Shown here piece by piece: positions 1-64,000 of a DNA stretch of 64,000 bases; position 1 is the first letter of the stretch; each line of letters starts with the position of its first letter. The notes under the pieces are model-generated. The model did no database searches. It was given only the letters and a program-made list of their open reading frames with translations, and had not been told where the DNA came from. Source of the stretch: Armatimonas rosea (GTDB lineage Bacteria; Armatimonadota; Armatimonadia; Armatimonadales; Armatimonadaceae); contig NZ_JACHGW010000001.1 of NCBI RefSeq assembly GCF_014202505.1, positions 1,550,001-1,614,000 of the forward strand, in the 5' to 3' direction. A program made the position numbers and the translations under genes.

Positions 1-1
1 C

Positions 2-25
2 GCGCCCACGGGGCGCTCTTTTTTT
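2..25 (+). terminator. Rho-independent terminator of a gene left of the window
   Basis: A perfect 6-bp GC stem (2-7 with 11-16) with a 3-nt loop is followed by T C TTTTTTT. It reads as an intrinsic terminator for a rightward gene ending before this window. Confidence 0.6.
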
Positions 26-26
26 G

Positions 27-71
27 TGCCGGGCAATTTATTGCCCGGCAGGTCGGGGATTTCAACCCCCG
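27..71. repeat. Pair of GC-rich extragenic hairpins
   Basis: A perfect 10-bp stem with a TTTA loop occupies 27-50. It is followed by a second palindrome around a GGGGATTTCAACCCC-type core at 54-69. The same style of hairpin recurs at 24217-24238 and 30721-30743, so this is one member of a dispersed extragenic palindrome family. It may also terminate the leftward operon ending at 75. Confidence 0.55.
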
Positions 72-74
72 GCG

Positions 75-1229
75 CTAGCGGAGCAGCCTCTGCGCGATGG
101 CCTTCCAGTCGAGCGCCTCGATCACGTCTTTGTTGAGGTGCTCGGGCAGGTTTCGCTCGGTGCGGCTGAGGCCCTTGCGGACGGCCTCGGCGCTCATCCA
201 GTACCGCTCGACCGTGATAAGCTGGGCGGCGGTGCGGGGAAGCGTGGGGTTTGCCCAGGCGGCGAGGCGGACAATGGGGACAGCACCTGGAGTCTGCGGA
301 GCGACCGGGTGGGGGCCGGTGCGCCGCGAGTCCGGCAGGTGCCAGGCGGGCAGCGTGCGCTCGGTGGGAGAGAGGGCCGCGAAGGCACGCTTGGCATCGG
401 CGAGGTCTTTGCTGAGGTAGCCGGTGAGCCGGTTTCCCTCGGGAGTGGCATCGACCCGCAGGCGCTCCTCTTCCTCCGCGTCCAGCTTGGCGAGCTCTTT
501 CTCGCGGTAGGCCAGCTGGTCGGGTGTCCGAGGGCGTTTGTTCTTGTAGTCCTCAAGCGACTTGGCGAGCTGCGCGGCACGGCGTGCCTTGTCCGCGGGC
601 GACACTGCCTCGGCGTAGGCTTGCTGCGCCCGCACCAGCGCCGGCTGTGCGTCTTTGAGCTGCTTTTCGAGCTGGGCAATGGCGAACTTGTGAAAACGCT
701 CCTGAGCGACCGGTGCAAAGAGCGCGCGGCCTTGCGGCTGGACCACCAGAATCCCTGAGACCTCGCTGCCGCCAAAGCCCTGGTAGACCGGAAATCCCTG
801 GACCTCCCCGAGGCGCTTGGGCTCCGGAAAGAGCGCACCCTGACCATCGGCCCACTTGTCTTGGGCGAGTGCCTCTTCCCGGATAATATTCACATAGACC
901 AGCAGGTTGACAATGGCGCTGGTGGGGATCAGGGTGCCGCCCTTGACCGCGACACTGCTCGGCGGCCAGAAGCCCAGCATCACCGTGCCTTTGTGTGGCT
1001 GCGGCACCGGCTGAAGCTCGACACTGAGCGTGGCGCGGGGGTAGACACCTGGCGGCGGGCTCAGCAAGGGGAGCGCCTTGACCGTGCTCACAAAGTCGCG
1101 TAGTGTCGTCGCGAGGGGAGCCCCTGCGGCCGGGATCGCCTGGCCGCCCGTCGATTCGGGGAACCAGCGGGGAGGGCCGGTCGGGGCTTGTGCCGCCACG
1201 GAGAGAAGGAAGAGGGGAGCTAGTAGCAT
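75..1229 (-). CDS. Secreted protein of unknown function
   Basis: The 384-residue product begins with a short hydrophobic leader ending near AAQAP, which suggests export. A charged region follows at roughly residues 180-280 (K/E/A/Q-rich, likely helical or coiled coil). The C-terminal 100 residues carry WxLPDSRR- and ERYWMSAEAVR-like stretches. I recognise no catalytic motif. The start lies 1 nt after the stop of the zinc-ribbon gene at 1231, so it is the last gene of a leftward operon running from about 2764. Hairpins at 27-71 follow its stop. Export is inferred from the leader only. Confidence 0.7.
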   Translation of the reverse strand: MLLAPLFLLSVAAQAPTGPPRWFPESTGGQAIPAAGAPLATTLRDFVSTVKALPLLSPPPGVYPRATLSVELQPVPQPHKGTVMLGFWPPSSVAVKGGTLIPTSAIVNLLVYVNIIREEALAQDKWADGQGALFPEPKRLGEVQGFPVYQGFGGSEVSGILVVQPQGRALFAPVAQERFHKFAIAQLEKQLKDAQPALVRAQQAYAEAVSPADKARRAAQLAKSLEDYKNKRPRTPDQLAYREKELAKLDAEEEERLRVDATPEGNRLTGYLSKDLADAKRAFAALSPTERTLPAWHLPDSRRTGPHPVAPQTPGAVPIVRLAAWANPTLPRTAAQLITVERYWMSAEAVRKGLSRTERNLPEHLNKDVIEALDWKAIAQRLLR

Positions 1230-1230
1230 C

Positions 1231-1488
1231 TCAGTCTTGGAACCAGTAGGCTTGCATCGCCTTCAGGAACTCCGGGGTAAGGGCGACGACAGAGTCGCCG
1301 ATAATGGCATCGACCCCACAGTGCGGGCAGACTGCGGTTGTCTCGTCGTCCCACCACTCTTGGATTTCCGTGGGGGGGAATGTCGTGAGGCAGTAGAAAC
1401 AGCCGCAGAGAGCACTTGCCTCCAGCGCGTCGCGGTGGCGGCTGGTGTGCTCTCGTGCGGTGAGAGGATCAAGCGGTTGTGTGGGCAT
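1231..1488 (-). CDS. Small zinc-ribbon cytoplasmic protein
   Basis: An 85-residue protein with two cysteine pairs, CGCFYC at about residues 28-33 and CPHCG at about 54-58, plus nearby acidic and tryptophan residues (IQEWWDDE). This is the layout of a small four-Cys zinc ribbon found in widespread short proteins usually called hypothetical cytoplasmic proteins. Structural zinc binding is inferred from the cysteines; no partner or substrate is evident. It sits 6 nt after the preceding gene and 1 nt before the next one in the same leftward operon. Confidence 0.75.
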   Translation of the reverse strand: MPTQPLDPLTAREHTSRHRDALEASALCGCFYCLTTFPPTEIQEWWDDETTAVCPHCGVDAIIGDSVVALTPEFLKAMQAYWFQD

Positions 1489-1494
1489 GACGGT

Positions 1495-2184
1495 CTAGAG
1501 CGGTTTCCAGCGCGAGGCAATCGGCCCGCGAACCACGGTTTTGAGAACCCCGTCTTTGGTCAGCGCCACGTAGAGACCGTCTTTGTAGCGAATGTAGCTA
1601 TCGTTTTTTGGGTCATAGAAGCGCCGTCCCTTCTCCATCACTTCGGTTGCCTCTGCCTCAGAGACACCACGCTCTTGCATGCGCTCTAAGAAGTGGCGGG
1701 TGAGCGTGAACTTCTGTGTGGGGTTTTTCGGTGCGGTGAGCGGTGTTGCCGCAGGAGCTTGGGTGGCTGGGGACTCTTCCAGACGTGAGAGAGTCAGCTC
1801 GTCGTTCTTGGACTCCCCGGGGGCACTCCAGTGTGAGTGCCAGTGTGGGGGGAGCACGGCATCGGGGGCACCGATACGGGCGAGGGCCTCCAGCTCGCTC
1901 TTGACAGTGCCGGGGGCGAACTGAAACGTGACCACAGCCGGAGCCTTCTCCGGCGTGGGACGCACCACGACACGGACGAAGCCAGGCACTTTGTAGTAGC
2001 GCTCCTGCTCCAGCCCCACATGGCGCGGCGGCCCCAAGAGCTTCTCCAGCGCACTGAGCGGCTTGTTTAAGGTGGGAGTGAGCTTTAGAGGCGGCTGCTG
2101 GGCGAGGCTAGGCCACACTAGCAGGGCGAGTGCTAGTGCGGCCAGGCAGACGGCCCTAAGAGCGGATGTATTTCTCAAAGACAT
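1495..2184 (-). CDS. Exported protein with C-terminal DUF4258-like domain
   Basis: The 229-residue product opens with a clear signal peptide (LAALALALLVWPSLAQ). Residues 25-150 form an unrecognised domain. The C-terminal 70 residues start TRHFLERMQERGVS and run to a KDGVLKTVVRG strand, resembling the small RNase-toxin-like DUF4258 fold, in which a conserved His begins the domain and an ERG(I/V)xxxE helix follows. In DUF4258 families this module is often a RelE-like or secreted toxin domain; activity here is unproven. Its start overlaps the upstream PH-domain gene by 29 nt. I see no good Shine-Dalgarno, but the signal peptide supports this start. Confidence 0.65.
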   Translation of the reverse strand: MSLRNTSALRAVCLAALALALLVWPSLAQQPPLKLTPTLNKPLSALEKLLGPPRHVGLEQERYYKVPGFVRVVVRPTPEKAPAVVTFQFAPGTVKSELEALARIGAPDAVLPPHWHSHWSAPGESKNDELTLSRLEESPATQAPAATPLTAPKNPTQKFTLTRHFLERMQERGVSEAEATEVMEKGRRFYDPKNDSYIRYKDGLYVALTKDGVLKTVVRGPIASRWKPL

Positions 2185-2764
2185 CGCTGAAGTCTCGCTT
2201 GGTAAAGCGCTGCTGCATGGTGGTGTTGAGGTTGTCGAGGAGGGCAGTGTAGCGTCCGATCAGGGCCGCGTCGCTCTCAACCGAGGTCAGCTTGTACATG
2301 GAGGAGACCGCGTCTAGGCAGCGCAGAGCATTGTCGCGGCCTTGCGCGTCTTTTTGCTGGTACTTCCCGATCGTGTAGAGCGCCTTGTAGATATCCTTGA
2401 GCGCCTCGATGTAGTTCTTGTTGATATCGATACTAAAGGGTTGGTCGTTGATGCTGAACTTCAGCTCGATATCGAGGTCGATCGTCCCGGCTGTCTCGAT
2501 GGAGACATGGGAGAAGTGGTTGGCATAGTACTCGTAGCGCTTGACCCGGCGCTTCGATGAGACCGCGGAGTCGCCATCGACATGGATCAGGCTCAGGTTG
2601 GTGAAGCAGTACTCGTCTTTTTTGGACTTGATCAGAAAGTAGATCTTCTCCCCATCTTCGTGGAAGAGATAGTCGTCGGAGTCTACTTTATCGTAGTCTT
2701 TTGGGGAGATGATAACCCCGATATCGCTGATACCCAGTGCCTCTGCGGCGAACTTCTTAAACAT
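2156..2764 (-). CDS. PH-domain protein, YvbH-like
   Basis: A 202-residue soluble protein. The N-terminal 120 residues (FxxxLG, then KIYFLIKSKKDEYCFT and SSKRRVKRYEYYA) match the bacterial pleckstrin-homology fold of the YvbH/bPH family. The C-terminal 75 residues form helices resembling the YvbH oligomerisation extension. These proteins are thought to be membrane or stress associated but have no established reaction. The gene has its own promoter: -10 TATTAT at 2787-2792 and a Shine-Dalgarno-like AAGGGA about 7 nt before ATG. It therefore heads the leftward operon to 75. Composition is more AT-rich than its neighbours. Confidence 0.75.
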   Translation of the reverse strand: MFKKFAAEALGISDIGVIISPKDYDKVDSDDYLFHEDGEKIYFLIKSKKDEYCFTNLSLIHVDGDSAVSSKRRVKRYEYYANHFSHVSIETAGTIDLDIELKFSINDQPFSIDINKNYIEALKDIYKALYTIGKYQQKDAQGRDNALRCLDAVSSMYKLTSVESDAALIGRYTALLDNLNTTMQQRFTKRDFSDVFEKYIRS

Positions 2765-2784
2765 GGATGTGTCCCTTTCAGCCC

Positions 2785-3609
2785 CTATAATACCCGGCTC
2801 TGGATAGCTTGAAGCGCTGTGGTAACGGACTTATAGAACCAGTGGGTCTTCCGGTAGCCCTTGCGGAGGCGACGGAGCGCGGGCAGAAACGCGGGATCGC
2901 CCAGCTTGACGGCGGCATCCAGGTTCCAGCTCCAGACCGTGCCACTCTCAAACTGCCGGGCGAGATACGGGACAATCGCACGGTCTCCCAAGAGCCCCAG
3001 CGTCGCGCATGCCTCCGCCCGGACCGCGTCTTTGGGATCGTCCACGAGCCGCCAGAGGGCTGCGCGGAGCGCGGGGGAGTCGAGTTTCTTGCAGTGGATA
3101 AAAAACGCGGTCCAGTTTCGCAGGTACGGGTCGGGGGAGCTGAGATTTTCCAGGAAGATATCGTGGAGTTGCTGGCACTGGGGAGCTGTCACGCCCTCGT
3201 CCCAGCACATCCCTCCCAGGGCCTGGCAGACCCCGCGCCGGACACGCTTTGAAGGATCGTGCGCGGCGGCAAAGAGCGCGGGGAGCATGCCAGGGCGCAC
3301 GTGGTAGCCTCGGGCGAGGGCATGGGCCGCCGCCGCCCGGACCCGTGCGCGGGGATCGTGGGCGAGGAGGCGCAGGAGTGTCGGAACCCCAAGCCGCGTG
3401 AGCCGGGGGCCGGAGTCATCGTAGCCACCGAGCTGCCCCAGTGCGGAGCAGAGCCGCGCCCGAACGGTTGCACGGGGATGGTCTGCCAGGGCAAGGAGGC
3501 GTGGGTAGTGCCGGGGCGCGAGCAGGCGTAGCTCCACCGCGGCCGCCTCCGCTCGTTTTTTGTTGTCGCCTTGGAGCTCCCGAAAGAGCCGCTCGGTTTT
3601 CTTGCCCAT
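2785..3609 (-). CDS. HEAT-repeat protein
   Basis: The 274-residue protein is built of helical repeats of 30-40 residues with the signature Val-Arg-Ala (for example HPRATVRARLCSALGQLG, DPRARVRAAAAHAL, DPSKRVRRGVCQALG, DPKDAVRAEACATLGLLG). This is typical of HEAT/PBS-lyase-like scaffolds that mediate protein-protein contacts. There is no signal peptide or membrane segment, so it is cytoplasmic. A TAGAAT hexamer ends 6 nt before the ATG, so transcription is probably leaderless. It is divergent from the acyltransferase gene at 3700. No partner is identifiable. Confidence 0.8.
   Translation of the reverse strand: MGKKTERLFRELQGDNKKRAEAAAVELRLLAPRHYPRLLALADHPRATVRARLCSALGQLGGYDDSGPRLTRLGVPTLLRLLAHDPRARVRAAAAHALARGYHVRPGMLPALFAAAHDPSKRVRRGVCQALGGMCWDEGVTAPQCQQLHDIFLENLSSPDPYLRNWTAFFIHCKKLDSPALRAALWRLVDDPKDAVRAEACATLGLLGDRAIVPYLARQFESGTVWSWNLDAAVKLGDPAFLPALRRLRKGYRKTHWFYKSVTTALQAIQSRVL
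2787..2792 (-). promoter_or_regulatory. -10 box of the PH-domain gene
   Basis: TATTAT on the minus strand, 22 nt before the ATG at 2764, overlapping the last codon of the HEAT gene. The leader is short and carries a Shine-Dalgarno-like site, so this start is not leaderless. Confidence 0.4.
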
Positions 3610-3615
3610 CTCAGG

Positions 3616-3621
3616 ATTCTA
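3616..3621 (-). promoter_or_regulatory. -10 box for leaderless HEAT gene
   Basis: TAGAAT on the minus strand with a 6-nt gap to the ATG at 3609, placing the transcription start at or next to the start codon. Confidence 0.5.
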
Positions 3622-3687
3622 TCGCCTAGGACTATCGGCCCGGTAAATTGAGCCAAAAGCCCCGCACCGGGGAGCACTCTTTTGGGT

Positions 3688-3693
3688 TACTAT
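3688..3693 (+). promoter_or_regulatory. -10 box for leaderless acyltransferase gene
   Basis: TACTAT with a 6-nt gap to the ATG at 3700. This supports 3700 rather than the in-frame TTG at 3682 as the start. Confidence 0.5.
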
Positions 3694-3699
3694 ATACCC

Positions 3700-4548
3700 A
3701 TGCAACATCTCAAGCTGGGCGCACGGCAGCGCCTGACAACCTACCGGAAGATTGCGATTGCCGCGTGGAACCAGCCACGCGACCCGAGCACCTATGCCTG
3801 GGTCGAGCTGCCCGTGGCGGAGGCGGAGGCGTTTCTCAAGAGCTATGTCTCCTCAACGGGGCACAAGCCGACCCTGACACACTTTGTCGCCAAGATTATC
3901 GCGCACTGCCTGGAGAAGCACCCGGAGCTCAATCACTTGCTGCGCCAGGGCAATCTCTACCGCCGGGAGCGCACCGATGTCTATGTCACCACCCTGCTCA
4001 AGGGCGAGGGCTCGCTCGATCTCTCGGGGTTTACGTTGCCCAACGCCGCCAACGTGAGCCTGGGGGAGCTGGCACGCCTCTCCGCCGAGGCGGTGGATGC
4101 ACTCCGGGCCGGCAACGATCCGGTGACTGCCAACACGGACCGGGTGGTGGGGGCGATTCCGGCCTGGGTCTTGCGGCTGGTGATGCGCTTCCAGAGCCTC
4201 TTTCAGTACACGTTTAACACGTCGCTGCGGGCACTGGGAATCCCCGACGACCGCTTTGGCTCGGTGGTGATCTCCAACTTCGGGCCGCTGGGGCTGGAGA
4301 ATGGGCTGGTGCCGCTCTCGCCGTACTGCCGTTGCCCGCTGATGATTGGGATGGGCAAGCCGGTCAAGAAGCCAATTGTCGAGGGCGATCAGGTGGTGGT
4401 GGCGGAGTGCATCACGATTAGCTTTACGTTCGACCACCGCTACGCCGATGGTGCCCACGGCGCACAGCTGATGCGGCTCTTTACGAAGATCTTCCGCAAT
4501 CCCAGTCGCTACAGCCATCTCTTTGAGGATGTTCTCGCCCAGCCGTAA
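3700..4548 (+). CDS. Stand-alone 2-oxoacid dehydrogenase acyltransferase (E2 catalytic) domain
   Basis: The 282-residue protein corresponds to the chloramphenicol-acetyltransferase-like catalytic domain of E2 dihydrolipoyl acyltransferases. The C-terminal FTFDHRYADGAHGAQ contains the catalytic DHRxxDG motif (His is the general base). GSVVISNFGPLG and PLMIGMGK match the core strands of the fold. The N-terminal lipoyl domain and the E1/E3-binding domain of a normal E2 are absent, and no E1 or E3 genes are nearby. It may therefore transfer an acyl group in another context, as other small E2-like proteins are thought to do. The substrate is unknown. ATG 3700 is preferred to TTG 3682 because of the -10 at 3688. 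Confidence 0.85.
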   Translation: MQHLKLGARQRLTTYRKIAIAAWNQPRDPSTYAWVELPVAEAEAFLKSYVSSTGHKPTLTHFVAKIIAHCLEKHPELNHLLRQGNLYRRERTDVYVTTLLKGEGSLDLSGFTLPNAANVSLGELARLSAEAVDALRAGNDPVTANTDRVVGAIPAWVLRLVMRFQSLFQYTFNTSLRALGIPDDRFGSVVISNFGPLGLENGLVPLSPYCRCPLMIGMGKPVKKPIVEGDQVVVAECITISFTFDHRYADGAHGAQLMRLFTKIFRNPSRYSHLFEDVLAQP

Positions 4549-4584
4549 CCAAACCGCTGCCCCGTGCGTTTCTCTCTCCAAGCA

Positions 4585-4794
4585 ATGGACGACTGGGGAT
4601 TCTTGTTCTGGGGCGGCGTGCGCGTCTGCGTGCTCGCCTGGCTGGGGATTGTCTTCTTGCGCTGGCTCCTCACCCCGCCGCACTGGCGCGACGGCGAAGG
4701 CCCACTAATCGACGAAGGCGAGCGGATGGCGACCGAGTTCTCCTGGCTCCGCTGGTTCACCGACCGCCTCACGCTACGCTTCTGGCGCTGGTAG
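4585..4794 (+). CDS. Small single-helix membrane protein (paralogue of 4990 gene)
   Basis: A 69-residue protein with an N-terminal membrane helix (FLFWGGVRVCVLAWLGIVFL), a short acidic linker (DGEGPLIDEGER) and a Trp/Arg-rich tail (FSWLRWFTDRLTLRFW). The order helix, DEGP(L)xD motif, WxRWF, LT is shared with the gene at 4990. I see no functional motif. An in-frame GTG at 4564 is an alternative start. It follows the acyltransferase gene by 36 nt and may be cotranscribed. Confidence 0.55.
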   Translation: MDDWGFLFWGGVRVCVLAWLGIVFLRWLLTPPHWRDGEGPLIDEGERMATEFSWLRWFTDRLTLRFWRW

Positions 4795-4810
4795 AAGTTG
4801 CCCGAGTGGC

Positions 4811-4965
4811 CCGAGGAACGAGTCCTCGGGCTTAAGAGGGCGACGGCTGCCTTCGCAGCCACCGAATCTAGTGGGCACGAAGGTCGGGTACCCGCTTGCG
4901 GGTGGATCGCCTTCTTAAGCCCGGACACTCGTTGTCCGGGGCTTCTCGTTGTCCGGGTTTCTCCC
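4811..4965. repeat. Long imperfect palindromic element with GAGGAACGAG core
   Basis: A hairpin CCCGAGG-AACGAGT-CCTCGGG occupies 4811-4830. The sequence GGGCTTAAGA(G/A)GGCGA at about 4828-4842 pairs with TCGCCTTCTTAAGCCC at about 4908-4923. Internal hairpins (GGCTGC..GCAGCC, ACCCGCTTGCGGGT) fill the middle, and two GTTGTCCGGG units follow. No open reading frame. The core GAGGAACGAG (4813-4822) recurs at six or more other places in the window. Confidence 0.65.
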
Positions 4966-4978
4966 TTATCTTGTCAAG

Positions 4979-4984
4979 TATAAT
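4979..4984 (+). promoter_or_regulatory. -10 box for leaderless 4990 gene
   Basis: Consensus TATAAT with a 5-nt gap to the ATG at 4990. No -35 match is obvious. Confidence 0.6.
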
Positions 4985-4989
4985 GCGCC

Positions 4990-5241
4990 ATGGCTACTTT
5001 CTGGATTGCAATCGGGTTGGCAACCATCGTGGTGCTGGGCCTGCTCTATTGGTGGCGTCGCCCCGTGAGCTGGGAAGACGGCGAAAACAGTGCCCTCGAA
5101 GACGAAGGCCCCCTGCTCGATACGGATGGCGGGCGGTCCCGCTGGCGGTGGTTCTTCAGCTACGATGCCAATCGCCTGACCCAGTGGCTCTTCAATCTCA
5201 AGGACTGGTTTGAGAACGAAGGACGTCGCCGGAAAAAATAG
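4990..5241 (+). CDS. Small single-helix membrane protein
   Basis: An 83-residue protein: N-terminal transmembrane helix (TFWIAIGLATIVVLGLLYWW), an acidic segment (ENSALEDEGPLLDTDGG), then a Trp/Phe/Arg-rich amphipathic tail (SRWRWFFSYDANRLTQW) and a basic C-terminus (RRRKK). The plan matches the smaller protein at 4585, suggesting a duplication now separated by a palindromic element. A consensus -10 sits 5 nt before ATG. Function unknown; the tail looks suited to lying on the inner membrane surface. Confidence 0.7.
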   Translation: MATFWIAIGLATIVVLGLLYWWRRPVSWEDGENSALEDEGPLLDTDGGRSRWRWFFSYDANRLTQWLFNLKDWFENEGRRRKK

Positions 5242-5246
5242 GGTGG

Positions 5247-5252
5247 TAGACT
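5247..5252 (+). promoter_or_regulatory. -10 box for 5258 gene
   Basis: TAGACT with 5 nt to GTG 5258 and 8 nt to the adjacent ATG 5261. Either would be a leaderless start. Confidence 0.45.
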
Positions 5253-5257
5253 AGCGC

Positions 5258-5665
5258 GTGATGAGTGACGACGACGAGATTATCGAGAGCATCTGGTACT
5301 CCACCGAGGGCGGGCGCAACCTGGGCAAGCCCGGCATGGAGGGCGGCTACATCCAGCGCGATGAGGAGCTGGGCAACCCGCAGGAGCCCGAGGACGCCGA
5401 GGCGCGCCTGACCCTGGAGTGTGTCGCCGACGAGCCCCGGCACTTCTTTGTGACAGCGCAGCTCTACGGCGGCTGGCTCTTTCTGACCGTGCGTCGGGAG
5501 ACCCTGCCCGAGGCTGAGGCGATCTACAACACCCTCCGCGCCGAGCTGGAGCGCCTGGCTGCCCTCATGCCCTACGAAGGCGAGGGCCAGCGCGATGTGG
5601 CGATCCGTGCCGCACGCGCCGCCGAAGAAGCCGCTGCAGTGGAGCGGCGCTACGCGGATAACTAA
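5258..5665 (+). CDS. Acidic cytoplasmic protein of unknown function
   Basis: A 135-residue protein (134 if ATG 5261 is used). An acidic N-terminus (SDDDEIIESIWYSTEGG) precedes a small alpha/beta region with FFVTAQLYGGWLFLTVRRE and an Ala/Glu-rich C-terminal helix. There are no membrane segments, cysteines or known motifs. It is probably transcribed from the TAGACT box at 5247 as a leaderless message. The palindromic element at 5690-5790 follows. Confidence 0.65.
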   Translation: MMSDDDEIIESIWYSTEGGRNLGKPGMEGGYIQRDEELGNPQEPEDAEARLTLECVADEPRHFFVTAQLYGGWLFLTVRRETLPEAEAIYNTLRAELERLAALMPYEGEGQRDVAIRAARAAEEAAAVERRYADN

Positions 5666-5689
5666 CCAACCCCTGCGTATTGCCTCCCC

Positions 5690-5790
5690 CTGCCGCTTAG
5701 ACGGCTTTCCCCCTCCGGCTCCGCGAAGGGGGAGGGGCAAGCCTACCCCCCCCTTCACGAAGCTGGAGGGGGTCGCGCGCTAAAGCGCGG
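5690..5790. repeat. GC-rich palindromic element
   Basis: CCCCCTCCGGCTCCGCGAAGGGGGAGG (about 5710-5736) resembles the double-hairpin elements at 17261-17337 and 53562-53602. A second half ends in GCGCTAAAGCGCGGGGGGAGG, which is echoed inside murC near 61335. No gene. It may also terminate the convergent neighbours. Confidence 0.5.
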
Positions 5791-5797
5791 GGGGAGG

Positions 5798-7690
5798 TTA
5801 TTTGTCGGCGGGGGGAGGCATTACCGGTGGAAACGCTGGGGGCACCGTGCCGGTGTAGGGCTTGCGCCCACGTGGCCCTGCGGCGTTGAGATCGAAGGGC
5901 ACAAAGCCCAGCGCCAAGGCAGGCGAGCCCGGCTTGAGGCGGAAGTCGTCTTTCTCCGCATTGACAAAGCCCGGATCGGCGAGCGTACTGGTTGTGTCCT
6001 TGTCGCCTAGAGTCGGCTGCTTGCCCGCGGTGTTCCAGTAGAGGTTGTTACGCAGGAGAAAGTTCTTCCCCGGCGTCCCCGACCAGTTACTGCCCAGCAG
6101 GGGACCGTCGCGCCAGACCACGATAGTGCGCTCCACGGTAAACGAGAGGTGGTCTTCCGGGCGGGTGCGCATGAGCTGCGCCTCGGTGCCAAAGGCCAGG
6201 ATATTGTTGCGGACGACATTCTCCTTGCCGTAGTGTTGGTGGAACGGGGCGCTCTTGGTGCGGTAGACCAGGTTATTCTCCGCGATTATTCCCGTCGAGC
6301 CCTCGTCGAAGTAGATGCCCCAGCCGCCGTAGTCGAAGCTATGGACATGGTGGATCTTGTTGTGATGCACGGTCGTCCCTGGCGAGACCCCTAGTGTGTA
6401 GATCCCGCCCATGTCCGACAAGACCCCTTGCCCGATCTGGTGGATATGGTTGTAGGCCAGCTCGTTGTGGTGCGCCCCGCTCTCGCCGTAGCCCCACGAC
6501 CAGCCGGGGGAGATGCCGGTGTAGTAGAAGTCCACGATCTCGTTATGAAGAATCTTATTGCCCGGCGAGTGCCCGATCCAGACCCCCACGGCAGCGGGAT
6601 GGAGCCGCCCGCCGTGCGCCAGCAAGCAGTCCGAGACCGTGATGCGCTCGGTGAGGAGGGTGGGGTTCTTCTGCACCCCTTGCTCCCCGATTCGTACGCC
6701 GCCGGCCCCAAGGTCGATCAGGGTGCAGCGGCTGACCGTGCTGTCTTTCGCGCCGGGGCCAAAGCTAATCGCCCAGTTGCCCGTGTTTCGGATCGTGCAG
6801 TCCACGAAGGCAATGCGCTGGCTATTGGTCACGCGGATCGCATCGGGGATATTCACCTCCGCCTGGTAGAACGAGTTTCCCTCGGGCGGGCAGAGCCAAG
6901 CGCTGTGGGCAAAGGTGAGCCCCGAGAGCGTGATGTCGGTCGCGCCGTCGATAGTGAGCAGGCTTGTCAGGCGCGGCACGAACACCCCGCGCTTGTTGGG
7001 GTTCTCGCCTGGCTTGCTGAGGTAGGTGAGGGTTTTGTCGTCGCGGTCCCAGTACCACTCCCCGGGCGTGTCGAGCGCCTCTTTCACATTGACCAGCCGG
7101 TAGCGCTTGCCCTTACCGATGGCCTGGTAGGGCTCTTTTCCAATCGTCTGCCCCATGAAGTGCAGCGTGTGCCCCGCCGCATCCACCGACTTAACCCGCA
7201 TCCGTGCCATGGTCCAGATCTGGTAGCACTCCACCTCGATATCGGTGAGGTTGCGCCAGGCAGGGATGATATCGCCGGGCGTGTAGACCAGGCTCTGGTA
7301 GCCGCGCTCGCCCGGCGCGGTATCGGCTGCGACCGTGTAGTAGCCCGCCTTGGGCAGGGTCGGGCGGTAGCGACGCTCCTCCCCCAGATAGAGCTGCTCG
7401 ACGGGGCTCTCCCAGCGCACCTGCCAGCGGCCCGGAGCCACTTCCTTCCAGCCCGAAACTTGGACTCCCCCGGAGAGCACCGGCACCTCACCCTTCTCCG
7501 CGACTAGCTCCAGGCCGCTGTGCGCCTTGCCTAGCACCAGCGGCTCGGTCAGCGGATAGAACCCGCCGCGTAGGATGATCCAGCGGGGGCGCTTCGCCAG
7601 CGCCGCGTGGAGACTCGCGAGCGGCCTCGCCTTGGTTCCCGGGTTGGCATCGTCGCCCTTGGGCGAGACATAGAGAGTGGCGCTTTCCAT
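5798..7690 (-). CDS. Right-handed parallel beta-helix protein
   Basis: A 630-residue protein. Residues 1-60 contain the opening typical of these proteins (LYVSPKGDDANPGT, then PLASLHAAL and GGFYPL). From about residue 240 to 520 there are repeated short strands with Asn/Ile/Gly ladders (ITLSGLTFAHS, RIAFVDCTIRNTG, STVSRCTLIDLGAGG, NKILHNEIVDFYYTGIS, NELAYNHIHQIGQG, TTVHHNKIHHV), the pattern of pectate-lyase-like parallel beta-helices. Such proteins usually bind or cleave polysaccharides. A substrate cannot be assigned and no obvious signal peptide is present. The final 60 residues are Pro-rich. An AGGAGAG sequence lies about 14 nt before the ATG. Confidence 0.85.
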   Translation of the reverse strand: MESATLYVSPKGDDANPGTKARPLASLHAALAKRPRWIILRGGFYPLTEPLVLGKAHSGLELVAEKGEVPVLSGGVQVSGWKEVAPGRWQVRWESPVEQLYLGEERRYRPTLPKAGYYTVAADTAPGERGYQSLVYTPGDIIPAWRNLTDIEVECYQIWTMARMRVKSVDAAGHTLHFMGQTIGKEPYQAIGKGKRYRLVNVKEALDTPGEWYWDRDDKTLTYLSKPGENPNKRGVFVPRLTSLLTIDGATDITLSGLTFAHSAWLCPPEGNSFYQAEVNIPDAIRVTNSQRIAFVDCTIRNTGNWAISFGPGAKDSTVSRCTLIDLGAGGVRIGEQGVQKNPTLLTERITVSDCLLAHGGRLHPAAVGVWIGHSPGNKILHNEIVDFYYTGISPGWSWGYGESGAHHNELAYNHIHQIGQGVLSDMGGIYTLGVSPGTTVHHNKIHHVHSFDYGGWGIYFDEGSTGIIAENNLVYRTKSAPFHQHYGKENVVRNNILAFGTEAQLMRTRPEDHLSFTVERTIVVWRDGPLLGSNWSGTPGKNFLLRNNLYWNTAGKQPTLGDKDTTSTLADPGFVNAEKDDFRLKPGSPALALGFVPFDLNAAGPRGRKPYTGTVPPAFPPVMPPPADK

Positions 7691-7783
7691 GCCCTAGAGT
7701 TCTCTCCTGCAGACCTGCTCTCCTCCACAGGTAAGCTTCTGAAGAAAGCGTGCCGATCATCAGAGTGAGCTCTTAGCAATCAA

Positions 7784-10210
7784 ATGCGTAACCTGCCGCG
7801 ATCTGCACAGAAGATTCTGTGGATAAACTATATTCTGGGTGCTGCAATTGCCCTTCGTGCAGTTGTCTACAATGCCGTCACACCTCCTAAAATCGACGTA
7901 GAGCTCATTGTCTACGCGGTCTTTGCGGTGCTCGCGGGGAGCCGTAAGGTCAGCCTGATGCGCCACAAGACCCTCGCGGATGTGGGCTCGATGTCGCTGG
8001 CCTTTGTCCTGACCTTTGCGGCGATGCTACGCTTTGGGCCGCAGCTGGCGATCTTTATCGGGGGGCTCTCGGTGCTCTCGGGCTGCCTCTATCCCAAGCG
8101 CCACCCGTTTCACCAGCTCCTCTTCAATGTCTTTGTCAATACCATCTCTACCGGGTGTAGTGGCCAGCTCTATCTCTGGATCAACGGAGGACAGGCGGTC
8201 ACCGGGATCGAGGCGGCCCCGGCGATCACGGCGGCGTGCCTGGCTTTTTATCTGGTCAACACGGGCTTTGTCTCCCTGATTCTGGGCGCGGTTCTCGGGC
8301 AGCAAACCACCAAGGTCTGGCAGGAGAAGTTTCTCTGGACCGCCCCCAGCTACTTTGTCGGAGCGCTCACGGCGACACTGGCGGCGGTCCTGCAGCAGCG
8401 GTACTTGCTGATCGTGATCTCCTGCGGCATTCCCGTGGGCTACCTCACCTTCCGCTCCTACAAGATCTACTCCGACCAGGCCGAGCAGATGCTCCGTGGC
8501 AAGGAGGAGCTGGCCGATCTCTACCTGGCGACCATCAAGAGCCTCGCGCTGGCGATCGATGCCAAGGATGCCTACACCCACCAGCACATTCTGCGGGTCC
8601 AGCACTACGCCATGGCGATCGCGCGGCAGCTGGGGCTGACGGGCGCGGAGCTGGAGGGGGTCAATACCGGGGCGCTCCTCCACGATATCGGCAAGCTGGG
8701 GGTCCCCGAGTATGTCCTGCTCAAGCCTGGCAAGCTCACCCCCGAGGAGTTCGATAAGATCAAGCAGCACCCCCGCATTGGCGCGGATATCCTGGCCGAT
8801 ATTCCCTTTCCCTGGCCCGTGCTGCCCGGCGTAAAGTACCACCATGAGAAGTGGAACGGCATGGGCTACCCCGAGGGCCTCAAGGGCGAGGAGATTCCCT
8901 TCCAGGCGCGCATCCTCGCGGTGGCGGATGTCTACGATGCCCTGACCTCGAACCGCTCCTACCGCGGGGCCTGGGAGCATAGCCGCGCGGTCAAGACCAT
9001 CCGCGAGGACTCGGGGATCCACTTTGACCCGGTCGTGGTCGAGGCGTTTCTGGCCGTGATCGATGGCGTGGTCGAGGAGATGGCGAGCCGTGGGGAGGGG
9101 CCCCTGGCACCAAAGACCAAGCAGGTGGCTGTCGAGACAAGCCACACCCAGCGCGCCGTGCGCGACATCCAGCGGGCATCATCGGAGCTCTGGGCACTCT
9201 ACGAAGTGGCGCAGACGCTCTCGTCGAGTATTGGCCTGGAGGAGACCCTCGATATCCTGGCGCGCAAGCTTGAGGCGATTATTCCCAATGTGGGCTGTGT
9301 GTTCTTGATGCGTGAGTCGGAGGGGAGCCTCTTCGAGGTACGGGCGGCGGTGGGGATCAACCGGGAGTTCTTCCTGAAGGCGCGCACCAGCTCGGAGACA
9401 AGCCTCTCACAGCAGGTAGCGCTGACCGGCAAGACCTACTGTGGGGAGTACGAGCGCGACGATATCCTCGTGCAGAGCTCTCCTGGGGCGCAGTGGATCG
9501 AGCTGGGCTCGATGATGGTGGTGCCGATAATCCACCAGGCACAGACCCTGGGCACCATCAATCTCTACCACCCTGATGCCCATGCCTTCAGCACCCACGA
9601 CCAGCACCTCCTAGAGACGATCGCCGCGCGTGCAGCGCTGGCGCTCTACAACGGGCTGCTCTTTGAGCGCACGCGCAACCACGCCCACACCGACCCGCTC
9701 ACGGGGCTTTATAACATTCGCTATGTCACGCAAACCGTCGAGGAGCTCTGTGAGCGAGCTAGCTCCCAGGAGCGCTTTAGCTTGATCTGTGTGGATCTAG
9801 ATAGCTTTAAGCCCATCAACGACCTCTATGGTCACCAAGAAGGCGACCGGGTCCTGCGTGACCTCGCCGAGCTCTTGAGGGAGGCAGTTGCGGAGTCGGA
9901 TATCGTCGCACGCTACGGTGGCGATGAGTTCTTGATTGTCTGCCAAGGGGCACCCTCACGCCAGGTGGAGCGGCTGGCACAGAAGATTCGTGAGACCGTC
10001 CAGGGCTACCAGACCTGTCTGTTGCACCCCAAGCTCGGCCAGCTACGGCTCGGGGCGAGTGTGGGGGTGGCTACCTTCCCCGACGACGGCAGCGACTGGC
10101 CGTCACTGCTCTCCGTGGCCGACCAGCAGATGTACCAAGACAAGGCCGAGCGCAAGCTGGGGCGGCTGATCGAGACCGAGCCGGGGCGGGTCCTCGCCGA
10201 GGCGGCCTGA
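7784..10210 (+). CDS. Membrane HD-GYP / GAF / GGDEF c-di-GMP signalling protein
   Basis: The 808-residue protein has an N-terminal multi-helix membrane domain (about residues 10-230). Next comes an HD-GYP phosphodiesterase domain (about 245-430) with HDIGKLG and HHEKWNGMGYPEGL intact. A GAF sensor follows (about 470-620). A GGDEF diguanylate cyclase domain ends the protein (about 630-800) with RYGGDEFLI intact. Known biochemistry of these domains is cleavage and synthesis of cyclic di-GMP respectively. Both active sites look complete, so the protein may be bifunctional or switchable, with the membrane and GAF domains as sensors. It stands alone, without an operon partner. Confidence 0.93.
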   Translation: MRNLPRSAQKILWINYILGAAIALRAVVYNAVTPPKIDVELIVYAVFAVLAGSRKVSLMRHKTLADVGSMSLAFVLTFAAMLRFGPQLAIFIGGLSVLSGCLYPKRHPFHQLLFNVFVNTISTGCSGQLYLWINGGQAVTGIEAAPAITAACLAFYLVNTGFVSLILGAVLGQQTTKVWQEKFLWTAPSYFVGALTATLAAVLQQRYLLIVISCGIPVGYLTFRSYKIYSDQAEQMLRGKEELADLYLATIKSLALAIDAKDAYTHQHILRVQHYAMAIARQLGLTGAELEGVNTGALLHDIGKLGVPEYVLLKPGKLTPEEFDKIKQHPRIGADILADIPFPWPVLPGVKYHHEKWNGMGYPEGLKGEEIPFQARILAVADVYDALTSNRSYRGAWEHSRAVKTIREDSGIHFDPVVVEAFLAVIDGVVEEMASRGEGPLAPKTKQVAVETSHTQRAVRDIQRASSELWALYEVAQTLSSSIGLEETLDILARKLEAIIPNVGCVFLMRESEGSLFEVRAAVGINREFFLKARTSSETSLSQQVALTGKTYCGEYERDDILVQSSPGAQWIELGSMMVVPIIHQAQTLGTINLYHPDAHAFSTHDQHLLETIAARAALALYNGLLFERTRNHAHTDPLTGLYNIRYVTQTVEELCERASSQERFSLICVDLDSFKPINDLYGHQEGDRVLRDLAELLREAVAESDIVARYGGDEFLIVCQGAPSRQVERLAQKIRETVQGYQTCLLHPKLGQLRLGASVGVATFPDDGSDWPSLLSVADQQMYQDKAERKLGRLIETEPGRVLAEAA

Positions 10211-10213
10211 GGC

Positions 10214-11254
10214 TCACTCTCCGATGTAGCGGACCACCAAGAGCGCCAGGTAGTAGTAGGCGATGGGGGCGGTAAACAGAAGCGAGTCGAACCGGTCCAG
10301 GAGCCCCCCGTGGCCGGGCATGATCCCCCCGAAGTCCTTGATTCCTAGATCGCGCTTGATCGCCGACTCACAGAGATCACCGACTTGCCCCAAGGCTCCG
10401 AGAATTGGCCCGAGGATCAGGCAGTGGTACCACGGCAGGTGCGCCCACGCCCCCCAGAGCAGGGAGGTGACGGTCGCGGTGATAAGACCCCCGATGGCCC
10501 CCACGACTGTCTTGTTGGGCGAGAGCGAGGGGGCGAGCTTGCGGCTGTTCTTGCCAAAGCGCACCCCAAAGGCATAGGCTCCCGTGTCGGTCATCCAGGT
10601 GACCGCCAGGACATAGAGCGTGAGCCAGGCACCGTAGCCGACCCGTGGCCCGTGGCCCCAGGGCAGGGGAATCTCGATGCTCTTGCCGGGCAGGAGAGAG
10701 CGCAGGAAGATGAGGTACGAGAGGAGCCAGCCGACATAGGCGACCCCAAAAAGCGTCACCCCCAGGTTGGCCACCGGCTCCGACTCCCGGCGTAGCACCT
10801 GGTTGATCAGGGTCATGATGGTCAGCACGACCAGCATCACGGGCAGAAAGTCGACCAGGCGGCCCCGGCTGACATTCCAGGCGGCGAACTGTAGCACCAC
10901 GACCCCGATATAGGCCAGGCGCTCGTTGGGGCGGAAGCGGTGCTTGAGCGCACGGAAGTACTCCCCGGCACAGATCAGGGCGATCAGCGCCACCCCGAGC
11001 GTGAAGACAATCCCCGGAAAGCGCTCCGGCCAGACCTCGACAAAGATCAGGGCCAGGATCAGGGGAATCCCAATGAAGGCCGAGAGCAGGCGCAGGGGCA
11101 GGCCCGGCGGCATGGCATCGCGGACGGCCTTGGTGCGCTCCTCCGCCTCTTGGGCGACCTCGCGGGCGAGCTTGGCGGCGCGCTCCTGGGCCTCACGCAT
11201 CTGCTCCTGCGCCAGCCGGAAGCGGTCTTGGGCATCGCGGATTGGGTCGCTCAT
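10214..11254 (-). CDS. cdsA: Phosphatidate cytidylyltransferase
   Basis: Catalyses CTP + phosphatidate to CDP-diacylglycerol at the membrane, the entry step to phospholipid synthesis. Residues 1-45 form a charged coiled coil (DRFRLAQEQMREAQERAAK) not usual in CdsA. Then come about eight membrane helices and the C-terminal signature region (KDFGGIMPGHGGLLDRFDS, with essential Asp and Gly residues of the CDP-DAG synthase motif). Its ATG overlaps the stop of the nucleotidyltransferase gene by ATGA, so translation is coupled. It is the third gene of a leftward operon from 12896. The 346-residue start at 11254 is preferred to longer frames. Confidence 0.92.
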   Translation of the reverse strand: MSDPIRDAQDRFRLAQEQMREAQERAAKLAREVAQEAEERTKAVRDAMPPGLPLRLLSAFIGIPLILALIFVEVWPERFPGIVFTLGVALIALICAGEYFRALKHRFRPNERLAYIGVVVLQFAAWNVSRGRLVDFLPVMLVVLTIMTLINQVLRRESEPVANLGVTLFGVAYVGWLLSYLIFLRSLLPGKSIEIPLPWGHGPRVGYGAWLTLYVLAVTWMTDTGAYAFGVRFGKNSRKLAPSLSPNKTVVGAIGGLITATVTSLLWGAWAHLPWYHCLILGPILGALGQVGDLCESAIKRDLGIKDFGGIMPGHGGLLDRFDSLLFTAPIAYYYLALLVVRYIGE

Positions 11255-11994
11255 GAGGCGGCGAGCCTCTTCAAGTAGAGCCACTCCTCGTGGGTGTCGA
11301 GGTCGCAGGCGAGGTGCGGATGGGCATCGGGGACCACGCGGCAGCGGCAGCCGGTGAGCGCGGTCGCCCGTGCCTCCGCCGCCGCGACCGTGAGCTGGCC
11401 CGTGGCAAACTTCAGGGCAAAGCCTAGGCCGAGCAGGCGTGCCATTTCCCACTGGCTCTTACGGGCGTTGAAGGCGCGCTCGAGCAGGGCGCGGTTTCGG
11501 GCGATCGCCGCGGGGCGCATCAGAAACACCGAGCCGCCTGTGAGCTCGCCGTCGCGCAGCTTGGTCCAGGCACCCGGCGTGCCGGGAAAGCGTGCCTCGT
11601 AGCGCTGGCGGTCGGTGATCGGGAAGATGAGGTCGGCGTCGCTGGGGGCGTTCTCCACCAGCCAGCGCACCGACTCCGCACAGAGAAAGGGGAGATCGGA
11701 GGCCGCGAAGAGGGCAAACCCCTCGCCCGCATCGACCGCGCTCAGGCCACGGCTCAGGTTCTCGATCCCGCTCTCGCCCTCGTCGAGCAGGCGCGCGGAG
11801 CCCGTGTGTTCTCGCAGGACAGCCGGCCCTACGACGACCGTCTCCCGCACCACCCCCGAGCCTTCCAGCGCTCCGAGCACGCGTCGCAGGAGCGGAGTTC
11901 CCTCAAAAGGGATCAGTGCCTTCACCGAGTGCCCCGTCGCCTCCGCCAGCGCCCCCTCCAGCCGTCCCCCCGCTGTCACGACCGCCGGGATCAC
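11251..11994 (-). CDS. MobA-like NTP transferase
   Basis: A 247-residue protein beginning AVVTAGGRL, a variant of the nucleotide-binding loop of MobA/GlmU-type nucleotidyltransferases. FAASDLPFL supplies the metal-binding Asp-Leu-Pro motif, and CDLDTHEEW near the C-terminus matches the terminal Asp-hxT motif of the family. These enzymes join an NTP to a sugar phosphate or pterin; the acceptor is unknown. The GTG start overlaps the lipid-kinase stop by 4 nt and its stop overlaps cdsA by 4 nt. The coupling suggests a role in lipid head-group or glycolipid precursor synthesis, which is inference. Confidence 0.8.
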   Translation of the reverse strand: MIPAVVTAGGRLEGALAEATGHSVKALIPFEGTPLLRRVLGALEGSGVVRETVVVGPAVLREHTGSARLLDEGESGIENLSRGLSAVDAGEGFALFAASDLPFLCAESVRWLVENAPSDADLIFPITDRQRYEARFPGTPGAWTKLRDGELTGGSVFLMRPAAIARNRALLERAFNARKSQWEMARLLGLGFALKFATGQLTVAAAEARATALTGCRCRVVPDAHPHLACDLDTHEEWLYLKRLAAS

Positions 11995-12896
11995 CGAACC
12001 AGCACTTTCAGCTCACGGGGGCGCACCTCGATCGTCATGGGGGTCAGCCCGCGCACCTCCCCGTCGATATTGAGCGGCTGCGGCGGGATGGTCCCCACTT
12101 CTAGCTTGCGCACCTGAAGCATCTCCACCGCGGGGTGGTTCAGGTGCTGCCCCGATGCCACGAGCTGGATGACGGGGATGAGCTTTAATTTCGACATCTC
12201 CTTGATGATCATCACATCGAGGCGCCCATCATCGACCTCGGCGTGGGGAGCGGCCTCCATCCCCGCGGCGTAGACCTTCCCATTGAGCACCGAGACCATA
12301 AACGCCCGCAGCTGCCGCTTCTCGCCATCGTCGGCGGTGATTGTCAGCGCAAAGGGCTTGTACTTGGCCAGGGTCTTGAAGATCGCAAGGCGGAACGCCA
12401 GCTGCCCACTGACAAACTTGATGCTGGTGTTCATCGTGTGCATCACCGCCGCATCGAAGCCCGTCCCCGCGTTGTTGATGAACGGAGTGCCATTGATCAT
12501 CCCCACATCGATCCGCTTAGTCACCCCCCCAAGGATCGTCGCGCAGGCCTCACGGGTCTCCAGGACCAGCTTGAGGTTGCGCGCCATGTCGTTGCCGGTG
12601 CCCACGGGGATAATCCCCAGAGTGGCCTCGTGCGGGGAGTCGCCATCGGCCTTGGCCTGCAGAATCCCCCGCATCACATCGCCTACCGTCCCATCGCCCC
12701 CAAAGGCAACCACTACCTCGTGCTTCTTCGCACCGGCACGGGCCAGCTCGATCGCATGGCCGGGGCGCTGGGTCGGAACCCACTCAAATGCGGGACCCAG
12801 GTGCGCCTGTGCTTCTTCTTTGCGCTTTGCGCCCTGTCCTCGCCCGGCGACCGGGTTGAAGATCACCAAACCGCCCTCGCTGACTAGATGTTCCAT
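11991..12896 (-). CDS. Diacylglycerol-kinase-family lipid kinase
   Basis: A 301-residue soluble or peripheral kinase of the DgkB/YegS type. VIFNPVAGRG at the N-terminus is the family's conserved Asn-Pro-x-(A/S)-Gly loop, and VVAFGGDGTVGDVM is the GGDGT catalytic motif. GIIPVGTGNDMARNL matches the third conserved block. It probably phosphorylates diacylglycerol or a related lipid to feed CdsA, the third gene of the operon. The in-frame ATG at 12896 is chosen because TACAAT lies exactly 6 nt upstream; the longer frame (to 13034) lacks family similarity. Confidence 0.9.
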   Translation of the reverse strand: MEHLVSEGGLVIFNPVAGRGQGAKRKEEAQAHLGPAFEWVPTQRPGHAIELARAGAKKHEVVVAFGGDGTVGDVMRGILQAKADGDSPHEATLGIIPVGTGNDMARNLKLVLETREACATILGGVTKRIDVGMINGTPFINNAGTGFDAAVMHTMNTSIKFVSGQLAFRLAIFKTLAKYKPFALTITADDGEKRQLRAFMVSVLNGKVYAAGMEAAPHAEVDDGRLDVMIIKEMSKLKLIPVIQLVASGQHLNHPAVEMLQVRKLEVGTIPPQPLNIDGEVRGLTPMTIEVRPRELKVLVR

Positions 12897-12902
12897 GAGG
12901 CG

Positions 12903-12908
12903 ATTGTA
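12903..12908 (-). promoter_or_regulatory. -10 box for leaderless lipid-kinase operon
   Basis: TACAAT on the minus strand, 6 nt from the ATG at 12896. This decides the start of the lipid kinase. Confidence 0.55.
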
Positions 12909-12974
12909 ACGTAGGAACATGCTTTGGGGCAATGGGCTAAAGGTCCTTGTTACGCCTCTGTAACGATTCTTGCG

Positions 12975-12980
12975 TAAAAT
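12975..12980 (+). promoter_or_regulatory. -10 box of first TPR gene (leadered)
   Basis: TAAAAT followed by a short leader with AAGG about 9 nt before the ATG at 13000. It is a contrast to the leaderless promoters. Confidence 0.45.
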
Positions 12981-12999
12981 AGAGCCAAGGAACAACACC

Positions 13000-14724
13000 A
13001 TGAACCGAGCTTTTGGCCTCGTCTTTCTTGCCACTGCCTGCGTTGCCCATGCGCCCGTCTTCGCGCAGACCCGTGATGCGCTTCTTCAGCAAGCCGATGC
13101 CCTGACTCAGAAGAAAAGCTGGACGGAGGCGGAGGCGCTCTACCAGAAAGCGATCGCAATCGACTGGAAAGACCCCCTGCCTTGGTCCCAGCGGGCGGCC
13201 AGCCGCGAGGCGCAGGGAAACTGGACTGGTGCCATCGACGATAGCTCGGTCGCGCTGGTGCGGCTGGCGATGCAGGGAGCTCCCGTCCAAGCCCGCGCCC
13301 TGGTCTATCTCCGTCGCGCGGAGTGCTGGCGCAAGAAGGACGAGCCGCTCCGTGCCTTTGTCGATGCACAGGCCGCGACGACCCTCGACAATAAAAACGC
13401 GCGGGCTTGGGCGCTCTGTGCCGATCTTAGCTACCAGCTGGGGGGGCTGGAGCTGGCGAAGACGTTTCTGCAGAAGGCCACGGCGTTGGACGCCGCTCTG
13501 ACACGCCGCTTCACCGCGGAGGAGGCGCAGGCCAACGCCAAGCGCACCCCGCTCTTTGGGGCCGAGGGCACCGACGAGGCCCTTGCCAAGGCGCTGGCGG
13601 CGCACCAGCAAGGGCGTCTGGACGAGGCAAAGGCGGGCTACACCGAGGCGCTGACACGAAACCCGCTCAATGTTACTGCCTGGGCGAACCGGGCGCTCGT
13701 GCTCCAAGCACAGAACCACGATACCGAGGCCATCCCCGACCTCTCCACGGCGGTCACGCTGGCCGGGATGAGCGGCGATGCCGAGTTACTGACACGCGCG
13801 GTCCTCAACCGCTACGATGCCTACCTGCGGCGGGCACGTGCCTTTGAGCGGGAGACCGACCTGGACTTTGCCGAACTGCTCTGTGGCCAGCTGGAGAAGA
13901 AAGATCCAACGGGGACCGAGGTGCCGCTGCTTCGGGTACGTGTCTGCCTGGGGCGTCTTGACCGGGCGGGAGCGATTCAGGCGCTCACCCACCGCGAGAC
14001 CCTGATTCGCCTCAAAGGCGCGGTCCCCAACCTGCTCGTGCGGGACCAGCGCCTCGCGGAGACCCTGGTGATGCGGGCCAAGCTCTTTCTGCGCGACGAC
14101 GACCCGCTCAAGGCCTCGGTCGATGCCGTCTTGGCCACCGCCCTCAATCCTGAGAGTGGCGAGGCCTGGCTCGCGCGCGCCGATGCCTACTACGCGCTGG
14201 GGCAGCTCGACGATGCCCAGGCGGCTCTCCGTGAGGCCGAGCGCAAGGTGCCCGAGCAGGCAAAAAACCGCCGCTTCGATGCCACAATCGCCGCACTCCA
14301 TGCCAAGGCGTACCTGCCGATTGCCCACAACGACGATGCAGCGGGGCTGGCACTGGCCACCGACGAGCGTGCCAAGGCTAGCAAGGCGCTTGAGGAGAAA
14401 CACGACGACGACGCACTGGCACTCTTTGTCCGTGTCTCCCAGCGCCGCCCCGACCAGCTCCCCGGCTGGGAAGGGCGCACGGTGGCGCAGTTCAACCTCA
14501 AGCACTACGACAAGGCACTGGGAGATGCCATCCCCCTCGTCAGTATCGCCCTGACCAAGAGCTCGGAGAAGTTCCAGGTCCCGATGCTCCTGCTCCGTGC
14601 ACGGGTCTACGCCGCGCTAGACCGCTCCCAAGAGGCCCGCGATGACTGCCAGCTCGCGCTGAAGCTCGCCCCCGAGAGCAAAGAGGCCAAGGAGCTAGGG
14701 GAGGCGCTGAGGCAAAAGAAATAA
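13000..14724 (+). CDS. Exported TPR-repeat protein
   Basis: A 574-residue protein with a signal peptide (residues 1-23, ending PVFAQ). It then consists almost wholly of tetratricopeptide repeats, with motifs such as KKSWTEAEALYQKAIAI and HQQGRLDEAKAGYTEALTRNP plus the helix pairs that follow. TPR arrays bind other proteins; this one is expected outside the cytoplasmic membrane. It is a clear paralogue of the next gene: both share a PEPLRAxVDAxAA-type segment and a long charged spacer between repeats 3 and 4. ATG 13000 is preferred because it gives the signal peptide and has a Shine-Dalgarno and -10 upstream. Confidence 0.85.
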   Translation: MNRAFGLVFLATACVAHAPVFAQTRDALLQQADALTQKKSWTEAEALYQKAIAIDWKDPLPWSQRAASREAQGNWTGAIDDSSVALVRLAMQGAPVQARALVYLRRAECWRKKDEPLRAFVDAQAATTLDNKNARAWALCADLSYQLGGLELAKTFLQKATALDAALTRRFTAEEAQANAKRTPLFGAEGTDEALAKALAAHQQGRLDEAKAGYTEALTRNPLNVTAWANRALVLQAQNHDTEAIPDLSTAVTLAGMSGDAELLTRAVLNRYDAYLRRARAFERETDLDFAELLCGQLEKKDPTGTEVPLLRVRVCLGRLDRAGAIQALTHRETLIRLKGAVPNLLVRDQRLAETLVMRAKLFLRDDDPLKASVDAVLATALNPESGEAWLARADAYYALGQLDDAQAALREAERKVPEQAKNRRFDATIAALHAKAYLPIAHNDDAAGLALATDERAKASKALEEKHDDDALALFVRVSQRRPDQLPGWEGRTVAQFNLKHYDKALGDAIPLVSIALTKSSEKFQVPMLLLRARVYAALDRSQEARDDCQLALKLAPESKEAKELGEALRQKK

Positions 14725-14783
14725 GTAGGTTTGTAACGCTGCCGTCACGATTTAACTATAGACTGCTTTTTAGGAAGAAAGCC

Positions 14784-17237
14784 ATGAATCGATTTTCGTA
14801 TGCTCTGCCTCTTACCGCCGCTCTGATCGGCACCGTTAGCACTCCCACTCCGACCCTTGCCCGCACCCAAGAGAGCCGCCCGGAGCTGATGAAGCGCGCC
14901 GAAGCACTCACAAGCGCCAAAGACTGGGCCGCTGCCGAGCCGCTCTACAACAGGGCCATCGCCCTCGATCCCAAGGACCACATGGCCTGGCTGATGCGTG
15001 GCTTCGTGCGCTCCCAGAACAGCAACCTCGATGGCGCGATCTCCGACGACACGAGCGGGCTGACGGCGCTTGCCCTGGGGGAGGGGACGGCGCACCTGCG
15101 GGCGATTGGCTACACCAACCGCGGCGATGCCTGGCGCTCCAAGAACGAGCCGCTCCGTGCCCTGGTCGATGCCATCGCGGCCTGTGTCTCCGAGGAGGGC
15201 TTTGCTGCCGCCTGGTCGTTGCGTGGGGATGCACAGTACCTCCTGGGGAACCTGGAGCAGGCGAAGATCTGCCTGGACAAAGCCCTGGCGCTGGACAAGA
15301 GCCGCACCCGCACCTACACTGAAGAAGGAGCACGTAAGAACGCCCAGAGCCACCGCACCATCGATGAGAAGGTCGATATCGAGCCCTTGTTTAAGGAGGC
15401 ACTGGCTGCGGAGAAGGCAGGCGATACCACGAAGGCCATGGCGGGCTACACCGAGGTCATTGAGATTCGTCCCTTGACCGCTGGTGCCTGGGGAAACCGC
15501 GGCGGGCTCCACTTTAAGGCCAACCGCTTGGACGCCGCCCTGGCCGACTACTCGACCTCCATCACGGTCTCCTCAATCGGTAAGCAGCTGGAGAGCATGG
15601 CGCTGGACCTCACCAACCGGTCACTGGTCTACTCGCGGCTCGGGCGTCTCGCCGAGGCGGTGAACGACCTGGAGCTTGCGGTAAAGGTCAAGCCAGACTA
15701 CACGCGGGCGGTTGAGTTCCTGAAGACAGCTCGTGAGAAGCTCGCCGCCGCGCCCTCGGCGGCACTGCCGCCGCTGGAGCGTGCGAAGAAGTATGTCGAG
15801 GAGGCAGAGAAAGCCGGGCTCTTCAACGCGGCCCAGCCTCGGGCCGCTGCAAAGAGAATCCTTGAGGAGCTGCTCGCCGCCGAGCCTAAGAACGCCGCGG
15901 CACTGGTGCTCCAGGGCAAGCTCGCGAACCTGGGGATGATCGGGGTGGTCAAAGAGGCGCGCGAGTTCTTTGACCGTGCGCTGGCCGCCGACCCCAACAA
16001 CCCCGATGCGCTCTACGAGCACGCAGTGGCCCTCACCAGTAGCTTCACGGCGACCGATGCAGACCGGGCGCAGGCACTTAAGGAGCTCAAGCAGGCCGTC
16101 GCACGAGGGCGGACCGATAGCGCTGCACGCCTGAAGCTCGCGGATGCCCTGAGCGGAGCAAAGGACTTCACGGGCGCAGGGGAGCAGCTCGATCTCGTGG
16201 TGCAGGCTGAGCCCAAGAACCCGGACTACCTGGTCAAGCGCGCGGTCCTACGTCAGCAGCAGAAGGACTGGGGTAAAGCACTCACCGACTGGAGCCAGGT
16301 GCTCGCGCTGAAGCCGACTCCGGGAAACTACGCCAGCCGCGGGGATGCCTATGTCGAGAACAAGCAGTACGCCGAGGCGATTGCGGACTTTGACAGAGCG
16401 ATTGCACTGGCTCCCAAGGACGCGGACCATCTGGTGGGGCGGGCGCGGGCCAAGCGGCTCAAGGGCGATAGACCAGGAGCACTCGCGGACTACACCAAGG
16501 CACATGAGCTCGACCCCACCCTGCCCGCGGTCGCGGCCAACCTCTCCGACGCCGACAAGGCCGAGGCCGCCCGCCACGACTTCAAGCGTCTGATGGGCAA
16601 GATCGCCGAGTCCAGCAAGCAGCTCAGCGAGAGCTCCGCCGCCCTCATCAAGGCCGAGCGCGCCCAGAAGAAAGCCGAGGACCGCCTCCGCCGGCTGCTG
16701 GTGGGCGACAAGCGCACCGATGCCCAGATCCTAGAGGAGTTTGAGAGCGATCTGAAGTCGAATGTGCTGGACGAAGAGGACTACTTCGACCATGCCCACG
16801 TGCTCGCCCGCCAGGAAAAGTACGCCCAGGCAATCGTGGACTGCACCAAGGCCATCGCGCTGAAGGCTGACTACAGCGATGCCTACAACTTCCGTGGCGT
16901 GCTCTACGAGACCACGAAAGACTTTGAGAGAGCATTCGCGGACTACGACAAGGCAGTCTCGATCCGGCCTAAGAGCGGGACGTATCTACGTAACCGGGGC
17001 GATATCCACTACGAGCTCAAGCGCTTCAACGAGGCCTGGGCGGACTACGACAAGGCGGTCGCCGACGATCCTAAGGAGGCCCTGAACTACTTCAAGCGCG
17101 GCAATGCCAGCTTCCAGCGCGGCAAGTACGACGATGCGATTGCTGACTACACCAAAGCCCTAGAGCTCAAGCCAGACATGAAGGCCGCCGCCGACAACCG
17201 CGAGGTCGCCAAGCGCCGGAAGGCGGCGGGGGGGTAG
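14784..17237 (+). CDS. Exported TPR-repeat protein, longer paralogue
   Basis: An 817-residue protein with a signal peptide (residues 1-27, ending TLART) and at least fourteen TPR units in two blocks. A charged spacer at about residues 600-640 (KQLSESSAALIKAERAQKKA) looks like coiled coil. Consensus repeats such as DKAVSIRPKSGTYLRNRGDI and KYDDAIADYTKALELKP are close to ideal. The N-terminal 180 residues match the preceding gene. AGGAAGA lies 6 nt before ATG, and an AT-rich -10-like region (TTAACTATAGACT) lies further up, so it may have its own promoter as well as read-through. Partner unknown. Confidence 0.87.
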   Translation: MNRFSYALPLTAALIGTVSTPTPTLARTQESRPELMKRAEALTSAKDWAAAEPLYNRAIALDPKDHMAWLMRGFVRSQNSNLDGAISDDTSGLTALALGEGTAHLRAIGYTNRGDAWRSKNEPLRALVDAIAACVSEEGFAAAWSLRGDAQYLLGNLEQAKICLDKALALDKSRTRTYTEEGARKNAQSHRTIDEKVDIEPLFKEALAAEKAGDTTKAMAGYTEVIEIRPLTAGAWGNRGGLHFKANRLDAALADYSTSITVSSIGKQLESMALDLTNRSLVYSRLGRLAEAVNDLELAVKVKPDYTRAVEFLKTAREKLAAAPSAALPPLERAKKYVEEAEKAGLFNAAQPRAAAKRILEELLAAEPKNAAALVLQGKLANLGMIGVVKEAREFFDRALAADPNNPDALYEHAVALTSSFTATDADRAQALKELKQAVARGRTDSAARLKLADALSGAKDFTGAGEQLDLVVQAEPKNPDYLVKRAVLRQQQKDWGKALTDWSQVLALKPTPGNYASRGDAYVENKQYAEAIADFDRAIALAPKDADHLVGRARAKRLKGDRPGALADYTKAHELDPTLPAVAANLSDADKAEAARHDFKRLMGKIAESSKQLSESSAALIKAERAQKKAEDRLRRLLVGDKRTDAQILEEFESDLKSNVLDEEDYFDHAHVLARQEKYAQAIVDCTKAIALKADYSDAYNFRGVLYETTKDFERAFADYDKAVSIRPKSGTYLRNRGDIHYELKRFNEAWADYDKAVADDPKEALNYFKRGNASFQRGKYDDAIADYTKALELKPDMKAAADNREVAKRRKAAGG

Positions 17238-17254
17238 GGGGAGTTTGGCATCCC

Positions 17255-17345
17255 TCCCGGCATCCCTCCCCCCGGCCCCCTCCCTTCGTCCCCGCGAAGC
17301 GGGAAACAGAGCGAAGGGAGGGGCCGGGGGAGGGATGCTGAGGCA
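17255..17345. repeat. Long inverted repeat with inner GAA-loop hairpin
   Basis: CATCCCTCCCCC...CCTCCCTTCG (17261-17288) pairs with CGAAGGGAGGGG..GGGAGGGATG (17312-17337), a stem of about 26 bp with one small bulge. The loop holds CCCGCGAAGCGGG, a hairpin with a GAA triloop. The same architecture is found in coding sequence at 43990-44060 and 53562-53602. It lies between convergent genes and may also terminate them. Confidence 0.7.
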
Positions 17346-17358
17346 TGCCCTATCTCCC

Positions 17359-19962
17359 TTACTCGTCCCCATCCCCATCACTTCCCGTGGGCGCTTGGTA
17401 CAGCGCACGGGGGAACGGAATACCGGGGCGCTGGGCGCTCCAGATCGCCCGTGCGACCGTCTCGGCGTCGGCTTTGTCCACATCGTCCCAGTTGAGCTTC
17501 TCGCACGCCTCGGCGAGGCGGCGGGCCTCACCGGAGAGAGCGACCTTGCCGGGGTTGAGCTCATCGAGGGGGATGCGGTTGGGGAGTGCGGCGAACGGCG
17601 TGAGGTCCGGCGTGCTCGTAAAGCAGCTTGTCAGAGGGGTGGCGGTGCGGTCAAAGCGGTTCATCGCCGGGAAGCCTAGGGTCAGGCCGATCGTGCGGAT
17701 AAAGCTCGTGTGGTTGAAGAGCGTGCTATTGACACTGCCGCGCCGGGTGTAGGGCGAGATGCACAGCGCGACTGTCCGGTGACCGTCCACGTGGTCCACC
17801 CCAAACTGCGAGTCGTCCTCGATCACCAGGATCAGGGTCTCTTTCCAGAACTTCGACTTGCTGAGGCGCTCCACAATTCGGCCCAGCGCCAGGTCGTTGT
17901 CGGCGACCGTGGCGCGTGGGGTCGGGCCACCGGCGCGGGTGCCCGCCGTGTGGTCGTCGGGGAGGAGTAGGATCGAGAGGTTTGGCATCTTGCCGTCTTT
18001 TTCGAACTGGTCGATATCGGCGAGATACTGGTCGGCGCGCCACTGGTCGGAGACGGTCGAGGGGAAGCCGATGTAGGTGGGGTGGAGCAGGGGCCGGAGC
18101 GCGGCGTTGTCCGTGCCCGGCTTCATTGCGTAGCGCTTCCCGCCGCTCTTGTAGTCGTCCCAGAGTGTCTTCCAGCCGGGGCGTACGGGCTTGCCGGTCT
18201 GCGTGTCGGTGATCACGGGCTTGTTGACAAACTCGCCGTAGACCCGCACGGACTTCTTCTTGGCGACCGCCGCGGTCCACAAAAAACCTGTCGGGGAGCC
18301 CGAGAGCGCATCGCCACCGTCGTAGGGGTACGAGCGCGTGTGGGCGGCGTAGTTGTGCTCCATGTAGTCATTGGCGACAGCAGAAACACTCCACTGGTGA
18401 CCGTCGGCGGAGTTCGTCCCGCTGGTGTAGGTATTGTCGAGCAAGACAAACTGCCGGGCCAGCGCGTGGTGGTTGGGGGTGACTTCCTCGGGGAAGAGCG
18501 CCAGCTTGGGGTCGCCGTTGCCCTCCTTCATGTCCCCAAAGACATAGTCGTAGGTCTGGTTTTCCTTGATGATGTAGACCACGTGCTTGAACACCGATGG
18601 CTCCCCAACACGCTCGGGCACGGGCACGGGCGCGACCCCACGCCGGGCGGGTCTCTCTGCCATGCCCCAGCGGTTGTTCTCGGCCACGACCTTGGGATCG
18701 GCGATGGTCGGCGGCGTGAACTGGACGAGTCCCAGTGTCCCGTGCACCCCCGATGCCGGCGATGGTTTCTCGCGCAGCGTTCGGCTCCCGTAGCCCTTGC
18801 TACTTGCTACAACCAAGCCCCCCCCGCCCCCATGCATGGGGGAGCCTGAGAGGGCAATCGGGTACCAGCCGGTGGGGGTGTAGCCGAGAATCTTGCCCGT
18901 CGCCAGCTCGACATGCGCGATCGCGTTGGCACCGCCACAGGCCACGTAGGCGACTCTTTCATTGCTACTGAGCGCGACCGCGGTGGGAATCTGCCCAAAG
19001 CCAGGGTCTTGCTCGGGGGCCAGAACAAAGGCGCGGGTGACTTTGGCACCAACAACGTCCAGCACTTGTAGCGTGTCGTCGTCGCTGCTGGCGACGTAGA
19101 GCGTCTTGCTGTCTTTCGTGAAGGCCAGCCCCGACGGCTGCCGGCCCGCTTCCACTTTTCGCGCCGTCAGGCTCGCCGTATCGACCAGTGCCACACTGCC
19201 GCTCTTGGCCGCGTCGGTCTTGGTGTCGATCCGAATCGCCGTGCCCGCCGAGTCCGCGCTGGCCTCGTTTTTACCTGCGACGCGCCCGCCCCGGCATGAG
19301 ACCGCGAGTGTCTTGCCATCAGGCGAGAGGCGTAGGTGATAGGGAGCCGCATCGACGAGCACCGTGCGCTCGGTCTTGCCCGTGGTGAGGTTCACGACTG
19401 CGATCACGTTGCGAATCCCCATCCCCACATAGAGCCGCGCCCCATCGGGGGAGATCGCAAGCCCGGTGAGCTGCGGATCGCCGGTCTGCCGGCCACGCCC
19501 TTGGGTTCCCGCCGCGATATCCGGGTCGCCGAGCGCACCCACGGAGTCGATCGTGAGCTCTTTGTCTTTCTTCCAGCCGCTCTCGCTCTTGGCAAAGCGC
19601 GCGACTTTTCCCCCCGCTAATGTCGCGTAGAGTGCCTGCCCGCTCGGCTCCCAGACAATCCCCAGTGGCCCCGCCTCGATTCCGGCGACGCTCGCGACTG
19701 ACTCGCCCGTGGCGCTGTAGAGCGCAACCTGGTTCTGCGCCAGCACCGCCACGAGCGCACCATCGGGCGAGACCGCCACATCCTTGGGCCGCGACGCCCG
19801 CAGGGTCTGCAACTTCCCCACAGGCGTGATGCGCTGGTTCGACGATACCAACGCCGCGCCGCCGGCCTGCTCCCCAATCTGCTCGACTCGTCCTTGTGTC
19901 AGCCCCATGGTCATGGCTCCCAGGCCAAGCACCAGCGCCAATCCTGCCCCTTGTGTCTTCAT
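17359..19962 (-). CDS. Secreted YncE-like beta-propeller / phosphoesterase fusion
   Basis: An 867-residue protein with a signal-like N-terminus. Residues 30-430 are propeller blades of the YVTN/YncE type (PKDVAVSPDGALVAVLAQNQ, QLTGLAISPDGARLYVGMG, PYHLRLSPDGKTLAVSC). Residues 455-800 are a phosphoesterase of the acid phosphatase/phospholipase C superfamily: HVVYIIKENQTYDYVFGD carries the metal-binding ENxTYD motif, and ADGHQWS, DDHTAG and IEDDSQFGVDHVDGHR supply further metal ligands. The substrate is unknown; such fusions are usually extracytoplasmic phosphate or phospholipid hydrolases. A TATCCT box lies 6 nt before the start. The C-terminus ends in a polar tail. Confidence 0.88.
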   Translation of the reverse strand: MKTQGAGLALVLGLGAMTMGLTQGRVEQIGEQAGGAALVSSNQRITPVGKLQTLRASRPKDVAVSPDGALVAVLAQNQVALYSATGESVASVAGIEAGPLGIVWEPSGQALYATLAGGKVARFAKSESGWKKDKELTIDSVGALGDPDIAAGTQGRGRQTGDPQLTGLAISPDGARLYVGMGIRNVIAVVNLTTGKTERTVLVDAAPYHLRLSPDGKTLAVSCRGGRVAGKNEASADSAGTAIRIDTKTDAAKSGSVALVDTASLTARKVEAGRQPSGLAFTKDSKTLYVASSDDDTLQVLDVVGAKVTRAFVLAPEQDPGFGQIPTAVALSSNERVAYVACGGANAIAHVELATGKILGYTPTGWYPIALSGSPMHGGGGGLVVASSKGYGSRTLREKPSPASGVHGTLGLVQFTPPTIADPKVVAENNRWGMAERPARRGVAPVPVPERVGEPSVFKHVVYIIKENQTYDYVFGDMKEGNGDPKLALFPEEVTPNHHALARQFVLLDNTYTSGTNSADGHQWSVSAVANDYMEHNYAAHTRSYPYDGGDALSGSPTGFLWTAAVAKKKSVRVYGEFVNKPVITDTQTGKPVRPGWKTLWDDYKSGGKRYAMKPGTDNAALRPLLHPTYIGFPSTVSDQWRADQYLADIDQFEKDGKMPNLSILLLPDDHTAGTRAGGPTPRATVADNDLALGRIVERLSKSKFWKETLILVIEDDSQFGVDHVDGHRTVALCISPYTRRGSVNSTLFNHTSFIRTIGLTLGFPAMNRFDRTATPLTSCFTSTPDLTPFAALPNRIPLDELNPGKVALSGEARRLAEACEKLNWDDVDKADAETVARAIWSAQRPGIPFPRALYQAPTGSDGDGDE

Positions 19963-19968
19963 GTCGAT

Positions 19969-19974
19969 AGGATA
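19969..19974 (-). promoter_or_regulatory. -10-like box for 19962 gene
   Basis: TATCCT on the minus strand with 6 nt to the ATG at 19962; a weaker match than the others. Confidence 0.35.
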
Positions 19975-20027
19975 CCAAATTACCGGGGAGGGTTGATTAA
20001 ATTGTCTTGTGACCGTGGTTTTAGCCA

Positions 20028-20145
20028 GGACGGTAAACGTCCGGCTGTAGGGCCTTTGGCCGCCTCCTCGTTCCTCGTCGGTACAATTTCCGAGCGGAGC
20101 GAGGCGGCGGAGGCACGACGCCCCATAGCCGCACGATTTCCGTGC
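20028..20145. repeat. Dispersed repeat, copy 1 (near-identical inverted copy at 28160)
   Basis: Positions 20028-20084 are the reverse complement of 28160-28216 with a single visible mismatch over 57 bp. It contains the core CTCGTTCCTC (20067-20076). The downstream part (CCCCATAGCC.CACGAT.TCCGT) also has a counterpart near 28229-28252. No open reading frame; intergenic between convergent-side and divergent genes. Confidence 0.75.
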
Positions 20146-20148
20146 GGG

Positions 20149-20976
20149 TTAGGAACCAAACAGCTCGCGTGCCTCGGTGATGCTGCGCTGGTCGGTATCG
20201 GTGCGGGAGAGGGACTCGGGCGTGCCGGGCTCCCAGCCTTGCTCGATATAGACCGGGATGGTGGGGCAGTGCTGTGTTACGTAGGCCGCGATGGGGGTAA
20301 AGTCGATGTCGCCGCCTTGCTGGAAGCTCTCGGTAAAAATGCCGCCCTGGGTCTGGCGCAGGTGCAGACAGCAGAGGCGCTCGCCGTAGAGGGAGAGCAG
20401 GGTCTCCACCGCGACCTGGCTACCGCCGCAGCCACGGTGCACCCACTGGGGATCGAAACAAAAGCCCATGAGCTCGGCAGGAACTGCGGCCAGCATGGCG
20501 TGGAGCTCGCGCGCCCCGTGGCGCAGCTCGGCATCGTGGATGTGGTAGGCGACCAGGACGCCCTCGGCACTCAGGGTGCTACAGAGCGCACGCAGGGCAC
20601 GGCCTTGCAGGCGCAGCTGGTCGTCGGTCTTGTCCTGCGGCTTGCCCCACGCCAGCGGCTCCGCATTGATCGTCAGGCACTGTGCGCCCCGCGCCTTGGC
20701 CCAGAGTGCCGCCTCGGTGAGCGCATCGAAGCTCGCCTCGGCACCGGGCTCGTGCAGGCGGACATTTCGGTAGGTCGAGAGCAGCGCCAGCCCGTGCCTG
20801 TCCATCGCCTTCCCTAAGCGCTCCCGATCCGCCGCGTCCTCCGAGAGAAAGGGCTCAAAACAGCTCGCCCCCGCCGCTTTTACACTGGCGAGTGCCTCAT
20901 CGTAGTGGTCTTCCAGGCGCTTGAGCCGCCGCCCGTAGTGCTGGCCCCACCGCCAGGCTCCGATTCCTAGTTGCAT
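20149..20976 (-). CDS. Sugar phosphate isomerase/epimerase family TIM barrel
   Basis: A 275-residue cytoplasmic protein of the xylose-isomerase-like TIM barrel (AP endonuclease 2) superfamily. Strand/ligand motifs seen are FEPFLSE at about residue 40, LTINAEPL (about 100), VAYHIHDAEL (about 145, His and Glu metal ligands), GFCFDPQW (about 170, Asp) and CLHLRQTQGG (about 210, His). These positions bind the divalent metal in the family. The true sugar substrate cannot be told. It is divergent from the phytanoyl dioxygenase-like gene, with start codons 31 bp apart. TAAAAT lies 8 nt before its ATG. Confidence 0.8.
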   Translation of the reverse strand: MQLGIGAWRWGQHYGRRLKRLEDHYDEALASVKAAGASCFEPFLSEDAADRERLGKAMDRHGLALLSTYRNVRLHEPGAEASFDALTEAALWAKARGAQCLTINAEPLAWGKPQDKTDDQLRLQGRALRALCSTLSAEGVLVAYHIHDAELRHGARELHAMLAAVPAELMGFCFDPQWVHRGCGGSQVAVETLLSLYGERLCCLHLRQTQGGIFTESFQQGGDIDFTPIAAYVTQHCPTIPVYIEQGWEPGTPESLSRTDTDQRSITEARELFGS

Positions 20977-20984
20977 ACGCCCGC

Positions 20985-20990
20985 ATTTTA
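20985..20990 (-). promoter_or_regulatory. -10 box for leaderless isomerase gene
   Basis: TAAAAT on the minus strand, 8 nt before the ATG at 20976, only 3 bp from the opposing -10. Confidence 0.45.
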
Positions 20991-20993
20991 GAG

Positions 20994-20999
20994 CAAAAT
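20994..20999 (+). promoter_or_regulatory. -10 box for leaderless dioxygenase gene
   Basis: CAAAAT with 7 nt to the ATG at 21007. An alternative TAGAAT abuts the ATG and is too close to serve. Confidence 0.35.
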
Positions 21000-21006
21000 C
21001 TAGAAT

Positions 21007-21840
21007 ATGGAAACAACGGCGCTACCGTTCCGCCTCACCGACGATGAGCGAAGGCACTTTAACGAGCAAGGGTATCTGATTGTCGAGGACGCACTCAACC
21101 GCGAGCAGGTCGCACGCCTGACCGCCCTCACCGACACGGTCCACGAAAAGAAGCTCGCGGCAGGCTTCGATCCGCACACGGCTCTCTTCTACCCTAACTT
21201 CATCCCCGATGCCCCGGAGTTCGCGGACTTAGTGGACTACGAGAAGATTCTACCAAAGGTCTGGGGCATTCTGGGCTGGAATATCTACCTCTACCACGCG
21301 CATCTGATCGTCACGCCGCCCTCGGGCAAGCCGCGCGACAACAAGACCTTTGGCTGGCACCAGGACAGCGGTCGGGTCAACCAAGAAATGGAGAGTCACC
21401 CGCGTCCGCGCCTCTCGCTGAAAGTGGCGTATTTTCTCTCCGACACCAGCGAGGAGGGGCGCGGCAACTTCTGGATCATCCCCGGGAGCCATTTAGACGA
21501 CACCCTCACGCTCCCGGAGAACCGCGAAGGCCAGCCCGCGGGCGCGATTCCCGTGAAGGTGAAGCCCGGCACCGCGGTGTTCTTCGACCGGCGCCTCTGG
21601 CACACCGCCAGCCCCAACTGGAGCGAGATCACCCGCAAGATTCTCTTCTACGGCTACGGCTACCGCTGGATTCGCACCAAGGACGACATGACGGTCCAGG
21701 ACCTCTGGCCCCACTCCGATCCGATCCGCAAGCAGCTCCTCGGCTACGGCACCAACTGCAACGGCTTCTACTCGCCCACCGACGACGATGTCCCGCTGCG
21801 GGTCTGGCTCCGAGAACACTCCCCCGACGAGGCACGCTAA
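21007..21840 (+). CDS. Phytanoyl-CoA dioxygenase (PhyH) family protein
   Basis: A 277-residue Fe(II)/2-oxoglutarate-dependent oxygenase of the PhyH family. GWHQDSGRVN at about residue 117 gives the HxD iron ligands. DRRLWHTASPN at about residue 197 gives the distal His, and the Arg-lined C-terminal strand (ITRKILFYGYGYRW) would hold 2-oxoglutarate. The family hydroxylates small molecules; no substrate can be assigned. It pairs divergently with a sugar isomerase-like gene. It is tail-to-tail with the 21837 gene, their stops sharing CTAA. Confidence 0.85.
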   Translation: METTALPFRLTDDERRHFNEQGYLIVEDALNREQVARLTALTDTVHEKKLAAGFDPHTALFYPNFIPDAPEFADLVDYEKILPKVWGILGWNIYLYHAHLIVTPPSGKPRDNKTFGWHQDSGRVNQEMESHPRPRLSLKVAYFLSDTSEEGRGNFWIIPGSHLDDTLTLPENREGQPAGAIPVKVKPGTAVFFDRRLWHTASPNWSEITRKILFYGYGYRWIRTKDDMTVQDLWPHSDPIRKQLLGYGTNCNGFYSPTDDDVPLRVWLREHSPDEAR

Positions 21841-22436
21841 CTCGCGATGGTAAGCAGAATTCCTAGTAGTCGCTCGATGGGGTGGAGGTACTCCTCGTCT
21901 CCGTCTATCTCCAGGTGATCGTCGGTGAGTCGGAGAAAGCGCCAGTTGCTTCCGGTGGTGACGGCGCCGTAGAGAATGGGGAGTGTACTGTCTTCGCGTG
22001 CATTGAAGATGCGGGCGGCGACCAGCTCGGCGGCACACTGCGCCAGCCCGAGGTTGATCTTCTCGTTCTTGGCCTCGACCACGGCAAAGACAGGCGCATG
22101 GATGGAGTATGGGTTGCTGTCGCGGGAGAGCAGGTAGTCGCAGTAACCGTTGAGACCGCGCTCGGCATCCACGTTGAAGTCCACACCGGAAAATAGGCTA
22201 ATTTGTTGGTCGCACTGACGGCGTACCTCCGCCAGAATCGGCATGATGAGCAGCTCGGAGCGGGCTTTCTCGGTTCCAATGGCTAGTGCCAGAGGCTCGT
22301 ACTCGCGGAGGGCGGTTCGAAGAAAGTCGCTAGGAGTGGCGGTGTACTCGCTGTCGAAAAGGCGGGCCTGGAACGAAATGGTCAGGCCAAAATCCCGCCG
22401 CAAGACGGAGAGATCGGTGAAGTTTGAGTAGGCCAT
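21837..22436 (-). CDS. PD-(D/E)XK-like nuclease-fold protein of unknown role
   Basis: A 199-residue protein. The segment GLNGYCDYLLSRD ... FAVVEAKNEKINLGLAQCAAEL (about residues 95-135) has the spacing Asp - Glu-x-Lys of the restriction-endonuclease-like fold, with a helix carrying Gln after it. Similar proteins are common as unknowns in cyanobacteria and other environmental bacteria. Nuclease activity is inference. ATG 22436 is chosen over a TTG at 22463 because TATACT lies 6 nt upstream. It is divergent from mgsA. Codon use is more AT-rich than its neighbours. Confidence 0.7.
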   Translation of the reverse strand: MAYSNFTDLSVLRRDFGLTISFQARLFDSEYTATPSDFLRTALREYEPLALAIGTEKARSELLIMPILAEVRRQCDQQISLFSGVDFNVDAERGLNGYCDYLLSRDSNPYSIHAPVFAVVEAKNEKINLGLAQCAAELVAARIFNAREDSTLPILYGAVTTGSNWRFLRLTDDHLEIDGDEEYLHPIERLLGILLTIAS

Positions 22437-22442
22437 GCGCTC

Positions 22443-22448
22443 AGTATA
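22443..22448 (-). promoter_or_regulatory. -10 box for leaderless 22436 gene
   Basis: TATACT on the minus strand, 6 nt from the ATG at 22436. Confidence 0.5.
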
Positions 22449-22465
22449 CCGTCTTGTATCCAAGG

Positions 22466-22471
22466 TAAAAT
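22466..22471 (+). promoter_or_regulatory. -10 box for leaderless mgsA
   Basis: TAAAAT with 6 nt to the ATG at 22478. The opposing -10 at 22443 is only 17 bp away. Confidence 0.5.
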
Positions 22472-22477
22472 GGGCGC

Positions 22478-22852
22478 ATGAGTGACGAAAAGTACGTGGC
22501 GCTGATCGCCCACGATGGACGGAAAGATGTGATGGCGGACTTCGTGCGACGGCACAAGAAGCGCCTCGACGGCCTGCCGCTGGTGGCGACGGCGACCACG
22601 GGGGGGATTATCGAGGCGGAGACGGGCCTGGACGTAAAACGCGTGCTCTCGGGGCCGCGCGGCGGGGACCTCCAGATCGGAGCGATGATCGCGGAGGGGA
22701 AGGTGCGCGCCGTGGTGTTCCTACGCGACCCCCTCACCGCGCACCCGCACGAGCCGGATATCAACGCCCTGATGAAGGTCTGCGATATTCACAATGTCCC
22801 GCTCGCCACCAATATCGCCACGGCAGAGATGCTGCTGGACAACTTAAAGTAA
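22478..22852 (+). CDS. mgsA: Methylglyoxal synthase
   Basis: A 124-residue enzyme converting dihydroxyacetone phosphate to methylglyoxal and phosphate in the cytoplasm, a glycolytic bypass. Family motifs are intact: ALIAHDGRKD (the conserved His), TATTGG (phosphate loop), LSGPRGGDLQIGA (the catalytic Asp of GGD) and DPLTAHPHEPDI with VPLATN. Length is slightly shorter than the usual 130-150. The stop codon overlaps the sulfatase ATG as TAATG, so the two genes are translationally coupled, an unusual pairing for mgsA. Confidence 0.93.
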   Translation: MSDEKYVALIAHDGRKDVMADFVRRHKKRLDGLPLVATATTGGIIEAETGLDVKRVLSGPRGGDLQIGAMIAEGKVRAVVFLRDPLTAHPHEPDINALMKVCDIHNVPLATNIATAEMLLDNLK

Positions 22853-24210
22853 TGAAACAGCCCAATATTCTTGTCTTTCTCACCGATGACCACGGGCCGT
22901 GGGCGATGGGCTGTGCGGGCAACAAAGAGCTGCACACGCCCGCGATGGATTTTTTGGCCCGCACCGGGGCACGGATGACCCATGCCTACACGCCGGGGCC
23001 GGTCTGCTCGCCGGCGCGTGCGAGCTTTTGGACGGGGCGCATGCCATCGCAGCACGGGATTCACGACTGGATTCAAGAGCCAACCCGCCCGACCATTCGC
23101 TTGCAGGGCGAGGTCAATCTGGCAGAGCGGCTCAAAGCAGCGGGCTACCAGACAGGTCACTTTGGAAAGTGGCACTGCGGCGCGAGCTGGGAGAAGCAGC
23201 CGGGCTTCGACGACTACCTCGGGGAGAATAAAGAGCAGTACCCGCACAAGGGAGTCTGTAAGTTTACGCACAACGGTGTCCCCGTGGAGCACAATGGTCA
23301 CCGGGCGCCGTTTGTGACCAAAAAGGCGCTGGAGTTCTTGGAAAAGCGCGATAAAAACCGGCCGTTCTTTTGCTTTATTGGGCATGTGGATACGCACTCG
23401 CCGTTTACGATGCACCCGGAGCGGCTGGTCGAGAGCCATGCAAAAGACAGTTTTTCGGACATTCCCAAGGAGAAGTATCTCGGGAACGCGGCGCGGGTGC
23501 CGGGGAAGCTCCCCGATGCGAAAGAGCACCGGCGCCGGCTGGAGCAGTACTACGCCGCCGTAGAAATGATCGACGAGCAAGTGGGGCTGGTTTTAGACTA
23601 TCTGGATGGAATCGGGGAGCTGGACAACACACTGGTGGTCTACACGGGCGACCATGGGCACATGAACGGGCACCACGGGCTCTACTTTAAGGGTAACGCC
23701 ACCCAGCCGCCAAACTTCTACGACGAGAGCATCCAGGTTCCTTGTGTCCTGCGCTGGCCCGGTCAGATCGCGGCGGGGACGGTGAGTGCGGCCCCGGCCA
23801 GCCACTGCGATCTTTTTCAGACGGTGCTGGCGGCCGCAGGCGCTCCCGCGCCGGGCTACGATGGGCCGGGGCATAGCTATCTTGGCTTGCTGGGAAACGC
23901 CGTCGATAGCAAGTGGGGCGATGCGAGCTTTTGTGAGTACGGAACCGCGCGAATGATTCGCACGCCCAAGTGGAAGCTGGTCGTGCGGTACGCCCCCCAA
24001 GCAACCGGCGATGAGCTCTACGACTTGGAGCGCGATCCGCGGGAGACGAAAAATGTCCTCGGTGACCCTAAAAACGCCGCCACGATTGTGGAGCTACGGG
24101 AGCGCTTGGACGCGTTTTTTGCTAAGTACACCCAGCCCGGCCGCGATGGGCGGGAGCTCGCCGCCAAGACCCCGGATTTCTTCAACGATAGCAAGCTCTG
24201 GCATCCTTGA
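22852..24210 (+). CDS. Sulfatase (arylsulfatase family)
   Basis: A 452-residue type I sulfatase. NILVFLTDDHG supplies the first metal-binding Asp pair. VCSPARASFWTGRMPSQHG contains the C-x-P-x-R signature whose Cys is oxidised to formylglycine. HFGKWHCG and TGDHGHMNGHHGLYFKG provide later active-site residues. There is no signal peptide, so it is cytoplasmic or exported by another route. It probably hydrolyses sulfate esters from a sugar or aryl donor. No formylglycine-generating enzyme lies in the window. Coupled to mgsA by TAATG. Confidence 0.9.
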   Translation: MKQPNILVFLTDDHGPWAMGCAGNKELHTPAMDFLARTGARMTHAYTPGPVCSPARASFWTGRMPSQHGIHDWIQEPTRPTIRLQGEVNLAERLKAAGYQTGHFGKWHCGASWEKQPGFDDYLGENKEQYPHKGVCKFTHNGVPVEHNGHRAPFVTKKALEFLEKRDKNRPFFCFIGHVDTHSPFTMHPERLVESHAKDSFSDIPKEKYLGNAARVPGKLPDAKEHRRRLEQYYAAVEMIDEQVGLVLDYLDGIGELDNTLVVYTGDHGHMNGHHGLYFKGNATQPPNFYDESIQVPCVLRWPGQIAAGTVSAAPASHCDLFQTVLAAAGAPAPGYDGPGHSYLGLLGNAVDSKWGDASFCEYGTARMIRTPKWKLVVRYAPQATGDELYDLERDPRETKNVLGDPKNAATIVELRERLDAFFAKYTQPGRDGRELAAKTPDFFNDSKLWHP

Positions 24211-24332
24211 CCGGGCGCCGGGCATTAAAATACCCGGCAGAAAGTAAGGAGCGTCCCGGGGACGCACAAATTTAGGGGCTTTGCGCGTCCCCGGGACGCT
24301 CCCCCAATCCGAGGCGGGTATTTTACCGCCCG
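24211..24332. repeat. Palindromic element with an 18-bp perfect inverted repeat
   Basis: GGAGCGTCCCGGGGACGC (24248-24265) and its exact reverse complement (24285-24302) flank a 19-nt loop. They are bracketed by hairpins GCCGGGCATTAAAATACCCGGC (24217-24238) and GGCGGGTATTTTACCGCC (24313-24330). The last hairpin contains the stop codon of the leftward gene. It sits between convergent genes and may serve as a two-way terminator. Confidence 0.7.
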
Positions 24333-24715
24333 ACAAAAAGAAGAACCAGCAGCAAGACAAGATAGACCGGCCAGATCGTCGGTTTAAACAGGTGCGCGAT
24401 CCAGAAGCCCGCCTTGTCTAGCTCGGGGTGGGGGGTCATGCGAAAGAGCTTGGCGCGACGGATACTGGCCCTGTGGTAGAGGCGGTGGTAGCGGCGCTCG
24501 TGGTAGAGAAACGTGGCATCGAGGCACCAGAACACTAGGATCGGAACGAGGGCAACCAGGTAGACAAGCGGCGTGTCGCGCTTATGGGCAAACACGGCGA
24601 CCCCTATCGTCAGAGTCACCGCCCAGCCTTTGATCAGAAATCCGTTGTTCGCCAGCCGCGCAATCACCGCCTGGATCATCTCCAGATGTTTACGCCGGTC
24701 GTCCTCCTGTGCCAT
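24323..24715 (-). CDS. Small membrane protein of unknown function
   Basis: A 130-residue protein. An N-terminal amphipathic helix (HLEMIQAVIARLANNGFLIK) leads into two closely spaced membrane helices (residues about 30-65). A charged cytoplasmic segment (YHERRYHRLYHRASIRRAK) follows, then a C-terminal membrane helix (PVYLVLLLVLLFVG). Proteins with this LANNxFLIKGW opening are widespread but, to my knowledge, uncharacterised. It has the best Shine-Dalgarno in this region (AGGAGG at 24721-24726, 5 nt before ATG), placed inside the 3' end of the SIS gene, which it overlaps by 26 nt, so it is the second gene of that operon. Confidence 0.75.
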   Translation of the reverse strand: MAQEDDRRKHLEMIQAVIARLANNGFLIKGWAVTLTIGVAVFAHKRDTPLVYLVALVPILVFWCLDATFLYHERRYHRLYHRASIRRAKLFRMTPHPELDKAGFWIAHLFKPTIWPVYLVLLLVLLFVGR

Positions 24716-25502
24716 CGTTTCCTCCTACCGACTCAAAGAGCCGCGCCAGTCGGTGCGCGTGCTCGTCGTACGCCGCTTGAAAAATCTCCACGCTCCGGGC
24801 GGAGCCCACCGCCACCGCTCCGGCTAGGGCCAAAGGCGGCTTTCCGGCTTCCGTCAGCAGCTTCGCCGTCTCCGCCTTCATGCAGTTCACCAGCATCGCC
24901 CCGCCCACGGTGGAGCCCGGCGCGACCTTCATCTCCATCCCCGGAATCTGCACTATCGCATCGCCAATCGGTGCGCCCGTGTCGAGGACAATCTCGGCGA
25001 AGTCCATCAGCTTCTTCCCATCGCTGCGCTTGCTCGCCGATGCCTCCGCGTGGACTTTCGAGACAATCGCCACCACGGGAATCCCCCGGCTCTGGAAAAT
25101 CTCGGCAAGCTCCACCGGCACTAGGCTACACCCCGACGACGAGATAATCAGCGCGGAGTCGGTGGGTTTGAGATCAAAGTTACGCAGGATCTGTTCCGCC
25201 AGCCCCGAGACATTCTCCAGGAACATCGCCTGACGCTGGCCATTGGCGCCCACGACGAGGTTATGGAAGCTCAGTGAGAGCTCGACTAAGGGATTCCAGC
25301 CGGGGTAGGAGCCGTAGCGTGGCCACATCTCCTCGACCATCATGCGGCTATGCCCGGAGCCAAAGACATGGACCATGCGCCCGGTCAGGATCGTGGCGGC
25401 AAACAGCGCCGCCGCTTGCTGCATCGCCGCTTCCTGCGCCGCGACTGTCTCCACCATCTGGCGACAGGCTTCTAGATACGAAAGGGTTGGACTACTACTC
25501 AC
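24690..25502 (-). CDS. SIS-domain sugar isomerase-like protein (UPF0309-like)
   Basis: A 270-residue protein with a sugar isomerase (SIS) fold: VHVFGSGHSRMMVEEMWPRYG at residues 44-64 holds the phosphosugar loop, and ALIISSSGCSLVPVELA at 142-158 the Ser-rich second loop. GMEMKVAPGSTVGGAMLVN resembles the end of UPF0309 proteins. These act on or sense phosphorylated amino sugars; no specific reaction is known. The GTG start is preceded by TAGAAT at 6 nt. It is 9 nt from the SDR gene, so read-through is also possible. Confidence 0.82.
   Translation of the reverse strand: MSSSPTLSYLEACRQMVETVAAQEAAMQQAAALFAATILTGRMVHVFGSGHSRMMVEEMWPRYGSYPGWNPLVELSLSFHNLVVGANGQRQAMFLENVSGLAEQILRNFDLKPTDSALIISSSGCSLVPVELAEIFQSRGIPVVAIVSKVHAEASASKRSDGKKLMDFAEIVLDTGAPIGDAIVQIPGMEMKVAPGSTVGGAMLVNCMKAETAKLLTEAGKPPLALAGAVAVGSARSVEIFQAAYDEHAHRLARLFESVGGNDGTGGRPA
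24721..24726 (-). promoter_or_regulatory. Shine-Dalgarno site of the 24715 gene
   Basis: AGGAGG on the minus strand, 5 nt before ATG, inside the upstream coding frame. It shows that internal operon genes here use Shine-Dalgarno initiation while first genes are often leaderless. Confidence 0.7.
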
Positions 25503-25508
25503 GCCCTC

Positions 25509-25514
25509 ATTCTA
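25509..25514 (-). promoter_or_regulatory. -10 box for leaderless SIS gene (GTG start)
   Basis: TAGAAT on the minus strand, 6 nt before GTG 25502, lying across the stop codon of the SDR gene. Confidence 0.5.
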
Positions 25515-26243
25515 CGATACAGACCAGCCGCCGTCTACCGTGAGGGTCTGCCCGGTGATCTGCGCGGCGCTCTCGCTCAGCAAGAACAGTGCGGCCTTGG
25601 CGAGCTCGTCGGCATCGAGCAGATCCTCGGCGAGGGGCTGCTTGGTCTTCATGAGCGCTAGAATCTCGGCATCACCCTGGGCGCGCTGGCTCATGGGCGT
25701 GCGCACCAGCCCCGGCGCGACCGCGTTCACCCGAATCTTCTGCGGCGCGTAGTAGGAAGCGAGTGTCGTCACCAGACTCAAGATCGCGCCCTTACTCGCC
25801 GCGTAGGCATGGGTCGCAAACTTCCCCGGCTCTGGGTGTGTCGCCAGCACCGACCCCGTCAGCACCAAACTCCCTCCCGTTCCCTGCGCCAGAAACTGCG
25901 TGAGCGCGGCGCGGGCGATAAAGAAAGTTGTGTCCAAGTTCAGCGCGAACGTCTGCCGCCAGCCCTCGTCGGTGCAGGCGTCCAGCGGCCCATCCCCAAA
26001 CCGCCGCCCCGACCCACCGACCACGCAGAACACGCCATCCAGGCTCCCCAGCTCCGCCACCGCCGCCGCCACCGCCGCCGTCGCCTGTGCGGAGTCGGTC
26101 AAGTCCGCCGCAAAATACGGCACCCCGAGCGCCGCGCAGTCGTCGGCGTGCAGGCTCGTCACAAAAACTTTATGCCCCGCCGCCGTTGCCAGCCGCACCG
26201 TCGCCGCCGCAATCCCCGTCGCGCCCGTAATGAGAAGGTTCAT
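25512..26243 (-). CDS. Short-chain dehydrogenase/reductase
   Basis: A 243-residue classical SDR. The N-terminal TGATGIAAATVRLA is the NAD(P)-binding TGxxxGI variant. VVGGSGRRF stands for the NAG-type strand, LVLTGSVLA has the catalytic Ser, and YAASKGAIL the catalytic Tyr-x-x-x-Lys. The C-terminal GQTLTVDGGWSVS is the typical family end. It oxidises or reduces a hydroxyl/keto group of an unknown metabolite. It starts 3 nt after the small coiled-coil gene at 26247, so it may be cotranscribed with the DUF6932 pair. Confidence 0.88.
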   Translation of the reverse strand: MNLLITGATGIAAATVRLATAAGHKVFVTSLHADDCAALGVPYFAADLTDSAQATAAVAAAVAELGSLDGVFCVVGGSGRRFGDGPLDACTDEGWRQTFALNLDTTFFIARAALTQFLAQGTGGSLVLTGSVLATHPEPGKFATHAYAASKGAILSLVTTLASYYAPQKIRVNAVAPGLVRTPMSQRAQGDAEILALMKTKQPLAEDLLDADELAKAALFLLSESAAQITGQTLTVDGGWSVS

Positions 26244-26246
26244 GCG

Positions 26247-26459
26247 CTACGCGGCTTTAGGGTGTTGCTGCCGTTGACGAAGCAGATAGTCACAGACATC
26301 AGCTTGAAGCTGGCCAAGCTGCTTATCATAGCCCTCTGCGGCGAGGGGGATCAAAGCCGGTTGGGTCTCAGCGAGGTGGCGGCGCATGGCCTCCTGCATA
26401 CCCTTAAAGCTCGCAATTTGGTTCAGGGCGATCTCAAGTTGGTCTTTTGTCTCAATCAT
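26247..26459 (-). CDS. Small helical partner of DUF6932 protein
   Basis: A 70-residue mostly helical protein (MIETKDQLEIALNQIASFKG, then QLGQLQADVCDYLL). Short proteins with a similar opening and a Gln/Leu-rich second helix are often found beside DUF6932 genes. The ATG overlaps the DUF6932 stop by ATGA, so the pair is translationally coupled. A toxin-antitoxin-like role is a reasonable hypothesis but not shown by the sequence. Confidence 0.6.
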   Translation of the reverse strand: MIETKDQLEIALNQIASFKGMQEAMRRHLAETQPALIPLAAEGYDKQLGQLQADVCDYLLRQRQQHPKAA

Positions 26460-26902
26460 AGGGTTAGTTCCACTAGTCCTTTCGGTTTCTTATCTTTGTT
26501 GAAATCGAAGCCATCTAGGCGGCAGAACTCTGGGAACTTGCGTAGGGCGGCTTCGGAGAAAAAGAGAAGGTCAGCTTTGTAGAGCTCTTTGCATACCTGG
26601 TAGTTGAGGAGCAGCTGGGCCTCTTGATTCTGAACCAAGATTTCCTCGATACCTTCTGCTCCAATGAAGATTGCATCGAAATCACCAGGATTGAGCTTCG
26701 TGGAGATAAAGCTCCCATCAAGCAACAGGCGACCTCTCAAACCATGGCCGCGTGCCCGGTCTCGCCAGAGGAGTAAGCGCTCAAGAATTTGTTGTCGTTG
26801 TGTTCCGGGCTCACCGCCAAATGTTTGGCACAACTCGTCCCAGGTGATGGCATGATGTCCTTCTGGGAGCCAGCCATCGTCACGAAAATCAGGGAGTGCC
26901 AT
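26456..26902 (-). CDS. DUF6932-like nucleotidyltransferase-fold protein
   Basis: A 148-residue protein beginning LPDFRDDGWLPEGHHAITWD, the opening typical of DUF6932. DGSFISTKLNPGDFDAIF (about residues 66-83) fits the nucleotidyltransferase pattern hG[GS]...Dh[DE]h, with two acidic metal ligands. A C-terminal region (ADLLFFSEAALRKFPEF) follows. Related minimal nucleotidyltransferases act as antitoxins or toxins that modify proteins or tRNA; the target here is unknown. ATG 26902 is chosen because TATAAT lies 7 nt upstream; a longer frame to 27022 is rejected. Confidence 0.7.
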   Translation of the reverse strand: MALPDFRDDGWLPEGHHAITWDELCQTFGGEPGTQRQQILERLLLWRDRARGHGLRGRLLLDGSFISTKLNPGDFDAIFIGAEGIEEILVQNQEAQLLLNYQVCKELYKADLLFFSEAALRKFPEFCRLDGFDFNKDKKPKGLVELTL

Positions 26903-26909
26903 CGCGAAA

Positions 26910-26915
26910 ATTATA
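26910..26915 (-). promoter_or_regulatory. -10 box for leaderless DUF6932 module
   Basis: Consensus TATAAT on the minus strand with 7 nt to the ATG at 26902. Confidence 0.55.
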
Positions 26916-26939
26916 TCGCACCGCCGCTGTTCGCTTCGC

Positions 26940-27350
26940 TCAGATTTGCTCACGGGAAAAATAGAAAGGCAGGAAGTTCTTCCGTTGCTTGACATATTGA
27001 AAGCGAACTCGCCACTGCCCATATCTATCGTCGTTGTAACTCAGAAGTAGCTCCATCTTGCCTGGGGAATCGCCAAAGTAGAGTCCTTCCAGACAGTAAT
27101 CTTCTTGTGGCTCCCGTACAAACGCCGCGATATAGCGTGTGGCCGTCTCAAGGAGCGCATGAAGCTGTGGCAGAGCCAGCTCCACAAAAGGGAGGTGAGT
27201 GGAATCAAAGTCCTCGGGCGTGCCAGGGAGCTCGATTTCTAGGGGAAAGCAGAGCGTCGGATCAGGAGCGATCCCGAGGTCGCTTGCCTCCAAACGTGCC
27301 AACCAAGCACTCTCGCTCGGCCAGTAGGTTAGTTTCTCCAAAATTGGCAT
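26940..27350 (-). CDS. Unknown soluble protein
   Basis: A 136-residue protein (start ATG 27350, MPILEKLTYWPSES) with an alternating strand-rich middle (FVELALPQLHALLETATRYI) and a C-terminal YGQWRVRFQYVKQRKNFLPF segment. I recognise no family. It ends 37 nt upstream of the DUF6932 start and may share a function with that small accessory cluster. It is divergent from the 27375 gene, with start codons 25 bp apart. A TACACT box lies 9 nt before ATG. The longer frame to 27578 runs through the neighbour's promoter and is not used. Confidence 0.55.
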   Translation of the reverse strand: MPILEKLTYWPSESAWLARLEASDLGIAPDPTLCFPLEIELPGTPEDFDSTHLPFVELALPQLHALLETATRYIAAFVREPQEDYCLEGLYFGDSPGKMELLLSYNDDRYGQWRVRFQYVKQRKNFLPFYFSREQI

Positions 27351-27359
27351 GGCTGGTTC

Positions 27360-27369
27360 AGTGTACAAT
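27360..27369. promoter_or_regulatory. Overlapping divergent -10 boxes (27350 and 27375 genes)
   Basis: Minus-strand TACACT (27360-27365) overlaps plus-strand TACAAT (27364-27369). The plus box is 5 nt from GTG 27375 and the minus box 9 nt from ATG 27350. Both cannot be occupied at once. Confidence 0.45.
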
Positions 27370-27374
27370 AAGCC

Positions 27375-28112
27375 GTGGCAATTGAGCACTTTGAGCGTCC
27401 CTTCACCGATGATGAGCGGGATACGCTTCAAGACCTTGTGGCTCACCTGGAGCAGGAGCTTGCGGAACCTCCGAAGCGCCGACCTGGGGCGAGGCATCCG
27501 CGAACGGTTCACCTGCGTGTGACAGCACTGCTTCTCTTTGCTTTGATCGTGTTGGCGCAAGACCCCACACGACTGCACTTTTGGTGCCTGGTTATCCTGC
27601 TCAGTCTTGTGTTTTTATGGTGGGGCTACCCTCAGCGGCGGCACGCCTGGGAGCTGCGGGAAGTGGAGCGGGAGGAGATGCGAACTGCTTGGCGACCCCC
27701 GCGCGAACGAACATTAAGCGATGCGCGTCTTGCGCTACAGAAGGGCACGATCCATGAAGCACGCCTGACTGCCGACGCGCTGGTGGCTTTTGACGATGAT
27801 GAGTACTTTCTTGGCTTCTACCGCGTCGAAGAGAGGCTCTGGCTGTGTCTCGAAGCTCTTGACGACTGGCCGGTGCGCTCCGAGTTTACGATCTGCTGGC
27901 ACGAAGCGCGATGGCCTTATATTGCCACATCAAGTGGGAATGCGCTGGAGATTATCAAGCCGCAATGGGAGGATGACTCTCCAGCGTGGGAATTGGTCTC
28001 TTGGGAGAATGGTGATCTCTTTGAGCTATCGCTCGATGAGCTTCTCACGGTGACACCGCAAGTGTTTGGGAAAGCACTCCGTGGGAATTTGTTCTCGTCT
28101 CCCGCACGATAA
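27375..28112 (+). CDS. Membrane-anchored protein of unknown function
   Basis: A 245-residue protein. Residues 1-44 are charged and cytoplasmic-looking. Two adjacent membrane helices follow (about 48-62 VTALLLFALIVL and 68-86 FWCLVILLSLVFLWWGY). Residues 100-245 form a soluble domain rich in Trp and acidic residues (FDDDEYFLGFYRVEERLWLCLEALDDW). No catalytic motif is seen. The GTG start is set by the TACAAT box 5 nt upstream. Its composition is lower in GC than the flanking metabolic genes, as is the case for the other small genes at 26.2-27.4 kb. Confidence 0.65.
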   Translation: MAIEHFERPFTDDERDTLQDLVAHLEQELAEPPKRRPGARHPRTVHLRVTALLLFALIVLAQDPTRLHFWCLVILLSLVFLWWGYPQRRHAWELREVEREEMRTAWRPPRERTLSDARLALQKGTIHEARLTADALVAFDDDEYFLGFYRVEERLWLCLEALDDWPVRSEFTICWHEARWPYIATSSGNALEIIKPQWEDDSPAWELVSWENGDLFELSLDELLTVTPQVFGKALRGNLFSSPAR

Positions 28113-28257
28113 ACGTGGGGCAATGGGGCGTTCCGCCGCGCCTTCGGCGGTAAAAACGTGTACCGACGAGGAACGAGGAGGCGGCCGAAGGCCCTACAGC
28201 CGGACGTTTACCGTCCATGGTGCCGAAGGCCCCATAGCCTCACGATCTCCGTCTTGG
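28113..28257. repeat. Dispersed repeat, copy 2, with extra palindromes
   Basis: 28160-28216 is an inverted near-identical copy of 20028-20084. Upstream is the hairpin CCGCCGCGCCTTCGGCGG (28132-28149), and downstream CCGAAGGCCCCATAGCC repeats a unit also seen near 20120. The GAGGAACGAG core is at 28168-28177. No coding potential. Confidence 0.75.
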
Positions 28258-30585
28258 CTACCCGGATTGTTTGTAGAGCGCCTGGAGCTGTGAGGGAGTG
28301 ACCGCGACAAAGTCGTCGCCGAGGATTTCTAGGGTTTTCTTCAGATCCCCGAGCTTGGAGCCCCAGTTCCAAATGAAGGCATTGATAAACGCGGGGCGGT
28401 TTTGACCCGCACGCTCCCGGATTTGCTTAGCGAAGTGCTCCGGGCCGCTGCCGCTGGTGGCGGCGCGGAAGACACTCTGGCCGGTGGGGAGGGTGTAGGT
28501 TAGCTCGTGGTAGTTTGTCACTCCTGCGTGGCCGTAGTCGGGCATGAGGTAGGTGGTTTGGGGGAGAAGCGGCCCGACTTTGGCGATATCGGCGGTATCG
28601 ACATCCATCAGGCGGACGGTGTTCATGTCCATCTTCGCCATGTACTCCTGGGTGCGGCCGTAGAAGTAGCGGAAGGCGGCGTCGCGGTCTCTCAGTGCCG
28701 TGCCCCACGACGGTGGGTAGATATAGGCGACCCCCGAGACATCGCAGATAAACTCATCGTTCTCCGTGGCGTGCTCGTAGTACCAGCGTGCCCAGGTGGG
28801 GGCGAGGTCGATCAGGGTTGGCCCCATGCCCCAGCCGACCGGAATCTGGCCGCGCATAGGGTCCTCGAAGTAGCGCCGGAAGTAGCCGCGCCAGGTGCAG
28901 AGGTTGTCGCCGTCGCTCATGGTGAAGCAGACATAGACCTTGGTCGGGTCGAACTTGGGCGGCGCGGGGCGTGGCTTCTGCTTGAGCGTGGCCGCCGGGA
29001 CACCGCTGTGGACCGAGAGATTGGTGATGAGGTCGCTCACCAGCGTGATCTTGCCAAAGCGGCTCCCCAGCGCCACGCCATCGTCTTCTTGCAGCCCCAT
29101 CCCATCGCCGTGCCACCAGAACCCGCGCACCACGGCCCCGAGCGGGAGCTTGGCGAGATAGGCCCGCAGCTCCTCCAGCTCCGCCGCCATGTCCGCGCCC
29201 GGGAGGTGCGCCGCCTTCGGGCCGGTGATCCAGAACACCGACGCCTTCGACGCGATCAGATGGTCCAGCCCGCCCTGGTCGAAGCGCACGGGATCGAGGC
29301 TACAGGTGAGATACGGGTCTTGCTTGGCGATGAGCTTGGTGCGAATAAAGCGCAGGGCGGCGGCGTTATTGGCAAACTTCCCCCGCAGGTCGGTCTTGAT
29401 CGCGAGCTTGTGGCGCTTCGCCAGCGCGGGCGTCTTGCAGACCAGCAGGCTCTCTTGGCCGGCCAGAGTCACCGCCACGCACGGTGACGCGTAGACCTTG
29501 GGATCACAGACCACGGCACCGCGGTACTCGTTCTTGAAGGTCTCCAGCAAGGAGAACGGATCGCTGACCATGAGCGGCTTGTCGGTCGCGCCTTGCCGCT
29601 GGAGCTCGTCGAGCCAGAGCGTGTCGTCGTCGTCAGTGAGGAAGTAGATACGCGGCTGGGTGCGGTTGACGAGGCCCTGGAGCGAGAAGAGGAACACTTT
29701 CTCATCGGGGGTGAGTTTGCGGATATCAGCCACATGAAGCTGGCGCGCGGGCGGTGGCAGCTTGGGCTGGAAGGTCGAGTAGCGCCGGGGCACAGTCGGC
29801 AGGACGACATCGCTATAGACCGCCGGGCGCGGCAGGGCATCGAGGCGACGAAACGCGCTCGTCGTCTCGCTGACACTGAGCTTTCCCGCCTGGGCAAGGG
29901 CGGCGACTGTCGCACGGACCACGAGCTGCTGGCTCTCGTAGCCCTCCCTGTCTCGCTGGCCGAGACGAAACGTCCAGGCATCCACGGCGCCCGCAAACGG
30001 CCCGCTCTCATGCACCACCAGCGCCACCAAGGGCCGCGCGGCATCGCCGAGGGCGGGGATGAGGCGCACGCCTTGGGGAAGCGACTTCGGATCGAGCCAC
30101 TGCGGTGCCGGGCGCGGGAGCGGCGTCTCCGTGACAATTCCCTTGAGGCGCAGCGGGTCGCCGGTCGCGATGGTCGCCGGAGCAGTCGTCTTGCCCGGCC
30201 CCGCAAACCCGCCCACACCGATTCCGTTCTCGCCAAAGCGCGCGGGCGCGTCCTCGTGGCCTGTGTCCACAAACGCGCCGTCTTTACGAATCACGGGGTG
30301 CGTGAAGGGAATCCCCGACGTAATCAGCGAGCCCTTGTCTTGGTGGAACCGGCGCAGGTTCGCAAATGCCACCTTGGGGAATGTGTTGCCCTGTGGCAGG
30401 ATCAGCGCCGCAAAGCGCTGGGCATTGAACCGACTGGTATCGGCAAGGGCGGTGCTATCGAGCAGCTCGGCCTCGAAGCCTGCGGCCTTTAGATCGTGCA
30501 CAAGGTTGCGCGGCGTGAGCTGGGCGCTGACGCCGTAGGTGGGAAAGTCTCTCTCGTCAAAGACCGCGACACGGGGAAAACTCAT
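28258..30585 (-). CDS. GxGYxYP-family putative glycoside hydrolase
   Basis: A 775-residue protein. Residues 1-220 form an N-terminal domain resembling a glutamine-amidotransferase/ThuA-like flavodoxin fold (PRVAVFDERDFPTYG, ALILPQGNTFP). From about 290 onwards it matches the GxGYxYP family of putative carbohydrate-active proteins: NRTQPRIYFLTDDDDTLWL, then CFTMSDGDNLCTWRG with the DGDN motif, and DVSGVAYIYPPSWG as the name-giving motif. The enzyme reaction is not established for the family. AAGGAG lies 5 nt before ATG, a strong Shine-Dalgarno. No signal peptide is apparent. Confidence 0.8.
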   Translation of the reverse strand: MSFPRVAVFDERDFPTYGVSAQLTPRNLVHDLKAAGFEAELLDSTALADTSRFNAQRFAALILPQGNTFPKVAFANLRRFHQDKGSLITSGIPFTHPVIRKDGAFVDTGHEDAPARFGENGIGVGGFAGPGKTTAPATIATGDPLRLKGIVTETPLPRPAPQWLDPKSLPQGVRLIPALGDAARPLVALVVHESGPFAGAVDAWTFRLGQRDREGYESQQLVVRATVAALAQAGKLSVSETTSAFRRLDALPRPAVYSDVVLPTVPRRYSTFQPKLPPPARQLHVADIRKLTPDEKVFLFSLQGLVNRTQPRIYFLTDDDDTLWLDELQRQGATDKPLMVSDPFSLLETFKNEYRGAVVCDPKVYASPCVAVTLAGQESLLVCKTPALAKRHKLAIKTDLRGKFANNAAALRFIRTKLIAKQDPYLTCSLDPVRFDQGGLDHLIASKASVFWITGPKAAHLPGADMAAELEELRAYLAKLPLGAVVRGFWWHGDGMGLQEDDGVALGSRFGKITLVSDLITNLSVHSGVPAATLKQKPRPAPPKFDPTKVYVCFTMSDGDNLCTWRGYFRRYFEDPMRGQIPVGWGMGPTLIDLAPTWARWYYEHATENDEFICDVSGVAYIYPPSWGTALRDRDAAFRYFYGRTQEYMAKMDMNTVRLMDVDTADIAKVGPLLPQTTYLMPDYGHAGVTNYHELTYTLPTGQSVFRAATSGSGPEHFAKQIRERAGQNRPAFINAFIWNWGSKLGDLKKTLEILGDDFVAVTPSQLQALYKQSG

Positions 30586-30622
30586 GAAATCTCCTTGGTT
30601 TTACAGCGCTTTGTTGCGAGTT

Positions 30623-30743
30623 GCGAGGAGTTGAAAATTCCTCGCTAGAGGCGCTTCGCGCCGAACGTCCTGCCGGACGGTGAATCGCCCGTGAGGGCGT
30701 CCGGCAACTTGTTGCCTTCAGCGAGGGATTTTCAATCCCTCGC
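30623..30743. repeat. Cluster of hairpins including two copies of a 23-bp unit
   Basis: GCGAGGAGTTGAAAATTCCTCGC (30623-30645) and GCGAGGGATTTTCAATCCCTCGC (30721-30743) are 10-bp stems with 3-nt loops and similar sequence. Between them are GGCGCTTCGCGCC and a GGACGG...CCGTCC-like palindrome sharing words with the 20028 repeat. Gene-free. Confidence 0.6.
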
Positions 30744-30753
30744 AAACTCGTGC

Positions 30754-31884
30754 TCACACGCCGGGTGCGCTTCCCGCGGGGAGCTGGCGCACCTCGCCGA
30801 CTATTTTGGGCGCGTTCTCATTGGCGCTGGCAATTGCTGCAAAGCAGAGCGCGAGGCTGGCGAGGTTGCTACGTGCAGAGTTGCGCGGCTCGCGGTTCTC
30901 CTCAATGGCGCAGAGCAGCTCGCCCATCGTGCCCTTGAAGCCATCGTTGAACCACGTCCCCGTGAGCTCTGGTGTCGCGACCCCCGCCGCTGTGGTCAGC
31001 GTCACGGTCTGCGTGCCGAGATCGGGGCCGGTGCTGGTGAGGGTGCCGTCGGTGCCCGCGACAAACGTCCGGTCCAGCGAGCCGTGCTTGACATGGGCAT
31101 CGAAGATAAGCGATGCCTGGCCACCGTCGAGCTGCACCAGTGCCTGCGCCAGCATCGGTGGCCCGATGGTCTGTCCCGCGGCGTGGGCGCGGGTGGCATA
31201 GACCGAGCGTGCCTTGCCGGGAATCAGCGTACTCACAAAGTCGAACCAGTGGATGGCGAAGTCGTAGAAAACCAGGTCGTAGATGCTCTCAAACGCCGTG
31301 CCCTTCACCCACGTGTGGTCCCAGTGCACCCCGACATGGGCAGAGATCACGTCGCCGATTAGCCCGGCCTGCACTGCCTCGCGGATATACGAAAAATGCG
31401 GTGCCCAGCGCCCGTTCTGGTTCACGGCGAGCTTTACCCCCTTTGCCTCCGCCAGATCACAGAGCCGCTCGCCGTCGTCGAGCGAGAGCACAAAGGGCTT
31501 CTGCGAGAGCACGTGCTTCTTGGCCGTCAGCGCCGCCTCCACCAGCGGCAGGCGCTCACGCGGGTGCGACGCAATGTCCACAACCTCGATCTCGGGGTCG
31601 CGCAGAATGTCCGCAAAGTCCGTGGTCACCCGCGCCTCAGGGTAGAACTCGGCGCGGCGCTTCTCGGCTTTTTCGATATCGACATCGCAGAGGGCCACGA
31701 CGTTGTAGCCCTGCGCCGAGTACGCGCTGAGGTGCGCTTGGGTGATCCCACCGCAGGCGATGAGCCCGATCTTGGGGGAGTAATGCTTGGGTTTGGGGGG
31801 CAGGTAGGGCAGCTCCGGCGCGGCCACGTGCTGCTGGACGCTCGCTTTCAGCGCGTAATCGTCCGTTGTTTTCTCATCGCTCAT
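30754..31884 (-). CDS. Gfo/Idh/MocA family oxidoreductase
   Basis: A 376-residue NAD(P)-dependent sugar dehydrogenase-like protein. IGLIACGGITQAHLSAYSAQ starts the Rossmann fold at about residue 38 and VVALCDVDIEKA gives the cofactor-specificity Asp. VLSQKPFVLS replaces the usual EKP with QKP; the Lys is retained. Residues 150-340 form the C-terminal alpha/beta domain with YDLVFYDFAIHWFDF, where the His aligns with the usual catalytic histidine. The substrate is unknown. The first 36 residues are an extra, charged extension. It is followed by the GxGYxYP gene, suggesting carbohydrate metabolism, although hairpins separate the two. Confidence 0.87.
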   Translation of the reverse strand: MSDEKTTDDYALKASVQQHVAAPELPYLPPKPKHYSPKIGLIACGGITQAHLSAYSAQGYNVVALCDVDIEKAEKRRAEFYPEARVTTDFADILRDPEIEVVDIASHPRERLPLVEAALTAKKHVLSQKPFVLSLDDGERLCDLAEAKGVKLAVNQNGRWAPHFSYIREAVQAGLIGDVISAHVGVHWDHTWVKGTAFESIYDLVFYDFAIHWFDFVSTLIPGKARSVYATRAHAAGQTIGPPMLAQALVQLDGGQASLIFDAHVKHGSLDRTFVAGTDGTLTSTGPDLGTQTVTLTTAAGVATPELTGTWFNDGFKGTMGELLCAIEENREPRNSARSNLASLALCFAAIASANENAPKIVGEVRQLPAGSAPGV

Positions 31885-32006
31885 GCCGCTACCGTTCGGC
31901 GGCGACGGGGGGATTTCCTTTTCCTTCAGGCGCATAAATGGGCCTGCTGTTGCGGCAAGACCCGTAAACGGGCCTGGGGAGGTTTGTTTGGGGTATGGTT
32001 GTGGGG

Positions 32007-34142
32007 ATGGACTCTGCAGAAAACCTGGCGCGGCTCTGGGAGCGTGAGGGGCATCCGCTTGTGCAGGAAGAGGTGCCGTGGATTCTCTTTGATCCCGCTT
32101 CTCGGGAGTCGGTTTTGCAGGCTGTGATGTTGCTGAAGCCGGAGGTTGCGGAGAGCTTCTTGGGCGCGCTTGTGCGAGTGACTCCATTGGCGGACTTGGG
32201 CATGCAGGCTCTCGCTCGCCGTTCGGATGCTCGCCGTGAGGTTCTTGAGCGGCTCCTAGAGAACTTCTGGAGCCGCTCCGATTTGTACCAGGTTCCACAA
32301 GTGGGGCTTCGGGCTTTGCGGGACTCTACACATCCACAGCTTGCCACCTGGGCCACGGACTGGGCCTTTGCTCTTCTGAAAGAGAAGTGGGGGAGTGTGG
32401 TTGAGTTTTGTCCTTGGGTGATCCAGAGAAAAATCACCCGTATCATCGGGCTTCTGGGGCAGCCCCAAGCGATTGGGCTACTCACGGTGCTTTGGGATAA
32501 CTTAGAGGGTGACGATACCCTTGCGATGGAGTGTGGAATCGCGGAGGCACTGGGGCTAATCGGTGGTCTAGAGGCGGTGGAGGCACTGGTGGCACGCTGG
32601 AACCACCGAGAGGGCAGAGAGGCTCAGGAGCTCCATAAAGAGATCATTGCGGCGCTGGCGGATAGTGGTGAGCCTGGCGCGTTGGCGTCGCTTCTTAAAG
32701 TCGCAAAACCCTCTGAGGTTGCGGCAGGACGGCACTTCCAACTGGAGGCGCTGTGCGGGCGCGAGCCCGTGGAAGTCCTTCTGGCGTGGCTCGCACAGCT
32801 TCCTAGCGAAGGGGCATGGGGGCTGCACAATGCCATAGAGAAGGCACTAACGGATTACTTTTCGCAAGAGCCTGAGGATACGCTTTTAGCTCGCTGGGAT
32901 GCCGCGACTGGACAGGGAACTGGTTATGTACAGAGCGCTATTGCCAAGGCGTTTGGCAAGCGCGCCGAGTACTCCGATATTGATGCTCTGCTGGAGAGAC
33001 TGAGCCGCTTTCAGGATGAGACCAACTGGCACGTGCAACAAGAGCTGGCTAGCGTACTGGAAAGGCTCTTTGTCAAGGAGCCCGTTGCAGTTCTCCTTGA
33101 GCGCTGGGATCGTGCTGAGGGCTACACTGCTTGGCGGATACAAGTTGCTCTGGCGGGAGCACTGCAGAAGATTGGCGATCAGACGGCGGTCCCTGCGCTT
33201 CTGGTGCGATGGGAAAGTGCGGAGGGGGAGAAGGCTCACGCCGTGCAGCGGGCCATTGCAGAGGTCGTGGGCACCTTGGGCGATAGTACTCACCTTGATA
33301 TACTCTTGAGATACTGGGATGCCGCCGAAGGCGAGGGGGCCATTACCCTCCAAGAGGCACTTGCATCGGCGATAGGGGAGCTGGGAAATCCGCGCGGTGT
33401 TGGGGCATTGTTGGAACGCTGGGACACTGCTCAGGCGGAGAGGGATCTCTCTGTATCTGTCCTTCGTGCGATAGGCAATCTGGGAGGGAACAACGCTATT
33501 ACGTTACTCTTTGACAAGTGGGACTACTTTGTGGCTCTGTCTCAAAGGCGGCGGCATGACTATAACACCGATATTTTGCTTTATACCATCGCCTGCGTCT
33601 TAGGACGGATTGGGAATGAAGCTGTGCTTGCGGGACTGCTGGAGCGCTGGGAACACGTTGAGAGGCAACGTCTATACACCAACGCTGGTATTAAAGGGGC
33701 TCTTGAAGAACTCTTTGCTCAGGAATCACCAGAGCGCCTTTATGAGAGATGGGGCCAGGCGACGGGCTCCAAGTCTGAGGAGATTCGTGCGGTGATTGCC
33801 AAGGTGCTGGAGACCAAGTTCCGTGCGGAGCAATCGGTTTCGTACCTGATGGCACAGTGGAATTGTGTTGAAGGAGAGCAGGCTGACTTGGTGAAGTGTG
33901 CCCTCCTTCGTGCCTTGGGTGCCCATGCGAGCGTTGGGGCTGTGGACGCTCTCTTGGAGCACCGGGACTCTCTGGATCACGAAGAGAATGGCTACCTCCG
34001 AACGCTTCGCAGGGAATCGCTAGAGCAGCTTGGTCTCACAGCCCTCCCACGAATCTGGGAGACCTGGTGCTCCCCAGCACAAACTGACACCAAACGCGCC
34101 GCTATGGGACACCTCCTTTTTGCGCTAGCGGCACGGGCCTAA
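32007..34142 (+). CDS. Large HEAT-like repeat protein with RW(D/E) repeats
   Basis: A 711-residue protein of at least twelve helical repeats of about 40-50 residues with a recurring LLxRW(D/E)xAxG signature (LLARWDAATGQG, LLERWDRAEGYT, LLVRWESAEGEK, LLERWDTAQAER). Each is followed by two amphipathic helices of HEAT type. It is cytoplasmic by sequence and most likely a scaffold. Base composition is lower in GC than its neighbours, suggesting different ancestry. ATG 32007 has a TATGGT box 7 nt upstream; the in-frame ATG at 31995 is an alternative. Divergent from the Gfo/Idh gene. Confidence 0.72.
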   Translation: MDSAENLARLWEREGHPLVQEEVPWILFDPASRESVLQAVMLLKPEVAESFLGALVRVTPLADLGMQALARRSDARREVLERLLENFWSRSDLYQVPQVGLRALRDSTHPQLATWATDWAFALLKEKWGSVVEFCPWVIQRKITRIIGLLGQPQAIGLLTVLWDNLEGDDTLAMECGIAEALGLIGGLEAVEALVARWNHREGREAQELHKEIIAALADSGEPGALASLLKVAKPSEVAAGRHFQLEALCGREPVEVLLAWLAQLPSEGAWGLHNAIEKALTDYFSQEPEDTLLARWDAATGQGTGYVQSAIAKAFGKRAEYSDIDALLERLSRFQDETNWHVQQELASVLERLFVKEPVAVLLERWDRAEGYTAWRIQVALAGALQKIGDQTAVPALLVRWESAEGEKAHAVQRAIAEVVGTLGDSTHLDILLRYWDAAEGEGAITLQEALASAIGELGNPRGVGALLERWDTAQAERDLSVSVLRAIGNLGGNNAITLLFDKWDYFVALSQRRRHDYNTDILLYTIACVLGRIGNEAVLAGLLERWEHVERQRLYTNAGIKGALEELFAQESPERLYERWGQATGSKSEEIRAVIAKVLETKFRAEQSVSYLMAQWNCVEGEQADLVKCALLRALGAHASVGAVDALLEHRDSLDHEENGYLRTLRRESLEQLGLTALPRIWETWCSPAQTDTKRAAMGHLLFALAARA

Positions 34143-34200
34143 ATAGCCATCTCAGCCCGGAACGGGCTTCGCGGCCGCAGGCCACTGCAGACGCCTCATT

Positions 34201-36624
34201 TCATGGGGCGGCGCGCAGAAACAGCCCCTTCCCGGCGGGAATCGAGATCAGCTCTCCTGACCGATAACTTGCCTCGGGCTGGAAGTTCGGGATGGCGGCC
34301 GCGTGGAGGGTTTGGATGGTCTTGGGGAGCGTGAGCGTGACGGCGACATCGGTTTTTGCCCAGCTGGCCAGGGCGATGAGCAGGCGATCTTTGGCTTGGT
34401 AGACGGTTGCGCGGACATCGGGGTGGCTGGTCTTGACGGGGCAAGCGTCGTCCCAGAAGCCGATCAGCTCGGTGTTTTGGATGCCGTAGTCATCGAAGGC
34501 TTTCCAGAGCGGGCGGGGATCGCCGGACCAGGGGAGGCGGGCGGTCTCGCCAAAGAGCAGGCCGCGCCAGGGATGGGCACCGTCGAGCATCTCCGACATC
34601 ATGCCAAAGGGAATCCCGCTCATTTCTGTGAGCCAGTAGTCTGGGGCGGCGTCGCGGGCGGGGAAGCCCTCCCCGATCCAGAGGCGGTCGAGGTAGGGCA
34701 GGAACTCCTGGTAGATCACCAGGTTGGTGCCGTAGCCCGCCCAGTCGTTGAAGTGGTTCCAGGTGTGGAAGTCGATCAGGCGCTTGGGGCGCGTATCCAG
34801 AATCCGCCGGGCGCGGGCGAGGCTGTGGGAATCGAGCGCGGCATCGTCGATATAGACCCCGTCGATATCCGCCTTCTCGCAGAGCCACTTGAGGCCCTCC
34901 AGATAGAAGTTGTTCCAGCGCGAGTCCGGGGTCGTGATGACCGAGAGGTCCAGCTCGGCGTAGGGGCCACCGACCTTGTCTTGCCAGGCGGGGATAAAGT
35001 CCTCCCCCAGGTTCTCCGTCAGCCAGGGGTGGGGGCCGTTGGGATGGAGCAGGGTCTTGGCGTTCTTGCCTGGCCCGGCGACAATCACCTCGCCGCTGAG
35101 GCTGTGCAGCGGGATCAGCTCGGGCATGTTCTGCGTGATCTCGCGGGTGGTGTAGTAGACCTTCACCCGGGTGTTCTTCGCATGCGCCGCCTGGGTGAGT
35201 TTCTGCAGGGCGCTAAACGATGCGTCGGCGTAGGGGTAGTTGATGTAGGGGGAGAAAAAGGTCGCCTGGTGCACATTGAGGACATTCGGGCCGCGTGTGG
35301 CGTCCATCTCCGCGACCGCTTTCTCGTGCGGCTCGGGGGACTTGGAGCCGCCGAGGTGGATGTAGCGGTCGTGCCACTGCGCCTCGGTGTTGAGGAGCTT
35401 AAAGGGAGTGAGATAGAAGTCCACGATGAAATCCCTGCTCTCACCTGCCGCGAGGGTGCGTGGGCCGGTGAAGGCGCGGATCGTCCCGTTCTCGACAGTG
35501 ACCCCGCCGGTGCCCCAGCTCTCGGGCAAGTTCAGCGGCTGGAAGCCGTAGTAGATATTGACCAGCGGGCGGCGGAAGTTTGCCCCCTTGAGACGTAGCA
35601 TCAGCCCCGCATTGACCTCGCCCAGCCAGAGCGCGTCCTGGTGCTTCTTCGTGTCCCACTTCCAGCTCCAGCTCTTGGGCGCGGTGCCGCCCTGCTTGCC
35701 GAGGCCCATCATCAGCTTGGCCCGCTCGGGGAGCAGCGGGACGACCAGCGCGAGCTCCCGCACGTCGGTGGGCTTGTGTGCCGTCAGCCGCAGCGTCAGC
35801 GAGCCCGAGCCGGTGTAGTCGAGCTGGCCCGTGACCAGGAGCGAGAGCCCCTCGGCTTGGCTTACCGAGTCCCACTGTGCCAGGGTCTCGGTGGCTCCGA
35901 GGCTCCGGCTCATGCGCCCCGCCGGGCTCCAGCGTAGCGGGCCGCTGGCGGTCTCGACCTCTAAGCGCATCGGGGCGGCGAGGAGCGGCGTGAGCTTCCC
36001 GAGCTTGGTGTTGCTGCCGTTGAAGGCGCTCTCGATTTGGCTTGGAAGCCCCTCGCTGCCCAGCGTCAGCTGCCGTCCGAGCACCTTGATCTTCGAGCCT
36101 GAGACCTGCACCGGCAGAAACGGCTTGGTAACGGTTCGCTCCGCCCCTGCCGTGGAGTCCAGCCAGCGCAGGCGGGAGAGATTCGCCGCCACCGAGTCGC
36201 CGTGGTCGTCAAGGGGCTTGCCGCTGACAGTGAGTACTATCTCCACCGGCACACGCTCCGCCCCCACGGTGACGGTTACTGTTCCCGCGCACCGGCCCCG
36301 CACCGACTTGGGCACGTCCACCCCGACCCAGAGCACCTGTGTCTTGCCCGGCTTGAGTGTCAGCTGCTTGGTAAACGCCTTGCCCCGCATGTCGATGCCA
36401 CCGAGGCTCAGGCAGCGCATCGCACTTGCGGGAATCGCCCCAAGCGCGCCCGAGACAAAACCCACCGCGCCGCCGCCCTCGCTCGCCACCAGCGCGATCT
36501 GAAAGACGAAAAACTCGCCGGGCCGCGCGGCTCCGGTGAACGTGGCACTCGGTGTGGACGGCGGCGTATCGACCCGGCGGATCGGGCGCTCGCGGGGGGC
36601 GGTGAAGACGGTCAGCGTTGGCAT
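34201..36624 (-). CDS. Large glycoside hydrolase-like protein (DUF6067-like)
   Basis: An 807-residue protein. Residues 1-150 are an Ig-like/bacterial GH N-terminal domain (GKTQVLWVGVDVP, GTVTVTVG). Residues 160-460 form a second beta-sandwich. Residues 470-740 look like a TIM barrel, with VKVYYTTREI and DGVYIDDAALDS where Asp residues occupy typical catalytic or binding positions, and IDFHTWNHFNDWAG. The C-terminus is a small beta domain. The overall plan resembles DUF6067 proteins, which are treated as glycosidases. Substrate and secretion are unclear, as no signal peptide is visible. TAGAAT lies 6 nt before ATG. Confidence 0.7.
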   Translation of the reverse strand: MPTLTVFTAPRERPIRRVDTPPSTPSATFTGAARPGEFFVFQIALVASEGGGAVGFVSGALGAIPASAMRCLSLGGIDMRGKAFTKQLTLKPGKTQVLWVGVDVPKSVRGRCAGTVTVTVGAERVPVEIVLTVSGKPLDDHGDSVAANLSRLRWLDSTAGAERTVTKPFLPVQVSGSKIKVLGRQLTLGSEGLPSQIESAFNGSNTKLGKLTPLLAAPMRLEVETASGPLRWSPAGRMSRSLGATETLAQWDSVSQAEGLSLLVTGQLDYTGSGSLTLRLTAHKPTDVRELALVVPLLPERAKLMMGLGKQGGTAPKSWSWKWDTKKHQDALWLGEVNAGLMLRLKGANFRRPLVNIYYGFQPLNLPESWGTGGVTVENGTIRAFTGPRTLAAGESRDFIVDFYLTPFKLLNTEAQWHDRYIHLGGSKSPEPHEKAVAEMDATRGPNVLNVHQATFFSPYINYPYADASFSALQKLTQAAHAKNTRVKVYYTTREITQNMPELIPLHSLSGEVIVAGPGKNAKTLLHPNGPHPWLTENLGEDFIPAWQDKVGGPYAELDLSVITTPDSRWNNFYLEGLKWLCEKADIDGVYIDDAALDSHSLARARRILDTRPKRLIDFHTWNHFNDWAGYGTNLVIYQEFLPYLDRLWIGEGFPARDAAPDYWLTEMSGIPFGMMSEMLDGAHPWRGLLFGETARLPWSGDPRPLWKAFDDYGIQNTELIGFWDDACPVKTSHPDVRATVYQAKDRLLIALASWAKTDVAVTLTLPKTIQTLHAAAIPNFQPEASYRSGELISIPAGKGLFLRAAP

Positions 36625-36630
36625 GGGGGG

Positions 36631-36636
36631 ATTCTA
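36631..36636 (-). promoter_or_regulatory. -10 box for leaderless 36624 gene
   Basis: TAGAAT on the minus strand with a 6-nt all-C spacer before ATG 36624. Confidence 0.5.
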
Positions 36637-36668
36637 CCCCCTAACCCCCGCCCGGCGGGGGGACAACA
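36637..36668. repeat. Half palindromic element at polX promoter
   Basis: CCCCCTAACCCCCGCC.GGCGGGGGGA.ACAAGG closely matches the left half of the element at 44309-44345 inside a coding frame. It lies between divergent promoters; the polX -10 follows 4 nt after it. Confidence 0.6.
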
Positions 36669-36671
36669 AGG

Positions 36672-36677
36672 TAAAAT
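36672..36677 (+). promoter_or_regulatory. -10 box for leaderless polX
   Basis: TAAAAT with a 6-nt gap to ATG 36684. Confidence 0.5.
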
Positions 36678-36683
36678 CGCTCC

Positions 36684-38297
36684 ATGACCAACTACGAGAT
36701 CGCGCGGCGCTTCGAGGCCATCGCGGATATTTTGGAGATCCAGGGCGAGAACCCGTTCAAAGTGCGCGCCTACCGCGTCGCGGCGGAGACGATTGACGAT
36801 CTAGAAGACGACCTCGCGACCATCCACGCCCACGGCAAGCTGCGCGAGCTTCCCGGCTTTGGTGAGGCCATCGCCAGCAAGACCGCCGATTTTCTGGCAT
36901 CGGGCACCACCGCGATCTGGGAGCGCATCAAGGACTCGGTGCCGACGGGCGTCGTGAAAATGGCGAGTGTTCCCGGAGTCGGCCCGCGCACCGCCAAAGC
37001 GCTCTGGGAGGCGCTGGAGGTCACGAGTGTCGAGGCGCTCGAAGCCGCCTGCCGCGAGCAACGCGTCCGAGCCGTCGCCGGGTTTGGAGCGGCCAAAGAG
37101 ACAAAGCTGCTGGAGAAAATCGAAGCCTGGAAGCGCCTCAACGAGAAGATGCCGCGCCGCTGGGCCTTGCCACTGGCTGAAAAGCTTGCGGCTGAGCTAC
37201 GGAAGATCGAAGGCGTTGAGCGGGTTGAGATCGCCGGAGAGCTACGGCGCGGTTGTGAAAGCGTCGAAAAAATTATTCTTTGTGTGTTTGCTCCTGAGTT
37301 TGGTATTGAATTACCGGCGTTACCGGAGCGTGTTGAGTGTATTGTTGTCGCAGGAAAAGGGACTTATGGTTGGGGGGATACTGAGTTATTGGCTACTGGA
37401 CCAGAGGCGTTTACTCAGACTCTCACTGATATGACAGATGTAGACGACCTAGAAATTGCATCTGACGAAGGACTCGCATTTGCATTTGCCAATGTTCCTT
37501 TTATCGAGCCGGAGCTTCGGGACTGGCCGGATGTCATTGAGCTTGCCAAGGCGGGCAAGCTGCCTAAGCTCATCACGGAGGCGGATTTTAAGGGCCAGCT
37601 TCACGAGCACACGACCTGGTCGGATGGGACGGCGTCGATTCGCGAGATGGCGGAGGCGGCGCTGGAGCGGGGCTACGAATATCTCGCGATCACCGACCAC
37701 TCACCGCTGCTGGCGATTGCCAATGGGCTGAGCCGGGAGCGCGTGCTGGCGCAGCTCGACGAGATCGAGAGCCTGCGCCCGGAGTTTGCGGCGCGGGGGC
37801 TGGCGATTCTCTCGGGGCTGGAGGTGGATATCCTCAAAGACGGGACGCTGGACATGGACGACGACGTTCTCGCGAAGCTGGATATTGTCGTGGCGAGTGT
37901 CCACATGCGCTACAAAGAAGACGAGGCGGCGATGACGCAGCGTATCTGCACGGCGCTTGCCAGCCCGCACGTGGACATTCTCGGGCACCCGACCGGGCGG
38001 ATCATGGGCCAGCGCGAGGGCTATCCGCTGGATATCGACGCCGTGATCGCGGCGGCGGCGAAGCATAAGAAAGCGCTGGAGATCAACGCGTCGCCCGAGC
38101 GTATGGACCTGTGCGACGAGCACGTGAAGAAGGCCAAGGCGGCGGGGGTGAAGATCGCGATCAACTGCGACGCGCACTCGACAAAATCGCTGGGGAATCT
38201 CTCGTGGGGGCTGTGTATCGCCCGCCGGGCGGGGCTGGAAGCAAGCGACGTGCTCAACTGCTGGGACTTGGCGACACTGCGAGGGTGGCTGGGGTAG
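36684..38297 (+). CDS. polX: DNA polymerase X family / PHP protein with degenerate polymerase site
   Basis: A 537-residue protein with the bacterial PolX layout: helix-hairpin-helix domain (about residues 1-150, FGEAIASKTADF, VPGVGPRTAKALWE), palm (about 160-290) and PHP domain (about 300-537). The PHP site looks intact (QLHEHTTWSDG, AITDHSPL, LSGLEVDIL, SVHMRY, ILGHPTGR, CDAHSTKS), consistent with a metal-dependent nuclease or phosphoesterase. In the palm, the usual GSLRR....V-x-D-x-D motif reads GELRRGCESVEKIIL (185-199): both catalytic Asp positions are Lys196 and Ile198, and the third Asp region is short and unrecognisable. Polymerase activity is therefore unlikely. The altered palm is encoded by an AT-richer patch (about 37257-37500). 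Confidence 0.85.
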   Translation: MTNYEIARRFEAIADILEIQGENPFKVRAYRVAAETIDDLEDDLATIHAHGKLRELPGFGEAIASKTADFLASGTTAIWERIKDSVPTGVVKMASVPGVGPRTAKALWEALEVTSVEALEAACREQRVRAVAGFGAAKETKLLEKIEAWKRLNEKMPRRWALPLAEKLAAELRKIEGVERVEIAGELRRGCESVEKIILCVFAPEFGIELPALPERVECIVVAGKGTYGWGDTELLATGPEAFTQTLTDMTDVDDLEIASDEGLAFAFANVPFIEPELRDWPDVIELAKAGKLPKLITEADFKGQLHEHTTWSDGTASIREMAEAALERGYEYLAITDHSPLLAIANGLSRERVLAQLDEIESLRPEFAARGLAILSGLEVDILKDGTLDMDDDVLAKLDIVVASVHMRYKEDEAAMTQRICTALASPHVDILGHPTGRIMGQREGYPLDIDAVIAAAAKHKKALEINASPERMDLCDEHVKKAKAAGVKIAINCDAHSTKSLGNLSWGLCIARRAGLEASDVLNCWDLATLRGWLG

Positions 38298-38299
38298 TC

Positions 38300-38425
38300 C
38301 CGCCCGTTGGAGGGGCGGGACTGGAGAGCGCGGCGCTGCGAAGCCCGTTCCGGGCATGAAGCGGTATGGGCGGCACGCCCTTCCTAGCCGGAGGCTCTCC
38401 AGTCCCCCCGTTCTGATCGGGGGGA
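38300..38425. repeat. Palindromic element with 13-bp inverted repeat
   Basis: GGGACTGGAGAGC (about 38317-38329) pairs with GCTCTCCAGTCCC (about 38392-38405). Inside are CCCGTTCCGGGC and other short palindromes. An outer CCCGCCC..GGGCGGG hairpin (38299-38319) and CCCCCCG..CGGGGGG (38405-38424) bracket it. No gene; it lies between convergent genes. Confidence 0.6.
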
Positions 38426-38842
38426 CTACGGCTTGAGCGGCTGGATTTCCTCGGCGAGTTTTTCGACAAAGGTAATCGCCTCGTCCATTGTTCCTAGGAA
38501 AACGACTTCGTAACGAATTTTTGTTGGTTGCGATTGGCCTTTGAAGGTACGTGTGACCGAAAATAGCTCCGGCTCTTTTTCATAGAAATAGGCGACATTT
38601 TCCCAGGCGCGTTCCGAGGTTTCCGGCCAGAAGAGCTCAACAACGGCATGGTGTTGACGGGGCATAAGCCAGCGAAGCTTGGGACGCTGTTCGAGCTCTG
38701 TGATGAGCGGGAGCAGTCGGCGTAGCTTCGTACAGTAGTCATCCTCGGGCATCTCGAACATAGCGAACTCTGCGATGGTTTTTTCGCAGCGAGCGCGCAG
38801 GTCTAGCCAGCGCTCCGCGTTCGTCATCTCGGGCTCGTTCAT
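38426..38842 (-). CDS. Unknown soluble protein
   Basis: A 138-residue protein: an N-terminal helical, acidic region (ERWLDLRARCEKTIAEFAMF), a central PRQHHAVVELFWPETSERAWENVAYFYEKE and a C-terminal strand plus helix (YEVVFLGTMDEAITFVEKLA). I do not recognise a family. The gene is AT-richer than its neighbours. ATG 38827 (MTNAERW) is a possible later start. It is downstream of the thioesterase gene by about 40 nt on the same strand. Confidence 0.6.
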   Translation of the reverse strand: MNEPEMTNAERWLDLRARCEKTIAEFAMFEMPEDDYCTKLRRLLPLITELEQRPKLRWLMPRQHHAVVELFWPETSERAWENVAYFYEKEPELFSVTRTFKGQSQPTKIRYEVVFLGTMDEAITFVEKLAEEIQPLKP

Positions 38843-38883
38843 GATCGCTTTCGCGGGCTCGGCCCGCTTCGCGCTTGCGCGGC

Positions 38884-39369
38884 CTAGGCAGGGACTTTCA
38901 GGCCCTGAACCTCATTGGCGATCTGTTGGCGCAGCTCCATCATGCGGGTGGCGTAGCGCTCCAGCGTGCGGTCTTCGTCGGTCTCGGGGGTCCAGGAGGG
39001 CACGGCGACGGGCTTTCCGCTATCGTCCACGGCCACGAAGACCATGAGGCAGTGGGTGGTGGGGGAGACAGTGCCCGAGCGTGGGTCGCCCGCCGAGACA
39101 TCGACTGCCAGGTGCATGCTGGTGCGGCCCGTGTAGATCACCTTGGCGTCTACTTCGACCACGTGGCCGATCAGCACGGGGCGCTCGAAGCGAATCCCCC
39201 CGACATAGGCCGTCACACAGTAGTGGGCGCTCCAGCCCACGGCGCAGGCATAGCCCGCCTGGTCGATCCACTTCATCACCGCGCCCCCGTGGACCTTCCC
39301 GCCGAAGTTCACATCGGTGGGCTCCGCGAGGAAGCGCAGGGTTATCTGCCGTTGAGGTTTCATAGACAT
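38884..39369 (-). CDS. Acyl-CoA thioesterase, hotdog fold (YciA-like)
   Basis: A 161-residue hotdog-fold thioesterase. VNFGGKVHGGAVMKWIDQAGYACAV holds the GG-x-hhxWhD motif with the catalytic Asp, and HVVEVDAKVIYTGRTSMHLAVDV and HCLMVFVAVDD complete the beta-sheet. It hydrolyses acyl-CoA to free acid and CoA, probably as a hexamer of dimers in the cytoplasm; chain-length preference cannot be read. A TAAACT box (39379-39384) lies 9 nt before ATG, over the end of the bpX6-like gene, so it probably has its own promoter. Confidence 0.88.
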   Translation of the reverse strand: MSMKPQRQITLRFLAEPTDVNFGGKVHGGAVMKWIDQAGYACAVGWSAHYCVTAYVGGIRFERPVLIGHVVEVDAKVIYTGRTSMHLAVDVSAGDPRSGTVSPTTHCLMVFVAVDDSGKPVAVPSWTPETDEDRTLERYATRMMELRQQIANEVQGLKVPA

Positions 39370-39381
39370 AATGGGCGCAGT

Positions 39382-42051
39382 TTACAGCCGAACCCGCAGA
39401 TCGCGCACGAGCTGGCCGGTGGTGGGATGAATCACGAGAAGTCGGCCCTGGGAGTCCGCGACCGTCAGGGCATCGGGGGTGGCCCGCAGGCGCACCCGCT
39501 CCGCCCCCGAGAGCCGGAGCTGGAGCTGTGGCACCTTGAAGTCTCCCGACACACTGTGGGTTCCCAGCACCGTGATCCCCAGCGGGTCCCGGAGGGCGCT
39601 GAGGGTGAGGGCCGCGCGTCCCAGCGAGACAACGGCCAGCCCCACGGGTGTGTCGCCGGGCTCCCCAAGGACACAGCTACGCTCTAGAGCACCAACCTGG
39701 GCATGGAGAACCACCACCTCGTCGCCAAAGAGGCTCATCGCATCGGACTCCGTCTCCAGCCAGAAGAAGCTGTCGTGGAAGAAGTCAAAGGTGCCGCCTT
39801 GGAAGGGCAGGGCGCGCCGCAGCGTGGGGCGGGCGTCGTTCCAGAGGAAGGGCTCGCTGGTCTGGGTGCTCAGGCTCAGGACACTCCGATCCGGGCCAAG
39901 GGCGAGCACGGGGTCGCCGGTCTCGATCGTCGTGAGCGCCTTGGGCTGGGGGGCAAGCGTGTCGAGCTCTAATAGCTGACCGTTGCGTGCGACCCGCCAG
40001 AGGCCATCGTGGAGCTCGGATTCCCAGCAGAGCAGCGAGAGCTCGCCCCAGTCGGTGACCTTGCGGGTTCCCAGGTCCAGCACATGCACCCGCTGGCTCT
40101 CGTCGCGGTGGGCCAGCGCGACCGCGCGTGCGCCGGTCCGACCCACCACCAGCGAGGTCGCCGGGAGCTCGAAGCGGTGCAGGATGCGCCCCTCGTGGCT
40201 CAGGAGCAAGACCCCCGCCTCGCCCAGTGCCGCGAGCGTGCGGCCGTCGGGGAGCGCGGCGGCATCGACAATCGGGACAGTGCCCGTGTCGCCGCCCTCG
40301 ATACGGATCTCAAGGGGCTCGGTGCGGTCGAGAAGCGGCGTGGGGGGCTTGGGAGTGAGGCTCGGGAGGTCGGCCTCCAGCGCCGGGAGCTGCGCCTTGC
40401 GCGCCCAGGTCGTGGCGGTGTTGGCAGGAAGAGTCACGCTCCCGCTCCCATGGTCGGCGAGGGCGGCGCGTAGCCCGAGGCGCAGGAGGGGAATCAGGGC
40501 AGGGGCGGCGGGCTGGGTGGTGCGCGTGAAGAGGACCGTGAGCAGGGTCTCCCGCTCTCGGGCGGCACCGGGGGCCTTGAGCAGGGCGCGTGCCTGCTCC
40601 TGCCAGGGCTCGGACTCCTCGGCGCTCTCGCTCCAGAGCAGTAAACGGGCGAGGAGCTGCGCCCCCCCAACCCCGCCCTGTGTCGCGCCGAGCTCGGCCC
40701 AGCGCTTGGCGAGTGGGCGCGCGGCCTCAACGGGGTCCACCGTGGCCACGGCGCGGGCGTAGTCGCCCCACTCGGCGTGGAGCTGGGCCCACTCCACCCG
40801 AAGCGTCTCCGCCGCGGCGCGCTGGCTGCTCTGCTCCAGGCGGAAGATCACCTCCGAAAAGCACTGGTGGCGTCGTGCCAGAGCAATCGCGCGCTCCTTC
40901 TCGCCGGCCAGCCACCACTGCCGGACGATCAGCGACGGCGGAAGCTTGCGTGCCTCTGCCAGCTCGGCGGCGAGGCGGAGCTGGCCGTGGCGCTCGAGAA
41001 ACGAGACCGCTTCTTCGTCTTCCCGGAGAAGCTCCGCAAGAACATAGGCCGCCTCATCGAAGCGCCCCTCGTTCTTGAGCCGCTCGACCGCCTCCCGGTA
41101 GAGCTGCTTGAAGCCATCGTGCAGGCCGGTCCAGGGCAGCGACGAGTCCGCGCGGGTAGGAGTGGGGCGGATCGCCAGCTCGGAGCGGGGGCGGAGCACC
41201 CCGATGCCCGTCGGGGTGTCGTCGTTCTCGCCCGGCTTGCCCAGGGGGATGGCGTGCTGGAGGGCCTCGTGCCACTTGCCCTGCTCAAAGAGCGCTAGCA
41301 TCTGGCTGAGGTACTCGGCGTTCTGGCGGGAGATCGCCTCAAGCTGGCCGGGGGAGAAGACCTGCTCCCGGATGGTCTCCCGCAGGCGGTCGGTCGTCGC
41401 GTTGCTCACCGACTTGCGCAGGTCGCGGAACCACCAGGTCAGGCGCCAGCGTGCCTGCTCCAGCGGGGAGAGGTCCTCCAGGAGGCGGCGCGGGCGTGGT
41501 GTCTGCGACGGCGGCTGGTTGAGGGCGTCCAGCAGCGACGATTTCTGGGCCGTGAGGGCGGGGTTGGGGGTGACCAGCGGCGTGGCCTTGAGTGGGGGAA
41601 GCGCCTCAAGGATGGCGGTGGTGACCACGGGGGGCGGGGGCACGAGCGGCTGTGTCGGGATCACGGCGAGCGTCTCTAGCGCCAGCCAGTCCGCGGGCTC
41701 CACAGGGGTAAGCTCCGCGAGGGCCACGACCACGACCCGCCCGCGCTCGGCGAAGATCAGGCTCTCGGGAGGCGGGGCGAGCGCCTCGCACGCCGCCTTG
41801 GTGAGGGGCAGGCCCAGCAAGTGGCCACGCTCGCGCACCAGCGGTAGCCCCGGCGCGGTCTCTGCGATGAGCGCCTTCGGCCTGGCCAGGATCACCAGGA
41901 GCGCCCCGTCTTCCGTCTGGCTGACCCGCACGCCCGGCTCCCAGAGCGCCAGAATCCGCCGCTGTGCCTCGTCCTCGCCCAGGACGGCCGTCTCGAAGAG
42001 AAGCGCTGCGGCGGTGACCGTGCCACGGTGGACAAGCTGCTTGGGGGTCAT
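39382..42051 (-). CDS. bpX6-like / beta-propeller protein of MoxR-vWA ternary system
   Basis: An 889-residue protein. Residues 1-140 (HRGTVTAAALLFETAVLGED, RILALWEPGVRV, AETAPGLPLVRERGHLLGLPL) resemble the bpX6 domain of MoxR-vWA-beta-propeller ternary systems. Residues 200-560 are helical (LREDEEAVSFLERHGQLRLAAELAE, WLAGEKERAIALARRH), possibly TPR-like. Residues 585-889 form a beta-propeller (DGRTLAALGEAGVLLLSHEG, RVHVLDLGTRKVTDW, GRLLVIHPTTGQLV). ATG overlaps the upstream stop by ATGA. It is the last and largest gene of the four-gene operon from 45666. Family assignment is from memory of these domains and needs a profile search. Confidence 0.68.
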   Translation of the reverse strand: MTPKQLVHRGTVTAAALLFETAVLGEDEAQRRILALWEPGVRVSQTEDGALLVILARPKALIAETAPGLPLVRERGHLLGLPLTKAACEALAPPPESLIFAERGRVVVVALAELTPVEPADWLALETLAVIPTQPLVPPPPVVTTAILEALPPLKATPLVTPNPALTAQKSSLLDALNQPPSQTPRPRRLLEDLSPLEQARWRLTWWFRDLRKSVSNATTDRLRETIREQVFSPGQLEAISRQNAEYLSQMLALFEQGKWHEALQHAIPLGKPGENDDTPTGIGVLRPRSELAIRPTPTRADSSLPWTGLHDGFKQLYREAVERLKNEGRFDEAAYVLAELLREDEEAVSFLERHGQLRLAAELAEARKLPPSLIVRQWWLAGEKERAIALARRHQCFSEVIFRLEQSSQRAAAETLRVEWAQLHAEWGDYARAVATVDPVEAARPLAKRWAELGATQGGVGGAQLLARLLLWSESAEESEPWQEQARALLKAPGAARERETLLTVLFTRTTQPAAPALIPLLRLGLRAALADHGSGSVTLPANTATTWARKAQLPALEADLPSLTPKPPTPLLDRTEPLEIRIEGGDTGTVPIVDAAALPDGRTLAALGEAGVLLLSHEGRILHRFELPATSLVVGRTGARAVALAHRDESQRVHVLDLGTRKVTDWGELSLLCWESELHDGLWRVARNGQLLELDTLAPQPKALTTIETGDPVLALGPDRSVLSLSTQTSEPFLWNDARPTLRRALPFQGGTFDFFHDSFFWLETESDAMSLFGDEVVVLHAQVGALERSCVLGEPGDTPVGLAVVSLGRAALTLSALRDPLGITVLGTHSVSGDFKVPQLQLRLSGAERVRLRATPDALTVADSQGRLLVIHPTTGQLVRDLRVRL

Positions 42052-43844
42052 GTACCTGCTCCCTCCGGGGCTTCAAAATCGTCGCGCGGCCCGTGGAACT
42101 GGCAGCGGCGTGAGTTGGTCTCCAGGTCCCAGACCACCAGATCGCCGCTCTCGCGCAGGGCGGCGAGCAGAGGAAGGTCCGGCGAGAGCGCCGCGCTCAC
42201 CAGCTTCCCCCCGATTCCCGTGAGGGTCTTGGTGCCGCCCAGCCCCACCAGCCGCACGATTCGCCCCGCCTCGCTCAGGGTCACGAGCCGCACCTGACCT
42301 CCGAAGTAGGTCGCCCCCAGCACCGTGTCGTCGGGATCGAGCTCTGGGAACGCCAGGTCCTTGCTCTCCAGCGGCAGGTACCACCGCCCCTCTGAGCGCT
42401 TCACCACCACGGACTCCTTGGGTGATGGGCCCGCGAAGAGAAGTGCGCTCTCGTAGCTCTCGCCCAGCCTTGCCAGGACCGTCCCCTGGACGTCGATTAG
42501 CTGGGCGGGCTCGTAGGGGAGGAGCTTGGTCATCAGCGATGTCTGTAGGGAGAGCAAGAGAGCCGCCCGCTGGGACTTCCACGAGTAGTCGCAAATCTTA
42601 CCGTCTTCCCTTTTGGTACGGAACTCCAGGATGAGCGATGCCCCTAGCTTCTCCAGCCAGAGCATGACCTGTGGCATGTCTTGCAGCCAGAGAGTCGCTG
42701 GAAGAAGCTCCATCCCTGCCTCGTTGAGGCGGCGGAGGGACTCCTCGCTGACGGTGACCTTGCCGGTGGGGAGAGAGGAGAGGCTGCCTTTGAGCAGGCG
42801 AATCTCAAGCTGGTTGTTGACCCGCGCCACACAGAAGATCGCGTTGGGGCCGCCTCCGATAGCGCGAATCCGGCCGTAGTGCTGCTGGTAGAGCTTGGGC
42901 GGGCCGAGCGAGGCGCCGAGCTTGGTGGGGATGGGGTAGACCAGGACACCCGAATCGGCGCTATCGCGGGCACAGACCGCCTTTGCCCCCGGAAGCCAGA
43001 CCAGTGCGCCGACTGCCTGGCGGTGCGCGGCGCGTGCCTTACCGGGGCGTGCACCGACGGGGGTGAACGGGTCGCGGAGCAGGCGAATCTGGGTCTCGGG
43101 GGGCGGGAGCGCGAGCTGGAGCCTCTTCCCCGACGGCCTCAGCGTGAGCGCCAGCGCCTCGCCATCGTCGGTCTCTTCGGTGACGAGTAGCTGGACACCG
43201 CGTGTCATCGGGACATCGAGCCAGTGCGCGCCGCCTAGGAGCCAGAGCTCGTCGGGGGAGCCAAGCGCCTCTTCTGCAAGCTTGCGCCAGGCGTAGAGCT
43301 GACGCGGAGGAGCTTGCATGACCGTGCGTGCCCATAAAAACGTCCGCACCGTGGCTTCGTCGAAGCCGGTGTGCAGGGCGCTCTCGCTTGGCTCACTGTC
43401 CAGGCTCGCCCAGTGTAGGGTCGCCCCGGCGGCGCTGGCCCGCTGCGCCAGAACGATCCACGCGGCGAGCTGGGCGAGGCGCGGTGCCCCTAGCTGCTCC
43501 GGGCCGCAGTCAAAGAGAACGAGGCAGCGTCGCTCTTGCGCTTGGGCCTTGCGCTCGGGCTCCAGAAACGAGAGCTCGCCCTGGCTCAGGCGGCGCAGGA
43601 ACTCGTCGGGCGCGGTGTCCAGCAGGCCCCACTCGCTCGTGAGCAGGTGCTCCAGCTTCCCGCGCCGCGTGAGCCCCGCGTAGCCATCGGGCTCGTCGCC
43701 GCCCTTGCGCGTCTGCCCCCCGAGCGGCCCCAGCGCGGCGGCGAGGCGCACCAACAGGGGGCCCAAGGCGCTGGCGAGCACGGGATCGAGCACCGCGAGG
43801 GGGCTGGCCCAGCGGGCAAGGGCAGGCGGGAGGGGGGCACTCAC
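42048..43844 (-). CDS. Degenerate vWA / beta-propeller component of ternary system
   Basis: A 598-residue protein. Residues 105-170 (RRCLVLFDCGPEQLGAPRL, then LAAWIVLAQRASAAGATLHW) have the strand-loop-helix pattern of a von Willebrand A domain at the MIDAS position. The metal motif DxSxS reads DCGPE, so metal binding is probably lost. Residues 270-598 form a beta-propeller with a WD-like last blade (SGDLVVWDLETNSRRCQFHG). GTG 43844 is preceded by GGGGGAG at 8 nt; an in-frame GTG at 43889 would place repeat-derived sequence at the N-terminus. It overlaps the next gene by ATGA. Confidence 0.62.
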   Translation of the reverse strand: MSAPLPPALARWASPLAVLDPVLASALGPLLVRLAAALGPLGGQTRKGGDEPDGYAGLTRRGKLEHLLTSEWGLLDTAPDEFLRRLSQGELSFLEPERKAQAQERRCLVLFDCGPEQLGAPRLAQLAAWIVLAQRASAAGATLHWASLDSEPSESALHTGFDEATVRTFLWARTVMQAPPRQLYAWRKLAEEALGSPDELWLLGGAHWLDVPMTRGVQLLVTEETDDGEALALTLRPSGKRLQLALPPPETQIRLLRDPFTPVGARPGKARAAHRQAVGALVWLPGAKAVCARDSADSGVLVYPIPTKLGASLGPPKLYQQHYGRIRAIGGGPNAIFCVARVNNQLEIRLLKGSLSSLPTGKVTVSEESLRRLNEAGMELLPATLWLQDMPQVMLWLEKLGASLILEFRTKREDGKICDYSWKSQRAALLLSLQTSLMTKLLPYEPAQLIDVQGTVLARLGESYESALLFAGPSPKESVVVKRSEGRWYLPLESKDLAFPELDPDDTVLGATYFGGQVRLVTLSEAGRIVRLVGLGGTKTLTGIGGKLVSAALSPDLPLLAALRESGDLVVWDLETNSRRCQFHGPRDDFEAPEGAGT

Positions 43845-43859
43845 TTGGGTACTCCCCCC

Positions 43860-44075
43860 GACACTCCCCCCGCTTCGTTCGTTCCTCACTCCGCGACCCC
43901 CTCTCCCTCTTTTTCCACGTTCCGTGGGAGGAGAGGGAGAGGGGGTGCCGAGGGACGAGGCGGGGGAGTGTCCAGGGGGAACCCACCCCCTCTGACTCCC
44001 CCTCCCTTCCCCCCGACGAAGTCGGGTCTCAGGGGAAGGGAGGGGGCCGGGGGGAGGGATGTCTGGAGGGATGCC
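43860..44075. repeat. Palindromic elements extending into coding sequence
   Basis: TCGTTCCTC core at 43879-43887. CCCCCTCTCCCTCTTTTTCC pairs with GGAGGAGAGGGAGAGGGGG (about 43897-43948). CCCTCCCTTCCCC pairs with GGGGAAGGGAGGG around the GAA-loop hairpin CCCGAC-GAA-GTCGGG (about 43999-44046), followed by GGGGGAGGGATG as at 17326. Positions from 43886 on encode the C-terminal 58 residues of the 44536 gene. Confidence 0.7.
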
Positions 44076-44536
44076 AAAGCTCCCGCCTCCGCAAGCGAGA
44101 AGCAGCAGGTTGGCAAGAGTGCCAGCGGGGGACGTAGCTCGGGGAAGCGCCGGGTGAGGGCGGCCAAGACAAGGGCCGGGGGGAGCGTGGGGCGCTGGGT
44201 CGTGGGGAGGTAGAGGGTCGGCACGAGCGGCTCGGGGGCGAGGTAGAGGACCCCAGGGCTCCAGGGCAGCCAGTCGTGCGGGCCAAGGAGTGCGAGGAGG
44301 GGGAGTTGCCCCCTAACCCCCGCCTGGCGGGGGGAACACAAGGAATCCGATTCCTTATTGTCCCCCCGTTTGACGGGGGTTAGGGGGGGGGAAGTCACAG
44401 CGAGTAGACGCTCCGTCACGCTGGCATCCAGCCGGGCGAGGCGCTCGGTGAGCAGGGCCACATCGGGGCCGAGGGCGACCAGGCCCGCAGGGGCGAGCGG
44501 GGGCTCGCGCGTGACCCACTCCAGTGCCACGCTCAC
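43886..44536 (-). CDS. Small component of ternary system, repeat-invaded
   Basis: A 216-residue protein between the MoxR ATPase and the vWA gene, the place where small bpX-type proteins occur in such operons. Recognisable non-repeat parts are ALEWVTREPPLAPAGLVALG, PLLALLGPHDWLPWSPGVLY and PALVLAALTRRFPELRPPLA. Residues about 49-76 derive from the palindromic element at 44309-44390, and the C-terminal 58 residues derive wholly from the elements at 43886-44062 (Pro/Gly/Leu-rich). Start GTG 44536 overlaps the MoxR stop as GTGA. It could be functional with inserted loops, or decaying; the frame is open throughout. Confidence 0.55.
   Translation of the reverse strand: MSVALEWVTREPPLAPAGLVALGPDVALLTERLARLDASVTERLLAVTSPPLTPVKRGDNKESDSLCSPRQAGVRGQLPLLALLGPHDWLPWSPGVLYLAPEPLVPTLYLPTTQRPTLPPALVLAALTRRFPELRPPLALLPTCCFSLAEAGALASLQTSLPPAPSLPLRPDFVGGKGGGVRGGGFPLDTPPPRPSAPPLPLLPRNVEKEGEGVAE
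44309..44390. repeat. In-frame palindromic element with outer and inner stems
   Basis: Outer stem CCCCTAACCCCCG (44310-44322) pairs exactly with CGGGGGTTAGGGG (44374-44386). The inner AAGGAATC pairs with GATTCCTT (44340-44357). The left half recurs at 36637-36668. It lies inside the 44536 coding frame. Confidence 0.75.
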
Positions 44537-45666
44537 ACCCGTACCCACTCGATCAGCTTCTGGCGGAGCTGAGCCAGGTCGGTGGGGAGGCGCTCGGGGG
44601 CGAAGCTGGCGTCGATCTCCCGGAGCGCTCCCTCCAGGCGGAGCTTCCAAGCCGCGAGGGCCGCGGGCTCGTCGGGTGGGGCGGCGAGCAGCTTCTTAAT
44701 GCCCCCCGAGAGCCGCTGCGCCCGCGCCAGCGGCCCGAGCGATGCCTCCTCCGCGGCGTGGGGAAGCGCCGCGTTCTCTGTTGCAACCAGCAGGGGGCGC
44801 AGTGCCTCCCGCGCGAGCGCCTGCTCCTCCCACGTCGGCACGGCATAGACCAGCGGCCAGAGATCGGCGGGGGTGGCCTCGGTGCGTCCAGCCAGGGTCG
44901 CGGCGGCAGCGATCAGGTGCTGGGTGCGAACGGCCCGTCGGTCGCTGAGGGTGATGCCCGCTTGCCGTAGCGTCCGAAGCGCCTGGGCCAGCGTGGGACG
45001 TACGGAGGCCAGCTCGACCTGGCGGCACGCCGCGCTCAGCAGGTCCAGGTCGGCGAGGGAGGCCAGGGGCGCACTCGCGCTGCTCTGTCGGTTCCAGCCC
45101 TGCTCCAGCAAGTCCTCCAGGAGCGGGTCGCCCACGGGATCGAGAAAGAGCCGGACGAGAAAGCGGTCCGCAAACGCCGCCAGCGCGCCTTCGTCGGGGA
45201 GGGCGTTGGACGCCCCGATACAGAGCCGGAGCGGCACCGTAAGCTGCGTGCTTCCCCGCCGGAAGCGCCGCTCGTTGAGGATGCCCAGGAGCGTGTTGAG
45301 GATCGCGGTCGAGCCGAGGAAGATCTCATCGAGAAAGGCCAGCTCCGCCTCGGGGAGCATCCCGCGGGTCTCGGTCTCGACAATCCCCTCGCGCAGGCGT
45401 CGCAGGTCGATGGGGCCAAAGAGCTCACTGGGCTCGGTGAAGCGCCCGAGCAGGTACTCAAAGTAGCTTCCCCCGATTGTCTGTGCCATGCGCCGCGCCG
45501 CCTCTGACTTGGCGGTTCCGGGTGGCCCGATGAGCAATAAGTGCTCCCCCGCCACCGCGCAGAGCGCAATCGCCTCCGCCACTGCCTCGCGCTCGATGAG
45601 CCCGCCCGCCGCGCTCTCCACCGCCGCCCGGAGCCGGGCCGCCGCTTCTGTCCGTGCTATCTCCAT
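44533..45666 (-). CDS. MoxR/RavA-type AAA+ ATPase of ternary system
   Basis: A 377-residue AAA+ ATPase. Walker A GPPGTAKS at residues 47-54, Walker B ELAFLDEIF with D113-E114, sensor-1 Asn154 in IGASNAL, and arginine finger R168 in ADRFLVR are all present. The C-terminal 110 residues form a helical lid plus an extra helical tail. MoxR ATPases act as chaperone-like remodelers with vWA partners. First gene of a coupled operon (GTGA overlap with the next). It is leaderless by promoter position (TATACC, 7 nt) and starts only 20 bp from a divergent leaderless gene. Confidence 0.88.
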   Translation of the reverse strand: MEIARTEAAARLRAAVESAAGGLIEREAVAEAIALCAVAGEHLLLIGPPGTAKSEAARRMAQTIGGSYFEYLLGRFTEPSELFGPIDLRRLREGIVETETRGMLPEAELAFLDEIFLGSTAILNTLLGILNERRFRRGSTQLTVPLRLCIGASNALPDEGALAAFADRFLVRLFLDPVGDPLLEDLLEQGWNRQSSASAPLASLADLDLLSAACRQVELASVRPTLAQALRTLRQAGITLSDRRAVRTQHLIAAAATLAGRTEATPADLWPLVYAVPTWEEQALAREALRPLLVATENAALPHAAEEASLGPLARAQRLSGGIKKLLAAPPDEPAALAAWKLRLEGALREIDASFAPERLPTDLAQLRQKLIEWVRV

Positions 45667-45673
45667 AACTGAC

Positions 45674-45681
45674 GGTATAAT
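45674..45681. promoter_or_regulatory. Overlapping divergent -10 boxes (MoxR operon and 45687 gene)
   Basis: Plus-strand TATAAT (45676-45681) is 5 nt before GTG 45687. Minus-strand TATACC (45674-45679) is 7 nt before ATG 45666. The boxes share four base pairs, so the two promoters should exclude each other. Confidence 0.5.
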
Positions 45682-45686
45682 TCGCC

Positions 45687-46028
45687 GTGCGTATTACCAT
45701 TGACCTCCCTCCTGAGCAAGCCGTTCGTGTCCGTACCCTCTTGGGGGGCGAAGAAGGGGCCCGGCGCTTGCTTCTGCGTGTCCTGGGCAGCGTGCTCGAT
45801 GCCGCCGTGCCGCTCGCTCCCAGCGCCGCGCTCACCGATACCCGCCCCGAGATTCCCGCCGCCATGAGCCTGGCTGGCGACCCGATCCGCCTCCATTCCC
45901 ACGACCTGCCTGCCGATACTTTCGAGTATGAGCAAGCTGACAGTTCTGATTCAGAAGACACTCGGTCGCAAGACGGGCTCCGCCCAGGAGGCGAAGGAGC
46001 GCTTGAAGGCACTCCAGGCGCAGGCTAA
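45687..46028 (+). CDS. Small protein of unknown function
   Basis: A 113-residue protein, GTG start set by TATAAT 5 nt upstream. The first 42 residues (RITIDLPPEQAVRVRTLLGG, then RRLLLRVLGSVLDAAV) form one strand and helices, a layout loosely like small DNA-binding ribbon-helix-helix proteins but without a clear match. The C-terminal half is acidic and low complexity. It overlaps the 43-residue frame at 45928. Being divergent from the MoxR operon with a shared promoter, it is a candidate regulator of it, which is inference only. Confidence 0.5.
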   Translation: MRITIDLPPEQAVRVRTLLGGEEGARRLLLRVLGSVLDAAVPLAPSAALTDTRPEIPAAMSLAGDPIRLHSHDLPADTFEYEQADSSDSEDTRSQDGLRPGGEGALEGTPGAG

Positions 46029-46059
46029 GACGGTGCAAGAGACCAAGAAAGCCGCGTAG
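45928..46059 (+). CDS. 43-residue Lys/Ala-rich peptide
   Basis: ATG 45928 opens a 43-codon frame (begins MSKLTVLIQKTLGRKTG, ends KTVQETKKAA) with strongly helical, basic composition. GATACT (45915-45920) ends 7 nt before ATG, matching the leaderless pattern. It overlaps the 3' third of the preceding gene in another frame. No family recognised. Confidence 0.4.
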   Translation: MSKLTVLIQKTLGRKTGSAQEAKERLKALQAQAKTVQETKKAA

Positions 46060-46124
46060 CCAATCAATCCAAGCCAAATTGGCCCGGACAACGAGTCCTC
46101 GGGTAATACGTGGTTCCCGTTGGG

Positions 46125-46130
46125 TATAAT
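46125..46130 (+). promoter_or_regulatory. -10 box for leaderless fasciclin gene
   Basis: Consensus TATAAT, 6 nt before ATG 46137. Confidence 0.6.
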
Positions 46131-46136
46131 CGCCGC

Positions 46137-46796
46137 ATGGGTACCGCGTTCCGTTATCGTCTCTTGCGGGTTCTCGTTGCAAGCGCAATCGTGGGAAGTG
46201 TTGGCGGCTGGGCCTTTAAGCGCCCCATGGTTGCCTATGCCTGCGATGGCTATGGGGACTGTAGCTACTCGAACAACACTCCGAAAGCACTCCAGAAGGT
46301 CGGGGTTGGTCTGGCGGCGGGCTACACGGTGCTGGATGTCTACCGCGTCCTCAAGCATAGCACACCGTCCGCGACCGCAGCGGGGTCGATCTTAAAGCGC
46401 ACCCAGAGCCTGCCTTCAGAGTTTAGTGAAGTCGCAAAGCTGCTGAAGAATGCGGCACCTGCCGAAAACTACGACACCGATGGCCCCTACACCGTGCTCT
46501 GGCCGACCGATACGGCGCTACGAGAGGCACTAGGGGCAGAGCGCGTTGCGTTTTTACAGAGCCCTGCAGGTCAGAGCGCGGCGCAGGCACTGCTGAAACA
46601 GTGGACCCTCCCCTGGCGCTACACCCTCGCGCAGCTCCGCACCCTCAAGACCGTGCGCAACCTCGCGGGGGAGCCGCTGTCGGTTACCCTAGACGGCGAT
46701 ACCCTGCGGGTTGGGGGGGCAACCCTCGCCCTGAGTGAGTACCCCACAAGCAATGGCTGGATCCTGCCCGTGAGCAGACTGGTCGCGGAAGAGTAA
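46137..46796 (+). CDS. Exported fasciclin (FAS1) domain protein
   Basis: A 219-residue protein with a signal peptide or N-terminal anchor (LLRVLVASAIVGSVGGW). Residues 90-215 form a FAS1 adhesion domain (FSEVAKLLKNAAPAENYDTDGPYTVLWPTDTAL, then LRTLKTVRNLAGEPLSVTLDGD). The Cys pair after the leader (ACDGYGDCSY) may form a disulfide. FAS1 domains usually mediate surface adhesion. Its stop overlaps the next ATG as TAATG, heading a probable operon through 48260 or beyond. ATG 46137 is chosen because TATAAT lies 6 nt upstream. Confidence 0.82.
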   Translation: MGTAFRYRLLRVLVASAIVGSVGGWAFKRPMVAYACDGYGDCSYSNNTPKALQKVGVGLAAGYTVLDVYRVLKHSTPSATAAGSILKRTQSLPSEFSEVAKLLKNAAPAENYDTDGPYTVLWPTDTALREALGAERVAFLQSPAGQSAAQALLKQWTLPWRYTLAQLRTLKTVRNLAGEPLSVTLDGDTLRVGGATLALSEYPTSNGWILPVSRLVAEE

Positions 46797-47008
46797 TGAT
46801 GGATAAGACACAGAAACTGATCTTGGGAGTGGCGGCCGCCGCCGCTGCGCTCGCTGTCACGGCGGGCTGTGACAACCGGCGCGACGAGGAAGACGGGGGG
46901 GGCACGGGGGTCTACTCCAGCGGAGGAAGTAGCGGCGGCGCGCGCGTGTTCTCGTCGGGCGGCGGTAGCTTCGGCGGAGGGCGTGGGGCGTTCTCGGCCG
47001 GTGGCTAG
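46796..47008 (+). CDS. Small Gly/Ser-rich lipoprotein (YgiB-like in style)
   Basis: A 70-residue protein with an N-terminal helix ending AALAVTAGC, a plausible lipobox, followed by DNRRDEEDGG and a Gly/Ser/Phe-rich tail (SSGGGSFGGGRGAFSAGG). E. coli YgiB/YjfM also join a lipobox region to a Gly/Ser-rich tail and sit beside an ATP-grasp gene like the one that follows here. Homology to YgiB is not proven. Starts at a TAATG overlap and overlaps the next gene by 8 nt. Confidence 0.65.
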   Translation: MMDKTQKLILGVAAAAAALAVTAGCDNRRDEEDGGGTGVYSSGGSSGGARVFSSGGGSFGGGRGAFSAGG

Positions 47009-48260
47009 CCCGACAACCTACACCGAACAGCGCCGCGCCTTCTTCGCCCGCTTCCCAGACTTCTGGAGCGATGTCGAGGGGGAGGAGTATGCTCTGCTCC
47101 AGACCCACACGCTCCGCCTCGACGACCATGCAGCGCTCCAGCAGGCCGCCCGGGCGATCTACCCGATCTTTGTCCGAACGGCGGCTCTGGTACGCACCCT
47201 CGACGATGCGACACTCTTGCAGCTTGGGCTCCCGCAGGAGACCCTCGCCGTGGTGCGCCAAGTAACTCCGGGAGTCAGTGATGTCCCCTTTGGGCGGCTC
47301 GATCTGATCCTAGGCCCCGACGGTCACTTCAAGCTGATTGAGTTCAACACCGATACCCCCGCCTTTACTCGGGAGTGCTTCGAGATCAATGGCAAGGTCT
47401 GCGCTCACTTCGGGCTGCCCGACCCCAATGCGGGCGAGACCGAGCGTCTGCTGGCGGTTGTCAGCCGGACACTCGGGGCGAGCCTGGCACACCTGCAAAC
47501 CCACGAGGCGCGCCCGCTGGTTGTGGGCTCGTCGCTGGACGGCCATGTCGAGGACTGGGGGACGACCGAGTTTATCTGCGAGCTCCTCCGCAAGGTTCCC
47601 GGTATCGATGTCCGCCACATCCCCATCAGCCAGCTCGGGCTCACCGACGATGCGCTGGTAGACTCTGCCGACGGGCGGCCTATCGCGCTGCTCTACCGAC
47701 TCTACCCGCTGGAGTGGTTTGTGCAGGACCGCGACGCGCAGGGCAATGCCCCCGGCGCCCAGCTCCTCGCGCTGGTGGAGCGGCGCTGTGTCGCGCTTCT
47801 CAACCCGCCCGGTGCCTTTCTCTGGCAGAGCAAGGCGCTCCAAGCCCTGATCTGGGGCCTCTACGAGCAGGGGAGCTTCTTCGACTCCGCCGAGCGGGAG
47901 ACCATCGCGACCTACTTCCTACCGACCTACCTCGACCCCGCCTTTGCCGGAGAGCGGCATATCGTCAAGCCGTTCTACGGCCGCGAGGGGCACTCGGTGC
48001 GGCTACACGGCCCGGACGGCGCGGTGGAGACTGCGGGGGGCCTCGGCCTCTACGACGACCAGCCGATGCTCTGGCAGAAGTATGTCCCGATGCCCACGGT
48101 GGCGGTCACCACGGAGGCGGGGGAGAAGACCCTCTCGCTCCTGCACTCGATCTTTGTCCTCGACGGTGAGCCGAGCGCGGTGGGCCTGCGGGTGAGTGGG
48201 CCGGTCACCGACGACGACTCGCTTTTTCTGCCGGTTGCATTGGGCACGGAATTGGGGTAA
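47001..48260 (+). CDS. Glutathionylspermidine synthase-like ATP-grasp protein
   Basis: A 419-residue protein of the GspS C-terminal/YgiC/YjfC ATP-grasp family. FGRLDLILGPDGHFKLIEFNTDTPA at about residues 95-120 matches the family's IEYNADTP segment, and IVKPFYGREGHSVRLH and LWQKYVPMP supply ATP- and Mg-binding residues of the grasp fold. The amidase half of true GspS is absent. It should ligate an amine to a carboxylate using ATP, but no substrate is known for YgiC-type proteins. GTG 47001 overlaps the lipoprotein gene; the longer frame to 46869 would run through that gene. Confidence 0.85.
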   Translation: MASPTTYTEQRRAFFARFPDFWSDVEGEEYALLQTHTLRLDDHAALQQAARAIYPIFVRTAALVRTLDDATLLQLGLPQETLAVVRQVTPGVSDVPFGRLDLILGPDGHFKLIEFNTDTPAFTRECFEINGKVCAHFGLPDPNAGETERLLAVVSRTLGASLAHLQTHEARPLVVGSSLDGHVEDWGTTEFICELLRKVPGIDVRHIPISQLGLTDDALVDSADGRPIALLYRLYPLEWFVQDRDAQGNAPGAQLLALVERRCVALLNPPGAFLWQSKALQALIWGLYEQGSFFDSAERETIATYFLPTYLDPAFAGERHIVKPFYGREGHSVRLHGPDGAVETAGGLGLYDDQPMLWQKYVPMPTVAVTTEAGEKTLSLLHSIFVLDGEPSAVGLRVSGPVTDDDSLFLPVALGTELG

Positions 48261-48269
48261 GACAGGTCT

Positions 48270-48425
48270 ATGAAACGATCCGCTGTCTGGTTTCTCCTGC
48301 TGCTTGCAGCGGCAGGCTGTGGCGCGGGTGGGGTCTCCCAGCTTCCCAAGGATCCTGGCCCCATCACCATCCGCTCAACCCCCACTCCCTACAAGGGCAT
48401 CGGAGTGCCGCCCCCGCCTCCGTAA
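48270..48425 (+). CDS. 51-residue lipoprotein
   Basis: ATG 48270, 9 nt after the preceding stop. The product has a basic start, a Leu-rich helix and lipobox LLLAAAGC (Cys17), then a short Pro-rich mature part ending GIGVPPPPP. It is short but the signal is convincing. Probably part of the operon from 46137. Confidence 0.65.
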   Translation: MKRSAVWFLLLLAAAGCGAGGVSQLPKDPGPITIRSTPTPYKGIGVPPPPP

Positions 48426-48435
48426 GGCTTACCCC

Positions 48436-49002
48436 ATGGCACTCCCCGAACCGGAGCCGTCGCGCACCGTGGGATCGTTCCTGGTGGAGCGGCAGCCTGA
48501 GACCCTGACCGTGACGCTCCAGCACCAGGCGAGCTTTACCTGGAACGCGCTGGGCTTCTTTGCCTTCATGGCGAGCAGTGTTCTCATCTTAGGGCTGCTG
48601 GCAACCATCAAGTCCGCCCAGTGGGGAGTCAGCTCCGCCGCCGATTTCTTCGCTCCTAAAAAGAACCACTTTGGCTTTCTCTGGCTCGCCTCGACCCTGG
48701 GCCTGCTGATCGGCTTCCCGCTCTACCTGCGCCATACCTACAAGCCGACCATCACGTTTCTCTTCAATGCGCGCAATGGGACGATCTTTCGTAACAATGT
48801 GCTGGTCACCCGCTTTCGCCGGGTCGAGAGTATCCGGGTCCATGAGCACGGCGACCCCGCGGGACGTTATCTCTACGCACTCAGCCTACTCCACACCGAT
48901 GGCCACGAGGAGGCGATCTACGAGGTCTACGAGGAGCGTGATGCCCTCACCCTCGCCAATGAGATCGCGACCTATGTCAAGCGCCCCGTGACCTTCAAGT
49001 AA
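48436..49002 (+). CDS. Two-helix membrane protein with C-terminal PH-like domain
   Basis: A 188-residue protein. Residues 1-35 are cytoplasmic. Membrane helices lie at about 40-62 (LGFFAFMASSVLILGLLA) and 84-103 (GFLWLASTLGLLIGFPLYL). A C-terminal strand-rich domain (TITFLFNARNGTIFRNN, FRRVESIRVHEHG, YALSLLHTDGHEEAIYEVY) looks like a small PH-like/YcxB-type fold. Function unknown. It starts 10 nt after the small lipoprotein gene and is probably the last gene of that operon. Confidence 0.72.
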   Translation: MALPEPEPSRTVGSFLVERQPETLTVTLQHQASFTWNALGFFAFMASSVLILGLLATIKSAQWGVSSAADFFAPKKNHFGFLWLASTLGLLIGFPLYLRHTYKPTITFLFNARNGTIFRNNVLVTRFRRVESIRVHEHGDPAGRYLYALSLLHTDGHEEAIYEVYEERDALTLANEIATYVKRPVTFK

Positions 49003-49007
49003 GCCGC

Positions 49008-50066
49008 CTACGGCAGCGCAAGGGCGTAGGCTCCTATCCCCTCCCCGTTGGGCGTCCACGCCCAGTAGAGCAGGCGCTTCTGATCGTGCGTGAGCCGGAA
49101 GTTGTGTGCGTCGTGGGGCAGTGTCGCGAGCTTCTGCGGCGCGCCTCCCCGAAGCGGAAGGCGCCAAATCTCACAAAACCCGTCCTCCATCCTCAGGCGG
49201 CTGGCAATCCAGCGCACCAGCCCCTTGCGCTCAATCGTGTAGTAGCTAGAGACCAGCAGCGCCTCCGGTGTGTAGGCAAGGAAACTGTAGTTGCCACGAT
49301 CGGGGGGGAGTGCCAGTTTGTGGTGCGCTCCAGGCGGGGCTCCCGGAAACAGGGGGACCAGCTCAAACTCCGTCTGGTGAGCAAAGACTGCTTGTCCATT
49401 GGGGAGGAACTGCCTGAGCGCGAAGCCGGGCTTGAGGGAGGGAGCCTTGAGAGCCCGTGGAGCCTGCGCCGCGAGGTCGTAGCGCTGCAAGGAGCACTCG
49501 CCGGAGCTAAGCTGCTTGAACTCCACCCAGCCGCTGCTATCCGGGAGCCAGCGCAGCGCTCTTGCCTGTATGTGTTCGTCCTGATACTTGTTGAGAACAG
49601 GGATAAAGCTACCATCTGCCGGCCAGAAGCGCGAGGTCCCGTCCGACGTGCTCAAGAGCCGCCAGCGGGTACCCAGTGGCCCTCCGGAGTCTTCCCAACC
49701 CCAGACATGGCTCTCTTGGTAGAGGAGCCACTTACCATCGGGTGAGATGCCCCGCTCGGAGCGCACGTAGCCCTCGCTGTAGCCATCGCCCCGGCGCTTC
49801 CCACGGGGCACTGGGGGTGGCGTCGGGAGGCGCGAGAGTGTCCCTGTGTGGAGGTTGGCGATGAGGACGTCGGGGGGCTCGCTGGTATGCTGCACAAATG
49901 CTACGTCGTCGCTGAGCCACTCACAGACCTGCATATCGTTGAGAACCGGGACGGGCTGCCCGATGCTCTTAGGGCGCGTGAGCTGGTAGGTCGCCGCCCC
50001 GGTGAGTGTGAAGAGAACCAGCATCCCCAGCCCAATAGTCAGATTCTGTCGGCGTGAGAGTCCCAT
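49008..50066 (-). CDS. Membrane-anchored propeller-like protein, tandem copy 3
   Basis: A 352-residue protein starting MGLSRRQNLTIGLGMLVL (basic residues plus one membrane helix). The outer domain has strands of TolB-like propellers: ISPDGKWLLYQES, RALRWLPDSSGWVEF and LTHDQKRLLYWAW. It is paralogous to the next two upstream genes, which share the MG-x-x-RR start and the SPDGKWLLYxES and LPDSSGWV motifs. It follows the middle copy by 1 nt, so the three are cotranscribed. No catalytic residues are evident; binding or sensing at the membrane exterior is inferred. Confidence 0.75.
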   Translation of the reverse strand: MGLSRRQNLTIGLGMLVLFTLTGAATYQLTRPKSIGQPVPVLNDMQVCEWLSDDVAFVQHTSEPPDVLIANLHTGTLSRLPTPPPVPRGKRRGDGYSEGYVRSERGISPDGKWLLYQESHVWGWEDSGGPLGTRWRLLSTSDGTSRFWPADGSFIPVLNKYQDEHIQARALRWLPDSSGWVEFKQLSSGECSLQRYDLAAQAPRALKAPSLKPGFALRQFLPNGQAVFAHQTEFELVPLFPGAPPGAHHKLALPPDRGNYSFLAYTPEALLVSSYYTIERKGLVRWIASRLRMEDGFCEIWRLPLRGGAPQKLATLPHDAHNFRLTHDQKRLLYWAWTPNGEGIGAYALALP

Positions 50067-50067
50067 A

Positions 50068-51066
50068 TTACTTATCCTCGGGGAGAGCCAGTAGGTAGGT
50101 ACCGTGCCCGTTACGACAGAGGAGGTGCTTCTGGTCCGGGGAGAGCTGCTCGTCGTAGGTCTCGAAGGGGAGCCCTGTGATTCGTGTGTAAGCATCGCTG
50201 TTGAAAGTGATGCGCCATAGACTCTGCCGGCTGTCCTCTTGGTGAAAAATGCGCCCCATCCACGCAGCGAGGCCTGTTTTGGGGGCCGTGGTGACCACTC
50301 CTAGGAAGGTGTTACCCTCCACAGCGAGTATCGTATCGAGGTCACCAGATCCGAGGCGAAGAGAGTAGAGGGGGGAGGGAGCGCGCCCCGGGAGGGGAGA
50401 GCAGAGCTGAAGTGTCTGCTCCGAGGGATCCTTAAAAACCAGGCGACCATCGGGAGTGATGGTCTTCAGATGGGGACGCTCAGAGTGAAACTGAGGAAAG
50501 GTAAGGCGCTCGGGGGCACCATCGACGGCATCGAGGCGAAAACGCTCCCATAGCTGATGGTGGCCGCGCCTTTTTAAGGCGACACTAATCCAGCCGCTAC
50601 TATCTGGGAGCCAGTAGGCACAGGGGACGGGCTCGGTAATTTCATCAGGGGCGGGCCGGAAGCTCCCATCGGCGGGAAACATCCGCGTCTCGCTACCGTC
50701 CATTCGCACCGCTCGCCAGCGGACACCGTAGGGGAGTGTGTTCTTGGAACCTCCTCCCTGGCTCTCTTTGTAGAGCACCCAGCGCCCGTCGGGCGAGGGA
50801 ATCAGATCAAGCGTGTCGTCTGGGAGAAAGGGGAGTGGTGTCAATCGCCGAGTCGCGAGGTCAAAGCGCATCGGAGTGCCCTTTTGTTCCTCGATGAGGA
50901 GCAGTGCATCGGAGCCCAGCCAGCGTACCAGGTAGCCGTCACTTATTCCCGAAAGAAGCTGGGTGCGTGAGGTCAGGCGGCTTGCCAAGACAGCTATCAC
51001 GAGCAGGGCAACGAGCGCCAGTGCTCCGAAACCTAGGGGGATGTTCCGACGGCGTGCGAGTCCCAT
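50068..51066 (-). CDS. Membrane-anchored propeller-like protein, tandem copy 2
   Basis: A 332-residue protein: MGLARRRNIPLGFGALALVAL and the following hydrophobic stretch form one anchor helix. The outer part carries PSPDGRWVLYKES, YWLPDSSGWISV and LSPDQKHLLCRNG in the same order and spacing as its neighbours. The sequence between motifs has diverged strongly, so the duplication is old or under diversifying pressure. It is separated by 1 nt from both neighbouring copies. Function unknown. Confidence 0.75.
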   Translation of the reverse strand: MGLARRRNIPLGFGALALVALLVIAVLASRLTSRTQLLSGISDGYLVRWLGSDALLLIEEQKGTPMRFDLATRRLTPLPFLPDDTLDLIPSPDGRWVLYKESQGGGSKNTLPYGVRWRAVRMDGSETRMFPADGSFRPAPDEITEPVPCAYWLPDSSGWISVALKRRGHHQLWERFRLDAVDGAPERLTFPQFHSERPHLKTITPDGRLVFKDPSEQTLQLCSPLPGRAPSPLYSLRLGSGDLDTILAVEGNTFLGVVTTAPKTGLAAWMGRIFHQEDSRQSLWRITFNSDAYTRITGLPFETYDEQLSPDQKHLLCRNGHGTYLLALPEDK

Positions 51067-51067
51067 G

Positions 51068-52117
51068 TTATTTCCCCTTTGGGAGCGTCAGCAAGTACGT
51101 CGCACGGTTTTCAAAGTCGCACTGCGAGTACAGAAGCTTTGTGCCGTCTGGTGAGAGCGAGAAGTCCGTCACATTGCCAGCAACGAGTAGCTCTGGTGCC
51201 CCTCCGTGGAGTGCGATGCGCCAGAGGCCCGCTTTGGGGCTCTCTAAGAAGCAGGGGAGCCAGTCGGCAATACGTTTTTGAGGGGCAGTCGAGTAGCCGA
51301 GAACAAACAGATACTTACCATCCTGTGAGAACGCGAGTGGCCACGGTCCTCCGTGATGCCCCGGCCAGTGCGCGTCGAGAGGGCTATGTCGGATATCAAG
51401 CTCTCTTGGCTGGGTTCCCGGTGCGTTTAGGGATATTGCCGTGTGGCGGAACGATCTATCTTCGTTAAAGATGAGCTCTGATTCGCAGGTGATGGCTACC
51501 AAGGTGCCGTGTTTTGGGACAGGAAGTCGCGTGGCAGAGAGATTCTGGCCTGCTATCGCAAAGCGATAGGCAACTCGCTTAAAGTCTTGGGTTGATCCGA
51601 TACCCACCCAGCCACTGCTGTCGGGCAGCCAGTGGGGAGATAAATAGTCACCCGGTGCAGGGAAAGGAATAAGTTGTGTGCCACTACCATCAGGATGGAC
51701 GAGACGCCAGCGGCTGAATATGATTTTATCCTTGGTGTAGCTCGATTCTGTGTAGAGGAGCCACTTGCCATCGGGTGAGGGATAAGGAGTGCTTCGGTTC
51801 GAGTCTTCCTCACTTCCAAGTGTCGGTAAGCTTGGGAGTGGCCTCTTCGTCTGGGTTTTCAGGTTGAATATGTCCGACGCCCGCCCGTGATCCATACCCA
51901 TTGAAAGAGGGTCTTCTGGGATTCCTATAATAAGCTGATCATTGCCCAACCAGCCAAATACTTTGCGGTCGTCTAACTCCGAGATACGCTGGCTCGAGAG
52001 TGGTTGGGGGAGAGACTCCAGTGAGGCGAGGTGAGAGTGTAGGACAAGCCCAGCCAGTGCAAATAGCTGTAAACCCACGTTGGCAGCAGCGATGATCTGG
52101 CGTCGAGTATATCCCAT
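51068..52117 (-). CDS. Membrane-anchored propeller-like protein, tandem copy 1
   Basis: A 349-residue protein that begins MGYTRRQIIAAANVGLQLFA, an anchor helix. Propeller-type strands are YPSPDGKWLLYTES, HWLPDSSGWVGI, AFSQDGKYLFVLGYS and LSPDGTKLLYSQC. It is first of three paralogues in one operon, with TATAAT 5 nt before ATG, so it is leaderless while copies 2 and 3 start 1 nt after the stop before them. It is AT-richer than copies 2 and 3. Confidence 0.75.
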   Translation of the reverse strand: MGYTRRQIIAAANVGLQLFALAGLVLHSHLASLESLPQPLSSQRISELDDRKVFGWLGNDQLIIGIPEDPLSMGMDHGRASDIFNLKTQTKRPLPSLPTLGSEEDSNRSTPYPSPDGKWLLYTESSYTKDKIIFSRWRLVHPDGSGTQLIPFPAPGDYLSPHWLPDSSGWVGIGSTQDFKRVAYRFAIAGQNLSATRLPVPKHGTLVAITCESELIFNEDRSFRHTAISLNAPGTQPRELDIRHSPLDAHWPGHHGGPWPLAFSQDGKYLFVLGYSTAPQKRIADWLPCFLESPKAGLWRIALHGGAPELLVAGNVTDFSLSPDGTKLLYSQCDFENRATYLLTLPKGK

Positions 52118-52122
52118 GGAGA

Positions 52123-52128
52123 ATTATA
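52123..52128 (-). promoter_or_regulatory. -10 box for leaderless propeller operon
   Basis: Consensus TATAAT on the minus strand with a 5-nt gap to ATG 52117. Confidence 0.6.
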
Positions 52129-52145
52129 TCAGTGGGAGCGAATCG

Positions 52146-52190
52146 GCGTCGGGCGGCGTAGGGTGTGTGCGTCGCCCGACGCAAGTTTTT
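52146..52190 (+). terminator. Hairpin with T tract
   Basis: A perfect 10-bp stem GCGTCGGGCG/CGCCCGACGC (52146-52155 with 52173-52182) is followed by AAGTTTTT. It has the form of an intrinsic terminator reading right, but no rightward gene ends here, so it may be an extragenic palindrome. Confidence 0.4.
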
Positions 52191-52279
52191 AGCCTTAGAC
52201 AGTGACGATATCGTCCATGACTCCGACGCGTAAAACACTTTTGCCCTGCTCGGCTACCACCTGACCCCCGTGAGCGGGA

Positions 52280-52741
52280 CTACGACCAGTGAATCTCACT
52301 ATCGCCGAGTAGGGTCTGGATGAAGTTCAACTGCCCGCTGTGGTAGAAGAGATGCACGATCATCGAGCGGCAGTGGTCTGCGCGACTCGCCTCGCCCAGT
52401 ACGCCCGGCACGATCTCTTCGATCTCCTCGACCGACATTCCCTCTAATATCTGCACCACGGCTTCGGCGGATGCCTGAAACGAGCGTCTCGTCGCCTCCT
52501 TGGAGTGCAGCTCCTCCGGTGCGACCGCCCAGCCGCTCGGCGTATCGGTCGAGGGTTGACGCAGGAGATCCCGACAGAGCCGCTCATTGGTCAAACGAAC
52601 CTCGTAGGCGATATCGGCGGCGGTCCGTGCCTTGCCGCCCAGGGACTTCACGAAAACCTCCTCCGGTAGGTTCTCGATATCCTGCTGAAAGAACCGAAAC
52701 ACGCGTGTGACGCTACCCAGCGTCTTGTCTTTTGTATTCAC
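52280..52741 (-). CDS. DinB-like family protein
   Basis: A 153-residue four-helix protein of the DinB/YfiT-like superfamily. DIAYEVRLTNERLCRDLLR gives helix two, and the C-terminal HLFYHSGQLNFIQTLLG has the HxxxHxGQ metal-binding helix. Such proteins are putative metal-dependent transferases or thiol-related enzymes; the substrate is unknown. Start GTG 52741 has AGGAG about 9 nt upstream. It stands alone between the propeller operon and the GH106-like gene. Confidence 0.78.
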   Translation of the reverse strand: MNTKDKTLGSVTRVFRFFQQDIENLPEEVFVKSLGGKARTAADIAYEVRLTNERLCRDLLRQPSTDTPSGWAVAPEELHSKEATRRSFQASAEAVVQILEGMSVEEIEEIVPGVLGEASRADHCRSMIVHLFYHSGQLNFIQTLLGDSEIHWS

Positions 52742-52925
52742 TCATCTACTCCTATCGTAAATCAAACCGTTCTATGATGACCGAGTCTCGACGAGTAGTC
52801 GAACGAGCGACGACAAAATCGACAGGGTGGGAAAGTTTCTTTTTGGCCCAAATTCCGCGCCGACTCCGACGACTAGGTGCGTGACTGGAAGGAAAACCGG
52901 TTGATGCACGTCGAATCTTAGCCTC

Positions 52926-55334
52926 ATGACAACCGAGAACGAGCCGGGGCTCTGGCCGAAGGCCACCCACGAGACGCGACCCTGGGCCTACTGGTGGTGG
53001 ATGGGCAGCGCGGTCGATGAGGCGAACCTGACCCGCGAGCTGACCCGCTACCGCGATGCCGGAATGGGGGGCGTGCATATCATCCCTATCTACGGCGCGA
53101 AGGGCTTTGAGAAAGGCTTTGTTCCGTACCTCAGCCCGCGCTGGCTGGCGCTCCTAAAACACACCCTCACCGAGGCCGAGCGGCTGGGGCTGGGGATCGA
53201 CATGACGGTGGGGACGGGCTGGTGCTTGGGCGGGCCGAACGTGCGCGACGAAGACGCCAACCAGACCGTGGTGGTTCGCCCCGATGGCAGCCTCACCAGC
53301 AAGCCCAGCGGCCAGAAGGTCAAGCGGGCGGCGCCCGGCGGCGAGGGATGGATGGTCAATCCGGCGTCGGAGCGCGCCATGCGCCGCTTCATGGAGCGCT
53401 TCACCCGCGCCTTCTCCGGCTGGAAGGGGCCGTTCCCGCGCGCGATCTACCAGGACAGCTACGAGTACAGCAACGACTGGGCCCCCGAGCTCCTTGAGGC
53501 ATTTGAGAAGAAGCACGGCTACCGCCTCCAAGACCACGCCGACGTTCTCCAACCTCTTAAACCCCCTTCGCGCCCGCGAAGCGGGGAAAACGGCGAAGGG
53601 GGTCGGCTGGAGCGAGGAACGAGCGGAAGCCGGGGGGATGTCCGGGCCGAGGCCGAGCGCATCCTCGCCGACTACCGCGAGACCCACTCCGACCTGATGA
53701 TCGAGCGCGCCCAGCCGGTCTGGATCGCCTGGGGCAAGCGGCGCGGGATGCGCTCCCGCTACGAGGCCCACGGCGCGCCCGGCAACCTCCTCGACCTCTA
53801 CGCCCTCGCCGATATCCCCGAGACCGAGATGTTCCGCGACGACCGCAGCATTTTAGTGAGCAAGTTTGCGTCCTCGGCGGCCTATGTCACGGGCAAGCAG
53901 CTGGCATCGGCGGAGACCGGCACCTGGCTCAAGGAGCACTTCACCGAGACTCTCGGTGACCTCAAGGTGCTGGTCGATGAGATGTTTCTCTCGGGGATCA
54001 ACCATATCTTCTGGCACGGGACGATCTACTCCCCCGACGAAGCGGCGTGGCCGGGGTGGGTGTTCTACGCCTCGACCCAGATGAACCCGCGCAACCCGAT
54101 CTGGCGCCACGCCAAGGCGCTCCACGACTACATCACGCGCTGTCAGTCGTTCTTGCAGGCGGGCGAGCCGGGGAGCGATGTGCTGCTCTACTGGCCCTAC
54201 CACGACCTCCTGCACTCCCAAAAAGGCCGCATCGAGAAGCTCACGGTCCACCAGCGTGGGTGGCTGGAGAAGCAGAGCATCGGGCCGCTCGCCCAGGAGC
54301 TCTTTGACCGGGGCTGGCAGTTTGACTTTGTCTCGGACCGCATGCTCGCCAAGAAGCTCCCGGCGCGCTACAAGGCCGTAGTCGTTCCTAAGACGACGCA
54401 CCTCCCGCCCGAGACTCTGGCGCGGCTCAAGCGGCTCGCGATCCCGGTTTTCTTCGTGGACGCGCTCCCCAGCGATGTTCCCGGCAACGGCAGGCTCCCC
54501 GAGCGCCGCGCCAAGCTCGAAGCCGCCAAGCGCGGCCTGCGCCCCATGCCCCACGCCGAGCTGGAGGCCGCCCTCACCCAAGCCGGCGCAAAGCGGGAAG
54601 CCCTCGCCGACCTAGGCCTCAGCGTCGTGCGCCGGACCCTCGACGGCAAGACCGTGCGCTTCGTGGTCAACCCCACAGACAAAAACGTCTCCCTCCCAAG
54701 TAGCGTGGGCCGCTGCCTCAACCCCCTCACCGGCGGCGAAGGCAGCCACGAGCTCGCCCCCAAGGCCTCGGCTATCCTAACCTCCCCCTTCGCAGTGAGG
54801 AACGAGCGATTGCCGCACCCAGAAGGTACCCGGGTCGCCGTCTCAGCGGCGGGGGGAGGTAAAACGGTGGGGGTGTCAGGCTGGGAGGTGGTCTTCCTCG
54901 AAGGCGGCCCCGCTCTGCCGCCGCCGTTTTCCTGCGAGAAGCTTGGCTCTTGGACCGAGCAGGGGGCGGCGTACGAGGCGTTCTCGGGGACGGCACGCTA
55001 CACGACGGTCTTTGATGTCGCGCCGGGGCGCTATACCCTGGACCTAGGAATGGTCTGTGAGAGTGCAGCGGTGCGGCTCAACGGGAAAGAGCTCGGAACC
55101 GTGATCCTCGCGCCGTTTACTCTGGAGATTGAGGTGACCAAGCCCACGGGCAATGTGCTGGAGATCGAGGTCGCGAGCCGCGCGATGAACCGGATTCGAG
55201 ACCTGGACCGGCGTGGGGTGGTCTGGCAGAACTTCTACGACATCAACTTTGTCAATGCGGACTACAAGCACTTCGATGCCAGTGGCTGGCCCGTGACTCC
55301 CAGCGGGCTCCTCGGGCCGGTGACCCTGAAATAA
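52926..55334 (+). CDS. GH106-like glycosyl hydrolase (alpha-L-rhamnosidase type) with in-frame insert
   Basis: An 802-residue protein. The N-terminal PWAYWWWMGSAVDEANLTREL and GMGGVHIIPIYG are typical of the GH106 family, which removes L-rhamnose from glycosides. The barrel continues with GLGIDMTVGTGWCLGGPNV and INHIFWHGTIYSP. The C-terminus is a jelly-roll (VRLNGKELGTVILAPFTLEI). No signal peptide is seen. Residues about 211-240 are encoded by a palindromic element (53555-53640), and a second element lies at 54775-54865 (about residues 618-648), both kept in frame. The precise substrate is inferred from the family only. Confidence 0.78.
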   Translation: MTTENEPGLWPKATHETRPWAYWWWMGSAVDEANLTRELTRYRDAGMGGVHIIPIYGAKGFEKGFVPYLSPRWLALLKHTLTEAERLGLGIDMTVGTGWCLGGPNVRDEDANQTVVVRPDGSLTSKPSGQKVKRAAPGGEGWMVNPASERAMRRFMERFTRAFSGWKGPFPRAIYQDSYEYSNDWAPELLEAFEKKHGYRLQDHADVLQPLKPPSRPRSGENGEGGRLERGTSGSRGDVRAEAERILADYRETHSDLMIERAQPVWIAWGKRRGMRSRYEAHGAPGNLLDLYALADIPETEMFRDDRSILVSKFASSAAYVTGKQLASAETGTWLKEHFTETLGDLKVLVDEMFLSGINHIFWHGTIYSPDEAAWPGWVFYASTQMNPRNPIWRHAKALHDYITRCQSFLQAGEPGSDVLLYWPYHDLLHSQKGRIEKLTVHQRGWLEKQSIGPLAQELFDRGWQFDFVSDRMLAKKLPARYKAVVVPKTTHLPPETLARLKRLAIPVFFVDALPSDVPGNGRLPERRAKLEAAKRGLRPMPHAELEAALTQAGAKREALADLGLSVVRRTLDGKTVRFVVNPTDKNVSLPSSVGRCLNPLTGGEGSHELAPKASAILTSPFAVRNERLPHPEGTRVAVSAAGGGKTVGVSGWEVVFLEGGPALPPPFSCEKLGSWTEQGAAYEAFSGTARYTTVFDVAPGRYTLDLGMVCESAAVRLNGKELGTVILAPFTLEIEVTKPTGNVLEIEVASRAMNRIRDLDRRGVVWQNFYDINFVNADYKHFDASGWPVTPSGLLGPVTLK
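53555..53640. repeat. In-frame palindromic element in GH106-like gene
   Basis: CCCCCTTCGC (53562-53571) pairs with GCGAAGGGGG (53593-53602) around CCCGC-GAA-GCGGG (53573-53585), as at 17261-17337. GAGGAACGAG core at 53614-53623, inside GGCT.GAGCGAGGAACGAGCG.AAGCC. It interrupts no frame. Confidence 0.75.
54775..54865. repeat. Second in-frame palindromic element in GH106-like gene
   Basis: CCTCCCCCTTCGCAGTGAGGAACGAGCG (GAGGAACGAG at 54797-54806), followed by GGTACCCGGGTCGCC and GCGGCGGGGGGAGG. The left end pairs with the right (CCTCCCCC/GGGGGGAGG). Confidence 0.65.
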
Positions 55335-55369
55335 AAACAGCCCCCTCGCCCAGCTTAGGGGGAGGGGGC
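55333..55369 (-). terminator. Terminator of ftsZ
   Basis: Stem GCCCCCTC (55340-55347) / GAGGGGGC (55362-55369), followed on the minus strand by TGTTTTTA. It lies between convergent ftsZ and the GH106-like gene and suits ftsZ best. Confidence 0.65.
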
Positions 55370-55382
55370 CGTTGGGCCGGAC

Positions 55383-56570
55383 TCAGCGCCGGCGGAGGAA
55401 GGTGGGGATATCTAGCATATCGGTCGCTACGGTAGCAGCGGGAGCCTTCTGCGGCGCCGTGCCACCATCCTCGTGAGGATCGGCCGCGACACCGACAGGG
55501 GCAGGGGCCGCTGCAGGGGTGTCGTTGCTATTGCCACGGGAGAAGATGGTCTCCACACGCGCCGGGCTAGGCATCGGGGTGGTGCTGGTTGCCGAGACGC
55601 TGGGCTTCTTCGCACCGCCGCTGTTCTGGAAGCCGGTCGCCAGAACCGTGATTCGCACCGCTCCCTGCAGGCGCGCATCGACCACGGTACCAAAGATGAT
55701 ATTAGCATCCTCGGCATCGGTCTTCTCGCGGATCAGGTCGGCGGCCTCGTAGACCTCGGCAAGGGTGAGGTCCGGTCCTGCGGTGACATTGACCAGGACG
55801 GCACGTGCGCCCGAGATCTCGGTCTCCAGGAGCGGAGAGTTCACCGCAGCCTGTGCGGCCTCGATCGCGCGATGATCGCCCTCGGCAAAGCCGATTCCCA
55901 TCAAGGCTGTCCCTGCATCCCGCATGACGGTCTTGACATCGGCGAAGTCGACATTGATCAGGCCCGGGATGGTGATGATATCGGAGATACCCGCCACACC
56001 CTGGCGCAGGACCTCGTCGGCCTCTTTGAATGCCTCGACTAGGGTCGCACGCTTCTCAACCACATTGAGCAAGCGGTCGTTGGGGATCACGATCACCGTG
56101 TCCACATTGCCCTTGAGCCGATCGATTCCCTCTTCGGCCAGGCGTGCACGCCGTGGCCCCTCAAAACGAAACGGCTTGGTGACCACGGCCACGGTCAAGA
56201 TGCCCATGTCCTTTGCCACCTCGGCGATCACGGCCGCCGCACCCGTCCCGGTGCCGCCGCCCATGCCTGCCGTAATAAAGACCATGTCGGCTCCATCCAG
56301 CGCCCGCTGGATCTCCGACTTGCTCTCCTCCGCGCTCGCTCGCCCGATCTCGGGATCACCGCCTGCGCCGAGTCCATTGGTCAGGCGCACACCCAGCTGC
56401 ATCGTGTTCTCTGCCGCTGTTGTCTTGAGCACCTGAATATCGGTGTTCATCGCCCAGAACTCGACCCCTGCCAGTCCTGCCTCGATCATGCGATTGACCG
56501 CGTTCTGTCCGCCGCCGCCTACGCCGATCACTTTGATTCGCGCAAACGGGTCCAGTGTCGTATTACTCAT
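55383..56570 (-). CDS. ftsZ: Cell division GTPase FtsZ
   Basis: A 395-residue tubulin homologue forming the division ring. [16 protein letters not shown] opens the nucleotide-binding domain, [17 protein letters not shown] is the tubulin signature, and [11 protein letters not shown] includes the T7-loop acidic residues. A linker of about 70 residues (Pro/Ala-rich) leads to the conserved C-terminal peptide [10 protein letters not shown] that binds FtsA. It is last in the dcw cluster, separated from ftsA by an AT-rich 137-bp leader. ATG 56570 (MSNTTLDPF) has GGACGGGG about 9 nt upstream; the ATG at 56591 is an alternative. Confidence 0.97.
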
Positions 56571-56707
56571 CCCGCTACCCCGTCCTTCCATTGATTGCCT
56601 CTTGCCCGATTAACACCTTGAACAAATGATTAAGGAAACTTTGTTTTAGGTTCCTTCTTCCTGATTAAGTGTCCTTCAAAACAGTTGTTTGTATTGTGTA
56701 AATTCTA
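56571..56707 (-). promoter_or_regulatory. AT-rich ftsZ leader region
   Basis: A 137-bp gap, much AT-richer than its surroundings. The octamer TGATTAAG occurs twice in direct orientation (56627-56634 and 56662-56669). An AAGGAA..TTCCTT palindrome lies between. It probably holds the ftsZ promoter and leader; no confident -35/-10 pair could be chosen. Confidence 0.4.
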
Positions 56708-57925
56708 TCAAGCGCTCCGTCGCTGTGGCAACAAAGCGCTCAGCCGCGCCAGGATTCCCCGGGGGCGGCGAGTTTGTTTCGGTGTGACCCGTTTTGCTCC
56801 CCATTGTATCAGCCCAAACGCCGTCGCAAAGCTCGGCGGTGCCAGGCCCGCTGCCTGAGCGCTTGCGGCTCGGACACAGCCGAGCCGGACCGGCATTCCC
56901 AGCACTTTTTCCGTGAGGGGCACCAGCCCCGGTAAGAGCGCCCCGCCGCCACAGAGCACGACACCCGCCGGTAGGGCATCGAAGAGATTGCTCCGCAAGA
57001 GCTCCTTGCGAACCAGCTGCATCTGCTCCACACAGCGCGCCTCGATCACCTCCGCGAGCTCACGACGCGCCGCCTGTCCCTGTCCATCGCTGCCCAGGAG
57101 GACATAGGGCAGGGTCTCCTCCGGGGAGAGTGCCTCGGGCTGGGCGCAGCCCGAGGCGCACTTGATCCGCTCCGCCTCCTCCAGCGATGTCCGCAAGAAC
57201 GCGGCGACATCGCGGGTGACCAGCTCGCCCCCCACGGGCACGACCCCGGAGTGGCAGATCTCGCCCTGCCGGAAGAGCGCGATATCGGTGGTCCCGCCGC
57301 CGATATCGAGCAAGGCGACCCCCAGCTCCCGCTCCGCCGGCAGGAGAACGGCCTCGCCGGAGGCCATGGGCTCCAGGATCAGCTCCTCGATTGCCAGCCC
57401 CGCTTTCTCGACACAGGCAGTGACATTGCGTAGCAAGGCCGATGCCCCCGTGACAATATGCGTGTCTACCTCAAGGCGCGTCCCACACATCCCGACCGGG
57501 TTCTTAATGCCCTCTTGGCCGTCGAGCGTGAAGTAGCGCGGTAGCACATGCACAATCTCCCGGTCGGGGGGCAAGACAATCAAGCGAGCGCTCTCCAGCA
57601 CCCGCTCGACATCGGCGCGGCGCACCTCGCGCTCCGGGCTGAGCACCGCGGCCACCCCCCGGGCATTGAGGCTGGCGATATGCTCGCCCGTGATCCCCAC
57701 CAGCACCGACTGAATCTCCACCCCCGCCGCGGTGCCCGCCATGTCCACCGATGCCGAGATCGCCTCGACAGTCCGGGCCATGTCCACCACCGCGCCGCGC
57801 CGCAGGCCGCCGCACGGTACCGTCCCCACCCCCAGGAGCTTGATGCCCTGGCCCGCCTGTGCCTCTGCGACCAGCGTACAGACCTTGGTGGTTCCGATAT
57901 CCAGTGCGACAACCAGCTCGCTCAT
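56708..57925 (-). CDS. ftsA: Cell division protein FtsA
   Basis: A 405-residue actin-like ATPase that tethers FtsZ to the membrane. VALDIGTTKVCTLVAE is the phosphate-1 loop, the 1C subdomain follows (VEIQSVLVGITGEHI), then GVALLDIGGGTTDIALFRQG (phosphate 2) and VVLCGGGALLPGL (adenosine motif). The C-terminal GILARLSALLPQRR is the amphipathic membrane-targeting helix. The start overlaps the small-basic-protein stop as TAATG. Usual length and all motifs present. Confidence 0.96.
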   Translation of the reverse strand: MSELVVALDIGTTKVCTLVAEAQAGQGIKLLGVGTVPCGGLRRGAVVDMARTVEAISASVDMAGTAAGVEIQSVLVGITGEHIASLNARGVAAVLSPEREVRRADVERVLESARLIVLPPDREIVHVLPRYFTLDGQEGIKNPVGMCGTRLEVDTHIVTGASALLRNVTACVEKAGLAIEELILEPMASGEAVLLPAERELGVALLDIGGGTTDIALFRQGEICHSGVVPVGGELVTRDVAAFLRTSLEEAERIKCASGCAQPEALSPEETLPYVLLGSDGQGQAARRELAEVIEARCVEQMQLVRKELLRSNLFDALPAGVVLCGGGALLPGLVPLTEKVLGMPVRLGCVRAASAQAAGLAPPSFATAFGLIQWGAKRVTPKQTRRPRGILARLSALLPQRRSA

Positions 57926-58308
57926 TAGGCTCCTGTACTCTGGGCCTGAGGCTGGGCAAGCCGCTGGCTCAGCCAGTAGCGCCGGATCAGGGAGAGGTTG
58001 GTAAAGACGCGCCCTCCGAGCAGCACCACCGCCGCCAGGTGCAGGTTGACCCCGATCCTATCGCCGAGGTAGGCCAGGAGCGCGGCCAGCACGGTGTTGA
58101 TGGCAAAGCCCGAGAGCAGGATATTGTCCTGGAACTTGCCCTCCACCCCCGAGCGGATTCCACCGCAGACCGCATCGAGGCCTGCGAGGGCCGCGAGCGA
58201 GAGATAGGGGGCAAAGACCGCAGGCGTGGTGTACTGCGAGAGGTAGACCCCTGCAAAGCCGATAATGCCGCCGATGGCGGGAAACAAGACGCCGGTTCTA
58301 AGTGTCAC
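57925..58308 (-). CDS. sbp: Small basic protein, DUF1290 (Sbp-like)
   Basis: A 127-residue membrane protein with three to four hydrophobic helices (VLFPAIGGIIGFAGVYLSQ, YLSLAALAGLDAVCGGIRSG, FAINTVLAALLAYLGDRIGV) and the DUF1290 hallmark GLDAxxGGIR. The same neighbour order (DUF881, sbp, ftsA) is known from Bacillus. Its cellular role is not established. Start overlaps the DUF881 stop by ATGA. Confidence 0.88.
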   Translation of the reverse strand: MTLRTGVLFPAIGGIIGFAGVYLSQYTTPAVFAPYLSLAALAGLDAVCGGIRSGVEGKFQDNILLSGFAINTVLAALLAYLGDRIGVNLHLAAVVLLGGRVFTNLSLIRRYWLSQRLAQPQAQSTGA

Positions 58309-59141
58309 TGGGCACCTCCTGTTGCTTTCTCTGCCTCTTCTGCTTGGCGCTGTGCCTGCTCCGCCTTTTGCTCGGGGGCGGGCTTGGCGAAGCGCAAGGG
58401 GGTCGCCCCGGAGAAGGCAGGGAGGGTGAGGTTGGTGGCCTTGTCCACGGTCACCATCTCCGTATCGACAAAGTGGTCCTTGATCCCTCCGCGCATCAGC
58501 AGGCCGGACTGGATCAGATCCGGGTCCCCGATTGCCTTGATGATCACGGGAGAGCCGGCGGTGGGGACGGCATTGATCTGGACATTGTTGCCCACGCAGC
58601 GAATGGCGGTGGTGTTCACAACCCGCTGGCCGTTGATGGCGATCGCCTCCGCGCCCGCGTTTTTGAGCTCATTGACCACATCGCGGATATTGGCATCGTG
58701 GATGAGGTAGTCGGCGGTCATGGCCTGCCAGTCGCTATCGCTGATCCCCTTGGGCTTCTCCGGCTGCTTCTTGGAGTCGCGGAGGGTGACCACCACGCCG
58801 GGCCCCGTGACCGGGGTGAGGCCGGCGAGGGTATTGACCTTCTGGAGCTCCTGGGCGATCACCTTGGTGCTCGTGCCACCATCGGCGGCCATCGCCTCGG
58901 TGTACTTCCGGTTCTGGTCGAGGAGCTGGGTGACACGCTTACGGAGCTCGACATTCTCGTCGCGTTGTTTGGTATAGGCCTCGGCCATGGCGGCCGTGCT
59001 GGTATTGCCCACGAGATCACGGCGGATCCTATCTTGCGTCTTGAGTGAGAGCGCAAGAAGTCCGCCCATGATCGTGGAGAGGAGGGTGATCTGGGTGAGC
59101 CAGGGCCGGTGGCGGCTGGAGGGGGTCAGGACGATACTCAT
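58305..59141 (-). CDS. DUF881 family protein (YlxW/YlxX-like)
   Basis: A 278-residue protein with one N-terminal membrane helix (ITLLSTIMGGLLALSLK), a coiled coil (residues about 50-90, YTKQRDENVELRKRVTQLLDQNRKYTE region) and the DUF881 domain (GPGVVVTLRDS, LIHDANIRDVVNELKNAGAEAIAING, GSPVIIKAIGDPDLI). These proteins sit in dcw clusters of Gram-positive bacteria and relatives; function is uncertain. The C-terminus is Gln/Ala/Glu-rich. ATGA overlap with both neighbours. Confidence 0.9.
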   Translation of the reverse strand: MSIVLTPSSRHRPWLTQITLLSTIMGGLLALSLKTQDRIRRDLVGNTSTAAMAEAYTKQRDENVELRKRVTQLLDQNRKYTEAMAADGGTSTKVIAQELQKVNTLAGLTPVTGPGVVVTLRDSKKQPEKPKGISDSDWQAMTADYLIHDANIRDVVNELKNAGAEAIAINGQRVVNTTAIRCVGNNVQINAVPTAGSPVIIKAIGDPDLIQSGLLMRGGIKDHFVDTEMVTVDKATNLTLPAFSGATPLRFAKPAPEQKAEQAQRQAEEAEKATGGAQ

Positions 59142-59974
59142 GGTTTTATCTGTGGCTTCGTTGTTGGTGTAGTTGGGTTGATCAAACCGACCGCGGGTGC
59201 GTCGAATGCAAATAAGTTGATGTACAAATTAGGTGCATTGCCTTTTAGATCAGGCCGCTCCACAAAAAGTTGCTCCAAAGAATGGAGTTTCTGAGGGATT
59301 TTTTCCCCAGACCCTAGCTTCACGAGCACCCCACCTTGGCTCACTAAGCATACCTTCGAATCCTTATCGATTTCAATCTGTTTCAGCGGGAAATCTTTAT
59401 AGTCAAGCGACCACCCAACACACTCCTGAGCGGTTTCTATCCCCACCGATGGCAAGACGATACCAGGAAGTACCTCCCACGGAGCACAGTCTGAGACTAA
59501 AATGCGTACCAGGCCCGCTTCTGGCTCTTTCGTGGTCCGAAATGGGATCAGATTACGGTCGATAGTGTGCCAATGACCATCATAGGTGCGTACTGTTGCC
59601 CAAGGAGTGCGCTCCGTGACCTGTACCGTAAGCTTACCAGGGAGCGTCTTCTTGATGGTTGCGTGCTCAATCCCTGGCAGGCGGGTGATCGCGTGGGCCC
59701 AGTCTGCCGTGGGGGCGAGGAAGAGGTTTTGGGTGGCAGGGACCGCGAACTGCGCCGCGATCTTGTGTGTCGGGACAGTGGCGACCCCTTCCAGCTCCAG
59801 CGCCTTGACCCGAAACCGGGGGGAGGCCAGCGCGACCACAACACACTCGCCCAGCAAGACCAGGACCGCGATCCAGAGCGCAAGCCGGAGCTTGTTGATC
59901 TTGCGGCGGTTGACCGGTTTTCTGCGCCGCGCGATGCGGCGGTGGGCGACAGGGCGAGCGTGTGTGCGGACCAT
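59138..59974 (-). CDS. ftsQ: Cell division protein FtsQ/DivIB
   Basis: A 278-residue bitopic protein: a basic cytoplasmic tail (RTHARPVAHRRIARRRKPVNRR region), a membrane helix (LRLALWIAVLVLLGECVVVAL), then the POTRA domain (FRVKALELEGVATVPTHKIAA, with HAITRLPGIEHATIKKTLPG) and the FtsQ beta domain. It links early and late divisome proteins. ATG 59974 with AAGGA upstream is preferred to a TTG at 59998. The 3' two-thirds of the gene is visibly AT-richer than its 5' part. Confidence 0.88.
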   Translation of the reverse strand: MVRTHARPVAHRRIARRRKPVNRRKINKLRLALWIAVLVLLGECVVVALASPRFRVKALELEGVATVPTHKIAAQFAVPATQNLFLAPTADWAHAITRLPGIEHATIKKTLPGKLTVQVTERTPWATVRTYDGHWHTIDRNLIPFRTTKEPEAGLVRILVSDCAPWEVLPGIVLPSVGIETAQECVGWSLDYKDFPLKQIEIDKDSKVCLVSQGGVLVKLGSGEKIPQKLHSLEQLFVERPDLKGNAPNLYINLFAFDAPAVGLINPTTPTTKPQIKP

Positions 59975-59975
59975 C

Positions 59976-60983
59976 TTATTTTTCCTTCGCGTAGCCAATC
60001 AGCATGTCAAGCAGCTTCTCAAACGAGATCCCCGCCGCCGCCGCCGCCTTGGGCAGCAGGCTGGTGGGGGTCATTCCCGGGATGGTATTGGTCTCCAGAA
60101 CCACGCAGCCATCGTCGGTGACAAACATATCGGTGCGGCTCATGCCCCGGCAGCCGAGCAGGCGGTGGCACTCCAGCGCCAGCTCCTTGGCCTCTTTGGT
60201 GTCTTCCTCGCTCAGGCGTGCGGGGCAGATCTCCTGGGCACCATCCACACTGTACTTGTCCTCGAAGTCAAAGAACTCGTTCTTGGGGATGATCTCCACC
60301 GGTGGCAAGGCGACACAGTCGTCGTTGCCCAGCACCGCGACCGTGATCTCCGTCCCTTGGACACACTCCTCGATCAGCGCGGTGGTGTCGTAGCGGAACG
60401 TGTCTTTGAGCGCCTCGGCGACCTCCTCGGGGGCTTTTACCAGGCGCGTGCCGTAGCTGGAGCCCTGTCGGCAGGGCTTGATGACCACGGGATAGCCGAG
60501 CTGGAGCCCGATCTCCTCGCTGGCCTTGCGAATCCGCGCGGACTCAGTCTTCTTGAGGGTCATGCCTGCCGGGGTGGGGATGCTCGCGCTGGTGCAGAGC
60601 AGCTTGTAGCGCGCCTTGTCCATCGCCAGCGCCGATGCCAGCACGCCGCTGCCAGTGTAGGGAATCCGCAGGGTCTCCAAGAAGCCCTGGACACTGCCGT
60701 CCTCGCCGCCCGGCCCATGAAGCGCGATAAAGACCACATCAGGGAGGCCGTCTTTTTCGAGCTGTGGGAGCTGGGTGAGCGCTGTCACCGAAGCCCCCCC
60801 TGCCCCCACGAGTGGGGAAGCCTCACCCGGGAGCTGTGCCAGACCCGTGGCGGTGTCTATCGCGTAGACCGCGTACTTCTCAGGATCGAGCGCGTTGAGA
60901 ACCTGCGTCCCTGTTGCCAGGGACACACTACGCTCGGCGGACTGACCGCCCATCAAAACTGCTACTTTTAACTTGTCGTTCAT
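59976..60983 (-). CDS. ddl: D-alanine--D-alanine ligase
   Basis: A 335-residue ATP-grasp ligase forming D-Ala-D-Ala for peptidoglycan. KVAVLMGGQSAERSVSL starts the N-terminal domain, and ALHGPGGEDGSVQGFLETL with PYTGSGVLASALAMDK is the substrate-binding region. VIKPCRQGSSYG is the ATP loop, and VVLETNTIPGMTPTSLLPKAA is the Mg-binding end motif. It follows murC after a 60-bp gap. Length and motifs are normal. Confidence 0.95.
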   Translation of the reverse strand: MNDKLKVAVLMGGQSAERSVSLATGTQVLNALDPEKYAVYAIDTATGLAQLPGEASPLVGAGGASVTALTQLPQLEKDGLPDVVFIALHGPGGEDGSVQGFLETLRIPYTGSGVLASALAMDKARYKLLCTSASIPTPAGMTLKKTESARIRKASEEIGLQLGYPVVIKPCRQGSSYGTRLVKAPEEVAEALKDTFRYDTTALIEECVQGTEITVAVLGNDDCVALPPVEIIPKNEFFDFEDKYSVDGAQEICPARLSEEDTKEAKELALECHRLLGCRGMSRTDMFVTDDGCVVLETNTIPGMTPTSLLPKAAAAAGISFEKLLDMLIGYAKEK

Positions 60984-61043
60984 TTTATCTTTCGGGCGGC
61001 TAAAGCGGCCCGCTGGGTACCCTCTGGGTGGTCGGCAAGGAGG

Positions 61044-62618
61044 CTAAAGCCCCCTCAGAAAGGTTTCGGCCTGTTCGCGGATGTTGCCTGCGCCCATAAA
61101 GAGAGCCACATCGCCGGGTTTTAGTTCCCGCTGTAGGGTGGCGGGGAGGGCGTGGCGGTTCTTGACCAGAGTTGCTCTCTGTTTTTGGGGGGCCATCTCT
61201 CCGCCTTCGTAGGGCTCAGGCACCTCTCTTCCCCCCATGGTTCGTTCCTCACCGGGAAGAGAGGTTGGCTTACCATCATAGGTTTGCCCCTCTTCCCGCG
61301 ACGGAGGAGCAATAGGGGAAGAGGGGAGGCGCTCTAAGGCGCGGGGAGATGGCGCGATGCGGCCGGGGGAGATGGCATTCACCTTCGCTAAAAGCTCTTC
61401 GATCAGCCCGGGCTGCTCGGGCTCTCGGGCGAGGTAGATATCGGTGAGATAGAGCGCATCGGCTCCCGCGAGCGCCTCGCCGAAGGCGTCGAGAAAGTCG
61501 CGCGTTCGGGACGGGAGGTGCGGCTGGTAGATCGCGACAATCCGGCGGTCGGGGTAGGCTTGCCGCGCGGCTTGCAGGGTCGCTCGGATCTCCGTGGGAT
61601 GGTGCGCGTAGTCGTCCACAACGGCTATATCGCCCGCCGTGCCCAGACGCTCAAACCGCCGGCCCGTCCCCGTAAAGGCTTCTAGACCAATCACGACATC
61701 TTGGAGAGCTAAGCCGAGTCTTTCTGCTGCTGCTGCTGCCCCAAGAGCATTCAATATATTATGATTGCCTGGAACCTGCAGGCGAACTTGTTGTGGCTCT
61801 TCGCTACGATAACCACTTAACCGAAAAGCATCTCGATCTCTATCCGGTGTCCAAGTACCGCCGACAAAACCAAAAGAGCCAGCTGTTCCCCAGTGTTTGC
61901 CGAGAATCTTTTGTGCTGTTTGCGACGGGGTTGCTGAGCAGAGAAGAGGAATTCTTGTATGGCTTAGGAACCGCTCGAAGGCTTTGTAGAAGTTTTCTTC
62001 GGAGCCATGAAAGTCTAAATGGTCGGGTTCGCAGTTGGTGATGACGGCGATGGTGGGCGACAGGCAATCGAGGCCGCCGTAGGCTTCGCAGGCTTCGGCG
62101 ACGACGAGGTCCGGGTCGCCGTTTTGGGAGTTGCCGCCAATCAGCGGAAGGTCGCCGCCGATGAGGACGGTGGGGTTGAGGCCGGCGTGGATCAGGATGC
62201 TGGCGATCATCCCTGTCGTGGTGGTTTTTCCGTGCGTCCCGGCGACGCAGATAGACGTTTTTGCGGCGTTGACGATACTGGCGAGGGCTTCGGGGCGGCG
62301 GTAGACGGGGATGCCGCGCGAGAGTGCCTCGGCGACCTCGGGGTTTTGCTCGTTGACCGCATCGGTGGCGATGAGGGCGGCGGTGTCGGGGGCGAGGTTC
62401 TCGGTGGCGTGGGCGGTGTAGACCGTGCAGCCGGCACTCTCCAGGCGGGCCTTGGCGGTGGGGGAGATGCCCGGATCGCTGCCGCGCACCACACGCCCGC
62501 GCTGGGCGAGGACATAGGCGATCGCGCTCTGGCCTGCCCCCCCGATCCCGACAAAGTGCAGCGGACCATGGGGGAGTGGGCGGACATCGGCAGGCGAGCT
62601 AGGGCGCGGGACAGGCAT
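61044..62618 (-). CDS. murC: UDP-N-acetylmuramate--L-alanine ligase with in-frame repeat insert
   Basis: A 524-residue Mur ligase adding L-Ala to UDP-MurNAc. LHFVGIGGAGQSAIAYVL is the N-terminal UDP-binding motif, CVAGTHGKTTTTGMI the ATP loop, VVAEACEAYGG and VITNCEPDHLDFHG the central domain, and VVDDYAHHPTEI the C-terminal domain. Normal MurC is about 450-470 residues. The surplus is mostly residues 421-481 (61176-61358), encoded by palindromic elements between the last two structural units, just before RHALPATLQRELKPGDVALF. Codons around 61680-62010 are AT-richer than the rest. Starts 2 nt after the ftsW stop. Confidence 0.93.
   Translation of the reverse strand: MPVPRPSSPADVRPLPHGPLHFVGIGGAGQSAIAYVLAQRGRVVRGSDPGISPTAKARLESAGCTVYTAHATENLAPDTAALIATDAVNEQNPEVAEALSRGIPVYRRPEALASIVNAAKTSICVAGTHGKTTTTGMIASILIHAGLNPTVLIGGDLPLIGGNSQNGDPDLVVAEACEAYGGLDCLSPTIAVITNCEPDHLDFHGSEENFYKAFERFLSHTRIPLLCSATPSQTAQKILGKHWGTAGSFGFVGGTWTPDRDRDAFRLSGYRSEEPQQVRLQVPGNHNILNALGAAAAAERLGLALQDVVIGLEAFTGTGRRFERLGTAGDIAVVDDYAHHPTEIRATLQAARQAYPDRRIVAIYQPHLPSRTRDFLDAFGEALAGADALYLTDIYLAREPEQPGLIEELLAKVNAISPGRIAPSPRALERLPSSPIAPPSREEGQTYDGKPTSLPGEERTMGGREVPEPYEGGEMAPQKQRATLVKNRHALPATLQRELKPGDVALFMGAGNIREQAETFLRGL
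61170..61358. repeat. In-frame palindromic elements in murC
   Basis: ACCTCTCTTCCC pairs with GGGAAGAGAGGT (about 61222-61266) around a loop holding TCGTTCCTC (61242-61250). CCCCTCTTCCC pairs with GGGGAAGAGGGG (about 61287-61326). GCGCTCTAAGGCGCGGGGAGATGG resembles the end of the intergenic element at 5770-5790. Confidence 0.75.
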
Positions 62619-62620
62619 CG

Positions 62621-63832
62621 TTATTTGATTCCCGCTCGCTCGAAGAACTTCTGGCTGGGGCGCTCCTTGGAGAGAAGCGGCGTCTTGCTTCCTCCCTCAC
62701 GGTAGAACGGGCGGCAGGAGATTCCCAGCAGGATGCCCAGGCCGCAGAGAGTGGGCACCAGCGACGAGCCCCCGTAGGAGATGAGGGGGAGGGGGATTCC
62801 GGTGGTCGGGGCCCACGAGGTCACGACCGCGATATTGAGGAGGGCTTGGGCGGAGACCAGAGCGGTCAGGCCCGTGGCGAGGAAGCGGCCAAAGGGGTCC
62901 TTGGTGCGCAGGGCGATACTGAACCCACGGCAGGCCAGGCAGAGGAAGGCGATGAGGACCGCCGACGTACCAACCAGCCCTAGCTCCTCCCCGACCACGG
63001 CGAAGATAAAGTCCGTGCGCTGGGCGGGCAGGCCGCCGGGGCGCTTCTCGTGGCCGAAGGTGAAGCCGACCCCGGTCGCGCCGCCACTGCCCAGCGCCAC
63101 GAGGCTCCGCCAGACCTGGTAGCCGTCTTTGTCCTTATCGGCCTCGGGGTGGAGGAAAGTCGTGATGCGGCGCATGCGGTAGTTGGGCTCCTCCGGGTGG
63201 GACTTGCTCGGCAGATAGAGGGTCCCCACCGCTAGGAGCGAGCAGGCCAGGGTGACCACGAGGAGGTACTTGCGCCGTACACCCGCCGCCGCGAGCAGGA
63301 TCAGGTAGGCAAAGAACATGGTCGCGGCCGTGCCTAGGTCGGGCTGGCGCTCGGTGAGGATCATCGGGACTCCCACCGCGACCGTCAGCCAGAAGACACC
63401 GCGGGCGGTCTGGACATAGGCACGCCGCTCCGCCAGGAGCCACGCCAGGAAGACAACCATCGCCAGCTTTGCGAGCTCGGAGGGCTGGAGCTGAATGGGG
63501 CCTAGGGCGATCCAGCGCCGGGCACCTAGCGAGACAAGCCCTATTCCCCAGACCAGCAGCAGCAGGATGATCGAGAGAATAAAGCCTGGCACGGCGATAC
63601 GCTTCAGCCACCAGTAGGGAATCCGCGAGCAGATAAAGAGCCCCGCAAAGCCAATTGCTGCGGAGAGAACCTGCTTACGGGCGAAGTGGAACGGATCGTT
63701 GTTGTAGTCGTCGTAGGCGCGGGCGATGCAGTACGACGAGTCGTAGACCATGACGATCCCAAACACCACCAGGACTAGGATGATGACAAAGAGCCACCAG
63801 TCCGCCGCAAACCGTCGCTGATTTCCATTCAT
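62621..63832 (-). CDS. ftsW: Lipid II polymerase FtsW
   Basis: A 403-residue SEDS-family membrane glycosyltransferase with about ten helices. Hallmarks are GARRWIALGPIQLQPSELAKLA, ERQPDLGTA, a loop with LPAQRTDFIFAVVGEELGL (the essential Asp lies here) and GIPLPLISYGGSS. Polymerises lipid II with a class B PBP at the septum. The start overlaps murD as ATGA and murC starts 2 nt after its stop. MurG, normally next, is absent. The cytoplasmic tail is charged. Confidence 0.95.
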   Translation of the reverse strand: MNGNQRRFAADWWLFVIILVLVVFGIVMVYDSSYCIARAYDDYNNDPFHFARKQVLSAAIGFAGLFICSRIPYWWLKRIAVPGFILSIILLLLVWGIGLVSLGARRWIALGPIQLQPSELAKLAMVVFLAWLLAERRAYVQTARGVFWLTVAVGVPMILTERQPDLGTAATMFFAYLILLAAAGVRRKYLLVVTLACSLLAVGTLYLPSKSHPEEPNYRMRRITTFLHPEADKDKDGYQVWRSLVALGSGGATGVGFTFGHEKRPGGLPAQRTDFIFAVVGEELGLVGTSAVLIAFLCLACRGFSIALRTKDPFGRFLATGLTALVSAQALLNIAVVTSWAPTTGIPLPLISYGGSSLVPTLCGLGILLGISCRPFYREGGSKTPLLSKERPSQKFFERAGIK

Positions 63833-64000
63833 AATAGAGTTCCTACCGCTTCCCGAAAGACCTGTCCGCGCTGCTCAAAGCCGGTGAACATATCAAAGCT
63901 GGCAAAACCGGGCACGAGCAAGACCGTCTCGCCGCGCCGGGCATGGGCGCTCGCCTGCTCGACTGCCGCCTCCAGAGAGGGAGCGAGCTCGCTGGCGGTG
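63829..64000 (-). CDS. murD: MurD, C-terminal end (partial at window edge)
   Basis: The last 56 codons of a leftward gene. The product reads ...RRGETVLLVPGFASFDMFTG then FEQRGQVFREAV, the C-terminal motif of UDP-N-acetylmuramoyl-alanine--D-glutamate ligase (usual form LSPACASFDMFxxFEERG). Its TGA overlaps the ftsW ATG. The gene continues past the window. Confidence 0.88.
   Translation of the reverse strand, partial: TASELAPSLEAAVEQASAHARRGETVLLVPGFASFDMFTGFEQRGQVFREAVGTLL

What the first reader, a model, noticed from the sequence alone, without database searches (positions are those of the whole stretch)
39382..45666. Four-gene MoxR / degenerate vWA / beta-propeller (bpX-type) ternary system
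Seen: an intact MoxR-type AAA+ ATPase, a 216-residue protein, a protein with a vWA-like strand plus propeller, and an 889-residue propeller protein, joined by GTGA and ATGA overlaps except for one 41-nt gap. Known: MoxR-vWA-beta-propeller ternary systems with bpX domains were predicted computationally to be NTP-dependent conflict or defence systems and are not experimentally understood. Inference: this is a member in which the vWA MIDAS motif has become DCGPE, so it would work without metal-dependent adhesion, and in which both non-ATPase components carry their own propeller.
Basis: partly seen in the sequence, partly recalled or inferred. Interest (0 to 1): 0.75.

Follow-up and report, generated by a model that had tools for sequence, protein, structure and literature searches.

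The report
Four-gene MoxR, vWA-like, double-propeller operon
The window carries an intact, strictly ordered four-gene operon for a predicted ATP-driven protein-remodelling machine of a known but experimentally untested kind; its vWA-like part has a conserved, apparently metal-free loop where such domains normally bind metal, and this is shared by the whole family rather than peculiar to this genome.

Summary
Pfam assigns bpMoxR (E 2e-82), bpX5 (3e-19) and bpX6 (5e-23) to three of the four proteins. The fourth has no Pfam family, but AlphaFold2, Foldseek and VIA-align show a vWA-type fold (nearest: midasin/Rea1, NorD, Rpn10, integrin I domains) followed by a WD40-like propeller. It is a bona fide member of the 'beta-propeller' subsystem of Kaur et al. 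2020. New here: (i) the order moxR-bpX5-vWA/propeller-bpX6 is kept in 30 of 30 relatives with enough sequence, in at least five phyla, so this branch is four-component rather than ternary; (ii) the altered MIDAS is not a change in this member: 35 of 35 sequences carry a conserved D-x-G loop (consensus FDxGPxQxGxxR) in place of DxSxS and lack the strand-4 Asp; (iii) the third protein has probable membrane segments in many relatives, none here, and an inserted PP2C phosphatase in two Myxococcales. No conserved effector gene exists, one of about 22 neighbourhoods clearly adjoins a known defence gene, and no phage or viral contig carries it. Defence is plausible but unproven. Verdict: new member of a known, unsolved kind.

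The parts
44533..45666 (-). moxR: AAA+ ATPase of the bpMoxR family (377 aa)
   Evidence: Pfam PF20030 E 2.2e-82, AAA_5, AAA_lid_8; nearest solved relatives RavA E 3e-49; P-loop GPPGTAKS and all catalytic motifs conserved in 31 sequences
43886..44536 (-). bpX5 protein (216 aa, GTG start overlapping the moxR stop)
   Evidence: Pfam PF19921 E 2.6e-19 in two stretches; junction
44309..44391 (-). in-frame dispersed palindromic repeat inside bpX5
   Evidence: 39-nt arms, 82% complementary; about 45 places in the genome (77 matches counting both strands); an insert at the same place, in frame, in the sister species and absent from other bpX5 proteins
43890..44056 (-). second dispersed repeat, which forms the C-terminal ~55 codons of bpX5
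   Evidence: 57 matches in the genome, best other copy 95% identical; not present in any other bpX5 protein compared
42048..43844 (-). vWA-like / beta-propeller protein (598 aa, GTG start; the upstream ORF extension to 43889 is not conserved)
   Evidence: relatives start at this point; no Pfam family; AF2 model pLDDT 69; propeller matches Foldseek E 7e-8
43065..43844 (-). N-terminal helices plus vWA-type Rossmannoid domain (residues 1-260)
   Evidence: AF2 on 35 sequences, pLDDT 86.7, pTM 0.78; VIA-align top 50 dominated by vWA/I-type domains, best Rea1 MIDAS Z 8.0, rmsd 4.3, 169 residues
43479..43511 (-). rebuilt MIDAS loop D112-x-G-P-x-Q-x-G-x-x-R122
   Evidence: D112, G114, G119, R122 invariant in 35/35, Q117 33/35, P115 30/35
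42081..43052 (-). C-terminal beta-propeller of the vWA protein (residues 265-588)
   Evidence: strand pattern in AF2 model; Foldseek to G-beta and other WD40 propellers
39382..42051 (-). third component: bpX6 protein (889 aa)
   Evidence: Pfam PF19922 E 5e-23; bpX6 found in all 23 members scanned
41614..42042 (-). bpX6 domain (residues 4-146)
   Evidence: Pfam match range
40372..41325 (-). conserved region (residues ~243-560), taken to be the TPR/alpha-solenoid of the published description
   Evidence: many invariant positions; TPR assignment rests on the paper, no Pfam TPR match
39385..40284 (-). probable C-terminal propeller of the third component (residues ~590-889)
   Evidence: profile hit to LST8 WD40 propeller E 0.023; inference from paper

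Best explanation
A four-protein ATP-driven remodelling machine of the MoxR/vWA type. SHOWN: a AAA+ MoxR with every catalytic motif; a partner predicted to have a vWA-type fold plus propeller; two companions (bpX5 and bpX6 proteins) that are always present; all four encoded in one invariant order. INFERRED: MoxR forms a ring and docks the vWA protein through the vWA domain and its highly conserved N-terminal helices (as in midasin/Rea1, NorQ-NorD and RavA-ViaA). Instead of gripping a substrate acid through a metal at MIDAS, the vWA face uses the fixed DxGPxQxGxxR loop, probably a metal-free docking surface. Client or partner recognition is carried by the propellers. ATP hydrolysis strips, assembles or activates the third component, a bpX6-solenoid-propeller chassis that looks membrane-anchored in many bacteria, carries a phosphatase domain (PP2C) in two Myxococcales, and is soluble here. 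Its biological role is most likely an accessory stress or conflict response, not core metabolism.
For: Pfam families; catalytic motifs in 31 MoxRs; RavA as nearest solved structures; vWA fold by AF2 and VIA-align, with two other MoxR-clade partners, Rea1 MIDAS and NorD, aligned over helices plus domain (from residue 17 or 23 to 246); propeller; of 15 invariant columns in the 270-residue domain, 8 fall in helices 61-93 (hypergeometric p 8e-5) and 4 in loop 112-122 (p 0.002); order kept in 30/30 loci; patchy, one copy per genome, 10 of 291 genomes of the phylum; accessory region in P. syringae clade 2b-a with ravA-bpX5-'6ND4'-bpX6 (PMC9677677); hydrophobic segments; PP2C insert.
Against: No experiment on any member was found. 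Genome context gives little support for defence. Canonical vWA profile similarity was not detectable, so homology rests on a predicted fold at Z about 8, which the tool itself calls middling. In the sister species the operon sits in a shared chromosomal place, not in an obvious island. Oligomer and complex were not modelled; absence of metal is inferred from missing ligands only.
Confidence: 0.55

Rival explanations
1. Anti-invader (phage or rival bacterium) conflict system as proposed by Kaur et al.: MoxR/vWA set a threshold and the third component is the effector.
For: Published prediction for this class; patchy distribution; accessory region in P. syringae; a MoxR/VWF-containing cluster, Arc2, protects P. 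aeruginosa against a rival bacterium's toxin (PMC8926400; homology to this operon not tested); DISARM DrmD immediately downstream in one relative.
Against: No conventional effector in the window; about 1 of 22 neighbourhoods has a clear defence gene; no hits in phages or IMG/VR; PADLOC has no model for it.
Confidence: 0.35
2. Dedicated maturation/assembly chaperone (like NorQD, CbbQO or RavA-ViaA) for a particular cellular complex, with no conflict role.
For: Nearest structural and sequence relatives (RavA, NorD, Rea1) are maturation or remodelling machines; strong purifying selection and a shared chromosomal place in the genus.
Against: No co-conserved client gene next to the operon; presence in only 10/291 genomes of the phylum is unusual for a housekeeping maturation factor.
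Confidence: 0.25
3. Decaying system in this genome: repeat insertions in bpX5 and loss of MIDAS and membrane segments mean it no longer works.
For: Two dispersed repeats sit inside the bpX5 gene and replace its C terminus; no hydrophobic segment in the third component.
Against: All four frames are open, dN/dS is 0.10-0.25, and the internal insert stayed in frame in two species; MIDAS change and absence of membrane segments are shared with relatives.
Confidence: 0.07

Closest known systems
[quoted passage not shown] 2020, PMC7159879); Pfam bpMoxR PF20030, bpX5 PF19921, bpX6 PF19922
   Same: bpMoxR ATPase with the GXXXTAKS P-loop, vWA fused to a C-terminal propeller, third component with a distinctive N-terminal domain, no conventional effector, divergent vWA
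   Different: four genes in fixed order rather than three; vWA motif DxGPxQxGxxR; no membrane segment in the third protein; in Armatimonadota, which the paper's main text does not mention
ravA - bpX5 - '6ND4' - bpX6 cluster, Pseudomonas syringae clade 2b-a, RGP_32 (PMC9677677)
   Same: apparently the same four-gene operon, listed in a table of clade-unique orthologous groups
   Different: listed only, not analysed in the passage read; different phylum; most Pseudomonas relatives examined here have hydrophobic segments in the bpX6 protein
RavA-ViaA
   Same: closest solved MoxR by sequence (E 3e-49, residues 16-272), MoxR/vWA pairing
   Different: RavA equivalog model far below cutoff (165 vs 681 bits); match ends at residue ~272; no propellers or bpX proteins in that pair (own knowledge)
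NorQ-NorD and midasin/Rea1 MIDAS
   Same: nearest predicted-fold matches to the vWA domain including N-terminal helices
   Different: midasin-type vWA domains keep a metal-binding MIDAS (own knowledge); ours lacks its ligands
Arc2 (PA4317-4323) of P. aeruginosa (PMC8926400)
   Same: MoxR-like ATPase plus VWF-domain protein in one cluster, with a tested protective role
   Different: seven genes; homology to this operon not tested

Membership tests
Kaur subsystem 4 (beta-propeller MoxR-vWA systems) | MoxR of the bpMoxR family | tested here: met
   PF20030 275.5 bits against cutoff 27
Kaur subsystem 4 (beta-propeller MoxR-vWA systems) | P-loop GXXXTAKS (frequent feature) | tested here: met
   GPPGTAKS; T in 30/31 and A in 30/31 sequences
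Kaur subsystem 4 (beta-propeller MoxR-vWA systems) | vWA domain with a beta-propeller C-terminal to it | tested here: met
   AF2 models and Foldseek/VIA-align; both parts by predicted structure, not by sequence profile
Kaur subsystem 4 (beta-propeller MoxR-vWA systems) | third component with bpX-type N-terminal domain | tested here: met
   bpX6 PF19922 82 bits against cutoff 27; 23/23 members
Kaur subsystem 4 (beta-propeller MoxR-vWA systems) | TPR and propeller in the C-terminal part of the third component (typical) | tested here: inconclusive
   only a weak LST8 WD40 profile hit, E 0.023; no Pfam TPR
Kaur subsystem 4 (beta-propeller MoxR-vWA systems) | membrane-spanning segment in the third component (described in the paper, not strictly defining) | tested here: not met
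   no 19-residue stretch with mean hydropathy of 1.7 or more in the window's protein; present in many relatives
Kaur subsystem 4 (beta-propeller MoxR-vWA systems) | role in biological conflict | not testable with these tools
   needs phage or competition assays
metal-binding vWA (MIDAS) domain | vWA-type Rossmannoid fold | tested here: met
   VIA-align rows are nearly all vWA/I-type domains, Z 8.0 to 6.5; each Z is middling, the list is consistent
metal-binding vWA (MIDAS) domain | DxSxS after strand 1 | tested here: not met
   DxG in 35/35
metal-binding vWA (MIDAS) domain | Asp after strand 4 | tested here: not met
   strand 4 ends W-[LIVA]-[VIL]-[GA] with no conserved Asp after it
RavA (NCBIfam PRK13531 equivalog) | score over the equivalog cutoff | tested here: not met
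   164.9 bits vs 681
PADLOC-described defence systems | match to a system model | tested here: not met
   only weak generic AAA matches

The most novel reading that the evidence does not exclude
The bpX5/bpX6 branch is an obligate four-component MoxR machine, distinct from the ternary systems it was filed under, whose vWA partner exchanged metal-dependent substrate capture for a conserved metal-free DxGPxQxGxxR docking loop before the branch spread across phyla, and whose third component is a chassis that accepts membrane anchors or a PP2C phosphatase.
Probability: 0.4. Interest if true: 0.6.

Novelty: new member of a known kind. Interest (0 to 1): 0.42.

Why it matters
No experimental test of any beta-propeller MoxR-vWA system was found. 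This work reduces the problem to four always-linked genes, names one conserved loop to mutate, shows that environmental Pseudomonas and Gilliamella carry the same operon, and gives a first catalytic clue (PP2C in the third component of two Myxococcales). If the loop is metal-free, a vWA co-chaperone has kept its place beside an AAA+ ring after losing the feature thought to define how such partners grip substrates.

Tried and rejected
hhalign of the 35-sequence vWA-like alignment against canonical vWA alignments from the same phylum gave no match, and HMMER against PDB sequences none: sequence alone does not show vWA homology; the predicted fold does. Pfam on 35 vWA-like domains gave nothing. 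hhalign of the vWA/propeller protein against the bpX6 protein did not align their propellers. Searched for a conserved fifth gene among 342 flanking ORFs: none beyond synteny within Gilliamella and small scattered groups. Searched phages, plasmids and IMG/VR: none in phages or viral contigs, one Embleya record of 5.7 Mb among plasmids. Rejected the idea that the MIDAS change marks decay here, because it is shared by all relatives compared.
Full report
WHAT IS THERE. In order of transcription they are a 377-aa MoxR ATPase, a 216-aa protein, a 598-aa protein starting at GTG 43844 (the longer 613-aa ORF start is not conserved), and an 889-aa protein. Pfam gives bpMoxR (2e-82), bpX5 (3e-19), no family, and bpX6 (5e-23) respectively. 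The MoxR keeps Walker A (GPPGTAKS), Walker B, sensor 1, arginine finger and sensor 2, conserved through 31 sequences. Its nearest solved relatives are RavA structures, aligned only to about residue 272, and it is far below the RavA equivalog cutoff.

SAME OPERON ELSEWHERE. The window's genome belongs to Armatimonadota, inferred from the record titles of its close relatives. A scan of GTDB genomes with the vWA-like protein returned 34 loci from Armatimonadota, Myxococcota, Acidobacteriota, Actinomycetota and Pseudomonadota, the last including Pseudomonas, Lysobacteraceae, Parachitinimonas and Gilliamella. Counting each organism once and leaving aside four loci cut off by contig ends (L030, L035, L038, L057), all 30 have the four genes in the same order and strand. 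The one interruption noticed is an extra gene between vWA and bpX6 in Minicystis rosea. Because the loci were found through one protein only, the linkage of the other three is an independent result. A paper on P. syringae lists ravA - bpX5 - '6ND4' - bpX6 in a region of genome plasticity, apparently the same cluster (PMC9677677). In the window's phylum only 10 of 291 genomes carry bpX6, one copy each. The MoxR tree places the Pseudomonadota sequences together (100/100), while Armatimonadota and Myxococcota branches are not separated; transfer and loss are both possible.

THE vWA-LIKE DOMAIN. Sequence methods do not connect it to vWA: no Pfam match in 35 members, no hhalign match to canonical vWA alignments, no PDB sequence hit. 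The AF2 model built on 35 sequences is good (pLDDT 86.7, pTM 0.78). Foldseek's top PDB matches include NorD, MDN1 MIDAS, CLCA1, integrin and Rpn10 vWA domains, though none with E under 0.001. In VIA-align, vWA or I-type domains fill nearly the whole list, led by Rea1 MIDAS at Z 8.0 (rmsd 4.3, 169 residues, model 17-246). Z about 8 is middling by the tool's own note, but the consistency of the list, and the inclusion of the N-terminal helices in the Rea1 and NorD alignments (both partners of MoxR-clade ATPases), make the assignment credible. The loop after strand 1 has the consensus F-D-x-G-P-x-Q-x-G-x-x-R: D112, G114, G119 and R122 are invariant in 35/35, Q117 in 33, F111 in 32, P115 in 30. 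Strand 4 ends W-x-x-G with no conserved Asp. So the serines and the second Asp of MIDAS are gone, but the loop is among the most conserved parts of the domain (4 of 15 invariant columns in 11 of 270 positions, p 0.002; helices 61-93 hold 8, p 8e-5). This is a rebuilt site, not a decayed one, and it predates the spread of the branch. Kaur et al. already noted that some vWA domains in these systems lack one or both aspartates and may recognise peptides differently.

PROPELLERS AND THIRD COMPONENT. The C-terminal half of the 598-aa protein is a WD40-like propeller (E 7e-8 to G-beta). For the 889-aa protein only a weak LST8 propeller profile hit supports a propeller (E 0.023); the solenoid is inferred from the paper. 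Between bpX6 and the solenoid, all the Pseudomonas and Gilliamella proteins and the two of one Armatimonadota family (G036, G060) carry hydrophobic segments; the window's protein and its nearer relatives do not. In two Myxococcales, L044 and L047, sisters in the MoxR tree, a ~290-residue PP2C phosphatase domain is inserted between solenoid and propeller (E 4e-12 and 1e-10). The paper's main text describes these systems as lacking conventional effector modules and mentions PP2C only in another system.

CONTEXT AND ROLE. No fifth gene is conserved. Among 73 flanking proteins from about 22 loci, PADLOC matches come from a few proteins only, the clear case being DISARM DrmD directly downstream in L068; other neighbours look like general metabolism and transport. 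No match in phages or viral contigs. In the sister species the operon lies in the same chromosomal neighbourhood, clearly so on the side of the PolX and thioesterase genes, and all four genes are under purifying selection (dN/dS 0.10-0.25). The data fit an accessory, ATP-driven remodelling machine; they neither prove nor exclude defence.

REPEATS IN bpX5. The bpX5 gene contains an 83-nt palindromic element found in about 45 places in the genome, in frame, with an equivalent insert in the sister species, and its last ~55 codons are another dispersed repeat. The bpX5 domain around them is still recognisable and under purifying selection.

MECHANISM, with steps marked. Shown: ATPase with intact motifs, predicted vWA-type fold with a conserved non-MIDAS loop, one clear propeller, invariant four-gene linkage. 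Inferred: ring formation, docking through helices 61-93 and the loop, absence of metal, substrate recognition through propellers, remodelling of the bpX6 protein. Not addressed: client, trigger and phenotype.

VERDICT. A genuine, well-conserved member of a known but untested class.

Noticed in passing
L044 13495-14442; L047 13519-14466: PP2C protein phosphatase domain inserted between solenoid and propeller of the bpX6 protein in two Myxococcales; by my reading the PP2C metal-binding motifs (ED, DG/DA, SDG, DN) are kept, so it may be active.
   Followed up: partly
window 44309-44391 and 43890-44056: Two dispersed genome repeats lie in frame inside the bpX5 gene, one internal and one making up the C terminus; each has roughly 40-45 places in the genome.
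   Followed up: partly
L058 11868-12701: Minicystis rosea has an extra 277-aa gene, LmbE/PIG-L-like by its AHPDD motif (my reading, not searched), between the vWA and bpX6 genes of the operon.
   Followed up: no
L068 14677-18168: DISARM DrmD-like helicase directly downstream of the operon in an uncultured delta-proteobacterium, with an MmeI_N-containing protein further downstream.
   Followed up: partly
L029, L031, L048-L051, L055, L056, L059, L061, L064, L065, L069: Hydrophobic, probably membrane-spanning, segments between bpX6 domain and solenoid in many relatives, absent in the window's protein.
   Followed up: partly
window 46110-46796 and 46869-48260: Fasciclin-domain protein and GSP_synth-family protein on the plus strand upstream of the operon; in the sister species the matched upstream sequence skips from 45727 to 48311, so these two genes are probably absent or elsewhere there.
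   Followed up: no
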